From Aerococcus urinae (GTDB lineage: Bacteria; Bacillota; Bacilli; Lactobacillales; Aerococcaceae), in contig NZ_CP014161.1 in assembly GCF_001543175.1 (NCBI RefSeq), positions 1 to 64,000 on the forward strand: DNA of 64,000 nucleotides. Direction: 5' to 3'. A model generated the notes under the pieces. That model was given only the letters and a program-made list of their open reading frames with translations. It made no database searches and was not told where the DNA came from. Position 1 is the stretch's first letter; each line of letters begins with the position of its first letter. This document shows positions 1-64,000 of the stretch, one piece after another. Position numbers and translations under genes: made by a program.

Positions 1-360
1 GTGATTAGTGGCCTAGCCAATGCCACCGCCGATGTCTTGGTTAGCTTGCTCCCGGTTATCCTAATCACCTTAGCCCTAGGGACGATTGGAATTGTATTGT
101 TTGCTAGTTTAGCGGGGAAATTGCTAAATATTTCCACCTGGCTAGCCATGGGTATTGGAATTTCAGCTCTCTTTGGCTTCCCTGGGACTTATATGTGTCC
201 CGTAGAAGTGGCTAATGCCTTGTCAGATAAGCATGAGGAACGCCAAATTATATTAGAACGGATCCAACCCCAAATGCTGGTTGCTGGTTTCGTCACCGTT
301 TCGATTGCTTCGGTAGTCTTGGCGGGAATTCTTTCCCCCTTGCTAGCGGCTCTCGCATAG
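1..360 (+). CDS. C-terminal part of an integral membrane protein of unknown function
   Basis: The reading frame is open from the first base of the window and ends at a stop at 358-360, so this is probably the 3' end of a longer gene; the GTG at position 1 need not be the start. The 119 visible residues form about three hydrophobic segments (roughly residues 10-35, 43-60 and 92-118) with a conserved-looking FGFPGTYMCPVEVA stretch and a charged loop (SDKHEERQ) between the second and third. That pattern suits a small-molecule transporter, but I do not recognise the family. A bidirectional terminator follows directly. Confidence 0.6.
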   Translation: MISGLANATADVLVSLLPVILITLALGTIGIVLFASLAGKLLNISTWLAMGIGISALFGFPGTYMCPVEVANALSDKHEERQIILERIQPQMLVAGFVTVSIASVVLAGILSPLLAALA

Positions 361-387
361 TTCTCACTCTAAAGTTAAATCAAAACA

Positions 388-437
388 AAAAACTGAGCAC
401 TTTTCCTTTTTCATGTGAGGAAAACGCTCAGTTTTTT
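388..437. terminator. Bidirectional Rho-independent terminator
   Basis: AAAACTGAGC and GCTCAGTTTT form a perfect stem around a loop of about 22 bases, with T-runs on both sides. It lies between two convergent genes and can end transcription from either. Confidence 0.85.
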
Positions 438-451
438 TATTTTTCAAGGCT

Positions 452-1000
452 TTAAATCACTTCAGCATTCAAGCAAGTTTTGAAATGGTTGAGGGCCCAT
501 TCATGTCCTTGAGGGTTGAAGCTGGCCACGCAGTCCTTATGGATAACGATCTTGAAGCCTAAATTATAAGCATCAATGGCGGTATGGAGGACACAGATAT
601 CGGTGCAGACTCCCACAATATGCAACTCTTCAATATGGCGTTCCCGTAATTTGATCAATAAATCGGTTCCCGCAAAGGCGGAATAGCGGGTTTTTGGCAT
701 GTAGTAAACCTGGCTATTTTCCTTGTTGTCGTCATAGACCTGAGCTAATTGCCCATAGAGGTCTTGACCGTGGCTACCCACGATATTATGGGGTGGGAAG
801 AGCTTGGTTTCTGGATGGTAGGGGTCGCCCTTATGGTGGGCATCAATGGCAAAGACGAGGAAGTCTCCCGCTTGGATAAATTCTTCACTGAGCTGACTTA
901 TCGCCCCTTCAATGGCTTGGGCGGGTTCTCCGCAAGTCAGGCTACCATCACTCGCCACAAAATCATTAGTATAGTCGACGTTAATTAAGGCTCTCTTCAT
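452..1000 (-). CDS. pncA: Nicotinamidase / isochorismatase-family cysteine hydrolase
   Basis: Hydrolyses nicotinamide to nicotinic acid and ammonia in the NAD salvage pathway, in the cytoplasm. The 182 residues show the family triad: Asp9 in NVDYTNDF, Lys103 in MPKTRYSAF and Cys136 in GVCTDICVLHT. Asp53, His55 and His71 fit the metal-binding positions of PncA proteins. Length is typical. The start is supported by a strong GGAGG eight bases upstream, and TATAAT on the minus strand (1044-1049) is a plausible -10 box. A candidate niacin transporter (22083-22664) and nadC (22951-23826) elsewhere in the window belong to the same pathway. Other isochorismatase-family hydrolases share this fold, but the complete triad and metal ligands favour PncA. 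Confidence 0.88.
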   Translation of the reverse strand: MKRALINVDYTNDFVASDGSLTCGEPAQAIEGAISQLSEEFIQAGDFLVFAIDAHHKGDPYHPETKLFPPHNIVGSHGQDLYGQLAQVYDDNKENSQVYYMPKTRYSAFAGTDLLIKLRERHIEELHIVGVCTDICVLHTAIDAYNLGFKIVIHKDCVASFNPQGHEWALNHFKTCLNAEVI

Positions 1001-1188
1001 TGTAATCCTCCCTAAAAGTTACTTTTTGCAAATGTTTTTCCTTATTATAAAGCATGGCTTGGTATTGTGAGACAAGCAAGTCATTTTTGTAACCAGAAAG
1101 TAATAGACTGGGACAGTTTCCGCCCGAAAAGAAGAATAATTGCCTTTTAAGTAATCATCGCTTATGCTTTTTAGGGGAGAGTGATAAG

Positions 1189-2136
1189 ATGTCCTGGTTG
1201 CTAGCCATTCTGGTGGTCGTTTTACTAGTGTTGTCCGCCTTTGTGCTACCTAAAAACTTATTCAAGAAAAAAATCTCAAAAAGAGAACAAAAAATTATTT
1301 CTAGTCTCTTTGTCTTGGGCCTAGTGGCTCTGGCCCTCTACCTGGAGCCTAGTCAGACAGGTGATTTGGGAGGGGAAGAGAGCCAGTCTCAAACCTCCTC
1401 GTCAAGTCAGGAAGATAAAGCGTCTGGCCAAGCGGAAAGCCCCTTTCCCAAAGAAAGTCAGGCTCATCCTAGTGCCCGCCCCAGTGATGAGGAAGTCCAA
1501 GCCCTGCGCGAAGAAATTCATCACAGCATCCCCCAAGTGCCAGAGGGGCAGACTTTTCTGGTAATAAATAATAATGTCCCCCTCTTCACCACTAGTGAAT
1601 TGGAACTGACCACTGCCTATGCCAACTACGGGGACTTAGATTTCTTGCAGCGGGTGACTGGGGCTTGGGGCCTTTTGGGGGTGGAACTCATGCCCGATGA
1701 TGCCCGCGAGCCCTTGACCAGTGTGACGCCTACTGGTTGGCGGCAAAGGTCCTACGTCAATATTCCAGGCGGCTGGCTCTATAACCGCTGCCATTTGATC
1801 GGCTATCAGCTAACGGGTGAGAACGCCAATTCCAAGAATTTGATGACGGGAACGCGCTGGTTTAATACTGAAGGCATGCTGCCAATTGAAAACTATGTGG
1901 CGGCCTATCTTGAAGAGACAAAAAACCATGTCAGATACCGGGTGACGCCAGTCTTTAACCAATTTAATCAATTGGCTTCTGGGGTTTATATGGAAGGCTA
2001 TTCCATTGAAGACCAGGGCCAAGTCCAGTTCCATATCTTTATCCCTAACCGCCAACCTGGGATTTCCATTGATTACCTGACTGGTGAGAGTCAAGGCCCC
2101 GCTGGACCGCAAGCAAGTGGGGACTTAAGCTCCTAA
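1189..2136 (+). CDS. Membrane-anchored DNA/RNA non-specific endonuclease (DNA-entry nuclease type)
   Basis: A 315-residue protein of the NucA/EndA (beta-beta-alpha metal) nuclease family. Two hydrophobic segments (about residues 3-20 and 37-52) are followed by a low-complexity Ser/Gln/Glu linker (about 55-100), and the nuclease domain occupies about 120-300. The signature is YNRCHLIGYQLTGEN with His202 as the predicted general base, followed by NLMTGTRWFN for metal binding. Streptococcal EndA, which degrades DNA at the surface during transformation, has DRGH at this place; NRCH is a variant seen in related lactic-acid-bacterial proteins as I recall. An AGGGGAG ribosome binding site at 1173-1179 fixes the start. 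The role may be DNA uptake or nutrient/NET degradation; no other competence genes are nearby. Confidence 0.82.
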   Translation: MSWLLAILVVVLLVLSAFVLPKNLFKKKISKREQKIISSLFVLGLVALALYLEPSQTGDLGGEESQSQTSSSSQEDKASGQAESPFPKESQAHPSARPSDEEVQALREEIHHSIPQVPEGQTFLVINNNVPLFTTSELELTTAYANYGDLDFLQRVTGAWGLLGVELMPDDAREPLTSVTPTGWRQRSYVNIPGGWLYNRCHLIGYQLTGENANSKNLMTGTRWFNTEGMLPIENYVAAYLEETKNHVRYRVTPVFNQFNQLASGVYMEGYSIEDQGQVQFHIFIPNRQPGISIDYLTGESQGPAGPQASGDLSS

Positions 2137-2164
2137 GTGAATCGCTTTTCTTCTATAAAACTGC

Positions 2165-2860
2165 TTAGGCCTGGCTATGGTTGGTGTAGGCCTGGAGGAA
2201 GAGGATGCAGATGCCTAGGGCGGTGAGTGTCATAGGAATGAATATGGTCCAGATGCCCAGCCAGTTTTGGCCTAGACTGATGGCTAAGACGCCGGTAAAG
2301 TAGGAGAGAATAATAGCGATAAAATAAAAAATATTACTTTTGGCGCTGGCCTTGACGGTGGCGTTGGGATAGAGAAAGTAGTCGAAGAGATTTTCGGTGA
2401 GGCGTTTGAAATTTCCCGACATCATGGTCGGGGTATAGTTAGTTCCTTCCAGCGAGCGAAATTCCTCAAATTGGGCGGCGGTCGAAATGGTCAGGAAAGC
2501 CGTAGCGAGCAGGTGGTGACCAGTTTGACTAATCCAGGCCACAACAGCCATGGCTAAAAAGGAAATAATCAAGACCAGGGCATTGCGTCTAATTTCGTGA
2601 GAGGGATCATCATAATGAAAATGAAGGATGCGGGTCAGGACAGTGCCGATCATGAAGAAAATAATCGAGACGAAATAGGGTGGTAGGTCAGCAAAATGCC
2701 CCTGTCCCAAGTTGACTGCCATGCGGATGAGGTTACCACTTTGAAAACCAGCAAAAACCCCCTTATGGTTGAGATAAGAATAAGCTGTTTGTCCCCCGCT
2801 AGACATGGTCAGTAAACAGGAAAAGAACAGCTTTTCAGCCAGTTTTTGTGTTTTTTTCAT
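2165..2860 (-). CDS. DUF1275 / YoaK-family membrane protein
   Basis: A 231-residue polytopic membrane protein with about six hydrophobic segments. The family hallmarks are visible: TMSSGGQTAYSYLNHKGVFAGFQSGN near the N-terminus and PTMMSGNFKRL in the middle. Function of the family is not firmly established. The frame is open for 21 more codons upstream (ATG at 2923), but AAAGGAT lies about ten bases before the ATG at 2860, and the family starts close to this point, so I use 2860. It converges with the upstream nuclease gene with only 28 bases between stops and no clear terminator. Confidence 0.8.
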   Translation of the reverse strand: MKKTQKLAEKLFFSCLLTMSSGGQTAYSYLNHKGVFAGFQSGNLIRMAVNLGQGHFADLPPYFVSIIFFMIGTVLTRILHFHYDDPSHEIRRNALVLIISFLAMAVVAWISQTGHHLLATAFLTISTAAQFEEFRSLEGTNYTPTMMSGNFKRLTENLFDYFLYPNATVKASAKSNIFYFIAIILSYFTGVLAISLGQNWLGIWTIFIPMTLTALGICILFLQAYTNHSQA

Positions 2861-3023
2861 GGGATCGCATCCTTTCGTTGTTTTCCACTTAGCATTATAA
2901 GCTTTAGAACTAAAATAATGCAATAAATGCTGAATTTTCCTTAAGATCCGCTTTGAAAATTCACTTTTAGGGGGAACTGTGCCATAATAGAAGTTAAGAA
3001 TTTTGCCATAAGGAGTCTAAAGT

Positions 3024-3737
3024 ATGCAAGAATTTGCGGTTATCATTCCAGCCTATAAACCTACCCAAGACTTGGTCCCCTATGTCGACCAATTGCTCCA
3101 AGCCGGCGTCCCGCAAGTAGTGGTCGTTAACGATGGAAGCCCGGAAGACTGCCAAGCCATCTTCGACCAAGTCGCTGAACGGGACCGGGTAGACGTTTTG
3201 ACCCATCTTATTAATCGTGGCAAGGGGACTGCCCTAAAGACCGCTTTTGATTTTGAATTGAAACATGGTCAAGACTATAAGGGCTTTGTCACTGCGGATG
3301 CGGATGGCCAACATACCGTCAAAGATGTCTTAAACATTGGAAAAGCGCTAGTAGACCACCCGGATGTCTCCTTTGTCTTGGGCAAGCGGGATTTTGACCA
3401 AGACCAGGTGCCCTTTTTGAGCCGCTTAGGTAATAAAACCACGACCCGCCTCTTTGACTGGCTCTTTGGTTACTGGATTACCGATACCCAAACTGGTTTA
3501 CGGGGGATCAATGCTAAAGAATTGCTTTGGTTGATTGATTTACCTGGGTCGAAGTTCGAGTATGAAATGAATATGTTGATCGTGATGGCGAAGCGGGAAC
3601 TTCCCTACTTAGAAGAGACCATTGAAACGGTCTATGAAGAGGACCGGACCACTCACTACCATCCTTTTCGCGATAGCTGGCGGATTGCCAAGGTGCTCAT
3701 TGATGGCAAGCGGTCGGGTGAGGATGAATTGATTTAG
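3024..3737 (+). CDS. Glycosyltransferase family 2 (dolichyl-phosphate-mannose-synthase-like fold)
   Basis: A cytoplasmic GT-A fold glycosyltransferase of 237 residues. Motifs in order are the N-terminal strand AVIIPAY, the nucleotide-binding VNDGSPE (about 35-41), the metal-binding ADAD at 91-94 within TADADGQH, and DTQTGLRG near 155. It has no C-terminal membrane anchors, so it is the short form of this family. Acceptor and sugar donor cannot be told from the sequence; products in this family include lipid-linked sugars for envelope glycans. AAGGAG at 3009-3014 supports the start. It stands alone, followed by the promoter of a possible small gene. Confidence 0.83.
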   Translation: MQEFAVIIPAYKPTQDLVPYVDQLLQAGVPQVVVVNDGSPEDCQAIFDQVAERDRVDVLTHLINRGKGTALKTAFDFELKHGQDYKGFVTADADGQHTVKDVLNIGKALVDHPDVSFVLGKRDFDQDQVPFLSRLGNKTTTRLFDWLFGYWITDTQTGLRGINAKELLWLIDLPGSKFEYEMNMLIVMAKRELPYLEETIETVYEEDRTTHYHPFRDSWRIAKVLIDGKRSGEDELI

Positions 3738-3749
3738 TCAGCTTATCCT

Positions 3750-3778
3750 TTTACAAATCTTGGGAGTCTGGCTATAAT
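3750..3778 (+). promoter_or_regulatory. Sigma-A-type promoter for a short transcript
   Basis: TTTACA (3750-3755) and TATAAT (3773-3778) are separated by exactly 17 bases. It lies 13 bases after the glycosyltransferase stop and reads into a 35-codon ORF closed by a terminator. Confidence 0.7.
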
Positions 3779-3826
3779 GAAATTACAGTAACTCTCCAAA
3801 GTGTAGCCGATGAAGAGGTGAAGGTC

Positions 3827-3934
3827 ATGGTGATTTTTAAGCATAATACTTTCAAATGCGTGCTTGGATTTCTAGGAGAGCTATTGCCTTTTTTAACACC
3901 AGTGAATAAAGAGATGTTAACGAGCTTGATCTAA
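3827..3934 (+). CDS. Possible small protein or leader peptide, 35 aa, unknown
   Basis: Starts with ATG preceded by GAGGTGAAGG at 3815-3824, downstream of a near-consensus promoter. The product is 35 residues long, with a hydrophobic centre (CVLGFLGELLPFL) between a basic N-terminus (MVIFKHNTFK) and a polar end (TPVNKEMLTSLI). I recognise no homologue. The last codons form the left arm of the following terminator, so translation to the stop would compete with terminator folding. It could be a leader peptide for the exporter genes that begin at 4325, a small membrane-active peptide, or a chance ORF on a non-coding RNA. Confidence 0.4.
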   Translation: MVIFKHNTFKCVLGFLGELLPFLTPVNKEMLTSLI

Positions 3935-3949
3935 TTGAGCTCGTTTTTT
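3920..3949 (+). terminator. Rho-independent terminator overlapping the end of the small ORF
   Basis: ACGAGCT and its complement AGCTCGT flank an 11-base loop and are followed by a T-run from 3944. The left arm lies inside the last codons of the 35-codon ORF. Confidence 0.75.
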
Positions 3950-4324
3950 CTTTGTTCGAGGAAGGGAGTGAAGGATTTGGAATTAAGCCCAATCATTTCT
4001 CAACAGAAAGGTTAAGGTGATCCAAATGCCAATTAAGGCCGTATCTCGCTACTAGGCGTTACATAGTATTATGAAAACAATTAATTAAACATACCTTGTT
4101 ACAGTAAAAAATTCTTCCCTAAGATTAGAAAAAGTGTCTTAATAAAGAAGCTTAATATCAGTATGATTACAGGGGTTGTGGCTACGGTCATGACCTCTTT
4201 TTTCTTTTGACTTGTTTAATTTGAGGCGGATATGCAAGGGGAGGAGTTTTTGGGAGGCTAATTTATCCCATCTTTTCCTAGATATGTTACAATCGATGGG
4301 AAAAGTTAGAAAAGGGGTGCTCAA
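3950..4324. other. 375-base intergenic leader of the exporter genes
   Basis: I see no conserved gene here. It holds two very short ORFs: MPIKAVSRY from 4026 with an AAGGTGAT upstream, and a 15-codon ORF from 4163 ending in a run of Phe codons without a clear ribosome binding site. It also has the perfect palindrome GGTCATGACC at 4187-4196. TTACAAT near 4287 is a weak -10 candidate for the downstream gene. Confidence 0.4.
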
Positions 4325-5131
4325 TTGCAAGAAAGAACCACTAAGCAAACACCAACGATGCAAAAGAAGATTCTAGAAACTGCTCTCTTAGCCGGGCAGA
4401 TCATGTGTGAAAGTAATGCGGAGTCTTACCGGGTGGAGGATACCATGAACCGGATTTTAACCTATTCCAAGGCCTCCTATGCCGTTGCGGTCTCATTCTC
4501 TACCAGTATTTATGCCATTCTAGATGATCCTAATTATGCCAGTGGGGGGTTTGCTGGGATCAAGCGGATTACCTCCCGATCCAACAACCTCAATAAGATC
4601 TCCAAGGTGAATACCGTTTCCCGGGCCTTGCTTGGTGGCAAGATCAGCATGGATGAAGCCTACCAAGAGCTCACGATCATCCGCCAGGCCTCCAATCAAT
4701 ATTCAACCTGGGTATCTTCCTTGGGGATTATTGGCTTAGCTTTGAGTTTTTCGATTTTATTTGAAGGTGGGCTGGAAGAATTTATCGCTTCCGGAATAAA
4801 TGGAGTGATCCTCTCCATGATGACCATCCTGACTGATAAGTATTACATCAACCATGCTCTCTCCAATGTGATCCAGTCCTTGGTAGTTACTTTGGCGGCT
4901 TATTTAATGCTCTTCCATCTCTTCCCAGAAATGAATGTGGCCACCGTTATTGTGGCTACCCTTATGCCCATGGTACCGGGGACGGCGATTACTAACTCCT
5001 TGCGGGATATTTTCCGGGAAGATTATATTGCGGGGTCGGCACGGGCCATGGAGGCCTTCTTTGAAGCCTTGATGATTGCCATTGGTTCCGTGGTCGGCTT
5101 AGCGATTTTAGGGGGGTTATCACATGTCTAA
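4325..5131 (+). CDS. Threonine/serine exporter family, N-terminal (YjjP/DUF1212) component
   Basis: A 268-residue membrane protein of the ThrE family, which exports threonine and serine across the cytoplasmic membrane. The N-terminal soluble part carries the family pattern LLAGQIMCESNAESYRVEDTMNRI (quoted in part; residues about 18-42), followed by several transmembrane helices, and the GTAITNSLRDIFREDY region (about 220-235) is typical. Corynebacterial ThrE is a single protein; here the two halves are separate genes. The start is TTG at 4325, supported by AAGGGGTG about seven bases upstream; the first ATG is at 4358. The stop overlaps the next gene by eight bases, so the two are translationally coupled. 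Confidence 0.85.
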   Translation: MQERTTKQTPTMQKKILETALLAGQIMCESNAESYRVEDTMNRILTYSKASYAVAVSFSTSIYAILDDPNYASGGFAGIKRITSRSNNLNKISKVNTVSRALLGGKISMDEAYQELTIIRQASNQYSTWVSSLGIIGLALSFSILFEGGLEEFIASGINGVILSMMTILTDKYYINHALSNVIQSLVVTLAAYLMLFHLFPEMNVATVIVATLMPMVPGTAITNSLRDIFREDYIAGSARAMEAFFEALMIAIGSVVGLAILGGLSHV

Positions 5132-5600
5132 CTATCTTATCCAACTGATTGCTGCTTATTTTGTCGGTATTTCTTGCTCCATTTCTGTCGAAGAGCCCCG
5201 TAAGATGATTTTAAAAACATCAATTATTGATACTGCCGGCTGGGCCTTGTACCTATTGTGCCTGGACTTCTTCAATATAGGGACGGTTTTAGCCACCTAT
5301 ATTGCCGGCCTCTTGATTGCTGGGATGTCCCACTGGTTCGCCCGACTCTTCCATGAACCGGTGACGGTTTTCTTTATCCCGGGCTTCTTTACCTTGGTGC
5401 CTGGGGGAGGCATGTACCGGACCGCCTTCTTCCTCTTCCAAGGAGACATGTCCCGGGGGCTGTCGGAATTATCGACCACCCTCTTTATCGCTCTGGCCAT
5501 TGCCCTAGCCGTTTTTACCACCGATACTTTGGTATCCATCATTTTCAACCAGCACCTACCTAAATTTATTCGCCGTAACCGCCGGATGAAATTTAAGTAA
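5124..5600 (+). CDS. Threonine/serine exporter family, C-terminal (YjjB/DUF3815) component
   Basis: A 158-residue membrane protein with about four hydrophobic helices and the motif FFIPGFFTLVPGGGMYRTAF (about 79-98), which corresponds to the second half of ThrE. It overlaps the upstream gene by eight bases, which suggests that the two proteins form one exporter in fixed ratio. A bidirectional terminator follows. The substrate is inferred from the family only. Confidence 0.85.
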   Translation: MSNYLIQLIAAYFVGISCSISVEEPRKMILKTSIIDTAGWALYLLCLDFFNIGTVLATYIAGLLIAGMSHWFARLFHEPVTVFFIPGFFTLVPGGGMYRTAFFLFQGDMSRGLSELSTTLFIALAIALAVFTTDTLVSIIFNQHLPKFIRRNRRMKFK

Positions 5601-5613
5601 ATGATTCAAACAC

Positions 5614-5658
5614 AAAAAAGGCCAGCTAAGACCGCTCAGGATCTCGGCTGACCTTTTT
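5614..5658. terminator. Bidirectional terminator between convergent genes
   Basis: AAAAAGGCCAGC pairs with GCTGACCTTTTT (one mismatch) around a central loop. It serves the exporter genes and the M20 amidohydrolase on the other strand. Confidence 0.85.
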
Positions 5659-5676
5659 ATTATGGATTGATTAAGC

Positions 5677-6888
5677 TTAAGCTTTTATGCCGTCGTTTTC
5701 GATATAGCTGGAAACGATGGTAGCCATCCCTTTAGCAGCAACGATAAGGGCGCCTTCATCCATGAAGAATTTTGGATGATGGTGAGGGTAAGTGGGATGA
5801 GCATCTTGGTCATCACTTGCACAGCCAACCCATAAGAAGGCACTTGGGACCTCTTTCGCATAGAAGGCGAAGTCTTCGGAAGGTGGTTGTGGTTGGGTAG
5901 CTTCCACTTTCTTCAATTCAGGATACTTGTTATCTTCTAGGGCTTTCACAGCAAATTCAGTCACTTCAGGGTCATTGTAGAGGACTGGGTAGCCTTTGAG
6001 GTATTCCAGTTCGACAGTGACACCAAAGCTGGCTTCTAAGCCTTTCACTTTAGCCTTGATTTCTTTTTCAATGGTTTCGCCGACTTCCGGTGACATGGAA
6101 CGGACGTCGCCAGAGATTTTGACTTGGCCATTGATGGCGTTAGCAGCACCGGCAGCGTCGAAGTTACCGATGGTGATGGACCCCACGTCAAATGGATTGA
6201 GACGGCGGGAGACGATACTTTGTACTTGGGTAACGAAATAAGCACCGGCAACGATGGCGTCGTTAGAAGTGTGTGGTGAGGAAGCGTGTCCACCTTCCCC
6301 TTTAATGGTAAGGAAGAAGTTATCGCGACCAGTTTGGGCATTACCTTCTTTATAGTAGATACCACCTACAGGCATGTTACTCATCACGTGCATACCGAAG
6401 ACATTATCTACCCCATCTAAACAGCCAGCTTCCACCATGGATTTCGCACCACCAGGGCCTTCTTCTTCAGCGTTTTGGTGGAGGATGACAATCTTTCCTT
6501 GCCAGAGGTCTTTTAATTCGATAAAGGTCTCAGCGAGGATCAATAAGTAAGCCGTATGACCGTCATGTCCGCAGGCATGCATGGCATCGGTTTTTGAAGC
6601 GAAGTCAAGGCCAGTATCTTCTTTAATAGGTAGGGCGTCGAAGTCGGCGCGTAGGGCTACGGTCTTGCCTTCCTTGCCTGAATCAATTGTTACCACGATT
6701 CCATAACCATTACCGACATTACGTTCAACCTGACAATCTAGATCTTTATAGAAGTCAGCAATATAATCTGAAGTCCATTCCTCTTCAAAAGATTTTTCCG
6801 CATGTTCGTGAAGTTCACGACGAATTTCAATCATACGGTCATTCTTTTCCTCTAGTTTTTCATAGAGTGTATCTAACAATTGACTCAT
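5677..6888 (-). CDS. M20-family amidohydrolase (N-acyl-amino-acid / hippurate hydrolase type)
   Basis: A 403-residue zinc-dependent amidohydrolase that probably removes acyl groups from N-acyl amino acids or peptides in the cytoplasm. Metal and catalytic motifs are intact: MHACGHDGH (residues 103-111) with Cys106 and His108, NAEEEGPGG with Glu141-Glu143, and a C-terminal PPSEDFAFY and YPHHHPKFF. The dimerisation lid sits in the middle, with GEGGHASSPH. Cys in the first motif is the M20D (hippurate hydrolase) pattern. Its ATG has a perfect AGGAGG, a consensus promoter and a palindromic operator candidate upstream. Exact substrate is unknown. Confidence 0.87.
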   Translation of the reverse strand: MSQLLDTLYEKLEEKNDRMIEIRRELHEHAEKSFEEEWTSDYIADFYKDLDCQVERNVGNGYGIVVTIDSGKEGKTVALRADFDALPIKEDTGLDFASKTDAMHACGHDGHTAYLLILAETFIELKDLWQGKIVILHQNAEEEGPGGAKSMVEAGCLDGVDNVFGMHVMSNMPVGGIYYKEGNAQTGRDNFFLTIKGEGGHASSPHTSNDAIVAGAYFVTQVQSIVSRRLNPFDVGSITIGNFDAAGAANAINGQVKISGDVRSMSPEVGETIEKEIKAKVKGLEASFGVTVELEYLKGYPVLYNDPEVTEFAVKALEDNKYPELKKVEATQPQPPSEDFAFYAKEVPSAFLWVGCASDDQDAHPTYPHHHPKFFMDEGALIVAAKGMATIVSSYIENDGIKA

Positions 6889-6911
6889 ATTTTTTCCTCC
6901 TTGGTAATTTG

Positions 6912-6963
6912 TTATCTTATGTTAAGATAAACTTATTATAGGTGCTTTATTGAATAAAGACAA
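6912..6963 (-). promoter_or_regulatory. Promoter and palindromic operator candidate for the M20 gene
   Basis: On the minus strand TTGTCT (6963-6958) and TATAAT (6940-6935) are spaced by 17 bases. Just downstream, TTATCTTA-TGT-TAAGATAA (6912-6930) is a perfect 8+8 palindrome lying across the expected transcript start, the position of a repressor operator. Confidence 0.65.
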
Positions 6964-7077
6964 ATAAGTTTGGTTACAAGGGTCCCAGATAGCCAAGCCT
7001 CTTAGACCTTGATAAAATAATCATGTAGAAAAAAACAATCAAAAAACGGCCTCGAGCCTAAGTAAAGGATGGTTATG

Positions 7078-7797
7078 ATGAATGAGACCTGGTATCAAGA
7101 CCCCTACCCAGGAAAGTCCCGCAAATGGTTGGTTATCTTTAGTGTTATCGCTTATTTTGTTGGTGAAACTATTATCCAGGGCCTAACCCTATTCTTCCTA
7201 AGCCCCGAGCAAAATGTTGACTCGGCTATGGATGTCCTGCTCTTGTTAAATTCTTATCCCCTAACCTATATCATCCTAGATGTTATCTGGATGGCTCTCT
7301 TTATTTGGGGCATGAGTGCTTGTGGGCTCAAGTTCTTTAGCCGGCAGAAGTTGCCCAGCAATTTTTTCTCTGGAGTCTTGATTGGAGTGGTCTTAATCTT
7401 TGCCTTTCAATGGCTGATCGGGGGCTTGACCCAATGGCTCTATCCTGAACAGGTTGATTCAGTTAACCAGACCATTTTAATGAACTCGGCTAACCAGATG
7501 CCCAATTGGAAGATCTTCCTCTGTTTCTGTATCCTACCGGCGATTAGTGAAGAGATTCTGACCCGGGGCTTAATCATGCGGTACTTTGTTCCTAAGCATC
7601 CCTTCTTGGGGATGGTTTTAGCGGCCGCTTTCTTTGCTACCCTCCACGCCTCAAATCTTTGGATTCATTGGCTGGGTTATTATGCCATGGGGATGGCACT
7701 GGCTTGGACTTATTACCGGACCGGCCGGATCGAAGCCGCCATGACGGTTCACTTTATTAATAACTTTATTGCGACGATCCCTATGTATCTGTCCTAG
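7078..7797 (+). CDS. CPBP-family intramembrane metalloprotease
   Basis: A membrane protein of about 239 residues with several transmembrane helices and the three CPBP (Abi/Rce1-type) motifs: EEILTRG (the glutamates and arginine near residues 158-164), FFATLHASN and HFINNF near the C-terminus. Family members process prenylated proteins or peptides in eukaryotes; in lactic acid bacteria they are often linked to bacteriocin self-immunity, but no bacteriocin gene is adjacent here. In-frame ATGs lie at 7069, 7075 and 7078; AAAGGA at 7064-7069 is too close to the first, so I place the start at 7078. Confidence 0.85.
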   Translation: MNETWYQDPYPGKSRKWLVIFSVIAYFVGETIIQGLTLFFLSPEQNVDSAMDVLLLLNSYPLTYIILDVIWMALFIWGMSACGLKFFSRQKLPSNFFSGVLIGVVLIFAFQWLIGGLTQWLYPEQVDSVNQTILMNSANQMPNWKIFLCFCILPAISEEILTRGLIMRYFVPKHPFLGMVLAAAFFATLHASNLWIHWLGYYAMGMALAWTYYRTGRIEAAMTVHFINNFIATIPMYLS

Positions 7798-7822
7798 TTA
7801 CTTGTAAATGAATTGAGGGAGA

Positions 7823-7846
7823 AACCGGCTTTTAGGCCGGTTCTTA
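7823..7846 (+). terminator. Terminator-like hairpin after the CPBP gene
   Basis: AACCGGC and GCCGGTT form a perfect 7-bp stem with a 6-base loop, but the following T-run is short (TTCTT). It is probably a weak terminator. Confidence 0.55.
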
Positions 7847-7958
7847 CTATATAGAGGTAGACTTAGTTGCGGACAGCCTATTGACGGGCTAGGGAAAATG
7901 TTTTTTAATGGATGCAGGAATGAGCTTAGGCATGAAGAGGATAAGGAGCGAATGTGAT

Positions 7959-8795
7959 ATGAATGAATGGCTACCAGAAGGCAAGCTATCGCTGGTGTCC
8001 ACCAATTTCTTTCAAAGAAAGGCCCCGTTGTTGTGGGCCTGGCGAGAAGCCCCCGCATTGGTGAATGATAGCGGCTGGCGTTTTTTAAGTCAGGCGGATA
8101 CCACCACTTCTCTTAAGCATTCCCAGGCCAAGTTAGTCAGCTATGAGCAAGTCCTAGCCCTTGAGCCTGCCATTGCTTTTATTTACCGCTATCCCCTGGG
8201 AGCTGACATGCAATTCTCCAATAAGACCAACCCGCCTCACTTTGTCTACAATGATAGCTATGAGAAGGTCCGTCCTATTCCAGCTAACGAAGATTATCCA
8301 ATCAAGGACCCGGTCTTCAAACGTCACTTTCCTTCCTTTGTCCAATCCTACCAGGGGGATAAGACCGGATTAAGCTGGTCCTATCAGTTATCTCAGGAAG
8401 AACTGGCCCAGCTTAACCACTTAAATGGCGAACTTGTTACTTTCTTTAATCTCTGCCTGGAACAAACAGATCGTTTAGATAATGACTTGGACTACTATTT
8501 ACTTGCTGGCCTGGCTTTGGGCTTCCTACATATTAGTGATGAGGCTAGTCCTGCTGACCATTGGCAGGATAATGTCAATAATGTGATCGCCAATGCCCTC
8601 TTTACTCGTTTCTCCTATCCTTTAGAAAAGGGCAAGCAGGTCGTCTTACAATTTCTAAGCGACCGCAAAAGTTCTCCTGTTGCCCAACAAATTCACCTTT
8701 ATGGTGAGCAGATGCGTCTGTGGTACCAAGCCAATCAAAAGCAGCGCATCCAAGGAGAATACCAGGGTTTGCGAAATCATTATATAAAAGATTAA
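7959..8795 (+). CDS. DUF2185 (Imm33-like) domain protein with a long unassigned C-terminus
   Basis: The N-terminal part (about residues 10-90) has the pattern WAWREAPALVNDSGWRFLS, which fits the DUF2185/Imm33 domain known from polymorphic-toxin immunity proteins and from stand-alone proteins. The remaining 180 residues are soluble, rich in Tyr, Leu and Asp, and I do not recognise them. The frame is open from an ATG at 7908, but AAGGAG at 7943-7948 points to the ATG at 7959, giving 278 residues. No toxin gene is adjacent, so an immunity role is not supported by context. Confidence 0.65.
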   Translation: MNEWLPEGKLSLVSTNFFQRKAPLLWAWREAPALVNDSGWRFLSQADTTTSLKHSQAKLVSYEQVLALEPAIAFIYRYPLGADMQFSNKTNPPHFVYNDSYEKVRPIPANEDYPIKDPVFKRHFPSFVQSYQGDKTGLSWSYQLSQEELAQLNHLNGELVTFFNLCLEQTDRLDNDLDYYLLAGLALGFLHISDEASPADHWQDNVNNVIANALFTRFSYPLEKGKQVVLQFLSDRKSSPVAQQIHLYGEQMRLWYQANQKQRIQGEYQGLRNHYIKD

Positions 8796-8803
8796 AAAAG
8801 TTC

Positions 8804-9037
8804 TTGCCAAACATCATAAGCTGTGATAGTATTTTACTCGTGCCTTTCTTCCAGGGAATACAAATTCCAGGACAAAGGTAAAAAAGATTCAAAAAACTTG
8901 TTGACATCCTGATGAAAACAAGATATACTAATTGAGTTGTTTCTTTTAAGAGGCAACCCAAATATAATTTGTAAGCCGAGTGCTTCAAAAAATATTTTAA
9001 AAAACATGTTGACATCAACATCATCATGTGATAATAT
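8804..9037 (+). promoter_or_regulatory. Three tandem rRNA operon promoters
   Basis: P1 is TTGCCA (8804-8809) and TAGTAT (8827-8832). P2 is TTGACA (8901-8906) and TATACT (8924-8929). P3 is TTGACA (9009-9014) and TAATAT (9032-9037). Each pair is spaced by 17 bases. The region between 8796 and the 16S gene holds no coding gene; it also has a hairpin CATCAACA/TTGATG near 9119-9138 and a TTTGAAAACTGAA leader motif near 9079. Confidence 0.75.
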
Positions 9038-9212
9038 ATAATAGTTGTCAAAAGGACAGCGGTTATAAATTATAGACCTTTGAAAACTGAACAAAGAAGA
9101 CGAACCAAATGTGTAGGGCATCAACATTTTGTTGATGAACCAACAATTCAAACAATAAGTCTAGACCAGACTATAACTAGTCAGCAAACAAATGAGCTAT
9201 CAACGCTCATGA

Positions 9213-10773
<1,561 letters not shown>

Positions 10774-10845
10774 ATTCGGAATGCATATTTGAGTCTTCTT
10801 TGTTTAGTTTTGAGAGGTCTATCCACATGGTTGATGGATTTAACC

Positions 10846-10919
<74 letters not shown>

Positions 10920-10953
10920 TTACATGTTCATTAAATGACCATAACTCATACCC

Positions 10954-11026
10954 GGGGGATTAGCTCAGCTGGGAGAGCGCCTGCTTTGCAAGCAGGAGGT
11001 CAGCGGTTCGATCCCGCTATCCTCCA
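10954..11026 (+). tRNA. tRNA-Ala (UGC)
   Basis: A 73-base cloverleaf in the 16S-23S spacer. The acceptor stem is GGGGGAT/ATCCTCC with one G-U pair, and the anticodon loop TTTGCAA gives UGC. The Ile-Ala spacer pair is typical of Lactobacillales rRNA operons. Confidence 0.95.
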
Positions 11027-11193
11027 TTGCAACGGAAACGTTGCAGATTGTTCTTTGAAAACTGAATACTATCATAACATTCCGCATTTCTATTTTTTGC
11101 GAGATAGAAATGTCAATAAACCAATTTTACCAAGCGTAAAAACCGAAAAAGAAAGAGTTTTAAAAACTTTTCGCATCATACAACTTAACCGGT

Positions 11194-14096
<2,903 letters not shown>

Positions 14097-14173
14097 AAGG
14101 ATAAGGTTGTATGAAGGTTTAAGGGGATTATGATAGATTCAGTTTTGAGCGAACAAGCTCAAAAAAATAAATT

Positions 14174-14290
14174 GTACGGTGACGATGGCAAGAAGGACCC
14201 ACCTGTATCCATCCCGAACACAGCAGTTAAGCTTCTTAGCGCCGAATGTAGTTGGGGGTTGCCCCCTGTGAGACTAGGACGTTGCCGTGC
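14174..14290 (+). rRNA. rrf: 5S ribosomal RNA
   Basis: About 117 bases. Typical stretches are CCATCCCGAACACAGCAGTT, AGCGCCGAATGTAGTTGGGG and GTGAGACTAGGACGTTGCC, and the ends GTACGGTGAC and GTTGCCGTGC pair with each other. Confidence 0.93.
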
Positions 14291-14303
14291 AATCTTATTT
14301 TAT

Positions 14304-14377
14304 TCCGCAATAGCTCAGTTGGTAGTAGCGCTTGACTGTTAATCAAGATGTCGTAGGTTCGAGTCCTACTTGCGGAG
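14304..14377 (+). tRNA. tRNA-Asn (GUU)
   Basis: A 74-base cloverleaf with acceptor TCCGCAA/TTGCGGA, anticodon loop CTGTTAA (GUU) and T-arm GGTTCGAGTCC. It is part of the rRNA transcript, 13 bases after 5S. Confidence 0.95.
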
Positions 14378-14398
14378 TTATTTTTTAGGAATATTTTT

Positions 14399-14471
14399 GC
14401 TGCTGTAGCTCAGTTGGTAGAGCGTCGCCTTGGTAAGGCGGAGGTCACGGGTTCGAATCCCGTCAGTAGCT
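14399..14471 (+). tRNA. tRNA-Thr (GGU)
   Basis: A 73-base cloverleaf with acceptor GCTGCTG/CAGTAGC (one G-U), anticodon loop TTGGTAA (GGU) and T-arm GGTTCGAATCC. It is the last gene of the rRNA operon. Confidence 0.95.
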
Positions 14472-14513
14472 TTTTTTATTGCTTTCATAATCGTTTTAAA
14501 TAACTCAGTAAGG

Positions 14514-14544
14514 GAGAATGTTATCGTTGACATTCTCTTTTTTT
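14514..14544 (+). terminator. rRNA operon terminator
   Basis: GAGAATGT pairs perfectly with ACATTCTC, followed by TTTTTTT. A further outer stem (ACTCAGTAA with TTATTGAGT) can extend it. Confidence 0.9.
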
Positions 14545-14668
14545 ATTGAGTAAATTGATTAAAAAGGAAATGATCGCTTACGGCGAACAGCTGTGTTCTG
14601 TTATTCTTAGGCAAAAACCGTCTCTAGCATGGTATGATGATAGGAAAGATGTGAAGGAGTCTGTATAT

Positions 14669-15763
14669 ATGGAACATATTGAAACCTACCTTGCTCAGCT
14701 TGGTAACCGCAGCGATCAACGTACTGGAGCCGTTAACACACCAATTTATTTAAGTACTGCCTACGCTCACCCTGGTTTGGGCGAGTCCACTGGATTCGAT
14801 TATTCTCGGACAGCCAACCCGACTCGAAATATCCTACAAGAGGGGATTAAAAATTTAGAAGCGGGCGACTATGGTTTTGCCACGAGCTCAGGGATGGCAG
14901 CCATCCAACTAGTCATTGAAGGGCTTTTAGAAGCGGGCGACCATGTCGTCACCTTGCAAGACTTATATGGGGGCACCTACCGCTACTTCCATGCCGTAGA
15001 AGAACGCGGCCAATATCGCTTTACTTACTGTTTAAGCGCAGAAGAAATTGAACAGTCCTTAAATGATGATGTTAAATTAGTCTTCATTGAAACGCCAACC
15101 AATCCAATGATGACGGAATTCGATATCCAAGCCATCGCTGATAAGGCGCATGCCGTTGGGGCCTTGGTAGTTGTGGATAATACCTTCTATACCCCTGTCT
15201 TACAGCAACCTCTTCGCCAAGGGGCAGATGTTGTAGTTCATTCGGCCACCAAGTATCTCGCCGGGCATAATGATGTTTTAGCTGGCTTGGTAGCCTGTAG
15301 GGGCGAAGCCATTGGTGAAGCCCTAGCCTTCCAGTTAAATACCACAGGAGCAACTTTAGGTCCAATTGATTGTTGGTTGACCATTCGTGGGCTCAAAACT
15401 TTGGCCTTACGGATGAACCAACACCAGTCTAATGCCCAAGCCATTGTTGATTACCTAAAAACTGAGTCATTAGTTTCCCAAGTCTTTTATACAGGAAAAG
15501 GCGGTATGGTAACCTTTGAAATGGCTGACCAAAGTAAAATCAATGACTGGTTACATGCGGTTAAAATATTTACCTTCGCAGAAAGCTTGGGTGGGGTAGA
15601 GAGTTTGGTCACTTATCCAAAAACCCAGACCCATGCCGATATTCCAGAAGAATTACGGCTTAAATATGGTCTCAATGATGGGATTGTCCGCTTGTCAGTC
15701 GGCATTGAAAATGGCCAAGACTTAGTAAAGGATCTAAGGAATGCATTTGATCACATACGTTAA
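14669..15763 (+). CDS. Cystathionine gamma-synthase / beta-lyase family PLP enzyme
   Basis: A 364-residue PLP-dependent trans-sulfuration enzyme. The PLP lysine is Lys195 in HSATKYLAGH, with PTNP near 143 and VVDNTF near 168-173, all typical of the Cys/Met metabolism fold. Family members interconvert cysteine, cystathionine and homocysteine. The motifs do not separate MetB (gamma-synthase) from MetC (beta-lyase), so no symbol is given. The frame is open from 14546, but GAAGGAG at 14653-14659 and the family's normal N-terminus support the ATG at 14669. A LysR regulator follows 27 bases downstream on the same strand and probably responds to sulfur amino acid supply. Confidence 0.88.
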   Translation: MEHIETYLAQLGNRSDQRTGAVNTPIYLSTAYAHPGLGESTGFDYSRTANPTRNILQEGIKNLEAGDYGFATSSGMAAIQLVIEGLLEAGDHVVTLQDLYGGTYRYFHAVEERGQYRFTYCLSAEEIEQSLNDDVKLVFIETPTNPMMTEFDIQAIADKAHAVGALVVVDNTFYTPVLQQPLRQGADVVVHSATKYLAGHNDVLAGLVACRGEAIGEALAFQLNTTGATLGPIDCWLTIRGLKTLALRMNQHQSNAQAIVDYLKTESLVSQVFYTGKGGMVTFEMADQSKINDWLHAVKIFTFAESLGGVESLVTYPKTQTHADIPEELRLKYGLNDGIVRLSVGIENGQDLVKDLRNAFDHIR

Positions 15764-15790
15764 TTAATTATTGATAAAAGAGGAATCCAT

Positions 15791-16696
15791 ATGAATTTTC
15801 AAAAATTAAAATATGCCGTGGTAGTTGCCAATAGTGGTTCCTTTCGTGAAGCTAGCCGCCGTTTGTATATGGCACAATCTAGTTTGTCTACTGCGATTAA
15901 GGAATTAGAGGAAGAGTACCAAATTCAAATTTTTGAGCGTACTAAGCGCGGAGTATTCATTACCAATGAAGGAAGCGAATTTCTTTCCTACGCTGAGGAT
16001 ATTCTCTCACAGGTTGAAACATTAGAGAACCGCTATTTGGAAGATAATGAACGGCGCTTGTTTTCTGTCTCAGGTCAGCATTATGACTTTGCTTGTGAGG
16101 CATTTAGTCAATTAATTGCTGAAGAGAGCGGTAATGGTTGGGATTTTCGTTTTTTGGAAACGTCAACTAGCCAAGTCCTAGAAGATGTCAAACGCTCCTA
16201 TTCTGAGTTAGGGCTTTTGTATATCAATGATAAAAACCAGCGAGTCATCGAGCAATATCTTAACCGCTATGAGTTGGTCTTTCATAAATTGGGGAATTTC
16301 TACCCCCATGCTTTTGTGGGGACTAAGCATCCCTTGGCTGACCGTGACCAGGTATCTTTAGAAGAATTGAGCCAGTACCCCGTGATTAAATTTGAGCAAA
16401 GTCGGGGCTCTTCCATGCAATTTACCGAAGAATCTCTGGAGCCTGATTTTGAAGGACAAGAGGTTGTTTATGCTTCTGACCGGGCAACCGTGATTAATGT
16501 TTTAGCCAATACCCAGGCTTATTTGATTGGGTCTGGCCTAGTGACTTCACCTTTTGCTGATTTAGAACGCATTATTCCTATTGAAGGACATGATGATAAG
16601 GCCAATAAAATTGGTTACATCGAAGCCCGCTACCGGAAAACTTCACCTTTCGCTAAACGCTACATCGCCTTATTAGAAAATATGGTGAATTCATGA
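15791..16696 (+). CDS. LysR-family transcriptional regulator (likely sulfur amino acid control)
   Basis: A 301-residue LysR-type regulator. The N-terminal winged helix-turn-helix spans about residues 3-60 with SGSFREASRRLYMAQSSLST, and an effector-binding domain follows from about 90. It is placed 27 bases after a trans-sulfuration enzyme gene with no terminator between them, so co-transcription is likely and a CysB/CmbR-like role is the simplest inference. Effector and targets are not shown by the sequence. AGAGGAA supports the start. Confidence 0.85.
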   Translation: MNFQKLKYAVVVANSGSFREASRRLYMAQSSLSTAIKELEEEYQIQIFERTKRGVFITNEGSEFLSYAEDILSQVETLENRYLEDNERRLFSVSGQHYDFACEAFSQLIAEESGNGWDFRFLETSTSQVLEDVKRSYSELGLLYINDKNQRVIEQYLNRYELVFHKLGNFYPHAFVGTKHPLADRDQVSLEELSQYPVIKFEQSRGSSMQFTEESLEPDFEGQEVVYASDRATVINVLANTQAYLIGSGLVTSPFADLERIIPIEGHDDKANKIGYIEARYRKTSPFAKRYIALLENMVNS

Positions 16697-16795
16697 TATT
16701 CTGATCCTAGTGAGAGAGTGTGTGACAAGCGCAAAAAAGAGTTTAATGCTTTTGTCCCAGTCTCCAGTGAATGAACTAGGAAATGAGGAATACAT
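16697..16795. repeat. Remnant of family-1 repeat end
   Basis: GAGAGTGTGTGACAA near 16713 and TTTTGTCCCAGTCTCC near 16753 resemble the outer arms of the family-1 elements, without the large internal hairpin. The arms can pair around a 20-base loop and may act as a weak terminator after the LysR gene. Confidence 0.45.
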
Positions 16796-17098
16796 ATGTC
16801 TTACGAAATTAAGAAAGACGGTAATGCTTTTATTATTGAAGGTGAAGAGGGCCAAAGGATTGGAGAAATCACCTGGAGTCCAGCGGAAAACTTTGTGATT
16901 GCTGACCATACCTGGACCCATCCTTCCCTTAGAGGCAAGGGAGTGGCCGGGCAGTTACTGGACCACTTGGTGGATTATATGAAAGAGGAAGGTAAATACA
17001 TCTTAGCTAGCTGTCCTTATGTGGTAGAAAAATTTAAACGCCAACCCCAAAAATACGACTTTATTAACTACCAAAAACAAGGCCAAGATAAAAACTAA
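16796..17098 (+). CDS. GNAT-family N-acetyltransferase (short YjdJ-like)
   Basis: A 100-residue single-domain acetyltransferase of the short COG2388 type. It contains ITWSPAENFVIADHTWTHPS and the acetyl-CoA-binding loop RGKGVAGQLLDHLVDYMKEE (about 44-63), then ASCPYVVEKFKRQP. Substrate is unknown. AGGAA lies upstream of the ATG. The following gene is separated by about 100 bases. Confidence 0.8.
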   Translation: MSYEIKKDGNAFIIEGEEGQRIGEITWSPAENFVIADHTWTHPSLRGKGVAGQLLDHLVDYMKEEGKYILASCPYVVEKFKRQPQKYDFINYQKQGQDKN

Positions 17099-17199
17099 TT
17101 CAGTTAGGATTAATCACTACTTTCTTTACACTTTATCAAAATGAGCCTACAATAGGGATAGTAACTTTTGACAAATCAACAAATGGAGGGGTATAGCGG

Positions 17200-17781
17200 A
17201 TGAAAGCAATGATCTTGTTAAGTAAGGATTATGAAGAAACCGAAGCAGTCGCAGTGATTGATATTTTACGCCGGGCTGAAATTGCTATTGATGTAGTGGC
17301 TACTGAAGGTGACCTCGATACAGTGGGCGACCATAATATCACTATCCGAGCGGACTATCTCTTAGAAGATATTAAGGGAGCGGACTATGATATCTTGATC
17401 ACCCCTGGTGGAGTCGGAGGGACCAATGCCCTTAGAGAAAACGCTAAAGTCATCGACCTGCTTAAGGAACAATACCGATCAGACTCTGGATATATTGCCA
17501 GCATCTGTGCGTCACCAAGAGTCTTAGATAAGGCGGGGATTTCCCAAGAAATTCGTGGAACTATCTTCCCTGCTTTAAGTGACCAAGTGAACTTTAAGGA
17601 ATATGTAGCCGATGAGCTTGTTGTTAATGATAAGGACCACCAAGTAATCACGTCACAAGGCCCTGCAACGGCTTATTACTTTGCTCTTGAAATTGTTCGG
17701 CAATTGAAGGGTCAAGAAGTCCATGATCAAGTGGCTAAGGCGCTCTTAATTCCTAATGTTGAAGCAGCGGTTAAGGCTTAA
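17200..17781 (+). CDS. DJ-1/PfpI-family protein
   Basis: A 193-residue cytoplasmic protein of the DJ-1/YajL group, which includes glyoxalase III/deglycase-type proteins and redox chaperones. The conserved nucleophile is Cys103 in [11 protein letters not shown], with Glu15 in the N-terminal YEETEAV and the TPGGVGG loop near 68-74. GGAGGGG precedes the ATG. Its stop overlaps the next start by one base (TAATG), so it is coupled to yidD. Enzymatic activity of the group is disputed; the name here is by family only. Confidence 0.85.
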
Positions 17782-18071
17782 TGTTAACTTATATACTGCA
17801 AGCGCTGGTAAAGTTTTACCAGCGTTTTATTTCGCCTGCCTTACCGCCCTCTTGTCGTTACTATCCCACTTGCTCCACTTATATGCTTAGGGCTCTGGAA
17901 AAGCATGGCTTTTTTAAGGGAGCATTGATGGGGCTGGCCCGGATCCTACGCTGTCATCCCTATGCCCGTGGCGGCGTCGACCCAGTTCCCGATCATTTTA
18001 GCCTCAAACGCAATGACCAAGAAGTCAACCCCAGAGAACGCGCAGCCCTGGCCAGACTAAGTAAGAAATAA
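17781..18071 (+). CDS. yidD: YidD membrane protein insertion efficiency factor
   Basis: A 96-residue protein of the YidD family, a small amphipathic protein near the inner face of the membrane that assists YidC-dependent insertion. The family pattern is complete: [27 protein letters not shown] (quoted in parts: [16 protein letters not shown]), then [17 protein letters not shown]-like residues ([18 protein letters not shown]). It overlaps the upstream DJ-1 gene by one base. Confidence 0.9.
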
Positions 18072-18130
18072 CAGAGTGCGACAGTCACACCAAAGGACGA
18101 AACCATTGGATAAAACTGATCGTGAAATAA

Positions 18131-18159
18131 AAAAGGAGTCCCAATCGAGGACTCCTTTT
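18131..18159. terminator. Bidirectional terminator
   Basis: AAAAGGAGTCC pairs perfectly with GGACTCCTTTT around a short loop. It ends both the yidD transcript and the cdaA-cdaR-glmM operon. A family-1-like fragment (GAGTGCGACAGTCACACC) lies just upstream at 18074-18091. Confidence 0.88.
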
Positions 18160-18177
18160 AATTGATTAAATGATAAT

Positions 18178-19545
18178 TTATTCTTCTACCCCGTAAATGT
18201 CAGCAACTTTGTCAGCAATGCGTTGGGCATAGCTTAAGGCGAGGTCATCACTTTGAGCTTCGACCATGACCCGGAGTAAGTTTTCGGTACCGCTAGGACG
18301 GACTAAAACCCGACCTTCTTCCCCTAATTCACTTTCAACCGCATCAATTTCTGCTTCGACTTCCGCGTTATTCATGGCTTCTTCCTTGCCGGCACGGGTC
18401 ACTTTGACATTGATGAGCTCTTGAGGATAGCTTGGCATTTCATCAGCTAATTCGCTGAGTTTCTTCCCGGATTGTTTGAGGACGAAGAGTAATTGAATGG
18501 CGGTTAAGAGGCCGTCACCGGTTGTGTTATGGTTCATAAAGATAACATGGCCGGATTGTTCTCCTCCTAGGGTGTAGTCGCCTTTACGCATTTCTTCAAC
18601 CACATAGCGGTCGCCTACCTTGGTGACCTTATCGTTCATCCCTGCAGCTTCAACAGCCTTATGGAAACCTAAATTAGACATGACGGTAGCAACAATGGTG
18701 TCGTCTTTTAACTTGCCATGGTCTTTGAGGTATTTCCCACAGATGTACATGATATGGTCGCCATCCACTAAACGGCCCTTGTCATCAACAGCAATGCAGC
18801 GGTCAGCGTCCCCATCAAAGGCAACCCCAGCGTCAGCCCCTTGTTCGAGGACCAGTTTTTGGAGTTCACCAGGGTGGGTAGACCCGCAGTTATCGTTAAT
18901 GTTTAGACCATCAGGACGGGTCGCCCGGGCATAGAAGTCTGCATTTAAATCAGCAAAGAGACGGTTGACTAAAGGTGCAGCGGAACCATTAGCAGCGTCA
19001 ATACAGAGTTTTAAGCCGGATAAATCATTAGAAATGGTGGTTTGAAGAAATTCGAGGTACTTGGCTACCCCTTCTGGATACTCACTGACCGTCCCTAAGC
19101 CTTGGGCACTAGGACGAGGTAAGCTGTCCTCTTCTTGGTCTAAGTAGTATTCAATTTCAGCTTCTTGGTCATCCGATAATTTAAAGCCGTCACTACCAAA
19201 GAATTTGATGCCGTTATCCTTGGCAGGATTGTGGCTGGCTGAGATCATTACCCCAGCAGTTACCCCGGTAGTCCGGGTGAGATAAGCGACAGCTGGTGTG
19301 GTAATAACGCCCAGCTGTAACACTTCAATGCCGACAGATAAAAGCCCTGAAATTAAGGCGTGTTCTAATAACTGACCAGAAATCCGTGTATCGCGGGCAA
19401 CGAGGACACGGGGATGCTTTTGTTCTTCCTTGGCGTGTTGGAGCAAGACATAGCCACCAAAGCGGCCTAATTTAAAGGCCAATTCAGGGGTAAGTTCCTT
19501 ATTGGCTTCTCCGCGAACACCGTCAGTTCCAAAATATTTTAACAT
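18178..19545 (-). CDS. glmM: Phosphoglucosamine mutase
   Basis: Converts glucosamine-6-phosphate to glucosamine-1-phosphate on the way to UDP-GlcNAc and peptidoglycan. The 455 residues begin with [12 protein letters not shown] and have the phosphoserine loop ISASHNP with Ser104, the metal-binding DGDADR (about 240-245) and the sugar-binding GGEQSGH. The C-terminus has the phosphate-binding RPSGTEN loop. It is the third gene of cdaA-cdaR-glmM, an arrangement conserved in Firmicutes in which GlmM and CdaR modulate the diadenylate cyclase. AAGGAG lies upstream. Confidence 0.96.
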
Positions 19546-19616
19546 GATATACTCCTTTGATTTACCAATCTTATTAACAATTCAATATACTACCACGATT
19601 TCAAGTCTTTGCCAAA

Positions 19617-20711
19617 TTAGGGGGAACTAGACTTAGCCTCTGCTTGACTGCTCGATTCCCTTTGCCGGTTAGTGGCTGGTTGGCTTTCATCCTTGCTAGT
19701 CTCCTGCCTTGCCTGGCTAGAAGAATCACTGGAGGCTTCACTTCTTTGGCCGCTGTTTTTGGGACGGGCGGTCACGGTGAGGGTGATGGATTCGGGCTCC
19801 ATGGCTTCAACATTATCGGGACGCTCTAGAGCCACTTGGACTCGTTGACTTTGGGTGATCCCGCTGACGTCAATATGACCGACAACGGCTTGGATAGCGG
19901 CTAGGGCCTTCTCATCACCAAAGAGGGTCACTTGCCGGGTGGACCAGTTACTTAAGTCATAAGTGTAGTCATCATTAGGATTATCGAGGTCGATTTGAAT
20001 AGGTACCGAGCTCCCCTGTTTACCGATGGCTATATCGACGCCCACTTGACTTGGGTTAGCAGTGATGTTTAAGATATTGCCTTCGCGATCCTTGACAATG
20101 ACCCGGCCACTGCCGTGGTAGTCGGAATTGGTATTGTTAGGGAGGCTGACGTCGACACTCACTGAGGCAATCTTGCTGAGGCTTTCGGCTGATCCGGTCA
20201 AGGTGACTTCTGCTGGTGTGGCCTTAGTCGCATGAATTTCATAGCCAGGGGCCAAGTTGGTCGGATTAACATGGATTTCCACCGGGTATTTTTGACTTTG
20301 CAGTTGAGCAATATTGATTTCAACACTGGAAGGTGAGATTCGATAATTGAGGTCTTTAGAAATATTAGTCATGGTGAGCTGTACATAGTGCGATCCTTCG
20401 CCGAGTTCTTCCAGGTTTTCAGTCACGACCTTAAACTCGCGAGCTTGCAGAGTTTGGTCGATGATATTACTTGGACCTGAAATTTCCACAGAGACAGTTT
20501 CAGGGAGTCCGGTAATATAGTAGTCATCCACATCACCACTGACATAGACAGGAACGTCGGAAATGGTTTCTGACTTGGTTTCACTGATATTAGTGAAGAA
20601 ACTGACCGGGTTATTATTATAACGTTCCGCTTTGACAAAGATAAAGAGGAAAAGGGCCAGTAAGAGTGAGAAAAAAATCATGGCGGCTTTATTTTCATAG
20701 AGCTTATTCAT
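19617..20711 (-). CDS. cdaR: CdaR (YbbR-domain) regulator of diadenylate cyclase
   Basis: A 364-residue protein with one N-terminal transmembrane helix (about residues 9-27) and an extracytoplasmic region with several YbbR repeats, ending in a disordered Ser/Gln/Glu-rich tail (about 315-364). It binds and modulates CdaA. The ATG at 20711 has GGAGGTG six bases upstream and overlaps the cdaA 3' end by eight bases; the earlier ATG at 20726 lies within that Shine-Dalgarno region and is not used. Confidence 0.92.
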   Translation of the reverse strand: MNKLYENKAAMIFFSLLLALFLFIFVKAERYNNNPVSFFTNISETKSETISDVPVYVSGDVDDYYITGLPETVSVEISGPSNIIDQTLQAREFKVVTENLEELGEGSHYVQLTMTNISKDLNYRISPSSVEINIAQLQSQKYPVEIHVNPTNLAPGYEIHATKATPAEVTLTGSAESLSKIASVSVDVSLPNNTNSDYHGSGRVIVKDREGNILNITANPSQVGVDIAIGKQGSSVPIQIDLDNPNDDYTYDLSNWSTRQVTLFGDEKALAAIQAVVGHIDVSGITQSQRVQVALERPDNVEAMEPESITLTVTARPKNSGQRSEASSDSSSQARQETSKDESQPATNRQRESSSQAEAKSSSP

Positions 20712-21555
20712 CTTTGTCACCTCCATTTTTCTTTTGGAAGATATTCTTCAAGAAGTGGTTGCCTTCAATAATGGCATCGCTGTCTTCGCTCTCAGCAAAA
20801 TGTTGACGGAGGGTCTCGCGGATTTCTTCTTCAGACAGGTCGCGCATAATTTTTCCTTTATAGGTGAGGGAAATGTCACCGGTCTCTTCAGAAACCACTA
20901 CAACTACCGCATCGGTGACTTCACTGAGGCCAACCGCAGCCCGGTGGCGGGTTCCTAATTCTTTAGGAATTTCGGGGTTTTCCGAGAGGGGGAGGAAACT
21001 CGCTGCTGAGCTAATCTTCATATCTTGGATCACCACTGACCCGTCATGGAGCGGGGTGTTGGGGATGAAGATATTAATGAGGAGTTGTTCAGTAATATCA
21101 GCGTCCAATTTGATTCCCGTGTTGGCATATTCGGTGAGCGATTGGGTATCTTCAATAGAAATTAAAGCGCCGATCCGACGCTTAGCCATGTACTGGCAAG
21201 CCCGGATAATTTCTTCAATCATTTGCTCAATGGGGTCATTTTGGGTATTTCGTAAATTTTTCATGCGTAAACTTTGACCGAGGTGATCGAGGCCGTTTCT
21301 GATTTCCGGTTGAAAAATAATGATAATCCCGATGACTGACCACTGGATAATACTATTCATGATCCAGTCGATGGTTTCTAATTGAAAGACGGTCGAAACC
21401 ATTTTAAAAAGTAAAAAGATAATGATGCCATTAAAGATATTGACCGCCCGTGTGCCCCGGATTAACTTGAGCAACTGATAGATGATGAGCCAAACAATCA
21501 AGATATCGATCAGGTCAAAGGCGTGTGACCAACTGAAAATTGATTCCCAATCCAT
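20704..21555 (-). CDS. cdaA: Diadenylate cyclase CdaA
   Basis: Makes cyclic di-AMP from two ATP at the membrane. The 283 residues have three N-terminal transmembrane helices (within about 12-80) and a DAC domain with the active-site DG at 171-172 and RHR at 203-205 (GTRHRAAVGLSE). The usual DGA motif reads DGS here (HDGSVVIQD). GGAGGG lies before the ATG. c-di-AMP controls osmolyte and potassium uptake and wall homeostasis; the operon with cdaR and glmM links it to UDP-GlcNAc synthesis. Confidence 0.95.
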   Translation of the reverse strand: MDWESIFSWSHAFDLIDILIVWLIIYQLLKLIRGTRAVNIFNGIIIFLLFKMVSTVFQLETIDWIMNSIIQWSVIGIIIIFQPEIRNGLDHLGQSLRMKNLRNTQNDPIEQMIEEIIRACQYMAKRRIGALISIEDTQSLTEYANTGIKLDADITEQLLINIFIPNTPLHDGSVVIQDMKISSAASFLPLSENPEIPKELGTRHRAAVGLSEVTDAVVVVVSEETGDISLTYKGKIMRDLSEEEIRETLRQHFAESEDSDAIIEGNHFLKNIFQKKNGGDKDE

Positions 21556-21742
21556 CGTTTTCCCTCCTATTTAGTGATGTTTTAAATTCATTAATAAGTA
21601 TACCATAGACACTGTCTGACCAGGCTTTAGGTCTTTCTTAAATTATGGATAGTAGGGAGTGAATAGGCGTAGGACGTCCGTCTCAAAAAAGAGCAGAAAA
21701 ACAAAAAAGCGATATTAAATAGAAAAAAATTGGCAATAGCCC

Positions 21743-21772
21743 TTGCATTTTCTAGGGAAATAGTGGTATATT
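21743..21772 (+). promoter_or_regulatory. Promoter of the tRNA-Tyr/tRNA-Gln pair
   Basis: TTGCAT (21743-21748) and TATATT (21767-21772) have an 18-base spacer and a TG just before the -10 box. The tRNA starts 17 bases later. Nothing else was seen between 21556 and here. Confidence 0.65.
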
Positions 21773-21788
21773 AATTGAGTACTGATTT

Positions 21789-21869
21789 GGAGGGATAGCG
21801 AAGCGGCCAAACGCAGCGGACTGTAAATCCGTTCCTTCGGGTTCAGAGGTTCGAATCCTCTTCCCTCCA
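21789..21869 (+). tRNA. tRNA-Tyr (GUA)
   Basis: An 81-base type II tRNA with a long variable arm. The acceptor is GGAGGGA/TCCCTCC and the anticodon loop CTGTAAA gives GUA. Confidence 0.95.
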
Positions 21870-21882
21870 TTTCTAATCATAT

Positions 21883-21954
21883 TGGGGTATCGCCAAGCGG
21901 TAAGGCAACAGACTTTGACTCTGTCATGCGTTGGTTCGAATCCAGCTACCCCAG
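21883..21954 (+). tRNA. tRNA-Gln (UUG)
   Basis: A 72-base cloverleaf with acceptor TGGGGTA/TACCCCA, anticodon loop CTTTGAC (UUG) and T-arm GGTTCGAATCC. Confidence 0.95.
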
Positions 21955-21960
21955 TTCAAT

Positions 21961-21993
21961 GAGACTGTACTTGTGCGTACAGTCTCTTTTTTG
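21961..21993 (+). terminator. Terminator of the tRNA pair
   Basis: GAGACTGTAC and GTACAGTCTC form a perfect 10-bp stem with a 6-base loop, followed by a T-run. Confidence 0.92.
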
Positions 21994-22027
21994 TTTTCAA
22001 CTAAAAAATAATTTCTATTGTAACTAT

Positions 22028-22079
22028 AAAACTCCCTTAGTCATTCCCAAATAAGGAAAGAGCTAAGGGAGTTTTTTCT
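22028..22079. terminator. Terminator after the niacin transporter gene
   Basis: AAACTCCCTTAG pairs perfectly with CTAAGGGAGTTT over a loop of about 22 bases, with T/A runs on both sides, so it can act for the minus-strand gene and for any read-through from the tRNAs. Confidence 0.85.
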
Positions 22080-22082
22080 ACT

Positions 22083-22664
22083 TTATTTAATTGGAAAACG
22101 GGGGAACTTATAAGGCAGGTGCTTGTTGAGGTACTTGAGGAAGAGGTAACCCAATTCAAAGTCCATCATCCCATGGAAGAGGGAAGAGATGCCGAAGAGA
22201 ATGAAGAGGGAAGCCCAGTAACCGTATTGACCATCCAAACTGGTTAATCCTGCCGTCACAAAGCAATGGATAACGATCATTTCCCCGAGCCCGTGTAAGC
22301 TATTAATTCCGGCGTTAAAGAGGGTTCTTTTCCAAGGGTTCAAGACAAATTGGTTGGACCGTTGGAGAGTATAGGCCCCTACTAAGGTGAATAAGAGGTG
22401 GGAAACCGCCCGGAAGACCACTGGTAAGGGGAAGCCTGCTATCAAGAAACCAAATGAGGTGGCTAAGGCCACAAAAGCGGCTGAGGCTGGTGAAATAAAG
22501 AGTGCCATATCAATGGCAATGTGTGAGCCCAGGGTCCAGGAAAAGGGACCAAAAGCGATTTTAATGGGGCTAATCATAGGGATAATGATACCGATGGCTG
22601 TTAATAGGGCTACGGTAGTCATTTTACCCGTATTTTTTTTGCTAACCGAAATACTTTCTTTCAT
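22083..22664 (-). CDS. niaX: ECF transporter S component, probable niacin type (NiaX-like)
   Basis: A 193-residue membrane protein with about six hydrophobic helices and no ATPase or solute-binding domain, as in ECF substrate-binding subunits that share a common energising module. The start MTTVALLTAIGIIIPMISP and the segment FGFLIAGFPLPVVFRAVSHL match my memory of the NiaX family. Its place head-to-head with nadC also points to niacin or a related NAD precursor. Its ribosome binding site and start (GGAGGATTACAATGAA) are identical to those of the pncA gene at 1000. The substrate is inferred. Confidence 0.7.
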   Translation of the reverse strand: MKESISVSKKNTGKMTTVALLTAIGIIIPMISPIKIAFGPFSWTLGSHIAIDMALFISPASAAFVALATSFGFLIAGFPLPVVFRAVSHLLFTLVGAYTLQRSNQFVLNPWKRTLFNAGINSLHGLGEMIVIHCFVTAGLTSLDGQYGYWASLFILFGISSLFHGMMDFELGYLFLKYLNKHLPYKFPRFPIK

Positions 22665-22716
22665 TGTAATCCTCCTTGAAGAATGAGTCCTAATATAATC
22701 GATATAAAACCAAATA

Positions 22717-22741
22717 ATGATAAAAATTTAAAAATTATCAT
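22717..22741. promoter_or_regulatory. Palindromic operator candidate between niaX and nadC
   Basis: ATGATAA and TTATCAT form a 7+7 inverted repeat around 11 AT-rich bases, in the intergenic region between the divergent genes. It could bind a niacin-responsive repressor, but the site does not match an operator I can name. Confidence 0.4.
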
Positions 22742-22950
22742 AAGCTTAGCCCTTATTTTTGTCAAGTCTGTCTAAAACGATCACTTTCCGTATAAGACTA
22801 GGGGTTTTTGCTGCCTTGGCTTATGGTATGATAGGTAAAAACAGTATCAGCTTTTTTGGGCTTTTTAGGCTCAGGAAAGTCAGCCTTCTTTGGCTAGTGA
22901 AAGTGGCTAGTCAGAGAATCAGGATAGAAAGAATGAGGAGGCGGTTAGTG

Positions 22951-23826
22951 ATGGCTAATCCAAAACAAGTGTCTAATTTTAGAAATCTGAACCAAGATAT
23001 TATTGATGAATTAATTACCCTAGCCTTTAAGGAAGATATTCCTTATGAGGACCTGTCGACCAATGCCATTTATCAAGGGCAAGCGGCCCAGGTGGAGCTC
23101 TTGGCTAAGGAAGCGGGAGTGATTTGTGGTTTGGATCTCTTCCAGCGGGTTTTCTTCCATTTGGATCCTGAGGTTCAATTTGAGAGCTGGGTTCGAGATG
23201 GTGACCGGGTGGCGAACCAAGAGACTCTGATGGTGATCAAGGCCTCCGTCAATACCCTCTTAAGTGGCGAACGGATTGCCCTCAACTTCCTTCAGAGAAT
23301 GAGTGGGATTGCTACGGCTACCCGTCGTTTTGTAGATGCCTTGGAAGGCAGTGGCATTAAGCTATTGGATACCCGTAAAACTACCCCAGCCTACCGTCCC
23401 TTGGAAAAATATGCAGTCCGGGTAGGGGGCGGTTATAACCACCGTTACTCACTCTCTGATCAAATTATGCTCAAGGATAACCATGTTGCTGCAGCCGGTG
23501 GGGTCAAAGCAGCCATCCAAGCGGCTAAGGCCTATGCTCCTTTTGTGAAGAAGATTGAAATTGAAGTCGAGGATTTGGACATGGTCAGAGCGGCAGTGGA
23601 AGCGGGAGCCGATATTATTATGCTCGATAATATGGACCATGACACCATGGAGGAAGCCATTGCAATCATTAACGGTCAAGCGATTATAGAAGCTTCAGGA
23701 AACTTTACCTGGGATAATGTCACAGATTATAAGGACCTAGCCATTGACTATATCTCTAGTGGGGCCATTACCCATTCGGCTGGAATCTTAGATTTGTCCC
23801 TCAAACATCTGAAAGTTAGCGAATAG
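22951..23826 (+). CDS. nadC: Quinolinate (nicotinate-nucleotide) phosphoribosyltransferase
   Basis: Converts quinolinate and PRPP to nicotinate mononucleotide, carbon dioxide and pyrophosphate. The 291 residues include the catalytic LLDTRKTTPAYRPLEKYAV (in part), GGGYNHRYSLSDQIMLKDNH and the late IMLDNM and EASGNFTWDNV motifs of the family. GAGGAGG lies before the ATG at 22951; the frame is open for 64 more codons upstream, but that extension is hydrophobic and unlike the family. No nadA or nadB is visible nearby, so quinolinate may come from outside, or the genes lie elsewhere. Confidence 0.93.
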   Translation: MANPKQVSNFRNLNQDIIDELITLAFKEDIPYEDLSTNAIYQGQAAQVELLAKEAGVICGLDLFQRVFFHLDPEVQFESWVRDGDRVANQETLMVIKASVNTLLSGERIALNFLQRMSGIATATRRFVDALEGSGIKLLDTRKTTPAYRPLEKYAVRVGGGYNHRYSLSDQIMLKDNHVAAAGGVKAAIQAAKAYAPFVKKIEIEVEDLDMVRAAVEAGADIIMLDNMDHDTMEEAIAIINGQAIIEASGNFTWDNVTDYKDLAIDYISSGAITHSAGILDLSLKHLKVSE

Positions 23827-24141
23827 GACTGGACCTCCTGAGGCAGAAATCCTTGATGTCTAAAACCAATAAATAAAGCTTGGTCTTGACTTTTGTTACA
23901 GCAAGGTTACAAGGCGACAGAAATGTTTCAGAAAATCCTTTTAAAATGTCAAAGTAATTAAAGGGCCTTAACAAGTCAGAAAATCCCTTTTCTTCGTCTG
24001 GAAGCCATGATAGTATATTTCATGTCGACGAGGGAAAGACCTCGTTGAGAGATAAAAATGAATCTGAATGATTAAGATGCTTAATCATATTAAATAGAAA
24101 AAAGAATGAACTTTGCACATAAGAAAGGATTTTTATTACAC
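23827..24141. promoter_or_regulatory. Upstream region of the LysM gene with WalR-like and CodY-like sites
   Basis: TGTTAC-N5-GGTTAC at 23894-23910 matches the WalR box (TGTWAH-N5-TGTWAH) except one base; WalR controls wall hydrolase genes in Firmicutes. ATGTTTCAGAAAATC at 23923-23937 matches the CodY consensus at 12 of 15 positions, and TCAGAAAATCCCTTTT recurs at 23976-23991. No coding gene or clear riboswitch is seen. Confidence 0.4.
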
Positions 24142-24840
24142 ATGAATATGAAGAAAGTTTTAGTAGGTACCTCAATCGCTTTATCAGCCTTAGTAAGTTT
24201 TGCTGCTGGGGAAACGACTGAAGCACACGCAGCTGAATGGCAAGCACGTTCAGTTGAAGAAATCAAAGCTGACTTCCAAAAATTAGATGACAACGAAAAA
24301 GTTTATGTCATTAAATCTGGTGACACCTTAAACGCTATTGCTCAAGCAGCAGACGTGAACACCAAAGAACTAGCTGAAATCAACAACATCGAAAATGCTA
24401 ACTTAATCTTCCCAGGAACTAAATTAACCTTCAAATCTGACCAATCAGGTAAGGTTAATGAAGTTGAAGTAGAAAAACAAGGTCAAGCAGCTCAAGTTTA
24501 CACCGTCGATGAAACTGCTGGTCAAACCTACCAAGCACCTGCAACTGTTCAAGCTGCACCAGCTGCTGCTCCAGCACCTGCACCTGCACCAGCTCCAGCA
24601 CAAAGCGCTTACACTGGTTCTTCTTCATCCGCTAAAGAAATCATTGCTCAACGTGAATCTGGTGGTTCATACTCAGCAACTAACGGCCAATACATCGGAC
24701 GTTACCAATTAAGCGCTTCTTACTTAAATGGTGACTACTCCCCAGCTAACCAAGAACGTGTGGCTGACCAATACGTAGCCGGTCGTTACGGTTCATGGGA
24801 CAACGCTCTAGCATTCTGGAACGCTAACGGTTGGTACTAA
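24142..24840 (+). CDS. Secreted LysM protein with transglycosylase-like C-terminal domain
   Basis: A 232-residue secreted cell-wall protein. A signal peptide (about residues 1-30, cleaved after AHA) is followed by one LysM domain (about 53-100, VYVIKSGDTLNAIAQAADVN) that binds peptidoglycan, then an Ala/Pro-rich linker (about 135-155). The C-terminal 70 residues begin with KEIIAQRESGGSYSATNGQY and resemble the IsaA/resuscitation-factor transglycosylase-like fold, with Glu in RESGG as the likely catalytic acid. ATGs occur at 24106, 24142 and 24148; I choose 24142 because the resulting signal peptide is normal, though spacing to AAAGGA is long. Codon usage is strongly biased, suggesting high expression. 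Confidence 0.85.
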   Translation: MNMKKVLVGTSIALSALVSFAAGETTEAHAAEWQARSVEEIKADFQKLDDNEKVYVIKSGDTLNAIAQAADVNTKELAEINNIENANLIFPGTKLTFKSDQSGKVNEVEVEKQGQAAQVYTVDETAGQTYQAPATVQAAPAAAPAPAPAPAPAQSAYTGSSSSAKEIIAQRESGGSYSATNGQYIGRYQLSASYLNGDYSPANQERVADQYVAGRYGSWDNALAFWNANGWY

Positions 24841-24847
24841 GATAGAA

Positions 24848-25125
24848 AAAGAGTGTGACAATCGCGTCAAAGAGCAAGACCGCTGGAAGAAAAAGGCGTT
24901 TAAATTCTCAAAGAGAATTTAGCGCCTTTTTCTGAAGCGGACGCTTGCTCTGCGCTTGGAACACGTTTCAAAAGAGTGTGACAAAAGTCAAAGGAGCCCT
25001 GAACCACTGGAACAAACTATGGAAGATAGGCGAAAGCCTATCGCACATAGTTCGTGAAGTGGACGTCAGGGCTGACTTTTGGAACACGTTTCAAAAGAGT
25101 GTGAGACTTTTGTCCCAGACTCCTC
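24848..25125 (+). repeat. Family-1 nested-hairpin repeats, two complete units and a tail
   Basis: Unit a (24848-24968) and unit b (24969-25091) each run from AAAGAGTGTGACA to GGAACACGTTT. Unit a folds as AGAGCAAG/CTTGCTCT outside and AAATTCTC/GAGAATTT inside. Unit b folds as AAAGTCA/TGACTTT, AGCCCTGA/TCAGGGCT, AACTATG/CATAGTT and GATAGGC/GCCTATC. A third start (AGAGTGTGAGAC) follows and ends in TTTTGTCCCAGACTCC. All lies between the LysM stop and its terminator. Confidence 0.8.
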
Positions 25126-25129
25126 AATC

Positions 25130-25157
25130 AACTCCGGCTCCCTGGGCTGGAGTTTTT
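25130..25157 (+). terminator. Terminator after the LysM gene and repeats
   Basis: AACTCC and GGAGTT, extended by an inner GGC/GCT, form a stem followed by TTTTTT. Confidence 0.75.
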
Positions 25158-25197
25158 TATTTATCTTAGCTTTTAAAGGGGGCCTAAGTGGTCAGCC

Positions 25198-25226
25198 TTG
25201 AATAGGTAAGCGGTTTCTGCTATAGT
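25198..25226 (+). promoter_or_regulatory. Promoter of the thiamine operon
   Basis: TTGAAT (25198-25203) and TATAGT (25221-25226) are 17 bases apart with TG before the -10 box. The TPP riboswitch starts about ten bases downstream. Confidence 0.7.
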
Positions 25227-25235
25227 TAGAAAGTA

Positions 25236-25319
25236 CTCACAAGAGGTGCTTTTGCTGAGATAGGTGGAAACCTGGACTCTTTGAACCTGAGAAAGTTAAA
25301 ACTTGCGTAGGGATGTGAG
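25236..25319 (+). promoter_or_regulatory. TPP riboswitch (THI element)
   Basis: The conserved parts of the thiamine pyrophosphate aptamer are present in order: AGAGGTGCTTTTGCTGAGA, then CTCTTTGAACCTGA and TTGCGTAGGGATGTGAG. CTCAC and GTGAG close the P1 helix. A strong terminator lies 55 bases downstream, so control is probably by transcription termination when TPP is bound. Confidence 0.92.
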
Positions 25320-25373
25320 AATTCAAATATCGTTGTACGGTATAGCCAAGCTTTGGTAAAGCCTAACGATAAG

Positions 25374-25422
25374 AAGTCCTGCAAAGTACAATCAGTGGAG
25401 TATACTTTGCAGGACTTTTTTT
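25374..25422 (+). terminator. TPP-controlled terminator
   Basis: AAGTCCTGCAAAGTA pairs perfectly with TACTTTGCAGGACTT and is followed by a T-run. It lies between the riboswitch and thiM. Confidence 0.9.
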
Positions 25423-25487
25423 CTGTCTAGAAATAAAAGACCTGCAGGTAAAATATGCAGTCTGAACAGAATAAGAGAGATGAGTAA

Positions 25488-26327
25488 ATGCCTAAAAAAA
25501 CAACCATTCCCTTTGCCAAATATAGTCAGCAGATCAAGGCCAAGGCCCCGCTGGTCCAAGTCTTGAATAATTATGTCACCATCCATGATGTAGCCAATGT
25601 GATCCTAGCCAGTGGCGGGCGTCCCGTAATGACCGATAACCTACCTAATAGTCAGGATGTGGTCAAGACGGCTGACCTCTTGCTCATAAATGCCGCTAGC
25701 CCTAGGCCTAACCAGGAATTATTAGACCTCGCTGCCACAGCGAAAAATGATCAGCATCCCGTGGTCTTAGACCCAGTGGGAGTTGCAGCTATGCCGTCTA
25801 AATTAAAGCTCTGCCAAGATCTGATTGACCAAGGTCTAGTGACTGCGGTAAAGGGGAATGCTTCGGAAATTCGTAGCCTCCTCTTTGAAAGAAGCCAAGG
25901 ATCAGGGGTCGACTTGGGGCCTGGAGACGAGGTGACCTTGGCTAACCTGGCTGATTTTGCCCCGGCCTTTAAAGCTTATGCCCTAGAAAAAGGGATTATC
26001 CTAGCCATGTCAGGCCCGATTGACTTAGTAACTGATGGCGAACGGCTGGCAGTCATTGAAAATGGTCACCCCTGGATGGCTTCTTATACGGGATCAGGTT
26101 GCCAGTTAAGCGGCGTCTTAGCCAGCTTTTTAGCTGGTAATCCGGGAGAAGATCTTTTTTACCTGACGACGGCGGCCATGGTTAGCTATGGGGTGGCGGG
26201 AGAAATCGCTGCCCAAGTGCTCCAGCCTTATGAGGGCAATGCTACTTATTCCAACCGAGTCATTGACCAGGTCTTCTTATTAGAGGCCAAAGAATTAGAA
26301 AGGAGAGCCAAGTATGCCATTCAATAA
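25488..26327 (+). CDS. thiM: Hydroxyethylthiazole kinase
   Basis: Phosphorylates 4-methyl-5-(2-hydroxyethyl)thiazole for thiamine salvage. The 279 residues have VQVLNNYVTIHDVANVILASGG (in part) near the start, VVLDPVGVAAMPSK, VKGNASEIRSL and the late GSGCQLSGVLASFLAGN loop, all typical of ThiM. It is the first gene of a TPP-riboswitch operon and overlaps the next gene by 14 bases. Confidence 0.95.
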   Translation: MPKKTTIPFAKYSQQIKAKAPLVQVLNNYVTIHDVANVILASGGRPVMTDNLPNSQDVVKTADLLLINAASPRPNQELLDLAATAKNDQHPVVLDPVGVAAMPSKLKLCQDLIDQGLVTAVKGNASEIRSLLFERSQGSGVDLGPGDEVTLANLADFAPAFKAYALEKGIILAMSGPIDLVTDGERLAVIENGHPWMASYTGSGCQLSGVLASFLAGNPGEDLFYLTTAAMVSYGVAGEIAAQVLQPYEGNATYSNRVIDQVFLLEAKELERRAKYAIQ

Positions 26328-27762
26328 AAATGATTTATTGGTCTATGCTATTACCCCCGACCGCTTTGACCATGATGAATTAATCCGGCAAGTCAAGGAG
26401 GTCTTAACGGGCGGGGCCACGATCTTACAATTACGTCTGAAGGACCATCCCTTTAAAGACCAGGAGGAAAAGCTGGATCTGACCAAAACAATCAAAGCGC
26501 TCTGCCAAGATGCAGGTGTCCCCTTTATTATTGATGATGACTATGAGCTGGCCTTGGCGGTGGATGCTGATGGCCTCCACGTCGGAGCAGATGACCTGCC
26601 AGTCGACCAGGCTAGACAACTGCTAGGTCCTGATAAGATCATCGGGGCTTCGGCTAAGAGTTTGGAGGCCGCCCTAAAAGCCCAAGCAGCTGGTGCAGAC
26701 TATTTGGGAGTTGGCGCCCTCTATCCGACCCAGTCTAAGGCCAATGCCCAAGGAACTAGTCTGACTACCCTGAGAGCGATTGCCCAAGGGGTCAATATTC
26801 CTATCGTAGGCATTGGCGGGATTAATTTAGATAATATGGCTAATTTACGTGACCAGGGTCTGGCTGGGGTGGCTCTGATTTCCGCCTTATTTAAGGCGGA
26901 AGCCCCCTACCAAGCGACTCAAGCCATCCGTAAAGCTGCTGAAAAGCTTTTTAAGCTCCAAGCCGTCCTCACCATTGCCGGCTCAGATTCCAGTGGGGGA
27001 GCGGGTATTCAAGCGGACCTCAAGACCATGCAGGCCAATGGAGTCTTTGGCATGAGTGCTATTACTTCAGTGACCGCCCAAAATACTAGGGGTGTGACCG
27101 GGGTCTATGACCTCAGTCCAGAGGCCTTGGCTAGCCAACTCCAAGCGGTCTTTGAGGATATTCCCCCGGCTGCTGTCAAGATTGGCATGGTTTCCCAGGT
27201 GGACTTAGTGGAAGAAATTGCTAAGGCCCTCAAAAACTACCAAGCTAAAAACATTGTGGTAGACCCCGTTATGGTAGCCACTAGTGGATCGAACTTGATC
27301 CAAGACCAAGCAGTTCAAGTCTTAGCAGACCAGGTATTTCCCCTAGCCAGCTTAATTACGCCCAATATTCCTGAAAGCCAGGTCTTAGCGGGACAAGAAA
27401 TCCATTCGGCAAAGGATATGGAAGCGGCCGCTAAAAAAATTAGCCAGACCTACCAAGTCGCGGTCCTCTGTAAGGGTGGGCACCGGGTTAATGATGCTAA
27501 CGATGTCCTGGTGACTCCTGTTGGCGAAGTCCACTGGTTCCAAGGCGACCGGGTCGATAACCCCAATACCCATGGCACCGGCTGTACGCTATCCAGTGCC
27601 ATTGCCAGCAACCTAGCCAAGGGTGATGACTTAGTCACTGCCATCGCCCGGGCCAAAACTTATCTCAGCCTAGCTCTTAAAGATCAATTAGATCTAGGTC
27701 AGGGGAGTGGGCCCTTGAACCATGGCTTTGGCCTCTTGACTTATTACCCTAGTGACCATTAA
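26314..27762 (+). CDS. thiED: Bifunctional ThiE-ThiD fusion: thiamine-phosphate synthase and HMP-P kinase
   Basis: A 482-residue fusion. Residues 1 to about 210 are thiamine-phosphate synthase (ThiE): YAITPDRF, GGATILQLRLKD, PFIIDDDYELAL, LGVGALYPTQSK and VGIGGIN. Residues about 215-482 are hydroxymethylpyrimidine (phosphate) kinase (ThiD): LTIAGSDSSGGAGIQADLKT (the family start), DPVMVATSGS, and NTHGTGCTLSSAIA near the end. Together with ThiM it covers salvage of both thiamine halves; no thiC or thiG is seen, so synthesis from scratch is not supported by this locus. The join is clean with no stop or frameshift. GGAGAG precedes the ATG. Confidence 0.93.
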   Translation: MPFNKNDLLVYAITPDRFDHDELIRQVKEVLTGGATILQLRLKDHPFKDQEEKLDLTKTIKALCQDAGVPFIIDDDYELALAVDADGLHVGADDLPVDQARQLLGPDKIIGASAKSLEAALKAQAAGADYLGVGALYPTQSKANAQGTSLTTLRAIAQGVNIPIVGIGGINLDNMANLRDQGLAGVALISALFKAEAPYQATQAIRKAAEKLFKLQAVLTIAGSDSSGGAGIQADLKTMQANGVFGMSAITSVTAQNTRGVTGVYDLSPEALASQLQAVFEDIPPAAVKIGMVSQVDLVEEIAKALKNYQAKNIVVDPVMVATSGSNLIQDQAVQVLADQVFPLASLITPNIPESQVLAGQEIHSAKDMEAAAKKISQTYQVAVLCKGGHRVNDANDVLVTPVGEVHWFQGDRVDNPNTHGTGCTLSSAIASNLAKGDDLVTAIARAKTYLSLALKDQLDLGQGSGPLNHGFGLLTYYPSDH

Positions 27763-27770
27763 TTTGCTTT

Positions 27771-27884
27771 AGCTTCCCTTAGCCAATAGTTTTTAGTCTT
27801 TAAACCCTTCCAGGCTAGAACCACTAAGGGAAGAGTATCTGTACACCGATAAGGGTCATGATAGCTTGTCATGGCCTTTTTTTT
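27771..27884 (+). terminator. Hairpins and terminator after thiED
   Basis: CTTCCCTTAG (27771-27780) pairs with CTAAGGGAAG (27826-27835) over a 45-base loop. A second hairpin GGTCATGA/TCATGGCC (27854-27876) is followed by eight T and is the likely terminator. Confidence 0.7.
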
Positions 27885-27936
27885 ATATTTAGAAAAGGGT
27901 CTATCTGTTTTTAAAAAAGGATATCTTTATCTAACA

Positions 27937-28107
27937 TTGTGAAAATAAACACATATTTTCTCTTTTTAATTAAAATATAAAAATATTCTTTTAAATCTTG
28001 TAAGCGATTACAAGGTTAAGTTACTAATGTTTCAGTAATTGTAAGCGGTTGTGGGTAAAAAGAAAAACAAAAAATAACTTGCTTTTTAATTGTGAATAAT
28101 TTAACAT
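27937..28107 (+). promoter_or_regulatory. adhE control region: promoter, cre and Rex-like sites
   Basis: TTGTAAGCGATTACAA (27998-28013) is a perfect match to the CcpA cre consensus, and TTGTAAGCGGTTGTGG at 28039-28054 is a half-conserved second copy. TTGTGA with ACACAT at 27937-27954 and TTGTGA with TAACAT at 28090-28107 fit degenerate Rex operators. The promoter is TTGCTT (28079-28084) and TAACAT (28102-28107), 17 bases apart, so the second Rex-like site covers the -10 box. Confidence 0.65.
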
Positions 28108-28160
28108 AATAGCCATAAAGATGAAAGTCATTAAAAATAAACGAAAGGTTAGGAAGAACA

Positions 28161-30806
28161 ATGGCTAAAGGAAAAGAACAAAAAGTAGATATTCCACAAT
28201 TTATCGATGAGACAGTGGCTAAGGCTAAACAGGCCTTAGAAGATTTTATGGCCTTAGACCAAGAGCAAATCGACCATATTGTTACTAAGGCATCGATTGC
28301 AGCTCTAGACCAACATGGGGTTTTAGCTAAACATGCCGTTGAAGATACTGGACGTGGTGTCTTTGAAGATAAGGCCACCAAGAATTTATTTGCTTGTGAA
28401 CATGTGACCAACCACATGCGTCACTTGAAAACAGTAGGCATTATCGACCGTGATGAAGCCAAGGGATTAACCTATATTGCTGAACCTGTCGGGGTAATTT
28501 GTGGGATTGTTCCTACTACCAACCCAACATCGACAGCAATCTTTAAGTCCTTGATTTCCTTGAAGACCCGTAACCCGATTGTCTTCTCCTTCCACCCCCA
28601 AGCCCTGGAATCTTCTATCCATGCGGCCAAAGTAGTGCGTGACGCGGCCATTGCGGCAGGGGCACCTGAAAACTGTATCCAATGGATCGATCCAAAACAT
28701 GCGTCGATGGAAGCCACCAATTTACTGATGAACCACCCTGATGTCGCTACTATTTTAGCCACTGGGGGATCTGCCATGGTTAAGGCTGCTTATTCTTGTG
28801 GGAAACCTGCTTTGGGTGTGGGACCAGGGAATGTGCCTGCTTATGTTGAAAAAACGGCCAACCTCAAGCAAGCTGTGAATGATATTGTCATGAGTAAGGC
28901 CTTCGATAATGGGATGGTCTGTGCTTCAGAACAAGCTGCCATTGTTGACCAAGAAATTTACCCTGCCTTCATTAAAGAAATGAAGTCCTACCATGTTTAC
29001 TTTGTCAACCAAAAGGAAAAAGCCCTCTTAGAAGAATTCTGCTTTGGAGCTAAAGCCAATAGTGAGGCGGTTGACCAAGCCAAACTCAATGCCGATATTG
29101 TCGGGAAATCAGCGGTTTGGATTGCTAAAGAAGCTGGCTTTGAAGTGCCAGAAGAAACTGTCATCCTAGCAGCAGAAGTTCCTGAAGTGGGTCCTGCCCA
29201 ACCGCTAACCCGGGAAAAATTATCTCCAGTCCTTGCCATCTTAAAGGCTGAAACAACCGAAGATGGGATGGCTAAGGCCGAAGCTATGGTGGAATTCAAC
29301 GGTTTAGGCCACTCCGCCGCCATCCATACCAATAACCGCGACTTAGAAATCGAATACGCCAAACGGGTGAAAGTGGCCCGGGTCATTGTCAATGCGCCTT
29401 CAACCTTTGGAGGGATTGGGGATGTTTATAACTACTTTATTCCTTCCTTAACCCTAGGCTGTGGGTCTTATGGACATAACTCCGTAGCTGGTAACGTGGG
29501 ACCTTTAGATTTGATTAATATTAAACGAGTAGGGGAGCGGCAAAATAACATGCAATGGTTTAAAGTCCCTCGGGTTTACTTCGAAAAGAATTCCATTAAA
29601 TACTTACAAGAATTAGACCATGTGGAACGGGTATCGATTATTTCTGATAAAGGCATTGCCAAACTCGGCTTTGTCCAAAAAGTCATTGATCAACTCCAAC
29701 AACGGCAAAATAAGGTGGTCTATGATGTCTTCGATAACATTGAACCGGACCCAGATATTTCTACAGTTCAAGCGGGTGCTGATGCCATTCGCGCCTTCCA
29801 ACCGGACACCATTATTGCTATTGGTGGGGGATCAGTTATGGACTCCGCTAAGATCATGTGGCTCTTCTATGAACGTCCTGACGTTGACTTCCGCGACCTG
29901 GTTCAAAAATTTATGGACATTAGAAAACGGGCCTTCCGTTTCCCAGCCCTCGGTGAAAAAGCCCAATTAGTGGCCATTCCAACCACCTCAGGGACCGGTT
30001 CCGAAGTGACACCTTTTGCGGTCATTTCAGATAAGAAGAACAATAAGAAGTACCCTCTTGCTGACTACGCCCTCTTACCTAAGGTGGCTATTGTGGATTC
30101 CAGCTTTGTCGAAAAGGTGCCAAGTCGGGTGACTGCCGCTACCGGGATGGATGTCTTAACCCACGCTATTGAGGCTTATGTATCTATCTTTGCCTCAGAC
30201 TATACCGATGGACTCTCTCTTCAAGTTATTAAGATTGTCTTTGACTACTTAGAAAAATCAGTCAAAGACTTTGACCCGCTAGCTAGAGAGAAGATGCATA
30301 ATGCAGCTACCATGGCGGGGATGGCTTTCGGAAATGCCTTCTTGGGAATTGTTCACTCTATGTCCCACAAGATCGGTGGGGTCTTCCATACCGTTCACGG
30401 GGAAAACAACGCTATCCTACTCCCTTATGTGATCCGCTACAACGGGGAAAAACCAGGCAAGCTTTCTACCTGGCCAAAATACAACTACTACAAGGCGGGC
30501 GAACGTTACCAAGACATTGCCCGTATGCTAGGCTTAAAGGCTAATACTGTCGATGAAGCGGTTGCTTCCCTGGCTCAAGCCTGCTATGAACTCGGTGAAA
30601 AAGTCGGTCTGCCAATGAGCTACCAAGCCCAAGGCCTTGACAAGAAAGAATGGGAAAAGGCCTTAGAACAACTCGCTTACGATGCTTATGAAGACCAATG
30701 TACCCCATTAAACCCTCGTCTGCCATTAGTTCCTGATATGATGGCTATGATGCGGGCGGCTTACCAAGGTTATGGTAAGGCTCCAGAACCCATTAAGAAT
30801 AAGTAA
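28161..30806 (+). CDS. adhE: Bifunctional acetaldehyde-CoA/alcohol dehydrogenase
   Basis: Reduces acetyl-CoA through acetaldehyde to ethanol and re-oxidises NADH in fermentation; the protein forms spirosomes. The 881 residues have an N-terminal aldehyde dehydrogenase half (1 to about 440) with the catalytic Cys254 in NGMVCASEQA, and a C-terminal iron-dependent alcohol dehydrogenase half (from about 455) with GGGSVMDSAK, the metal-site TGMDVLTHAIEAYVS and HSMSHKIGG. Length is typical. GGAAG precedes the ATG. The upstream region has cre and Rex-like sites, in line with known carbon and redox control of this gene. Confidence 0.97.
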   Translation: MAKGKEQKVDIPQFIDETVAKAKQALEDFMALDQEQIDHIVTKASIAALDQHGVLAKHAVEDTGRGVFEDKATKNLFACEHVTNHMRHLKTVGIIDRDEAKGLTYIAEPVGVICGIVPTTNPTSTAIFKSLISLKTRNPIVFSFHPQALESSIHAAKVVRDAAIAAGAPENCIQWIDPKHASMEATNLLMNHPDVATILATGGSAMVKAAYSCGKPALGVGPGNVPAYVEKTANLKQAVNDIVMSKAFDNGMVCASEQAAIVDQEIYPAFIKEMKSYHVYFVNQKEKALLEEFCFGAKANSEAVDQAKLNADIVGKSAVWIAKEAGFEVPEETVILAAEVPEVGPAQPLTREKLSPVLAILKAETTEDGMAKAEAMVEFNGLGHSAAIHTNNRDLEIEYAKRVKVARVIVNAPSTFGGIGDVYNYFIPSLTLGCGSYGHNSVAGNVGPLDLINIKRVGERQNNMQWFKVPRVYFEKNSIKYLQELDHVERVSIISDKGIAKLGFVQKVIDQLQQRQNKVVYDVFDNIEPDPDISTVQAGADAIRAFQPDTIIAIGGGSVMDSAKIMWLFYERPDVDFRDLVQKFMDIRKRAFRFPALGEKAQLVAIPTTSGTGSEVTPFAVISDKKNNKKYPLADYALLPKVAIVDSSFVEKVPSRVTAATGMDVLTHAIEAYVSIFASDYTDGLSLQVIKIVFDYLEKSVKDFDPLAREKMHNAATMAGMAFGNAFLGIVHSMSHKIGGVFHTVHGENNAILLPYVIRYNGEKPGKLSTWPKYNYYKAGERYQDIARMLGLKANTVDEAVASLAQACYELGEKVGLPMSYQAQGLDKKEWEKALEQLAYDAYEDQCTPLNPRLPLVPDMMAMMRAAYQGYGKAPEPIKNK

Positions 30807-30827
30807 GAAATTCCTCTTGTATAGATA

Positions 30828-30860
30828 GAAAAAAAGTGAGCCCCAGCAGCTCACTTTTTT
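30828..30860. terminator. Bidirectional terminator between adhE and pgeF
   Basis: AAAAAGTGAGC pairs perfectly with GCTCACTTTTT over a 7-base loop. Confidence 0.9.
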
Positions 30861-30879
30861 CGTCTCTTATCATATTCTA

Positions 30880-31653
30880 TTAATTCAAACGGTGCTTTTG
30901 CCAGATGAAGCCCATGTGGCGGCCCTTAGTTTGGTTTTGGCGGTAGGAGAAGCCTTGGGGACTGGTATAGGTATCCATGGGGTCGACTTGGATATTTTCG
31001 GGACGGATACCTAGACTGTGACATTGATTTCTGACCACGGCTTGGTTATCAATGTGCCACTTACCGGTAGTCTCTTGGTAGGAGATATTTCCCTCTGAGC
31101 CCTTTAAGTCCTTGAATTGGAGATAAACATCCTCATCGACTTCAAAGTGTTTTTGGGATAGGGATGGACCAATTTGGACCTGGATAGTTTCCGCTTGGAC
31201 TTCAGGATGGTCGGCAAAGATTTGCTCAAAGGTCACTTGGGTAATGTTTTGGACCGTGCCCCGCCAACCGGAATGGATGACGCCGATCAGGGGAGTCTTT
31301 TGGTCGTAGAAGAGAATAGGGACGCAGTCAGCCGTGAAAATTCCTAACATCAGGTCATCATCAAAGCTGTAGAGGGCGTCGGTTTGGGGGATGGCTGTGT
31401 CATTGCTTAGGGCACCCTTGCCTCCGTCAGCTAGGCTAACTTCTACTGCCCGTTTGGAATGACTTTGATGGGCTTGGACAAAGTGGTCGGGCCTCGCATA
31501 GGTCGCTTGGAAAAAAGCCCGGCGGTTAGCTAAGACCGCATCCAAGTCCTGATAGGAATGGATCCCCATATTGCCCGCTTCAGGCAGGTCGGGGTCTCTT
31601 AGGGTGATCCCCATTTGTAAGTGGGGGTCATTGTGATAGTAGTGAATAGACAT
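30880..31653 (-). CDS. pgeF: PgeF/YlmD-family multicopper polyphenol oxidase-like (laccase domain) protein
   Basis: A 257-residue laccase-domain protein (DUF152). The conserved residues are the His in QAHQSHSKRA, the Cys in TADCVPILF and the His in GVIHSGWRGT; these form the purine nucleoside phosphorylase/deaminase-like site. Members are described as purine nucleoside enzymes and as editing factors in peptidoglycan synthesis (PgeF). The frame begins at a GTG (31662), but AAGGAAG lies directly before that codon and about ten bases before the ATG at 31653, so I use 31653. Confidence 0.85.
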   Translation of the reverse strand: MSIHYYHNDPHLQMGITLRDPDLPEAGNMGIHSYQDLDAVLANRRAFFQATYARPDHFVQAHQSHSKRAVEVSLADGGKGALSNDTAIPQTDALYSFDDDLMLGIFTADCVPILFYDQKTPLIGVIHSGWRGTVQNITQVTFEQIFADHPEVQAETIQVQIGPSLSQKHFEVDEDVYLQFKDLKGSEGNISYQETTGKWHIDNQAVVRNQCHSLGIRPENIQVDPMDTYTSPQGFSYRQNQTKGRHMGFIWQKHRLN

Positions 31654-31829
31654 CAGGAACACTTCCTTCTATATAATAATGGCAAAGTATCTTGCTTATT
31701 ATAAGCGGATTTTTCCCCACCCGCAATCCTTAGGCTTTGTTCATCCCACAATTGATCTGATTTCCTGGATAGTGACCCTAGGAAAAATTTGTTATACTAG
31801 GGAAAGATTCTTTAAGAGGAGTGCTTGTT

Positions 31830-34757
31830 GTGAATAAGGAAAACCATGGTTTTGTTGAAAGTGAAAAAATCGTTTCAAAAGAGCAAGGAGCGGTCATCCA
31901 CCAATTTCGCCATTCGGCTTCAGGGGGCCAAGTGATTTGGATTGAAAACGATGACCCTCACCGGGCCTTTGGAATCGGCTTTTTAACCCCGGCCAAGGAT
32001 TCTACCGGGGTGGCCCATATTGTTGAACATACGGTCCTGTCTGGCTCGCGGAAGTATCCCGTCAAAGACCCCTTCATGTACATGCTCAAAAGCTCCATGA
32101 ATACTTTTTTAAATGCCATGACTTATAAGGACATGACCCTCTTTCCGATTTCGTCCATGAATGAGACCGACTTTGAAAACTTAATGTCGATTTATTTGGA
32201 TGCGGTCTTTTTCCCGCGGATGTATGAAGAAGAAAATATCTTCCGCCAAGAAGGCTACCATAAGGAGCTCCATCATCCGGAAGATCCCATCACTATTACC
32301 GGGGTGGTCTACAATGAAATGCGGGGTGTTTATTCCGATCCGGATGCGGAGGTCTGCCAGCAAATTGATGCCAACTTCCATCCTAAGACGAGTGTGGCTT
32401 ATGAATCGGGCGGTTATCCCTATGATATTCCTAAACTCTCCTACCAAGATTTTCTTGCCTTCCATAAGAAACACTACCGGCCTGATAACGCCTTAGTCGT
32501 TGTTTACGGAGATGTTGATATATATCGGGTTCTTGGCCAGATTGATGGGGAGTATTTCGCTCATTTCCAAGCCGGCGATGATCCGATCCAATTAGACTTA
32601 GCTGACCTTCCCGAAGGCGACCAGCGGATGACCCTTTATTTTGATGCTGATGGGAAGCAGGAGGAAGAAGGGCTGGCTTACCTGTCCTATAATATTCCTT
32701 TTTCAAAAAATCAGACGGTTGAAGATGGCTTTTTATACGGGATTATCATGAACGCCCTAGCCAACGGCGAGTCCAGCCCCCTCCACAAGGCTCTAGTCGA
32801 AGGTGGCTACTGCCAAGATGTGTCGGTCTATAGTTCAGGAACCTATTACAATGACTTTTCCCTGGTCTTAGAAAAGGTCAATCCTGACCAGGTCGATACC
32901 ATTATTGAAGTGATTGAAAGGACCTTAAAGAAAATTGCCGACCAGGGCTTAGACCGCGACTTGGTCAAGGCCTGCCTCAACCAAACCGAGCTCCAGCTCC
33001 GGGAAAAGGGCGGATCTTCACGGGGAGTCAAGACCTTTATCCAATTAATGTCGGCTTGGCGCTATCTAGACCGCCCGCTTGAAGTCTTGTCCTATGAAAA
33101 GATCCTCAGTCACTTGGGCCAAGTTCTCTCATTCGCTCAACTTGAAGACTTAATCCGAGACCGTCTCGTTAACTTCAGTTCGCGCTTAGTCATTGTCCAC
33201 CTTCCTAAGCAGGGTTACCACCAGGCCAAAGATCAATACTTGGCCCAAAGTCTGGCCCAAGAAAAGGCCCAGGCTAGTGATAGTGAGATCGAGGCTTTGA
33301 TTCAAGAGAATAAAGATTTGAAGGCTTACCAAGAAGCTCCCGATAGTCCAGAAGCCCAAGCCAGTCTACCACAACTGACCCTGGCTGATATTGAAGCAGA
33401 AATTACCGATGCCAGTGAAGAAGAGATCAATCACCCGACCTTAGCTAAGCTGCTCTACCATCCCCAAGTAGCTAGCCAAGGGATTGCCTACTTTAATTTC
33501 AGTTTTTCGGCCAACCATTTAAACAGTGACCAGCTCTTTTTATTAAAGACCTGGACCATTCTATTAGGGGCCTTGGGAACGGCTTCCTATACTTATGAAG
33601 AGATCGAAGTCAAATTAATCCAGTTAACTGCTGGTTTAACCACCCGGCCAAAAATTTATCTGGATAGCCAAGAGCCAGGTCAGTTTAACTTGCAGGTCCA
33701 AGCCAGTTTTGCGGCCATGGCGGATAAGAGTCAAGCTGCCCTGGACTTAGTCAAAGAGATCTTAACCAGCACCCGCTTTGATGACCACAAGCGGATTAAG
33801 AATATCCTTGACCGGGTCAAATACCAAATGGAGCAGCAATTTGACCAAGCGGGCCATCAATTAGCCATGGGGCTACTCAAAGCCCAATATTCATCGGCTC
33901 AAGCGACTAGTCAAGCCCTGGGCGGCCTAGATTACTATGACCAATTAGCTGACTTCTTAGCCGACTTTGACCAAGCTCTCCCAGGCCTCCTTGAAGACTT
34001 AGCCCATTTCCAAGAGCAAGTGCTCTTCTCAAATACGGCAACAATAGCGGTGACGGCGAGTCCAAATGACAAAGACCGCTTGATCGGCCAAGTCCAAGCC
34101 TTTTTAGCCGACTTGCCGCAAAGCGACCAAGCCGGACTAGACCATATGAAAAATCCCGCTCCCTTACATGAGGCGGGTAATATTGGCCTGATGTCCAATA
34201 GTAATGTCCAATATGTGGTCCAAGGCGGCCCCTTAACCGACTTGAAGGCTAGCCAAAGAGGTCAGCTCCCAGTCTTTACCAATATTATGAGTAATGAAAT
34301 CCTCCATGAAAAGATCCGGGCCCAAGCAGGAGCTTATGGGGCGGGGCTGTCCATGAGTCCTGCTGGTGGGGTCTTAGCTTATTCCTACCGCGACCCCCAT
34401 TTGAAACAAAGTCTAGCAGTCTACCAAAATATGGACCAATCCTTTAAAGACTTAGACTTAAATCCAGACTTTGTCGAACAGCGGATTATTGGTTCCCTGA
34501 CCCATTACCAGTATCCACTGACCCCTAAAGAAGTCAATGCCCTTAAACTAAAACGCTACTTCTGTAAGCAAAGTAAGGCTGACTTAGAGCGGGAATTTTC
34601 TGACCTCATCCATACCCGGCAAGAAGACTTACTGGTGCTCAATGACACCGTCAGTCAAGTAATGGATGACGCCAAGATTGTGGTTTATGGTAACCGGGAG
34701 AAATTACAGGCCAATCAAGAGCTCTTTGACCAATTAAGAGAATTAAAACGTGACTAG
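31830..34757 (+). CDS. M16C (presequence-protease-type) metallopeptidase
   Basis: A large zinc peptidase of 975 residues in the insulinase superfamily, PreP/falcilysin type, predicted to degrade peptides inside a closed two-half chamber. The inverted zinc motif is HIVEH (His63, Glu66, His67), with the distal Glu in VVYNEMRGVYSDPDAEV about 75 residues on. The C-terminal half is the catalytically dead repeat and contains a Gln/Ala/Asp-rich helical linker. No signal peptide is seen, so it is cytoplasmic. The start is GTG at 31830, eight bases after AGAGGAG; the earlier GTG at 31821 is inside that site. Confidence 0.9.
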   Translation: MNKENHGFVESEKIVSKEQGAVIHQFRHSASGGQVIWIENDDPHRAFGIGFLTPAKDSTGVAHIVEHTVLSGSRKYPVKDPFMYMLKSSMNTFLNAMTYKDMTLFPISSMNETDFENLMSIYLDAVFFPRMYEEENIFRQEGYHKELHHPEDPITITGVVYNEMRGVYSDPDAEVCQQIDANFHPKTSVAYESGGYPYDIPKLSYQDFLAFHKKHYRPDNALVVVYGDVDIYRVLGQIDGEYFAHFQAGDDPIQLDLADLPEGDQRMTLYFDADGKQEEEGLAYLSYNIPFSKNQTVEDGFLYGIIMNALANGESSPLHKALVEGGYCQDVSVYSSGTYYNDFSLVLEKVNPDQVDTIIEVIERTLKKIADQGLDRDLVKACLNQTELQLREKGGSSRGVKTFIQLMSAWRYLDRPLEVLSYEKILSHLGQVLSFAQLEDLIRDRLVNFSSRLVIVHLPKQGYHQAKDQYLAQSLAQEKAQASDSEIEALIQENKDLKAYQEAPDSPEAQASLPQLTLADIEAEITDASEEEINHPTLAKLLYHPQVASQGIAYFNFSFSANHLNSDQLFLLKTWTILLGALGTASYTYEEIEVKLIQLTAGLTTRPKIYLDSQEPGQFNLQVQASFAAMADKSQAALDLVKEILTSTRFDDHKRIKNILDRVKYQMEQQFDQAGHQLAMGLLKAQYSSAQATSQALGGLDYYDQLADFLADFDQALPGLLEDLAHFQEQVLFSNTATIAVTASPNDKDRLIGQVQAFLADLPQSDQAGLDHMKNPAPLHEAGNIGLMSNSNVQYVVQGGPLTDLKASQRGQLPVFTNIMSNEILHEKIRAQAGAYGAGLSMSPAGGVLAYSYRDPHLKQSLAVYQNMDQSFKDLDLNPDFVEQRIIGSLTHYQYPLTPKEVNALKLKRYFCKQSKADLEREFSDLIHTRQEDLLVLNDTVSQVMDDAKIVVYGNREKLQANQELFDQLRELKRD

Positions 34758-34786
34758 TCTCTGGTTAATAGAGAGGATTATTCCCA

Positions 34787-34824
34787 AGTGAGCTTAGGTT
34801 GAAATAACTTAGGCTCGCTTTTTG
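34787..34824 (+). terminator. Terminator after the M16C gene
   Basis: GAGCTTAGGTT and AACTTAGGCTC pair with two G-U pairs over a short loop, followed by CGCTTTTTG. Confidence 0.75.
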
Positions 34825-34838
34825 TCTTTTATTATTTA

Positions 34839-34976
34839 TCCTTCGCGCTCGAGCCGGTGCTGCTTTAGCCGTTGGAACTTTAGTGACTTACGGATAAAGT
34901 ACAAAACGGCTTTAGCCGTTATTGACCCTTTATACTTAACGATCTAATTCAAAATCAGAACGAATGCCCATCAATG
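34839..34976 (-). repeat. Degenerate family-2 repeat (5' arm), minus strand
   Basis: Read on the minus strand it begins GGGCATTCGTTCTGATTTTG, close to GAGCATTCGTTCTGCTTTTG of the copy at 56251, and later has ACCGGCTCGAGC, identical to 51760-51771. The right-hand arm is missing. Inside is the perfect hairpin AACGGC-TTTA-GCCGTT (34905-34920). Confidence 0.6.
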
Positions 34977-34983
34977 ATATTTT

Positions 34984-35169
34984 TTAACCTAGTCCCAGGT
35001 ATTGACCGAAAGAAGCGGCAATAATAGCCAGACCGATAAAGACCCAAAAGGAAATTTTTAAATAATAATCTAGCTTTTCCTTACCGGGAACCCGGGTCTT
35101 GAAGAGACGGTAGAGAGCAATAGCGAAGGCAATCAAGCCAAAAATGAAGGCAACAGTATAACGATTCAT
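34984..35169 (-). CDS. Small membrane protein of unknown function, 61 aa
   Basis: A 61-residue protein with two hydrophobic helices (about residues 5-22 and 38-56) separated by a basic loop (FKTRVPGKEKLDYY). AAGGAG lies before the ATG on the minus strand, which supports a real gene. I recognise no family. It sits alone between the M16C peptidase and the dUTPase genes. Confidence 0.65.
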   Translation of the reverse strand: MNRYTVAFIFGLIAFAIALYRLFKTRVPGKEKLDYYLKISFWVFIGLAIIAASFGQYLGLG

Positions 35170-35337
35170 AATAAACTCCTTTATTAGTGGTTTTAGTCGT
35201 TGTATTTCTTAATCATTGTAAGGGAAAATTTTTCCTAGGCAAAGAAGGATAAAATTTGTTTAAGGCTTTGGCTTTTGTTTTGGGAAGTGGTCCTTCCATT
35301 ATATAATGAATAAAAGAAGCGGAGCGTGAAGAAAGTC

Positions 35338-35847
35338 ATGGCAAAAAGAGGATTTGAAATTGTCAGTTCCTACCAAGATCAAGGGATACATCTGCCCCAA
35401 AGGCAAACCACTTCAGCGGCTGGTTATGACATTGAAGCCGCTGAACGGGTGGTTCTACCCTCCTTTTGGTCGGCTGCGGTCAAAGCAGCTAGTGGCCAAG
35501 ACCAAGGCGACCTGACTAAGATTACCCAACCCACCCTGGTTCCCACCGGACTCAAGGCCTATATGCCTAGTGATGAGTACCTGCAAATTATTTCCCGGTC
35601 CAGTAACCCTTGGAAACGTAACCTCACCCTACCTAATGGGGTGGGGATTATTGATAGTGACTACTATAATAATGCCAATAATGAAGGCCATATCTATGTC
35701 CAACTGCTCAACTTTGGTTTGGAAGATGTGGTAATTGAGAAGGGTGAGCGAATTGCCCAGGGAATTTTTACCCCCTATCTGAAAACTGACCAAGATAATG
35801 GAGGTCTGAAAGAGCGTAGCGGTGGTTTTGGCAGTTCCGGCCAGTAA
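35338..35847 (+). CDS. dut: dUTP diphosphatase (trimeric dUTPase family)
   Basis: Hydrolyses dUTP to dUMP and pyrophosphate, keeping uracil out of DNA and supplying dTMP synthesis. Five family motifs appear in order in 169 residues: AGYDIEAAE, RSSNPWKRNL, NGVGIIDSDYYNN, GERIAQGIF and ERSGGFGSSGQ. An insert between motifs 1 and 2 (about 45-70) makes it somewhat longer than the minimal enzyme, as in other lactic acid bacteria and their phages. A GTG at 35326 is in frame, but the ribosome binding site would touch it, so I use the ATG at 35338. radA follows 30 bases downstream. Confidence 0.88.
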   Translation: MAKRGFEIVSSYQDQGIHLPQRQTTSAAGYDIEAAERVVLPSFWSAAVKAASGQDQGDLTKITQPTLVPTGLKAYMPSDEYLQIISRSSNPWKRNLTLPNGVGIIDSDYYNNANNEGHIYVQLLNFGLEDVVIEKGERIAQGIFTPYLKTDQDNGGLKERSGGFGSSGQ

Positions 35848-35876
35848 GTAAATTGAGTAGAAAGTGAAGGGATCCA

Positions 35877-37265
35877 ATGGCTAAAAAGAAGCGAAAAACC
35901 GTCTATACTTGCCAGGCCTGTGGTTATGAATCGCCCCAGTGGTATGGGAAATGTCCCCAGTGTGGAGCGTGGAATACCCTGGAAGAGGAAGTGATTGCGG
36001 GTAAGCCCATCCGCCAAGCTGGGACAGAGGTCAATCAGAAAAAAGCCAAGCCTGAACGCCTCAAGGAAGTCAGCCAGGCGGAAGAAAAACGGGTAAAGAC
36101 TGGCCTAGGCGAATTTAACCGAGTCCTCGGTGGCGGGGTAGTCCCTGGCTCCTTGGTCCTGATTGGTGGTGATCCTGGTATTGGGAAGTCGACCCTGCTC
36201 CTCCAGGTGGCTAAGCAATTAAGTGATAATGGTAGTCGGGGCCTCTATGTTTCTGGGGAAGAAAGTTTGCATCAAATCAAGATGCGGGCTGACCGCTTAG
36301 GCTACCACGATGCGGATTTCTTTGTTTATGCCGAAACCGACCTCTTAGCCATTGAAGCGGCTATTTCTGATACCCAGGCGGATTTTGTGGTGATTGACTC
36401 CATCCAAACCATGGTCCATCCCAATAATGAATCTTTAGCCGGTAGTGTCAGCCAGGTCAGAGAAGCGACCGGAGAACTCATGCATATCGCCAAAAGTTCT
36501 GGAATCGCCATCTTTGTAGTCGGCCATGTGACCAAGGAAGGTAATATTGCCGGACCGCGGATTCTCGAACATATGGTGGACACGGTTTTATACTTGGAAG
36601 GGGAGAAGCACAACACTTTCCGGATCCTAAGAGCGGTCAAAAACCGTTTTGGGTCGACCAATGAAATCGGCGTTTTTGACATGAAAAGTCAGGGCCTAGA
36701 AGAGGTCACCAACCCTAGCCAGCTCTTTTTAGAAGAACGGCTCATGGGAGCCAATGGGTCGGCAGTGGTTGCATCGATGGAAGGCACCCGGCCCATCCTA
36801 ACCGAAATCCAAGCCCTCTTGTCGGCCACGGCCTTTGGTAATGCCCGTCGTACGGCCAGTGGTTTGGACTATTCCCGGGTGACCCTCATTATGGCGGTCT
36901 TAGAGAAGCGGGCCCATCTCATGCTGCAGAACCAAGATGCCTACCTCAAGTCAACCGGTGGGGTTAAACTGGATGAACCAGCTATTGATCTGGCTATTGC
37001 TGTGGCGGTGGCTTCCAGTTACTGGGAGAAGGAGACCCAGGCCAGCGATTGCTTTGTGGGGGAGATTGGCTTGACAGGTGAAATTCGTCGGATTTCCCGG
37101 ATTAATGAACGGATCCAAGAGGCGGAAAAATTAGGCTTTAAACGAATTTTTATCCCTTATGGTAACCTGCAAGGGCTAGCGATTGATAGTCAAGACATTG
37201 AAATTATTGGTGCCAAGACCCTGACCCAAGTTCTTAAAGAAGTCTTTCCCCCTCAAGGGAGATAG
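35877..37265 (+). CDS. radA: DNA repair protein RadA (Sms)
   Basis: A RecA-like helicase that helps branch migration in recombination and repair. The 462 residues have an N-terminal zinc finger (Cys12, Cys15, Cys26, Cys29), a Walker [11 protein letters not shown] at 97-106, the RadA-specific KNRFG motif (about 252-256) and a C-terminal Lon-like domain (from about 290) without an evident catalytic Ser-Lys dyad. It is probably co-transcribed with dut. The order dut-radA-yacL is common in Lactobacillales. Confidence 0.95.
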
Positions 37266-37351
37266 GGAGTATAATAAACTAACACTTAAAAGATATATTG
37301 TGTATAATGTAATAGAAAATAAAATAACGGTTAGTGAAAGGAGGTGACAAG

Positions 37352-38524
37352 ATGAAACGATTAGATGTATGGGCCAAGATTATTGATTTTCTGTGGTTAT
37401 TAGTGGGAGCAGGTTTTGGTTACTATCTCCTCCCCATCTTATGGCGGTGGACCAATTTGTCTCACACCTTTGTTAATCAAGCGTGGATTAATATCATCAT
37501 TGGAGCACTTATTTTTCTAATTCTTATTAAATTATTAGAACCACTTGAAAAGAAACTGGTCAGACGTTTAGAGAAGGAGATTCGCGATCTACCGATCAGC
37601 AATATCCTCATCGCCCTCTTAGGGATTGTTATGGGGCTGATTCTGGCTTGGTTGATTAATATTCCTTTGATTGCCTTGGATATTTACTTTATCAGTAATG
37701 TCTTGCCGGTCGTTCTGACCATTCTCTTTGCATTTTTAGGGTATTTTGTCCTCTGGGTGAAGAGTGATGAAATCCTGGCCTTCTTCCGTAATATTCGTAT
37801 TAGTAATTTACGAGACCGTGTCCAAGACAAGGAGACTGCTAGTGACGAAGAGGAGGCTGAAAGTGAGCCTAGCCCAGCCAAGTCCGACAAGGAGTCGGGG
37901 CAAGAGAGCGCAGCTTGGGAAAACTTCAAGCCCTATAAGATATTGGATACCAGTGTCATTATTGATGGTCGGATTCTGGATGTCTTAAAGACGGGGATTA
38001 TCGAAGGGACGATTTTAGTGCCCAACTTTGTCCTCAAGGAACTCCAATACATTGCCGATTCCTCCGATGCCTCTAAGCGGGTCCGGGGACGGCGGGGGTT
38101 AGATATTTTAAATGCGATCCAAGCCCTAGACGACTTACCGGTTGAATTTTATGCGGGCGACTTTGAAGAAGAGGAAGAAGTGGATTTGAAGTTGCTGCTA
38201 CTGGCTAAGGAAGTCAATGGGGTGGTCGTGACCAACGACTATAATCTCAATAAGGTCAGCCATTTCCATCAAATTAAGGTTCTTAATTTGAACGAGTTAG
38301 CCAATGCCATGAAGACCGTGGTGATTCCTGGTGACCGCATGCAAGTTCATATCATTAAAAAAGGGACCGAACGCCAACAAGGTGTCGGTTACTTGGATGA
38401 TGGGACCATGATTGTGGTGGAAGAAGGACGTCTGCATATGGATGAAGAAGTTGAAGTCGAAGTGACTAGTGCCATTCAAACCAATGCGGGTAAGATGATT
38501 TTTGCCAAATTAGCCGAAGATTAA
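37352..38524 (+). CDS. yacL: PIN/TRAM-domain membrane protein YacL
   Basis: A 390-residue protein. Four hydrophobic helices lie in the first 140 residues, then an acidic linker, a PIN nuclease-like domain (about 195-310, DTSVIIDGRILDV with its Asp residues and VVTNDYNLNKV), and a C-terminal TRAM RNA-binding domain (about 325-390). It is thought to be a membrane-linked RNase-like protein; exact role is unclear. AAAGGAGGTG precedes the ATG at 37352; the GTG at 37334 lies upstream of that site. A TATAAT at 37303-37308 may be its own -10 box. Confidence 0.88.
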   Translation: MKRLDVWAKIIDFLWLLVGAGFGYYLLPILWRWTNLSHTFVNQAWINIIIGALIFLILIKLLEPLEKKLVRRLEKEIRDLPISNILIALLGIVMGLILAWLINIPLIALDIYFISNVLPVVLTILFAFLGYFVLWVKSDEILAFFRNIRISNLRDRVQDKETASDEEEAESEPSPAKSDKESGQESAAWENFKPYKILDTSVIIDGRILDVLKTGIIEGTILVPNFVLKELQYIADSSDASKRVRGRRGLDILNAIQALDDLPVEFYAGDFEEEEEVDLKLLLLAKEVNGVVVTNDYNLNKVSHFHQIKVLNLNELANAMKTVVIPGDRMQVHIIKKGTERQQGVGYLDDGTMIVVEEGRLHMDEEVEVEVTSAIQTNAGKMIFAKLAED

Positions 38525-38528
38525 AAGA

Positions 38529-38627
38529 AAAAATGCCCAAATTTATTCTGTAAGACCGGGTCTAGCCAAACAGTTGGATGAATCCTTCACTGATTGCTGA
38601 CTCTTCGAGAATAAGCTGGGCATTTTT
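38529..38627. terminator. Large bidirectional terminator with two inner hairpins
   Basis: AAAAATGCCCA and TTTATTCT pair with AGAATAA and TGGGCATTTTT across about 60 bases. The loop holds AGAC/GTCT (38553-38563) and CAGT-GGAT/ATCC-ACTG (38571-38592). This gives a three-way-junction shape between the convergent yacL and HAD genes. Confidence 0.65.
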
Positions 38628-38634
38628 CTTATGT

Positions 38635-39450
38635 TTAAGCTTGTTTAGCTTGGAGGACTTGATCCATGACTTGAATAACGCCATGGTCATTGTTAGAGGG
38701 GGCCAGGTATTTGGCAACCGCCTTAATATCGTCATGGGCGTTGGCAACGGCATAGCTGTATTGGGCAACTTCCAGCATGGGGATATCGTTATAATTATCA
38801 CCGATAGCTAGCATTTCTTGGGGAGAAATTCCTTCTGCCTGGCCTAAGTGGCTAATACCTTGGCCCTTGTCAACGCCAAGAGCCGTGATGTCAATCCAGT
38901 CCAAGCCCGATACGGCAACGGAGAAGTCATCCCCAAATTTGGGGGCGTAGGCTTGGTCATGCTGGGCCTTACTATTGTTATGAGGTAGGTAAATGGTGAA
39001 TTTATTGGCTGGAAGGTCTTGCTGGGTCAAGTCATCCACATAATTGAGCTGGTAGTAGTAATAGCGCAAGGCTTGATCATAAAGCTTGGCTTCCTTAGCG
39101 ACATAGGCCCCGTCTAAGCCACATAGGACCCCAACATTATCGGGAATGGATTGGGCAAAGCGGACCATGGCTTGGTAGTCCTTGGGGTCAATTAATTCTT
39201 GGTAAAGGGCTTGACCTTGGTAGCTGACATAACCGCCGTTATCGGAGATAAAAGCGATTTGGTCTTCTAAGTGGGGGAACATGGCTTTTAAGGTATAGTT
39301 GGGTCGGCCGCTAGCAATAGCGACCAAGACATCGACTTGGCTAAGCTCTTTTACCAGGCTTTCGAAGCGATCGGGAAGTTCGCCACTATCGGTAATCAGG
39401 GTCTTATCCATATCGATAGCAATGAGGCGGACATTTTCTAAGTTGGGCAT
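38635..39450 (-). CDS. Cof-type HAD-family sugar-phosphate/nucleotide phosphatase
   Basis: A 271-residue cytoplasmic phosphatase of the Cof (YidA/YkrA) type. The nucleophile motif is IAIDMDKTL (Asp13, Asp15), motif II is VAIASGRPN, and motif IV is LAIGDNYNDIPML near the C-terminus, with the C2 cap between. GAGGAG lies before the ATG on the minus strand. Substrate cannot be predicted reliably within this promiscuous family. Confidence 0.87.
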   Translation of the reverse strand: MPNLENVRLIAIDMDKTLITDSGELPDRFESLVKELSQVDVLVAIASGRPNYTLKAMFPHLEDQIAFISDNGGYVSYQGQALYQELIDPKDYQAMVRFAQSIPDNVGVLCGLDGAYVAKEAKLYDQALRYYYYQLNYVDDLTQQDLPANKFTIYLPHNNSKAQHDQAYAPKFGDDFSVAVSGLDWIDITALGVDKGQGISHLGQAEGISPQEMLAIGDNYNDIPMLEVAQYSYAVANAHDDIKAVAKYLAPSNNDHGVIQVMDQVLQAKQA

Positions 39451-39546
39451 GTAAAAATCTCCTCTTCTTTATTCGATTGATTTAGTTTTACTCTATCATA
39501 TTCTCGATAGGGAGGCTATTTTCAGCAAACGATATCGGTTGCTTTT

Positions 39547-39575
39547 TTGTTTCTTTCATGAGAAATTAGTATAAT
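39547..39575 (+). promoter_or_regulatory. Promoter of the ABC exporter pair
   Basis: TTGTTT (39547-39552) and TATAAT (39570-39575) are separated by 17 bases, about 40 bases before the ATPase start. Confidence 0.65.
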
Positions 39576-39617
39576 TATATTAACTAAGAAGTATTTTTCA
39601 TAAAAAGGGTGGTCAAC

Positions 39618-40319
39618 TTGTCTTATATTGAACTAAAAGACGTTTGCAAGAGCTATGGCCAAGGCAATAGCCAAGTCCTTGCTAACGACAATGTTTCCTT
39701 CACTATTGAAGAAGGCGAATTTGTGGTCATTCTAGGACCTTCAGGGGCCGGAAAGTCAACCGTTTTAAATATTTTAGGTGGCATGGACCAGGCAACCAGT
39801 GGTGACATCTGGGTGGCTGGTAAAAATATTGCCAACTTTAATGAACGTGAACTCACCGCTTATCGCCGCGATAATGTGGGTTTTGTTTTTCAATTTTATA
39901 ATCTCATTCCCAACCTGACCGCTAAGGAAAATGTAGAAATGGCTGAGCAGATCGCTGACCAGTCCTTTACCGCTAGTGAGGTCCTAAAGGAAGTCAACTT
40001 GGCCGACCGGGAAAACAACTTCCCTGCCCAGCTCTCTGGTGGGGAGCAGCAACGGGTGTCCATTGCCCGGGCCATTGCTAAAAACCCTAAACTTCTCCTC
40101 TGTGATGAGCCGACTGGGGCCTTGGATAATGATACCGGCCAACAAGTGCTCAAGCTCCTACAAAAACAGTCGGTGGAAAATGGGACGACTGTCGTGGTCA
40201 TTACCCACAACCAAAACATTGCCGCCATGGCTGACCGGGTAATCCGGATTAAGAACGGTCAAGTCGAATCCAATGTCACCCAGGACGACCCTAAGCAAGT
40301 AGAAGAGATTGAGTGGTAG
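39618..40319 (+). CDS. ABC transporter ATP-binding protein (MacB/LolD type)
   Basis: The ATPase of an FtsX-type exporter, 233 residues. Walker A is GPSGAGKST, the Q-loop is in [12 protein letters not shown], the signature is LSGGEQQRV, and Walker B is [12 protein letters not shown] followed by the switch His in VVVITHN. I place the start at TTG 39618, after AAAGGGTGG; a GTG at 39609 would put the ribosome binding site over the start. It is coupled to the permease gene that begins three bases after its stop. Confidence 0.88.
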
Positions 40320-40321
40320 GC

Positions 40322-43144
40322 ATGAAGAAAACAGCTTTATGGAAGAACGCTTGGCGGGAGATTAGAAATTCCTGGGCACGCTTCCTAGCCCTCTTTGGCA
40401 TTATTCTATTGGGGACGGGTTTCTTTGTGGGAATCCGGGCCGCAGCGCCAAATATGTTAAACACTTCCAGCCAATATTATGACGATTATTACTTAGAAGA
40501 CCTTTCCCTCCAATCCACCTGGGGGATCCGTCCAGAAGATAAGGAAGCTTTGGAAAGGGTGGATGGGATCGATAGCTTGTCTTATAAGACGGTCGACCGT
40601 CAGTCCCAAGACTCGGAACTGCTTTATCGGATCTTCCCAAATTTCAATGCCTTAGACGCAGAAGTTAACCATTTCAAGGTGAAGGAAGGCCGCTTGCCTG
40701 AAAATGACCAAGAGATCGCCCTTGACCATATGTTGGTCGCTGAAAACCAGGTCGACATTGGTATTGGGGATACCATCACTTTCAACCAAGTGGGTAAGTC
40801 TGATGATGACAAGGCCCCTCACCTTAAGCAGGATAGCTTCACGGTGGTTGGCTTTGTCGATTCTCCCATGTATATTGATAAGTTAATCCGGGGACAAACT
40901 AGCATTGGAGACGGCGCTTTGGATGCCTTTGCGGTGGTGAGTCCGGATGCCTTTGAAGGTGAATACGACTCAGCCATTTCTATCCGCATCCCTAAAGCCC
41001 GTCCCTATCAGGCTTATAGTGAGGACTACGACCATCTGGTTGCTGATAAAAAAGCTGAGGTTGAAGCAGCGGTTGAAGACCGGCCTGCAAGTCTACTGGA
41101 ACAAGCAAAAAGTGATGGGCAAGAAGCCATTGACCAGGGCCGAGACCAGCTTAATCAGGCCCAGGATGACTTAAACACGAAAAAGAATGAACTTGACCAG
41201 TCTAAGTCGGCTTTAGACCAAGCCCAAGGGCGTTTGGACCAAGAAGTCCAAGGGGTCAAGAGTCAACTGCCTGCGGGAATGAGCCTGGAGGATGCTGGTT
41301 TAGGCCAAGTTGCTGGCCAATTCCAAGCCAACCAAGACCGGCTCAACCAGGAAAAGGATAAGCTTTCAAAAGGCCAAGAGCAAATGGAATCAGCTAAGGA
41401 AGAGCTCGGCCAAAAAAACAAAGACTTAGACGAACAAGCCAAACAGCTAGAAGAACTTCAAGCGCCGACTTACCTGGTCAACGACCGGAGCGCCTTATCT
41501 GGGATTAGTGAATATGGGGATAATGCCGAACGGATTTCTGCCATCGCCCAAGTCTTTCCTTGGATCTTCTTCTTAGTGGCAGCTCTCGTTTCCTACACCT
41601 CCATGTCAAGGATGGTGGACGAGCAACGCTCACAAGTGGGGACCATGAAGGCGATTGGCTATGGGTCAGGCGATATTGCTATGCAGTTTCTTCTCTATGC
41701 CAGCCTAGCCAGCCTCTTAGGAACAGTGATTGGGGTAGGGATTGGGAACTTTCTCTTCCCTAACATTATCTACAATGCTTACCGGATGATGTACACCCTG
41801 CCAGACATCCAATATGGTTTCTACCTCAAGGATATCTTCCTGGCTTTGGGGATTGCCCTCCTAACCACGGTGGGACCGGCGATTTTCACTACCAGCCACT
41901 TACTCCAAGAGAATGCCGCCCAATTGATGCGGCCCAAACCACCTAAGCAAGGGGAGCACATCCTCTTAGAGAAATGGCGCTGGTTCTGGGGTCATCTCAA
42001 CTTCTCGATGAAGATTACCCTCCGTAACCTCTTCCGTTATAAGGGACGGAACTTGATGACGGTGATTGGGGTGGCCGGGAGTACCGCCTTGGTCTTGACT
42101 GGTTTTGGGATTTCTGACTCCATTTCTGGTCTAGCTGACCGCCAATATACCGTAATTGAATCCTATGATGTGGTGGCTCAATACGCTAATGATTTAAATG
42201 CGGAAGACAACCAAGCTGTCCGGGAAGCGGTGGAAGCAACTGATGGCGTCGACCAAGTCCTCCATTCCTATACCACGAACCTGGAAACCACTGATCCGAA
42301 CATCAATACCCAAACCGTTCGCCTCCGGGTCTTTAATAACGATAGTCCTTACCATGACTTTTACGCCTTTAATGCTGTCGATGACCCATCGAAATCCTAC
42401 GATTTAAAGGATAACGAAGCTTTAATTAGTCAAAAATTAGCCCGCTTGCTAGACCTTTCTGAAGGAGACAGTATTGAATTAGCCAATGAATCCGGGCAAA
42501 CGATTAGTCTGCCGGTTGGAGGGATTGTGGAGTCCTATATCTTCCATGATTGCTTTATCAATGAGAACACCTATAAGAATCTGATTGCCAAGGATTTACC
42601 GGCGCCTAATATGGGGCAAATCCAATTAAGTCAGTCAGCCAGCCAAGGGCAGGTCTTGGAAGACTTACAAAATACCGACCATATCCTGGCTGCTTACGCT
42701 AGTCAAAGCCTCCGTGATGCCTTTAATGACACCATTGAAAGCTTGAATGTGGTGACTTTAATTCTTATTATTGCTGCTGCACTCCTAGCCTTCATAGTGC
42801 TCTATAGCTTAACTAATATCAATGTGTCGGAGCGGATTCGAGAGCTATCCACCATCAAGGTCCTCGGGGCCTATCCCGGCGAAGTGACCATGTATATCTT
42901 TAGGGAAACCCTCCTGCTCACCACAGCAGGCATTCTCTTTGGTCTCTTGATGGGCTATGGTCTGACGGGTTATATCCTAAAAACCGTGGAAGTAGATAAC
43001 TTAATCTTCCCACACACCATCCACTGGACCTCCTACCTCTATTCCATTGCCCTAACCTATCTCTTCACCCTGATAGTTATGGGAATCATGCATATCAAAC
43101 TCAAACACGTCGACATGGTAGAAGCACTCAAAGGAGTAGAATAG
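40322..43144 (+). CDS. FtsX-like ABC permease with a large extracytoplasmic coiled coil
   Basis: A 940-residue permease with a first transmembrane helix at about 18-40, a large extracytoplasmic domain, three helices near 410-530, a second extracytoplasmic domain, and three more helices near 800-930. Two FtsX core domains are visible. The first extracytoplasmic part contains a Gln/Asp/Lys/Leu-rich coiled coil (about 250-375) broken by a Gly/Pro-containing segment. Type VII ABC systems of this kind transmit force across the membrane or move peptides or lipids rather than import solutes. The coiled coil suggests contact with a wall or secreted partner. A GTG at 40313 overlaps the upstream gene; I use the ATG at 40322. 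Confidence 0.85.
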   Translation: MKKTALWKNAWREIRNSWARFLALFGIILLGTGFFVGIRAAAPNMLNTSSQYYDDYYLEDLSLQSTWGIRPEDKEALERVDGIDSLSYKTVDRQSQDSELLYRIFPNFNALDAEVNHFKVKEGRLPENDQEIALDHMLVAENQVDIGIGDTITFNQVGKSDDDKAPHLKQDSFTVVGFVDSPMYIDKLIRGQTSIGDGALDAFAVVSPDAFEGEYDSAISIRIPKARPYQAYSEDYDHLVADKKAEVEAAVEDRPASLLEQAKSDGQEAIDQGRDQLNQAQDDLNTKKNELDQSKSALDQAQGRLDQEVQGVKSQLPAGMSLEDAGLGQVAGQFQANQDRLNQEKDKLSKGQEQMESAKEELGQKNKDLDEQAKQLEELQAPTYLVNDRSALSGISEYGDNAERISAIAQVFPWIFFLVAALVSYTSMSRMVDEQRSQVGTMKAIGYGSGDIAMQFLLYASLASLLGTVIGVGIGNFLFPNIIYNAYRMMYTLPDIQYGFYLKDIFLALGIALLTTVGPAIFTTSHLLQENAAQLMRPKPPKQGEHILLEKWRWFWGHLNFSMKITLRNLFRYKGRNLMTVIGVAGSTALVLTGFGISDSISGLADRQYTVIESYDVVAQYANDLNAEDNQAVREAVEATDGVDQVLHSYTTNLETTDPNINTQTVRLRVFNNDSPYHDFYAFNAVDDPSKSYDLKDNEALISQKLARLLDLSEGDSIELANESGQTISLPVGGIVESYIFHDCFINENTYKNLIAKDLPAPNMGQIQLSQSASQGQVLEDLQNTDHILAAYASQSLRDAFNDTIESLNVVTLILIIAAALLAFIVLYSLTNINVSERIRELSTIKVLGAYPGEVTMYIFRETLLLTTAGILFGLLMGYGLTGYILKTVEVDNLIFPHTIHWTSYLYSIALTYLFTLIVMGIMHIKLKHVDMVEALKGVE

Positions 43145-43150
43145 AAGAGG

Positions 43151-43330
43151 AAAGTGTGACGGGTGCACCAAAGATCGATAGAGCTACGCATACTATATCT
43201 GTAACTCGCTTCGCTTCGAACAGCTATAGCAACTGGAGCTAAAGAGCAAAAATTCTTGAAAAGAATTTCTTGCACTTTAGTGAAGTGGAGATCGATCTGC
43301 ACCCGGAACACGTTTGAATAGAGTGTGACA
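43151..43330 (+). repeat. Family-1 nested-hairpin repeat, permease 3' region
   Basis: It runs from AAAGTGTGACGGGTGCA to TGCACCCGGAACACGTTT. Arms are GGGTGCA/TGCACCC and GATCGAT/ATCGATC outside. A 52-base module (43188-43239) shared with the copy at 44719 lies inside, and there is another hairpin GCAAAAATTCTT/AAGAATTTCTTGC. The next unit start (GAGTGTGACA) follows at 43321. Confidence 0.8.
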
Positions 43331-43342
43331 GTCACATGTTAT

Positions 43343-43373
43343 GAGCTGAGATTTTTGTCTCAGCTCTTTTTTG
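43343..43373 (+). terminator. Terminator after the permease gene
   Basis: GAGCTGAGA pairs with TCTCAGCTC over a short T-rich loop, then a T-run. Confidence 0.85.
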
Positions 43374-43399
43374 TTTAAATTGCAACCTATAAAATATTA

Positions 43400-43463
43400 T
43401 TGACAGGGATAGGTAAATAAAATACAATAAAAAATAAATTAAAGACAGAATTGTCTGATATTT
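43400..43463 (+). promoter_or_regulatory. Promoter and CodY-like box of the first livJ-type gene
   Basis: TTGACA (43400-43405) and TACAAT (43423-43428) are 17 bases apart. AATTGTCTGATATTT (43449-43463) matches the CodY consensus AATTTTCWGAAAATT at 12 of 15 positions and lies about 15-28 bases after the expected transcript start, where bound CodY could block elongation. Confidence 0.6.
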
Positions 43464-43497
43464 AATAATTAATTATTAGAGAAAAGGAGGATGAGCT

Positions 43498-44661
43498 ATG
43501 AAGATCAAGCGCAATTTAAAGGGGTTGGCCCTGGCCGTCTCCTGCTTAATGATGACTGCTTGCGGGTCTTTAACCCAAACTCAGGAAAAGGCTAATAACC
43601 AAGCAGATGTGATTAAGATTGGCGGTAACTGGGAACTCTCCGGTGCCACAGCAGGCTATGGTAGTCCAGGAAATGAAGGGGTGGAATTAGCCGTCGACCA
43701 GGTCAACCAGGCGGGCGGAATACTTGGCAAACAAGTGGAATACGTGTCTTTGGACAATAAGTCTACTAGTGAAGAAACCACGGCCAATACTTCGCGGTTA
43801 ATCTCTAATGACCAAGCGGCCTTAATCATTGGCCCAGCCACCACCGGATTAATGGAAGCGCAGATTTCAAGCGCCTCCTCCTTGCCTGTGATCGCACCTA
43901 TGGCAACCGGCGACAGCTTGACTACTGATAGTTCTGGCAAGGTTTTAAACAATGTTTTCCGGGTTTGCTTCCAAGACGCCTTCCAAGGGCAAGCCTTGGC
44001 TAAGTTTTCTAATGATAACCAGTTTAAGAAAGCCGTTTTAATCCGGGACAATTCGACCGACTATGGGCAAAACTTGACCAATGAATTTAAGAAGTATTTC
44101 CAAGGTGAGGTTGTCGATGAATTAGCTTATAATGCTAAGGATACCGACTTCAACTCCCTGGTAACTCGCTTGAAAGCGCAGGAACCAGATGTGATTTTTG
44201 TGGCTGGTTACTATGAAGAAGCTGGGCCCTTGATTAAACAAGCTAGGGAGCAAGGGGTTCAGGCGGCTATTCTAGGGCCGGATGGCTTTGGTAACCAAGA
44301 GATTATTGATCTGGCTGGTAAGCAAAATATGACTAATGTCTATTACACAGCCCACTACACCACCAATGATCCTAGTCCAGAACTGAAGAAATTTATGGAG
44401 GCCTACCAGGAAAAATTTGGTCATGCGCCCGATATGTTTGCTGCTTTGGCCTATGATGGGGCGCGTTTAGCCTTTGACGCCATTGAACGGGCCCAATCGG
44501 TAGATAGCAAGGCCGTCAACCAAGCCCTAGCAGAAACCAAGGACTTCTCAGGGATTACCGGGAACTTCACCATCAACGACCAACATAATCCGATTAAGAC
44601 CGCCTATGTTCAAAAGGTAGACCACGGCGAAATTGTTGACACCACGCCAATTGAACCCTAG
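43498..44661 (+). CDS. Branched-chain amino acid ABC transporter binding lipoprotein, copy 1
   Basis: A LivJ-type periplasmic-binding-fold lipoprotein of 387 residues held at the outer face of the membrane. The signal peptide ends in the lipobox LMMTACGS, with lipidated Cys22. The mature protein opens with VIKIGGNWELSGATAGYG and has the hinge and ligand motifs VFVAGYYEEAGPLIKQA and GPDGFGN. Two similar genes follow, and one permease/ATPase set lies downstream. Different ligand preferences are an inference. AAAGGAGG precedes the ATG. Confidence 0.9.
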   Translation: MKIKRNLKGLALAVSCLMMTACGSLTQTQEKANNQADVIKIGGNWELSGATAGYGSPGNEGVELAVDQVNQAGGILGKQVEYVSLDNKSTSEETTANTSRLISNDQAALIIGPATTGLMEAQISSASSLPVIAPMATGDSLTTDSSGKVLNNVFRVCFQDAFQGQALAKFSNDNQFKKAVLIRDNSTDYGQNLTNEFKKYFQGEVVDELAYNAKDTDFNSLVTRLKAQEPDVIFVAGYYEEAGPLIKQAREQGVQAAILGPDGFGNQEIIDLAGKQNMTNVYYTAHYTTNDPSPELKKFMEAYQEKFGHAPDMFAALAYDGARLAFDAIERAQSVDSKAVNQALAETKDFSGITGNFTINDQHNPIKTAYVQKVDHGEIVDTTPIEP

Positions 44662-44680
44662 ATTTCCAAGTGAAATTAAG

Positions 44681-44991
44681 AGAGTGTGACAAAAGTCAAA
44701 AGAGCCCTGAACCGCTTCGCATACTATATCTGTAACTCGCTTGCGCTTCGAACAGCTATAGCAACTGGAGCGAACTATGGTAGATAGTTGCAAAACTATC
44801 GCACATAGTTCGTAGTTGGGTTCGACTTGGCAGACTTGGAGTGATTTCCCAAGTCAGAAACAAGCGAATACTTCGCTTTTATTCTGACTTGCTCCAATCA
44901 TCCAAGTCTAAATGCCTAGTCTCACACCCTGTATGAAGTGGACGTCAGGGCTGACTTTTGGAGCACGTTTTGAATAGATAGTACGTGTTTT
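44681..44991 (+). repeat. Family-1 nested-hairpin repeat with an extra inserted hairpin
   Basis: Outer arms AAAAGTCA/TGACTTTT and AGCCCTGA/TCAGGGCT are nearly identical to unit b at 24982-25079. Inside are the 53-base module at 44719-44771, an AACTATGG/CATAGTT hairpin, and an additional hairpin opened by GACTTGG and closed by CCAAGTC (44824-44908) that is absent from the other copies. Confidence 0.8.
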
Positions 44992-44996
44992 AAAAG

Positions 44997-45028
44997 GAGC
45001 CTGGGACCTTTGTCCCAGGCTCTTTTTT
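44997..45028 (+). terminator. Terminator after livJ copy 1
   Basis: GAGCCTGGGAC pairs perfectly with GTCCCAGGCTC over a 4-base loop, then TTTTTT. Confidence 0.92.
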
Positions 45029-45145
45029 AATTCCTCAATATTAATCGCAAAAAGAAAGCCCGACCCTATTTATTGAGGGACCTTTAGCGCGCTTGCCAAA
45101 GTCCGTTTAAATATTCTTTATATCTTTTAATTAGCCAATATTTCA

Positions 45146-45202
45146 AAAATTCAGACAATTATCACAAAAGGGCTTGCTTTCTATGGAAAGCCCTGCTAGA
45201 AT
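45146..45202 (+). promoter_or_regulatory. CodY-like box and promoter of the second livJ-type gene
   Basis: TTGCTT (45174-45179) and TAGAAT (45197-45202) are 17 bases apart with TG before the -10 box. AAAATTCAGACAATT (45146-45160) matches the CodY consensus at 12 of 15 positions just upstream of the -35 box. AGGGCTT/AAGCCCT (45169-45194) is a second inverted repeat across the promoter. Confidence 0.6.
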
Positions 45203-45235
45203 AAGTTCAAGATTATTTCGAAAGGAAGTTTATCC

Positions 45236-45286
45236 ATGTTTAGCTCCCATCAAGCAATTATTATTATTATTAATACCAGGGCTTAA
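45236..45286 (+). CDS. Ile-rich leader peptide (attenuator)
   Basis: A 16-codon ORF encoding MFSSHQAIIIIINTRA, with five consecutive ATT Ile codons at 45257-45271. AAAGGAAG lies seven bases before the ATG, and the promoter ends about 34 bases upstream. The ORF is followed by competing hairpins and a terminator ahead of a branched-chain amino acid binding-protein gene. This is the layout of a leader peptide whose translation senses charged tRNA-Ile. It is too short to be a functional protein. Confidence 0.8.
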   Translation: MFSSHQAIIIIINTRA

Positions 45287-45288
45287 CG

Positions 45289-45394
45289 CTGTTTCAATAA
45301 AAAACAGACTAAGTCCTATTCGTGCTTGTTAAAATGAATGGGACTTGGATAAACAATAAAGCCACCCATTCATTCTAAGATGGGTGGCTTTTTC
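45289..45394 (+). promoter_or_regulatory. Attenuator: competing hairpins and terminator
   Basis: Arm 1 (45311-45321, AAGTCCTATTC) pairs with arm 2 (45336-45346, GAATGGGACTT). Arm 2 can instead pair with arm 3 (TGAATGGG at 45335-45342 with CCCATTCA at 45365-45372). Arm 3 with arm 4 forms the terminator AAAGCCACCCAT/ATGGGTGGCTTT (45358-45391) followed by T. A small hairpin CTGTTT/AAACAG (45289-45307) lies just after the leader stop. Confidence 0.8.
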
Positions 45395-45509
45395 TATGGC
45401 TGCTGACTTGAAATAATTGTTATGTAACGCTTCTCTGTTGGCCAACAAATCAGCGTTTGATGATTCTAAGGAAATTGCCGTGAGCAATACTTGAGAAAGG
45501 GTTTTAAAG

Positions 45510-46685
45510 ATGAAGAAAAAAATGAAGAAATTAGCCGCCTTATTTGGAACTGCTTTAATGCTAGGGGCTTGTGGATCGATGACCGAGACCGCTAAGAATG
45601 ATTCTGCTAACAGTGATGTGGTGAAGATTGGTGGGAACTGGTCCTTATCTGGTCAATATTCTGCCTACGGAACACCTCACGACAATGGGGTGAAAGTGGC
45701 CGTTAAAAACCTCAACGATAATGGCGGGGTCTTAGGCAAGAAGGTGGAATATGTCAGTGCCGATAACAAGTCAGACAATGCTGAATCCACTTCCCAAGCC
45801 ACCCGCTTAGTGGAACAAGAAGGCGTTAATGTTCTGGTAGGTTCAGACACTACAGGAAACTGTGAAGCACAAATTCCAGTGGCCCAACAATTTAAGGTGC
45901 CGATGGTAGCGCCTGCAGCCACTGGGAATGGCTTGACCCTCGATGATAGCGGTAACCTCTACGACTACGTCTTTAGAACTTGTTTCGAAGATGCTTACCA
46001 AAGTAAGGAATTAGGGAAGTATGCCGCTCAAAAGGGTTGGAAGAAGGTTGCTGTCCTAAAAGATAACTCCTCTGACTATGGTCAAAACGTGGCTAATGAC
46101 TTCAAGGCTTCCTTTGAAGAGCATGGCGGTCAAGTGGTTGGTGAAGAGTCCTACACCAGTGGGGATACTGACTTTAAGGCCCTCTTAACCAACTTAAAAC
46201 AAAATTCACCTGATGTCGTCTTTATCGCTGGTTACTACCAAGAAGGTGGATTAATCATCAAACAATTACGGGAAATGGGTGTGAATGCAGCAGTCTTAGG
46301 ACCTGATGGCTTTGGTAACCAAAAACTCATCGATTTAGCTGGTCCGGAAAATGCCCATGATGTCTTCTTCGTGACCCACTTCTCCCATAATGAAGATTCA
46401 CCTGAAAACGTCAAAGAATTCATCAAGAAATATGAAGATGCTTACGGGACTTCACCTGACCACTTTGCTGCTTTAGCTTATGATGCAACCAACTTAATCG
46501 CCCAAGCCATGGAAAAAGCAGGTTCAACAGATAGCGAAGCGGTTCAAAAAGCCTTAGCTGAAACCAAGGACTTCCAAGGGGTGACTGGTAAATTCTCCTT
46601 TGATAAAGATCATAACCCAGTCAAAGAAGTCTTTGTCCAAGAACTTCAAGGTGGCCAAGTGGTCGATACTGAAGTGGTTAAATAA
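45510..46685 (+). CDS. Branched-chain amino acid ABC transporter binding lipoprotein, copy 2
   Basis: A 391-residue LivJ-type lipoprotein with lipobox LMLGACGS (Cys21) and mature start VVKIGGNWSLSGQYSAYG. The ligand-site stretch differs from copies 1 and 3 (VGSDTTGNCEAQIPVAQQFK). It is the only one of the three behind a leader-peptide attenuator with Ile codons, so its supply is probably tied to isoleucine status as well as to CodY. Codon usage is more biased to favoured codons than in the neighbours, which suggests high expression. Confidence 0.9.
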   Translation: MKKKMKKLAALFGTALMLGACGSMTETAKNDSANSDVVKIGGNWSLSGQYSAYGTPHDNGVKVAVKNLNDNGGVLGKKVEYVSADNKSDNAESTSQATRLVEQEGVNVLVGSDTTGNCEAQIPVAQQFKVPMVAPAATGNGLTLDDSGNLYDYVFRTCFEDAYQSKELGKYAAQKGWKKVAVLKDNSSDYGQNVANDFKASFEEHGGQVVGEESYTSGDTDFKALLTNLKQNSPDVVFIAGYYQEGGLIIKQLREMGVNAAVLGPDGFGNQKLIDLAGPENAHDVFFVTHFSHNEDSPENVKEFIKKYEDAYGTSPDHFAALAYDATNLIAQAMEKAGSTDSEAVQKALAETKDFQGVTGKFSFDKDHNPVKEVFVQELQGGQVVDTEVVK

Positions 46686-46818
46686 TTCTTTTAATCCAAG
46701 AATTTTTAAATTAGACTTTGTTCATTGAAAATTAAACATAAAGAGTCTTTATTATATAGCTAAGTTTATTGGTCCTCGCCAAAGTTTGATAAATAATTTC
46801 AAAAAAGCTAAAAAGTGT

Positions 46819-46847
46819 TTGACAGAATTGTCAGACTATTTTAGAAT
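46819..46847 (+). promoter_or_regulatory. Promoter with embedded CodY-like box, third livJ-type gene
   Basis: TTGACA (46819-46824) and TAGAAT (46842-46847) are spaced 17 bases. AATTGTCAGACTATT (46826-46840) lies wholly in the spacer and matches the CodY consensus at 12 of 15 positions, a position that would block RNA polymerase. Confidence 0.65.
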
Positions 46848-46907
46848 ATTGAGTATCAGCAATTGAATACTTATTCTTTTGTCAAATTTTAATGAGGAGG
46901 AGTTAGC

Positions 46908-48086
46908 ATGAATAAGAAATGGTTGAAAGCCTTTGTGACATTGGGGAGTGTCATGGCCTTAGCCGGCTGCGGTTCGGGTTCCTTGACTGAAACGACTAAT
47001 CAATCCGCTGAAAATGCAGATGAAATTCGTATTGGGGGGAACTGGGAGTTATCGGGCAATGTTTCTGCTTATGGTGTTGTACAGAACAATGCGATCAAGC
47101 TCGCCGTAGATGAAAAAAATCAAGCTGGCGGCCTTCTCGATAAGAAGATCAACTACTTAGAATATGATAATAAGTCCACGACTGAAGAAGCGGTTTCTGG
47201 TGCGGAAAAACTCGTTGATGAAAACGCGGCAGTAATTATTGGACCTTCTACCACCAATAATACTGAAGCGACGATTTCAACGGTAACCCGGGCCAAGACC
47301 CCTTTGATTTCAGCAACTGCCACTGCTGATAATATTACCCTTGACCAAGAGGGCAATGTCTTGGATTATATCTTTAGAATTTGCTTCCAAGATTCCTTGC
47401 AAGGGGGCTCCTTAGCGGAATTCTCTAACAAGGAAGGCTATACTAAGGCAGCGATCATCAAGGATAATTCTTCTGACTACGGTCAAAACCTATCTGACGA
47501 ATTCCACAAGCACTTTGATGGTGAAGTGGTTCGGGAAGAATCCTATGTGGCTAAGGAATCTGACTTTAACAGTATTTTGAGCAATATTAAGAATTCAGAT
47601 GCCCAAGTGATCTTCGTTGCTGGTTATTATGAAGAAGCTGGTCCAATTATTAAACAAGCGCGCGAAATGGGCATTGACCTGCCAATTCTTGGTCCAGACG
47701 GCTTTGGGAATAAGGAAATTATTAACTTAGCGGGGGAAGAAAACTGGGATAACATTTACTATGCGGCCCACTTCGTTGAAAACGAAGACTCTCCTCAAGA
47801 AGTCAAAGATTTCTTAGCTAAGTATCGGGAAACCTACCAATCGGAACCAGATATGTTCTCAGCCCTAGCTTATGATGCAGCTAACCTGGCCTTTGACGCG
47901 ATCGAACGTGCAGGCACTACGGACGGTGAAGCGGTCCAAAAAGCTTTGGCTGAAACCAAGGACTTTACTGGAGTCACTGGGAACTTCTCCATGGATGAAA
48001 AACACAATCCGTCTAAGACTGTCTTTATCCAAGAGGTAAAAGACGGCCAAGTGGTTGGTTCTCAAGCCATCGAAGCGGTTAAATAG
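46908..48086 (+). CDS. Branched-chain amino acid ABC transporter binding lipoprotein, copy 3
   Basis: A 392-residue LivJ-type lipoprotein with lipobox ALAGCGSG (Cys21), mature start EIRIGGNWELSGNVSAYG and the motifs VFVAGYYEEAGPIIKQA-like (residues about 225-240) and GPDGFGN. It is the copy nearest the permease genes. GGAGG precedes the ATG. A hairpin follows the stop (AAGCAGAGT/ACTCTGCTT, 48117-48147), but without a good T-run, so read-through into livH is possible. Confidence 0.9.
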   Translation: MNKKWLKAFVTLGSVMALAGCGSGSLTETTNQSAENADEIRIGGNWELSGNVSAYGVVQNNAIKLAVDEKNQAGGLLDKKINYLEYDNKSTTEEAVSGAEKLVDENAAVIIGPSTTNNTEATISTVTRAKTPLISATATADNITLDQEGNVLDYIFRICFQDSLQGGSLAEFSNKEGYTKAAIIKDNSSDYGQNLSDEFHKHFDGEVVREESYVAKESDFNSILSNIKNSDAQVIFVAGYYEEAGPIIKQAREMGIDLPILGPDGFGNKEIINLAGEENWDNIYYAAHFVENEDSPQEVKDFLAKYRETYQSEPDMFSALAYDAANLAFDAIERAGTTDGEAVQKALAETKDFTGVTGNFSMDEKHNPSKTVFIQEVKDGQVVGSQAIEAVK

Positions 48087-48116
48087 TGAAAAAGTTTAAT
48101 ATTTAAAAATTAAAGC

Positions 48117-48147
48117 AAGCAGAGTTGTCCAAGGGATGACTCTGCTT
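48117..48147 (+). terminator. Weak terminator-like hairpin between livJ copy 3 and livH
   Basis: A perfect 9-bp stem AAGCAGAGT/ACTCTGCTT is followed by ACTGTTTG rather than a T-run. It may lower rather than stop expression of the permease genes, giving an excess of binding protein. Confidence 0.5.
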
Positions 48148-48234
48148 ACTGTTTGTTAATAGGATGTAAGGGCTTTAAAGCGAAATTTTTATATCTAGGT
48201 CTAAAAATTATTGAAATAGGATGGAGTGAGAAGT

Positions 48235-49113
48235 GTGAATAATGTCATTCAACAATTAATCAATGGCGTGGCGCTAGGAAGCATCTATGCCTTGATGGCC
48301 TTGGGTTATACCATGGTTTATGGGATTATTGGTTTGATTAACTTTGCCCATGGGGATATTTATATGGTGGGGGCCTTTGTCGGTTTCACCTTGATTACTA
48401 ATGTCGGAATGGGTGTTTTCCCGGCTTTAATTTTAGCCATGTTATTTACTGCTGTATTAGGGGTTATTATTGAGCGGGTGGCTTATAAACCCTTGCGTGG
48501 GGCAACCCGGATTGCCGCTTTGATAACGGCAATTGGGGTATCCATGCTCCTACAAAATGTGATGATCTTTCTCAGAGGGCCTGAAGTACGAGCTTTTCCA
48601 GCAGATCTGCCTGACTGGTCCCTACAATTGGGGGCCTTTACCATTAACTCCCAACAAATTCTGATCTTAGCGGTAACTATTGTTTTAATGATTGCTTTAC
48701 AAGTGATCGTACAAAAGACCAAGTTAGGCCAAGCCATGCGGGCGGTTTCGGTCGACCCAGATGCTGCTCAATTGATGGGGATTAATGCTAACACTATTAT
48801 TTCCTTTACCTTCTTAATTGGTTCAGCCTTAGCAGGTGCAGCAGGGGTGTTAGTAGGGATTTACTATAATTCCATTTCACCACTAATGGGTGTCAATATT
48901 GGGACTAAGACCTTTGTTGCAGCTGTTGTTGGGGGAATCGGATCCATTCCTGGTGCCGTTCTAGGCGGCTTAATCATTGGTATTGTAGAAACCTTCGTCT
49001 CCATGATCGGTCTCTCCACCTGGAAAGACGCCGCAGTTTATATTATTTTGATTATTATTTTACTGGTCAAACCAACCGGCTTGCTCGGTAAACCGCAAGT
49101 AGAGAAAGTGTAG
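48235..49113 (+). CDS. livH: Branched-chain amino acid ABC permease LivH
   Basis: A 292-residue membrane permease of the LivH type with about eight helices. Typical parts are NGVALGSIYALMALGYTMVYG near the start, INFAHGD, RAVSVDPDAAQLMGIN and the late GGIGSIPGAVLGG coupling region. A GTG at 48226 is in frame, but AGGATGGAG points to the GTG at 48235. It is the first of four closely spaced genes livH-livM-livG-livF. Confidence 0.93.
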   Translation: MNNVIQQLINGVALGSIYALMALGYTMVYGIIGLINFAHGDIYMVGAFVGFTLITNVGMGVFPALILAMLFTAVLGVIIERVAYKPLRGATRIAALITAIGVSMLLQNVMIFLRGPEVRAFPADLPDWSLQLGAFTINSQQILILAVTIVLMIALQVIVQKTKLGQAMRAVSVDPDAAQLMGINANTIISFTFLIGSALAGAAGVLVGIYYNSISPLMGVNIGTKTFVAAVVGGIGSIPGAVLGGLIIGIVETFVSMIGLSTWKDAAVYIILIIILLVKPTGLLGKPQVEKV

Positions 49114-49122
49114 GTGGCAAAG

Positions 49123-50130
49123 ATGAAAGAAAACAAAACTTCTTGGTTCAATCAGTTTTTCACCAAGACTACTTTAGCTTGGATTGGTGTCATCGTGCTT
49201 GGCTTTGTCTTAATGGCAGCGTCTTACATTGCTGGTTTAGTTTCGGCCTACACCCAAAACATTATTATGAATATTGCTATTAATATTATTCTTTCTGTGG
49301 GGCTCAACTTAGTGGTTGGTTACGCTGGCCAGTTCTCCCTAGGGCATGCTGGTTTTATGGCAATCGGGGCCTATGTGGGAGCCATCGTTTCCCAAGAGAT
49401 CCCTGGCCAAGCCGGCTTCTTAGCCGGTTTACTAGCTGGTATGGTAGTGACTGCAGTCGTGGCCTTAATCGTAGGGATTCCTACCCTGCGTTTACGGGGC
49501 GACTACTTGGCCATTGCTACGCTAGGGGTTTCTGAAATTATCCGGATTACCATTATGAACTTAGAGATTACCAATGGGGCCGCCGGGATTTCTGGTGTTC
49601 CCCGTCACGTGACCTGGATTACCATGTATGTTTTTGTGGTGATTACTACCCTACTAGTGGTTAACTACATTTATTCCAGTCCCGGTCGGGCCACCATTGC
49701 TGTGCGGGAAGATGAAATTGCAGCGGAATCAGTGGGGATCCACACGACCACCTATAAGACCCTGGCCTTTGTCATCGGAGCGGTGACCGCAAGTATTGCT
49801 GGGACCCTCTATGCTTCTTACTTTGGGGTGATTAACCCTAGTCAGTTTACCTTCCAAAAATCCATCGATATCTTAGTTATCGTAGTATTTGGTGGGATTG
49901 GGTCCATTTCCGGGAGCTTCGTGGCTTCCATCTTATTGGGGCTATTGAATACCTTCCTAGCGCCTTTTGGTCAAGTTCGTCCCATTCTCTATGCCGCCGC
50001 TTTGATCTTAATCATGATCTTCAAGCCATCGGGGTTAATGGGTGAATATGAATTCCAATTCTCCAAGCTCTTTAACCGCAAACGAGGGCAATCACAAGCC
50101 GTAGCCAAAGAAGAAAGTGAGGACCAATAG
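49123..50130 (+). CDS. livM: Branched-chain amino acid ABC permease LivM
   Basis: A 335-residue permease with about ten helices and the LivM pattern NLVVGYAGQFSLGHAGFMAIGAY (in part), RLRGDYLAIATLGVSEIIRI (in part) and GGIGSISGSFVASI. AGGTGG precedes the ATG at 49123; the GTG at 49114, right after the livH stop, is the alternative. The C-terminus is a charged cytoplasmic tail. Confidence 0.93.
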   Translation: MKENKTSWFNQFFTKTTLAWIGVIVLGFVLMAASYIAGLVSAYTQNIIMNIAINIILSVGLNLVVGYAGQFSLGHAGFMAIGAYVGAIVSQEIPGQAGFLAGLLAGMVVTAVVALIVGIPTLRLRGDYLAIATLGVSEIIRITIMNLEITNGAAGISGVPRHVTWITMYVFVVITTLLVVNYIYSSPGRATIAVREDEIAAESVGIHTTTYKTLAFVIGAVTASIAGTLYASYFGVINPSQFTFQKSIDILVIVVFGGIGSISGSFVASILLGLLNTFLAPFGQVRPILYAAALILIMIFKPSGLMGEYEFQFSKLFNRKRGQSQAVAKEESEDQ

Positions 50131-50131
50131 T

Positions 50132-50905
50132 ATGAGTATCTTAAGCTTAAGCCATCTCAGCAAGTCCTTTGGGGGCCTAACCGCCGTTTCCGATGTCAGT
50201 ATCCTTGTGGAAGCGGATGAATTGATCGGTTTGATTGGTCCTAATGGGGCCGGAAAAACCACCCTATTTAACTTGATTACTGGGGTTTATGCACCGACTT
50301 CTGGGTCGATTGACTTAGAAACCGACCAAGGTAGTCAGTCCCTAGCTGGTCAACGCCCAGATAAGATTAATGAAATGGGGGTGGCCCGGACCTTCCAAAA
50401 TATTCGTCTCTTCGCCAACCGTTCGGTCTTGGACAATGTCCTCATTGCCATGCACAACAAACGCGGGGTAGGGGTCTGGCACAGTCTTTTGAGAACGCCT
50501 AAGTACTATCAAAACCGTGATGCCCTCTATGCCAAAGGAATGGAATTATTAGCCATCTTTGGTCTGGAAGGCTACGCCAATGAAAAAGCCAAGAACCTCC
50601 CTTATGGGCAGCAACGGGCTTTGGAAATCGTTCGGGCCTTGGCGACTGAACCCAAGATCCTTTTCTTAGATGAACCAGCCGCAGGGATGAACCCTAATGA
50701 AACCACAGACTTGAAACAAACCATCCGTAAGATTCAAAAAGAATTTGGAATTTCTGTTGTTCTTATCGAACACGACATGTCTTTGGTGATGGATATTTGT
50801 GAACGGATCTATGTTTTGGAATATGGGAAAGTGATCGCTGAAGGGACACCAAGCGAAATTCAAAGCAATCCGAAAGTTATCGAAGCCTACCTAGGAGGTG
50901 CCTAG
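50132..50905 (+). CDS. livG: Branched-chain amino acid ABC ATPase LivG
   Basis: A 257-residue ATPase. Walker A is GPNGAGKTT, the LivG-specific GVARTFQNIRLF includes the Q-loop, the signature is NLPYGQQRALEIVRAL, and Walker B is ILFLDEPAAGMNPNE. The C-terminus has the IEAYLGG tail typical of LivG. It begins two bases after the livM stop. Confidence 0.94.
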   Translation: MSILSLSHLSKSFGGLTAVSDVSILVEADELIGLIGPNGAGKTTLFNLITGVYAPTSGSIDLETDQGSQSLAGQRPDKINEMGVARTFQNIRLFANRSVLDNVLIAMHNKRGVGVWHSLLRTPKYYQNRDALYAKGMELLAIFGLEGYANEKAKNLPYGQQRALEIVRALATEPKILFLDEPAAGMNPNETTDLKQTIRKIQKEFGISVVLIEHDMSLVMDICERIYVLEYGKVIAEGTPSEIQSNPKVIEAYLGGA

Positions 50906-50908
50906 TTC

Positions 50909-51616
50909 ATGTTAGAAATCAAAAATATCAAGGTTGCCTATGGGATGATCCAAGCTATCAAGGGCATTTCCTTTACCGTTAATGAAGGGGAAATTGTTTC
51001 TCTGATCGGGGCCAATGGGGCTGGAAAGTCGACTATTTTAAAGACGATTTCTGGACTCTTGAAACCCAGCCAAGGGGAAATTCTCTACAACCATGAACCC
51101 TTACAAACCAAGTCCTGTGCCCAAATTGTCCAAGCTGGGGTCTCCCAAGTTCCTGAAGGCCGCCATGTCTTTAGCGGTATGTCCGTTAAGGAAAATCTAC
51201 TGATGGGAGCCTATACCCGTAAGGACCGGGATAACTTAGCCAGCGATATGGAACGTTATTTTGATTATTTTCCAATTCTTAAGGAACGTTTCAACCAGGA
51301 CGCGGCAACTTTATCCGGTGGGGAGCAACAAATGCTGGCTATGGCTCGGGCCCTCATGGCGCGTCCCAAGCTCTTGCTCTTAGATGAACCCTCCATGGGT
51401 CTAGCGCCGATTTACATCCAACAAATTTTTGAAATTATTCAAACCATTAATAGTGAGTTGAATACCACCGTCTTACTGATCGAACAGAACGCTAAGGCGG
51501 CCTTAGAAATCTCTGACCACGCCCACGTCCTCGAAGTGGGTAAAATTACCGCTTCCGGAACCGGAAAAGAACTCCTATCTTCTGAAGTGGTCCAAAAAGC
51601 CTACCTGGGAGCTTAA
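50909..51616 (+). CDS. livF: Branched-chain amino acid ABC ATPase LivF
   Basis: A 235-residue ATPase. Walker A is GANGAGKST, followed by VSQVPEGRHVF, the signature LSGGEQQMLAMARAL and Walker B LLLLDEPSMGLAP. The C-terminus is VQKAYLGA as in LivF proteins. It is the last gene of the permease operon, three bases after livG, and is followed by a terminator. Confidence 0.94.
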   Translation: MLEIKNIKVAYGMIQAIKGISFTVNEGEIVSLIGANGAGKSTILKTISGLLKPSQGEILYNHEPLQTKSCAQIVQAGVSQVPEGRHVFSGMSVKENLLMGAYTRKDRDNLASDMERYFDYFPILKERFNQDAATLSGGEQQMLAMARALMARPKLLLLDEPSMGLAPIYIQQIFEIIQTINSELNTTVLLIEQNAKAALEISDHAHVLEVGKITASGTGKELLSSEVVQKAYLGA

Positions 51617-51646
51617 ACCCTTCCTTAAACAATAAAGACCTAGCAT

Positions 51647-51698
51647 AAACCCTTAGCCGCTCTGACAAGTGTCATAGTGACTAAGGGTTTTATTTTTT
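51647..51698 (+). terminator. Terminator of the liv operon
   Basis: AAACCCTTAG pairs perfectly with CTAAGGGTTT, with an inner TGACA/TGTCA stem, followed by TATTTTTTTA. Confidence 0.85.
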
Positions 51699-51705
51699 TA
51701 TAAAA

Positions 51706-51894
51706 AGCCTTGATGAGCATGCGTTCTGCTTTTGAATTTGGTCATTGAAAAGCCATGGCACCGGCTCGAGCACAAGGTCTCTCACCTAGCGAGACTCAAA
51801 TGTCTCGTACGGCTGACGCCTACGAGACATAATTCGCTTCGCTTGCTCGTTCATGGCTAATGACCAATTCAAAGCGCCACTCCTGCTCAAAGCT
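51706..51894 (+). repeat. Family-2 terminal-inverted-repeat element, copy A
   Basis: The left arm (GAGCATGCGTTCTGC, TTTGAATTTGGTCATT, AAGCCATG) pairs with the right arm (CATGGCT, AATGACCAATTCAAA, TGCTCAA) with small bulges. Inside is a perfect stem ATGTCTCGTA/TACGAGACAT (51800-51830) capped by CGGCTGACGCC. Nothing else is seen in the 180 bases from here to the ppdK promoter. Confidence 0.8.
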
Positions 51895-51981
51895 ATTTGT
51901 CAAAATAAAATTTTTAATAACAGCTCAACAACAAAGATAGAATAACCATGTTTTCAGACCCCAAATTAAGGATTTCTTAAT

Positions 51982-52021
51982 AAGAAAGCGCTTGCTATTC
52001 ATATATGATGCACTATATAAT
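51982..52021 (+). promoter_or_regulatory. ppdK promoter with cre-like site over the -35 box
   Basis: TTGCTA (51992-51997) and TATAAT (52016-52021) are 18 bases apart. AAGAAAGCGCTTGCTA (51982-51997) resembles a CcpA cre box with about three mismatches to the 16-base consensus and covers the -35 box, a repression geometry. Confidence 0.55.
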
Positions 52022-52075
52022 CTAATAGTACACTTTAAATATTCTAATAAGCCGTCTTATAAAGGAGGAAGTCCA

Positions 52076-54715
52076 ATGAAACAAGTGATTTATGCTTTTA
52101 ACCAGGGGTCTGCCAAGATGCGTGATCTCTTGGGAGGTAAGGGGGCCAACCTGGCGGAAATGACCCGGCTGGGTTTTCCTGTTCCTAAGGGATTTACCCT
52201 GACCACTGAGGCCTGCCTAGATTACTTAGCCCAGGAAGACAGTGAAGAATTAAGTGATCCAGTCATAGCGGCTATTGACCAAGCGCTAGCTGACCTGGAA
52301 AGTGTTACTAATAAAGCCTTTAATGATCCTGAGAACTTACTCTTGGTGTCGGTACGGTCCGGGGCCAGAGAATCCATGCCAGGGATGATGGATACCATTC
52401 TCAATGTGGGCCTGAATGACCGCAATGTGGAAAGCCTGGCCCAAATCACCCAAGATGAGCGCTTCGCCTATGACTGCTACCGCCGTCTCTTGCAAATGTA
52501 TGGCAATGTGGTCTACGGCTTGGACAGTCAATTTTTTGAGGAGCACTTGGCCCAAGAAAAAACTAAGGCCCAAGTTCGCTTTGACTATGAATTAAAGGTA
52601 GGCCACTTGAAAGCATTAGTGACCGCCTACAAAAAGGTTTACCAAGACCAACTAGGCTTTGACTTCCCCCAAGATGTTAAGACCCAGATCTATGAAGCTG
52701 TTAAAGCGGTCTTTAAGTCCTGGAACAACCACCGGGCTCGGGTCTACCGGGAGATGAATCACATCCCACATGATCTCGGAACTGCGGTCAATATTCAGGA
52801 AATGGTCTTTGGTAATAGTGGCCAAGATAGTGGGACCGGGGTTCTCTTCACCCGTAATCCCGCCACCGGGGAAAGCAAGCTCTTCGGCGAATACTTGGTC
52901 AATGCTCAAGGGGAAGATGTGGTTGCCGGCATTCGTACACCAGAGGTCATTGAAGACTTGAAGGCAGACATGCCTGAAATTTACCAAGAAATTCATGACC
53001 TGGCTAAGCAATTGGAAGGTTACTACCATGACATGCAGGACATTGAATTTACTGTTGAAAAAGGTAAACTTTACTTCCTCCAAACTCGGAACGGTAAACG
53101 GACGGCTAAGGCTGCTGTTAAGATTGCCGTCGACATGGTAGAAGAAGACCTGATCGATGAAAAAGAGGCCCTTTTGCGGATTGAACCATCGATGATTGAC
53201 CAATTGCTCCATCCTTCCTTTGATCCCCAAGCCCTCGCCCAAGCAGAGGTCTTCTCAAGCCTCGGTTTGGCAGCCAGTCCGGGAGCCGGGTCAGGACAAA
53301 TTGTCTTTACTGCCCAAAAGGCCAAAGAATGGCAAGCAGCGGGTAAAAAAGTCATCCTCATGCGCAATGAAACCTCCCCAGAAGACATTGAAGGCATGTC
53401 TGCATCAGAAGCCATTGTCACTGCCCATGGGGGGATGACCTCCCATGCCGCGGTGGTGGCCCGGGGCATGGGGAAATGCTGTGTCAGTGGCTGTAGCGAC
53501 TTGACCATTGATGAAGCGGCCAAAGTGGTTCACTACCCAGGCGGCCAATTACAGGAAGGTGATACCATCTCTGTGGACGGTAGCCAGGGGAAACTCTATC
53601 TGGGCGAAATTCCTACCGCTCTCTCAAACACTGACGAAAACTACCAAAAGATGATGGACTGGGCCAGAAAATATAGCCGTCTCAAGGTACGAATGAATGC
53701 TGAAACCCCTGAAGATATTCAAACCGGCTTCAGCTTTGGAGCGGATGGGATTGGTCTAGTCCGGACCGAGCACATGTTCTTTAAGGCTGAGCGTCTACGG
53801 GAGATCCGCCGCTTTATTCTCTCAGTTGATGAGGGTCAACGCCAGGCTGCCCTGGAGAAGATCCGTGACTACCAGGTGGAAGACTTTACCAGGATTTTCC
53901 AACTCTCACAAGAGGCTCCCGCGGTAATCCGTTTATTGGACCCACCTCTTCATGAATTTATGCCCAAGAGTGACCAGGAAGTTGCTGAAGTGGCGACTGA
54001 CCAAGGCATCAGTGAAGCAGAATTGCGTAGCCGGATGGTGCAACTGGCTGAAGTCAACCCTATGTTAGGCCACCGGGGCTGCCGCTTAGCCATGACCTAT
54101 CCTGAGCTCTATGACCGTCAAGTGGAAGCTATTATTTATGGGGCCATTGCCGCTAGACAAGAAGGCCTGGATCCTCAAGTAGAGATTATGATTCCTTTGG
54201 TGAGTGTGGAGCCTGAGTTAGATACCTTGCGCAAGCGCCTCAGCCAGGTCATTGACCGACTATTAGACCAGGAAAATGTGACAATTGACTACACAATTGG
54301 TACAATGATAGAGATTCCAAGAGCCTGTTTCATTGCGGACCAATTGGCTCAAGAGGCGGGCTTTTTCAGCTTTGGGACCAATGACCTGACCCAAATGACC
54401 TATGGCTTTTCACGGGATGATGCGGGCAAATTTATTAACCAGTATCTAGAAGACGGTACCCTAAAAGAAGACCCCTTCCAAACTATCGATCCAGAAGGGG
54501 TGGGCGCCCTCGTTAAAATCGCAGTCGACAAGGCCCGCCAGACCAAAGCAGGGTTCAAGATTGGGGTCTGTGGGGAACTCGGTGGCGATCCAGCCTCGAT
54601 TCAGTTCTTTGACCAAGTGGGGCTAGACTATGTATCCTGTTCGCCTTACCGGGTGCCCCTGGCGCAATTAGCCGCCGCTCAGTCCGCCATCCGGCAAGCA
54701 GAAGGAAACCACTAG
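52076..54715 (+). CDS. ppdK: Pyruvate, phosphate dikinase
   Basis: Interconverts pyruvate, ATP and phosphate with PEP, AMP and pyrophosphate. The 879 residues have the N-terminal nucleotide-binding domain (LLGGKGANLAEMTRLGFPVP in part, SVRSGARESMPGMMDT), the swivelling phosphohistidine domain with GGMTSHAAVVARGMGKCCV (His457, with regulatory Thr455 two residues before) and the C-terminal PEP/pyruvate barrel (GADGIGLVRTEHMFF, VCGELGGDP). AAAGGAGG at 52061-52068 fixes the start; the frame is open for 28 more codons upstream over the promoter. Two regulator genes follow directly. Confidence 0.96.
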   Translation: MKQVIYAFNQGSAKMRDLLGGKGANLAEMTRLGFPVPKGFTLTTEACLDYLAQEDSEELSDPVIAAIDQALADLESVTNKAFNDPENLLLVSVRSGARESMPGMMDTILNVGLNDRNVESLAQITQDERFAYDCYRRLLQMYGNVVYGLDSQFFEEHLAQEKTKAQVRFDYELKVGHLKALVTAYKKVYQDQLGFDFPQDVKTQIYEAVKAVFKSWNNHRARVYREMNHIPHDLGTAVNIQEMVFGNSGQDSGTGVLFTRNPATGESKLFGEYLVNAQGEDVVAGIRTPEVIEDLKADMPEIYQEIHDLAKQLEGYYHDMQDIEFTVEKGKLYFLQTRNGKRTAKAAVKIAVDMVEEDLIDEKEALLRIEPSMIDQLLHPSFDPQALAQAEVFSSLGLAASPGAGSGQIVFTAQKAKEWQAAGKKVILMRNETSPEDIEGMSASEAIVTAHGGMTSHAAVVARGMGKCCVSGCSDLTIDEAAKVVHYPGGQLQEGDTISVDGSQGKLYLGEIPTALSNTDENYQKMMDWARKYSRLKVRMNAETPEDIQTGFSFGADGIGLVRTEHMFFKAERLREIRRFILSVDEGQRQAALEKIRDYQVEDFTRIFQLSQEAPAVIRLLDPPLHEFMPKSDQEVAEVATDQGISEAELRSRMVQLAEVNPMLGHRGCRLAMTYPELYDRQVEAIIYGAIAARQEGLDPQVEIMIPLVSVEPELDTLRKRLSQVIDRLLDQENVTIDYTIGTMIEIPRACFIADQLAQEAGFFSFGTNDLTQMTYGFSRDDAGKFINQYLEDGTLKEDPFQTIDPEGVGALVKIAVDKARQTKAGFKIGVCGELGGDPASIQFFDQVGLDYVSCSPYRVPLAQLAAAQSAIRQAEGNH

Positions 54716-54762
54716 AAAAATAGGATCAGGGGCCAAGTTCACTGGCAGAATAGAGGTAAGCT

Positions 54763-55392
54763 ATGCAATTCACTGACCGACAAAAACAAATCATTGCTAT
54801 TGTCAAAGACCAAGAACCCATCAGCGGAGAGGCCATTGCCAAGCAATTTGGCCTGTCTAAATCCACCCTTAGAAGTGACTTGGCCCTACTGACTATGACC
54901 GGGATCTTGGATGCCCGCCCTAAAGTGGGCTACTTTTATACCGGCCTAGGTTTTGATCCCTTATTAGGTCAGAAACTGAGCGAGGTTAAGGTGGCGGAAC
55001 TCATGGCTAGTCCGGTTAATATTTCAGCCAAAACTACGGTTTACGAGGCCATTACCACCATGTTTCTCTATGATAACGGCTCTTTATATGTGACCGATGA
55101 GGACCAACACCTGCAAGGGCTGGTTTCTCGGAAAGACTTATTGCGGTCTTTGGCTACTAAGAGCCAAACAGAATCCCCTGCTGTAGCCTTGATTATGACC
55201 CGGATGCCCAATATTGTGGTGGTGGAAAAAGACACCCTAGTCCTGGAAGCGGGTAAGCTCCTGGTTGACCATAAGGTGGACTCCTTACCGGTCGTTAATA
55301 ACCGTAAGGATTACCAAGTTCTTGGTAAGATTACCAAAAGCCATTTAGTCGAATTTTTTGTCAATACCTTAGCGAATGAGGGGGACTTATGA
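54763..55392 (+). CDS. CcpN-type regulator: HTH plus CBS domains
   Basis: A 209-residue regulator with an N-terminal helix-turn-helix (about 16-42, GEAIAKQFGLSKSTLRSDLALL) and two CBS domains (about 85-140 and 145-205) that usually bind adenine nucleotides. In Bacillus subtilis CcpN controls gluconeogenic genes and its gene precedes the gene for a DUF299 protein, as here. It overlaps the next gene by four bases (ATGA). Control of ppdK is the likely role. Confidence 0.87.
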   Translation: MQFTDRQKQIIAIVKDQEPISGEAIAKQFGLSKSTLRSDLALLTMTGILDARPKVGYFYTGLGFDPLLGQKLSEVKVAELMASPVNISAKTTVYEAITTMFLYDNGSLYVTDEDQHLQGLVSRKDLLRSLATKSQTESPAVALIMTRMPNIVVVEKDTLVLEAGKLLVDHKVDSLPVVNNRKDYQVLGKITKSHLVEFFVNTLANEGDL

Positions 55393-56207
55393 GACAAACC
55401 AAGCAAGTATTTTTTATCATATCTGATGCTGTCGGTGAAACGGCCCGACAGGTTACCCGGGCGGCTTTAGCCCAATTCGCTCCCGACTTGAAGAGCGACT
55501 TACGCCGCTTTCCCTTTGTGAAAACCCAGGAGGAATTAGGTGAAATTCTTCGTGATGCCAAGGCGGAAGGGGCCATTGTGGCAGCCACCTTTGTTAATGA
55601 GGACTTGGACCGCTTTGCCCACCAATACGCAAAAGATCATCAACTCACCTATATTAACTTCCTCCATGAGCTGATCCAGGGGATTGGTCAAGCCACTGGT
55701 CTAAGTCCTAAGGAACAGGCTGGAGGTTTACGCAAGGTGGATGACGCCTACCTGGCTCGGATGTCAGCAGTGGAATTTGCTATCAAGTATGATGATGGTA
55801 ACTACCCCAAGAAGGCCTTCTCCCAAGCGGATATTGTTATCCTGGGCGTGTCACGGTCTTCCAAGACTCCTTTGTCGCTCTATTTAGCCAACCGGGGCTA
55901 TCGGGTGGCTAACTACCCCTTGATTCCAGAAGTCCGCTATCCCGAAGAACTCTACCAAGTTGACCCTAAGAAAATCTTTGGACTCATGGCTTCGCCCCAA
56001 TACATTATGAATATTCGAACCAACCGCTTGAAATATTTGGGACTCACATCAGATGCTAAGTATAGCCAGTTGGATCGGATAAAATATGAATTGGTGACGG
56101 CTAGTGACTTGTACCGAGAATTAGGCGCCCATGTTATTGACATTGAGTACAAGTCCATTGAAGAGAGTGGCGCCGAAATTATTGAATACCTCAAGGAAGA
56201 GCAATGA
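55389..56207 (+). CDS. Pyruvate, phosphate dikinase regulatory protein (DUF299)
   Basis: A 272-residue bifunctional kinase/phosphorylase that inactivates PpdK by ADP-dependent phosphorylation of the Thr near the catalytic His and reactivates it by phosphate-dependent removal. The family start IISDAVGETARQVTRAAL and the P-loop GVSRSSKT (153-160) are intact, followed by YPLIPEVRYPEELYQVD and KIFGLMASPQ. Its place in ppdK-ccpN-like-DUF299 order, with the target gene upstream, supports PpdK rather than PEP synthase as its substrate. Confidence 0.92.
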   Translation: MRQTKQVFFIISDAVGETARQVTRAALAQFAPDLKSDLRRFPFVKTQEELGEILRDAKAEGAIVAATFVNEDLDRFAHQYAKDHQLTYINFLHELIQGIGQATGLSPKEQAGGLRKVDDAYLARMSAVEFAIKYDDGNYPKKAFSQADIVILGVSRSSKTPLSLYLANRGYRVANYPLIPEVRYPEELYQVDPKKIFGLMASPQYIMNIRTNRLKYLGLTSDAKYSQLDRIKYELVTASDLYRELGAHVIDIEYKSIEESGAEIIEYLKEEQ

Positions 56208-56240
56208 AAATTTTAAGAGCATTAGCGAAGAAAATTTACT

Positions 56241-56505
56241 AAATGGATTTGAGCATTCGTTCTGCTTTTGAATTTTAGCCCTTGAAAAGCCATGGCATCG
56301 GTTCGGGCAGCTATAGCTCTAGGAGCAAAGCGACTTAGAGATATAGTTCAAGGTTGCGACAGCAACGTTGCTACACTTTTCTTCCCGAACCTAGCGAGCT
56401 TCAAACGGATAGTACGGCTAATCGCCTACTATCCGGTAATTCACATCGCTTGCTTGTCATGGCTAAGGCCTAAATTCAAAGCACCACTACTGCTCAAATC
56501 CATTT
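56241..56505 (+). repeat. Family-2 terminal-inverted-repeat element, copy B
   Basis: Perfect 15-base ends AAATGGATTTGAGCA and TGCTCAAATCCATTT are followed inward by GAATTTTAGCCCTT pairing with AAGGCCTAAATTC and by AAGCCATG/CATGGCT. Inside are a GCAGCTATAG...GGAGC module and the stem CGGATAGTA/TACTATCCG (56406-56435) capped by CGGCTAATCGCC. It lies between the DUF299 stop and a terminator. Confidence 0.82.
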
Positions 56506-56540
56506 ACAAAATAAATCGAGTTAATAAAATTAAACAATCT

Positions 56541-56578
56541 AAAAGGAGACTGGGGCAAAAATCTCAGCCTCCTTTTTT
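56541..56578 (+). terminator. Terminator after the ppdK operon
   Basis: AAAAGGAG with an inner CTGGG pairs with CTCAG and CTCCTTTT, ending in a T-run. Confidence 0.8.
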
Positions 56579-56707
56579 GAGCTATTTTTATCTTCTTGGG
56601 AAATTAATGGGCTTAGGCTGGGGAAAATGATACAATTAAAGATAGAACAATAAGTTTTGGTAGAAGTGATCATCTATTAAGACTTAAGAGGTGAAAGGGG
56701 AGGCCCG

Positions 56708-57361
56708 GTGGCGCGTAAAAGAAAGAAAGGTCCTAAGATAAAACTTAAAAAGTACTTTTGGCCCAAGAAAAAAAGGCAGCAAGTTGCTGTGATCATCTTA
56801 GTGGCTCTCTCTTTACTTGGCCTGACCTATTGTGCCAATAACTACTTGCCTTACTTTAATTTTTCTGCCTACCAATGGAAGGATAAGGAAATGAGTGACC
56901 AAGAGGCTGCTTTCATCAACCAAATTGGGAATTATGCTACTCTGAATTATTCCCAATCCCAAGTTCTCCCCAGTGTGGTTATTGCCCAAGCCATTCTGGA
57001 ATCGGACTTTGGCAAGAGCCAGTTGGCCAGCCAGTATGGAAATCTTTTCGGGCGTAAGGCGGGTGCAGGGGAACCCAGTGTAGCCCTGTCGACCCAGGAG
57101 TATGGTTCAGGCGGCTGGGTAACCATTACTGATCACTTTAAGGTCTATCCTGACTGGCAGAGTGCGGTGATTGACCATGGCCATTTAATGGTTAATGGCA
57201 CCGATTGGAACCACGACCTCTACCTAGGTGTCAGACAAGCGCGTCATTACCGCCAGGCCACCAAGGCCCTAGCTGAGGCTGGTTATGCGACAGATCCAGG
57301 CTATGCGGACAAATTAAACCACTTAATTGAAAGTTACGGTCTCATGCAATTTGATCCCTAA
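56708..57361 (+). CDS. Membrane-anchored GH73 glucosaminidase
   Basis: A peptidoglycan hydrolase of 217 residues. It has a very basic N-terminus (MARKRKKGPKIKLKK), one transmembrane anchor (about 25-43) and a glucosaminidase domain (about 62-217). The catalytic acid is Glu98 in VVIAQAILESDFGKSQLA (in part), followed by NLFGRKA and the YDSYADHF-type region, here GGWVTITDHFKVYPDW. The start is GTG at 56708 after AGGGGAGG. No LysM or SH3 wall-binding domain is present. Confidence 0.87.
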   Translation: MARKRKKGPKIKLKKYFWPKKKRQQVAVIILVALSLLGLTYCANNYLPYFNFSAYQWKDKEMSDQEAAFINQIGNYATLNYSQSQVLPSVVIAQAILESDFGKSQLASQYGNLFGRKAGAGEPSVALSTQEYGSGGWVTITDHFKVYPDWQSAVIDHGHLMVNGTDWNHDLYLGVRQARHYRQATKALAEAGYATDPGYADKLNHLIESYGLMQFDP

Positions 57362-57441
57362 GCCAAAAAAGGAATATATTTAGCTAATAATTTTTGGTAT
57401 CATTAAAAGGAAATTTAACGTTTGCGAGGGAGGAAGCAAGA

Positions 57442-58098
57442 ATGGCTAAGTCTATGAGTTATAAGGAGAAAGCTTATCGCTATTTGAAAGAACAAATTGA
57501 TAATAACGTGTTGTTAGCAGGAACTCATTTAAAAGAAAATGATTTAGCTAAACAATTGGATATGTCGCGCACCCCCATTCGCAAGGCCTTGGACCAACTA
57601 GCTAAGGAAAAATATGTCCGAATTGAGCCCTATAAAGGGGCCGTGGTTTGTAAGAATACCCTTAATTCTAAGGCCATTGTAGAACGGCTCCAATTTATTG
57701 AGCTCTTGGTGACGGCCCTCTTTAAGCAAATGGAAAATAAGGGCATCACGGTAAATACCAAGCAGTTAGACGAAATCGCCCACCATTTAAAGTGGGATAA
57801 GACCATTGACCAGATTAATGACTATTATGATGCTGAGGCTAAGCTCTTCCAGCTCTTAGTTTCTTATCATTCCAATGCTTACTTCCGCCGGGTGACCCTG
57901 GATACAGTCTTAAACCTGCATGAACTCTATATCAATGAAGCCAAAAAACGGGAAGAGCGCTTCTTAGCAGAGTTAGAAGACATGCAAAATATTTACCCAC
58001 CCTTCATCCAGGCCCTCAAAGACGGCGATTATCCCCAGGCCAATAAGTATATCCGCATGTGGATCAATAAACTGATCCTGCAACAAATTAATTATTAA
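57442..58098 (+). CDS. GntR-family transcriptional regulator
   Basis: A 218-residue regulator with an N-terminal winged helix (about 5-70) containing LKENDLAKQLDMSRTPIRKALDQL (in part) and a mostly helical C-terminal ligand domain of the FadR/FCD type (about 80-215). Target and ligand are unknown. GGGAGGAAGC precedes the ATG at 57442; the frame is open upstream to 57394. It is followed by its own terminator. Confidence 0.83.
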   Translation: MAKSMSYKEKAYRYLKEQIDNNVLLAGTHLKENDLAKQLDMSRTPIRKALDQLAKEKYVRIEPYKGAVVCKNTLNSKAIVERLQFIELLVTALFKQMENKGITVNTKQLDEIAHHLKWDKTIDQINDYYDAEAKLFQLLVSYHSNAYFRRVTLDTVLNLHELYINEAKKREERFLAELEDMQNIYPPFIQALKDGDYPQANKYIRMWINKLILQQINY

Positions 58099-58111
58099 AA
58101 ATAGAAATAAG

Positions 58112-58138
58112 GAAGCTGAAAAAATTCAGCTTCTTTTT
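58112..58138 (+). terminator. Terminator after the GntR gene
   Basis: GAAGCTGAA and TTCAGCTTC form a perfect stem over a 4-base loop, then TTTTTC. Confidence 0.9.
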
Positions 58139-58158
58139 CAATTATAAGAAATCTGTTA

Positions 58159-58216
58159 GAAAGTGTTTCATCACACACTTTCGATAAATTGAAACTGTTT
58201 GATGGCGGGATATAGA
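58159..58216 (+). promoter_or_regulatory. Inverted repeat and promoter of pcrA
   Basis: GAAAGTGT (58159-58166) and ACACTTTC (58175-58182) form a perfect 8+8 inverted repeat with an 8-base spacer. The likely promoter TTGAAA (58189-58194) and TATAGA (58211-58216), 16 bases apart, starts seven bases later, so the repeat sits where an activator would bind. Confidence 0.5.
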
Positions 58217-58256
58217 AGTGATAGACTATTAAAGAATATCAGAACGGAGGTTTGGT

Positions 58257-62758
<4,502 letters not shown>

Positions 62759-62821
62759 TCACTTGATTTCGTGTTAGAATAGTATGGACTCTACAGATAT
62801 CGTGATAAAGGAGAGCATACC

Positions 62822-63958
62822 GTGAAAAAACGCATCCAACATATGATCGTGATTGGCTTAGCGTCACTGAGCCTGTTAGTAGCTTGTGGGAGGGACGCCC
62901 AACCCAAATCAACCGCTGGGCAAACCCAAACCACGGAAGAATCAAGTAGTGAAGAGGAAGAAAGTGGTAAGAAGAACACCCTTACCGAAGCTTACTACCC
63001 TGCCGCTATCAAAGATGGCAGCTATCCCTTGAGTAACAGCCGGGGCACCTTATCCAGCCGGACCAGCCAAGCTAACCTGGAAAATATGGAACGTGGTCTC
63101 TATGAATTAATGAAGAATGCCTATCCTACCGATGAGTATTCCTTGGCTGAAGGCCAGGTCCTATCCAAAGACAAGATCACTTCCTGGCTCAAGCCCAAGT
63201 CAGAGGACAATCCTGAAGGGCTCAACCCCGAAGCCAGTGCTGCTAGTGACCGCAATCAATTCCAACCCCGTTATCTGAATTCCATCTTGGAATATAATTT
63301 AATGCAGGAAAATGGGGATGACTATGACTTGAAAGTTATCAGCCTAGGACTGGCTATGAATGCTGAAGATCGCTTCCAAAATAAGGATAGCGAAGAAACG
63401 GTGGAAATTAGCCGCGACCAAGCCCTCCAGGAAGGTAAGGCCATGGCCCAAACCGTTGTTGAACGCATCCGCCAAGAAGGCAAATATGGCCAAACCCCGA
63501 TTCAAATCGCCCTTTTCTATAATGACAAGCAAAACAGTCTCGGGGGCGGGTCTTATATGGCAGAAGCCATCGCTGAACCAGGAGCCGGCCTAGGAAAGTG
63601 GAAGGAATACAATCGTCAGTACGTGGTTTACGGGGTCGACCAAGCGCCGCGTGAGGAGGATAACACCTCATTCAGCCGTTTCCGTGGCGAAATTGAGTCC
63701 TTCTTCCCTGAATTGAGCGGGATTGTCGGCGTTGGCCAGTACGATAACGGCAAGCTAAACGGGATTGACTTCCATATCAATACTCCCTTTGACGGTTATA
63801 CCGAAAACATCGCCCTAGTCCAACACGTCATTGCCAGTCTGGACGCCATCTATCCTAAAGACGTACAAATGCAGGTGACCGTCGAAGGCCCTAGCCGGAT
63901 GACCGCCAACATCACCCGCCTATCTGGACAAGGTAAATTTCAATATACGGTGTACTAG
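62822..63958 (+). CDS. camS: CamS-family (sex-pheromone-type) lipoprotein
   Basis: A 378-residue membrane lipoprotein with the lipobox LLVACGRD (Cys22), an acidic linker (about 35-50) and the CamS domain, with LGLAMNAEDRF, FYNDKQNSLGGGSYM and IDFHINTPFDGYTENIALVQHV (in part). In enterococci and staphylococci the cleaved signal peptide of CamS yields the cAM373-type peptide pheromone; here the corresponding segment before Cys22 is SLSLLVA. Whether it is active is unknown. Start is GTG at 62822 after AAAGGAGAG. The gatCAB genes that usually follow would lie beyond the window. Confidence 0.92.
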   Translation: MKKRIQHMIVIGLASLSLLVACGRDAQPKSTAGQTQTTEESSSEEEESGKKNTLTEAYYPAAIKDGSYPLSNSRGTLSSRTSQANLENMERGLYELMKNAYPTDEYSLAEGQVLSKDKITSWLKPKSEDNPEGLNPEASAASDRNQFQPRYLNSILEYNLMQENGDDYDLKVISLGLAMNAEDRFQNKDSEETVEISRDQALQEGKAMAQTVVERIRQEGKYGQTPIQIALFYNDKQNSLGGGSYMAEAIAEPGAGLGKWKEYNRQYVVYGVDQAPREEDNTSFSRFRGEIESFFPELSGIVGVGQYDNGKLNGIDFHINTPFDGYTENIALVQHVIASLDAIYPKDVQMQVTVEGPSRMTANITRLSGQGKFQYTVY

Positions 63959-64000
63959 ACCAGTAGACGGATGAAAAGGGTGTATAGACCTGAATTTGTG

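Follow-up and report, generated by a model that had tools for sequence, protein, structure and literature searches.

The leader of one of three branched-chain amino acid (BCAA) binding-protein genes of Aerococcus urinae is likely to be a ribosome-mediated transcription attenuator, in which charged tRNA-Ile is sensed via a leader peptide and the binding-protein gene is controlled through a chain of RNA arms, designated 0-A-B-C-C'-D-E. It lies in the window, i.e. the whole stretch of DNA analysed (64,000 nt; positions 1 to 64,000 of the forward strand of contig NZ_CP014161.1, assembly GCF_001543175.1). An Ile-codon leader-peptide attenuator on one of the three genes had been proposed in a first-pass annotation, and our results support this proposal. 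Its interpretation holds for the kind of element, but not for the assumed textbook mechanism, in which the sensing arm A in the stop codon was overlooked. The computed part of the explanation comprises the sequence, its conservation, covariation, geometry and the trends of masked folding over the family.

Architecture of the leader and proposed mechanism

All parts of the leader are located on the forward strand. The putative promoter (45174-45202) consists of a -35 element TTGCTT (45174-45179), a 17-nt spacer with TG at 45194-45195 and a -10 element TAGAAT (45197-45202), an extended -10 promoter having been noted before; it matches the consensus by eye only and is absent from the promoter-like sites listed by the scan. 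An inverted repeat (AGGGCTT...AAGCCCT, 45169-45194) within the promoter region is possibly an operator, or due to chance. The Shine-Dalgarno sequence (SD) AAGGAAG (45222-45228) precedes an ORF of 16 codons (45236-45286, MFSSHQAIIIIINTRA) with the stop codon TAA at 45284-45286 and five consecutive ATT (Ile) codons at 45257-45271, again in agreement with the earlier reading. The ORF is conserved in relatives, which carry Ile/Leu/Val runs at the corresponding place.

The three overlapping stems noted previously, including the terminator, are all present as B:C, C:D and D:E. Pair counts place arm B, which can pair with A or C, at 45309-45322; with the swap tests described below, they place arm C at 45333-45346, where B pairs with 45335-45346 and D with 45333-45342. 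Arm D (45358-45374) forms the antiterminator with C (10 perfect pairs between 45333-45342 and 45365-45374) and the intrinsic terminator (45358-45393) with arm E and its T-run (45378-45393), the latter also found by a terminator scan. Two helices present in the minimum-energy fold of the whole leader, A:B and 0:C', add to these stems and thereby complete the chain 0-A-B-C-C'-D-E. Arm A (GGGCTTA, 45279-45285) spans the last codons and the stop codon of the leader and pairs with TAAGTCC (45310-45316) in arm B; it is backed by pair counts, swap tests and geometry. A small hairpin within A:B (45289-45307) pairs CTGTTT (45289-45294) with AAACAG (45302-45307) in the minimum-energy folds. Arm 0 (45228-45235, GTTTATCC) is located between the SD and the ATG and forms eight perfect pairs with arm C' (45347-45354, GGATAAAC), just after arm C. 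The pairing of TCCCAT (45245-45250) with ATGGGA in C, previously considered a potential missing link, exists as an extension of arm 0.

Within the series A:B, B:C, C:D and D:E, each helix excludes the next. Compared to dinucleotide shuffles, the leader folds far more stably, both over 45208-45395 (z -5.8, 0/200 shuffles) and over 45276-45395 (z -6.4, 0/200 shuffles). The controlled gene (45510-46685) encodes a BCAA-type ABC-transporter substrate-binding protein with the Pfam domain Peripla_BP_6; the top NCBIfam model is PRK15404, with a score below the curated cut-off.

When isoleucine is scarce, the ribosome would be halted on the ATT run with its front edge short of A, and A:B would form. 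C would then be free for D, so that one half of the terminator is captured and RNA polymerase reads on. When isoleucine is plentiful, a ribosome at the stop codon would cover A, B:C would form and D:E would terminate transcription. In an untranslated leader, arm 0 beside the SD may pair with C', in which case C could not hold D and termination would occur too; read-through would thus need a ribosome that is both present and stalled. Ribosome dwell times, co-transcriptional kinetics, the response to isoleucine, closure of the untranslated leader as a function and the effect on uptake are the elements of this scheme that we infer.

Distribution of the leader and the genes that follow it

A DNA search of 60 genomes, including the own genome, yielded matches in 11, from which 12 aligned leaders near the window were used to build the covariance model R1. 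At E up to 0.01 this model has matches in 30 of the 76 genomes from the family; at E up to 0.001, it has matches in 88 of the 395 from the order, spread over 28 of 80 genera. A second model, R2, was built from 74 leaders and has matches in 39 of 398 genomes from the class, with a single genus (g89 of family f17) accounting for 29, and in two of 398 from the phylum: the own genome and another from its order. The family, order, class and phylum samples overlap and include the own genome.

The R1 matches in family and order correspond to 119 distinct places, of which 105 were examined; the remaining 14 are mostly close relatives of examined ones. Also left out were three places present under two locus ids, 12 leaders already counted under other ids, antisense matches in L070 and L002 and a match cut by the end of locus L072, which was kept in A2 and lies outside the counts for 73 leaders. 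One weak R1 match (L126) was taken for a false positive and discarded, as no leader ORF accompanied it, while L143 was retained in the counts despite its weak Leu/Ile run.

At 104 places the next gene was ilvD (38), ilvB (19), a BCAA-binding-protein-like gene (18), a BASS-type transporter gene (17), ilvE (7), an iron alcohol dehydrogenase-like gene (2), or a gene for BrnQ, RidA or an M20 peptidase (1 each). These figures count places and not independent events, as several loci are near-duplicates. Genes were classed from short sequence signatures and by eye, with profile searches confirming one or two representatives per class; 18 places first classed as 'rest' comprise 17 with a common BASS-type start and L122 with a binding protein. 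Use on a transport gene, regarded as unusual in the first-pass annotation, is accordingly less so, since similar leaders stand before many BCAA genes in the order and in one genus of the class.

The genes of the BASS type (bile acid/pantoate symporter family) that follow an Ile leader include those at L092-L097, L099, L101, L110, L111, L114 and L116, with profiles run on L092 and L116; the substrate of this transporter may be linked to BCAA or their keto acids. The leader preceding the RidA-family gene is that of L161, and those preceding iron alcohol dehydrogenase-like genes are found at L098 and L102. Among 43 loci from named genomes that encode relatives of the BCAA-binding protein, none matched R2 (E up to 1), indicating that the element did not accompany the binding protein into those sampled lineages.

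Conservation of the pairing chain

Wherever the element was found, the run of BCAA codons and its frame are kept, and the stems of relatives are maintained with compensatory changes; two of the refuting conditions named in the first-pass annotation, loss of the run or frame and lack of compensation, were thus not borne out. The predicted ORF is short, led by an SD and contains a run of codons for amino acids of the controlled pathway, with frame and run conserved, as is characteristic for attenuators. The same applies to the terminator and antiterminator, which share arm D, are therefore mutually exclusive and both show compensatory changes.

In 74 aligned leaders, D:E was paired in 97.0% of cells, with all 11 pairs changed on both sides, and B:C in 97.4% of cells in the main helix and 87.3% in the outer three pairs. 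Values for A:B (95.7%, two of six pairs changed on both sides) and C:D (82.7%, six of nine pairs) refer to helices outside the alignment structure, yet their columns are positioned by B:C and D:E. Taken together, A:B and C:D were paired in 88.0% of cells, a small gain over 86.3% in shuffles (0/500 as high), compared to 25-63% when slid.

An alignment-free test compared each leader's own arm pair with arms exchanged among leaders in 20000 swaps. Own arms paired better for A:B (z -6.8, n=26, 0/20000), for outer A:B without the conserved core (z -7.9, n=41, 0/20000), for B:C (z -3.6, n=25, 4/20000), for C:D (z -6.9, n=43, 0/20000) and for D:E (z -15.6, n=31, 0/20000). For arm 0, the SD region against C' gave z -6.7, and -5.8 within gene class (n=43, 0/20000); the longer 5' leader against C and C' gave z -10.1, and -8.4 within gene class (n=56, 0/20000). 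The control, the SD against the 20 nt after the terminator, gave z -1.5 (n=43). Swaps leave shared ancestry in place, so that these z values are not probabilities. Every helix of the chain is supported by the swap tests.

The position of arm 0 varies. In the window it lies between the SD and the ATG, whereas the SD is preceded by it in Staphylococcus-like loci as well as in L151, an rli60 locus. At L147, the narrow SD-region test gave little signal (-2.8 kcal/mol, rank 0.60).

Folding with masked ribosome positions

The first-pass annotation had suggested folding the leader with a ribosome footprint in place. The transcript of 73 leaders was exposed to the end of D and ribosome positions were masked. 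C:D exceeded 0.5 in 35/73 leaders without a ribosome, in 69/73 with the ribosome at the start codon, in 56/73 at the first and 50/73 at the second regulatory codon, and in 16/73 at the stop codon. When stalled at the first regulatory codon, 17/73 leaders did not exceed 0.5. On average, C:D drops from 0.87 with the ribosome fourteen codons ahead of the stop (n=64) to 0.26 once the stop is reached (n=73). Masking A alone left C:D above 0.5 in 17/73, masking the 5' arm together with the first regulatory codon in 69/73, and masking the whole leader to the stop in 15/73, with B:C above 0.5 in 58/73. With the ribosome at the stop, B:C exceeded 0.5 in only 31/73 leaders, as arm 0 often holds C instead.

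For 24 Staphylococcus-like leaders, which were not used to build R2 and of which several are near-identical, C:D exceeded 0.5 in 22 without a ribosome, 22 with a stalled ribosome and 6 with the ribosome at the stop. Judging from the values without a ribosome (35/73 and 22/24), arm 0 alone is insufficient to close the untranslated leader.

In the window, C:D was 0.20 without a ribosome, 0.15 with the ribosome at the first Ile codon, 0.08 with the 5' arm covered as well and 0.00 from the fourth Ile codon on and at the stop; a value of 0.99 was obtained only at the start codon. A ribosome stalled at Ile leaves arm 0 uncovered, and equilibrium folding of the window's leader favours B:C even with the ribosome at the first Ile codon. 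Masked folding hence supports the switch across the family, and only weakly for the window's own sequence. In the window's copy, the switch is supported only if co-transcriptional order or an error in the energies favours A:B and C:D, which is the main weakness of our explanation.

The contrast between the start codon and the first Ile codon, together with the eight perfect pairs of arm 0, is what would be expected if arm 0 were decisive in the window's copy. In that case initiation or occupancy, and not stalling at Ile, would open C, making the leader a general sensor of translation. We consider this unlikely: the Ile runs, and the Leu and Val runs found family-wide, would then be pointless, and the leader of the orthologue in another genome of the genus (G005, locus L002, MFSLSQNIIIIIKSRA) keeps five Ile codons, the frame and the A arm.

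Position of the ribosome relative to the arms

The geometry of the 73 leaders favours a switch operating through arm A. Leader ORFs were picked by a score rewarding Ile/Leu/Val runs and an SD, and in the regulatory runs of these ORFs we counted 237 Ile, 88 Leu and 64 Val codons. In 73/73 leaders the start of arm A falls between -14 and +8 nt relative to the stop codon's first base (median -5, 71 distinct peptides) and 16-49 nt past the first regulatory codon (median 23), a spacing that was in part selected by the search, as both arm A and the BCAA-codon run belong to R1 and R2. The corresponding start in the 24 Staphylococcus-like leaders, for which the search for A was confined to the stretch from the codon run to B, is -12 to +3 nt from the stop. 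Of the 73 leaders, 40 encode a peptide with a C-terminal Arg-Thr or Arg-Ala, and in these arm A consists of those codons plus the stop, i.e. AGGACT or AGGGCT followed by TAA, TAG or TGA. A ribosome usually covers about 15 nt to each side of its P site. Arm A is therefore covered when the ribosome is at the stop codon and left free when it is at the first regulatory codon.

The core of B begins 21-46 nt beyond the stop codon's first base, at a distance of 32-79 nt from the last regulatory codon. This distance bears on a textbook four-arm attenuator, in which a ribosome on the Ile codons masks arm 1 (B) and frees C for D. Such a mechanism has the same outcome and uses the same stems of B, C, D and E, and Rli60 is drawn with four segments in the part of PMC5864092 consulted. 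Across the 73 leaders, however, the core of B is out of reach of a ribosome of the usual footprint stalled on the regulatory codons, for which reason masking of arm 1 as in trp was rejected; this mechanism also leaves the A:B covariation and the pairing of arm 0 unexplained. The textbook mechanism is probably not the one at work, and we rate it slightly below the general sensor of translation. The earlier caveat that the Ile codons end too far from arm 1 is resolved by the two overlooked arms, A and 0; a stalled ribosome need not reach arm 1.

The element in the own genome and genus

As had been noted, copy 2 of the binding-protein genes alone carries the element. The own genome contains one strong R2 match, and a second match (E 0.24) is the antisense of the same region. 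Within 42900-52200, nothing above 10.3 bits was found besides the element and two antisense matches overlapping it, so that an element before either of the other two binding-protein genes was rejected. The antisense of the element (45356-45532, reverse strand) scores 27 bits with R2, probably due to its palindromic stems.

Copies 1 and 3 have near-consensus promoter-like sites of their own at 43400-43428 (TTGACA-17-TACAAT) and 46819-46847 (TTGACA-17-TAGAAT), in a region with 12 such sites compared to 10.0 expected; the attenuator may therefore govern mainly copy 2. Weak sites resembling a CodY box (three mismatches) were observed upstream of all three genes (43449-43463, 45146-45160 and 46826-46840). 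A scan with the known consensus found seven CodY-like motifs in the window, these three among them, compared to 5.1 expected from shuffles, which is not clearly enriched. Dual control has been published for Rli60 and may possibly apply here too.

The search of the own genome for the ilvD family yielded no gene, with 14/14 controls positive; one aminotransferase of the searched family and three BrnQ genes are present. In a genome lacking the ilvD family, most of the BCAA supply that can still be regulated may come from uptake. Lack of an ilvD-family gene and the low computed antiterminator in the stalled state would also fit a plain terminator or a decayed regulatory leader that no longer switches in this species. 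This is very improbable, as the ORF, SD, putative promoter and all arms are intact, and arm 0 and C' remain perfectly paired although the length of each differs by a single base when the window is compared with G005.

In the genus, the binding protein was found in 10 of 15 genomes, seven of which carry the element somewhere; none was detected in G001, G002 and G013. In G005, it precedes an orthologue with 74% identity, with a further copy of the gene directly downstream, as in the window. Five genomes (G003, G007, G009, G011, G014) have a match just before a different paralogue and none in the three-gene cluster, indicating that the leader changes partners.

A T-box or metabolite riboswitch, suggested by the BCAA gene context and by a terminator with an alternative pairing, can practically be dismissed, as the conserved part is an ORF and neither was found by Rfam at the locus around the element (L069, E up to 1). 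The sole riboswitch in the window at Rfam gathering thresholds is a TPP element at 25232-25330, far from the leader.

Relationship to known attenuators

In the passages of PMC5864092 consulted, Rli60 of Listeria is described as attenuating ilvD in a ribosome-mediated manner by means of a 13-aa leader; mutants of its RBS and ATG are super-attenuating, with lowered ilvD transcription, while a terminator mutant raises it. The phenotype of the RBS and ATG mutants fits closure by arm 0 when initiation fails. R1, although built only from the 12 leaders near the window, finds both rli60 loci (L147 and L151, with 181 and 180 bits to RF02414) at 49-51 bits. RF02414 matches neither the window at its gathering score nor L069 (E up to 1), for which reason the window's leader is not filed under this model; it is Rli60-like in a wider sense, in this one direction. 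Both systems share a short SD-led leader with BCAA codons, a terminator and an antiterminator. At the rli60 loci L147 and L151, ilvD is preceded by a leader of 13 aa with the same chain of arms; A begins 5 nt past the first base of the stop codon, and in the L151 fold a 5' arm pairs with C. Unlike the window's leader, Rli60 has four published segments, controls ilvD and uses Val, Ile and Leu codons.

The ilvD leader of S. aureus is reported as an attenuator with an Ile run followed by Leu codons in the consulted part of PMC5794164. The Staphylococcus-like loci found here share this arrangement, and also possess A, B, C, D, E and, ahead of the SD, a 5' arm. The labels 'Listeria' and 'Staphylococcus-like' are based on rli60 matches and leader peptides; three of the 24 Staphylococcus-like loci scored 95.7 (L183), 74.4 (L173) and 58.7 bits (L186) with RF02414 (gathering score 60). 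The same passages differ from our model in that GAAUGG pairs with the poly-U tail as antiterminator, instead of C with D, Leu is called the main signal and biosynthesis is controlled. They also report a mutation, selected in medium lacking valine, which converts a leader Leu codon to a stop. Under our model, read-through should increase with a premature stop, since the ribosome then does not get to A; the mutation would fit this expectation. The article further cites predictions for Lactococcus and Streptococcus. By description alone, the ilvBNC attenuator of Corynebacterium is similar in its BCAA-codon uORF, terminator, antiterminator and anti-antiterminator, and differs in genus, control of ilvB only and a leaderless mRNA (passages of PMC11857589 and PMC11109978). 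Arms A and 0 do not appear in the consulted passages of PMC5864092, PMC5794164, PMC2965389, PMC11857589, PMC11109978 and PMC8632094, and in the full-text literature searched, mostly non-subscription, we found no account uniting these leaders or describing either arm.

Based on these comparisons, the window's leader looks related to Listeria Rli60 and, by inference, to the ilvD leader of staphylococci. We lean towards a single family of BCAA attenuators in the order and in Staphylococcus-like genomes, acting on biosynthesis, uptake and BASS-type genes, in which the ribosome at the stop codon does the masking and an arm on the SD side shuts the untranslated leader. If true, the published four-segment drawings of Rli60 and the staphylococcal leader need revision, and two separately published attenuators would be tied into one family with many unannotated leaders. 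The family would extend from biosynthesis to uptake, its mechanism would be testable by single changes in a reporter, and short ORFs preceding BCAA genes in this order could be annotated with the model.

In the trp, his and leu attenuators of enterobacteria, a ribosome stalled on the control codons masks an arm. Here, too, the position of the ribosome on the leader peptide would select terminator or antiterminator, with masking by the ribosome at the stop codon instead of the stalled one, so that one arm more precedes the antiterminator. The leader family seems to be widespread, mostly unannotated, and a variant of leader-peptide attenuation that is slightly unlike the textbook switch.
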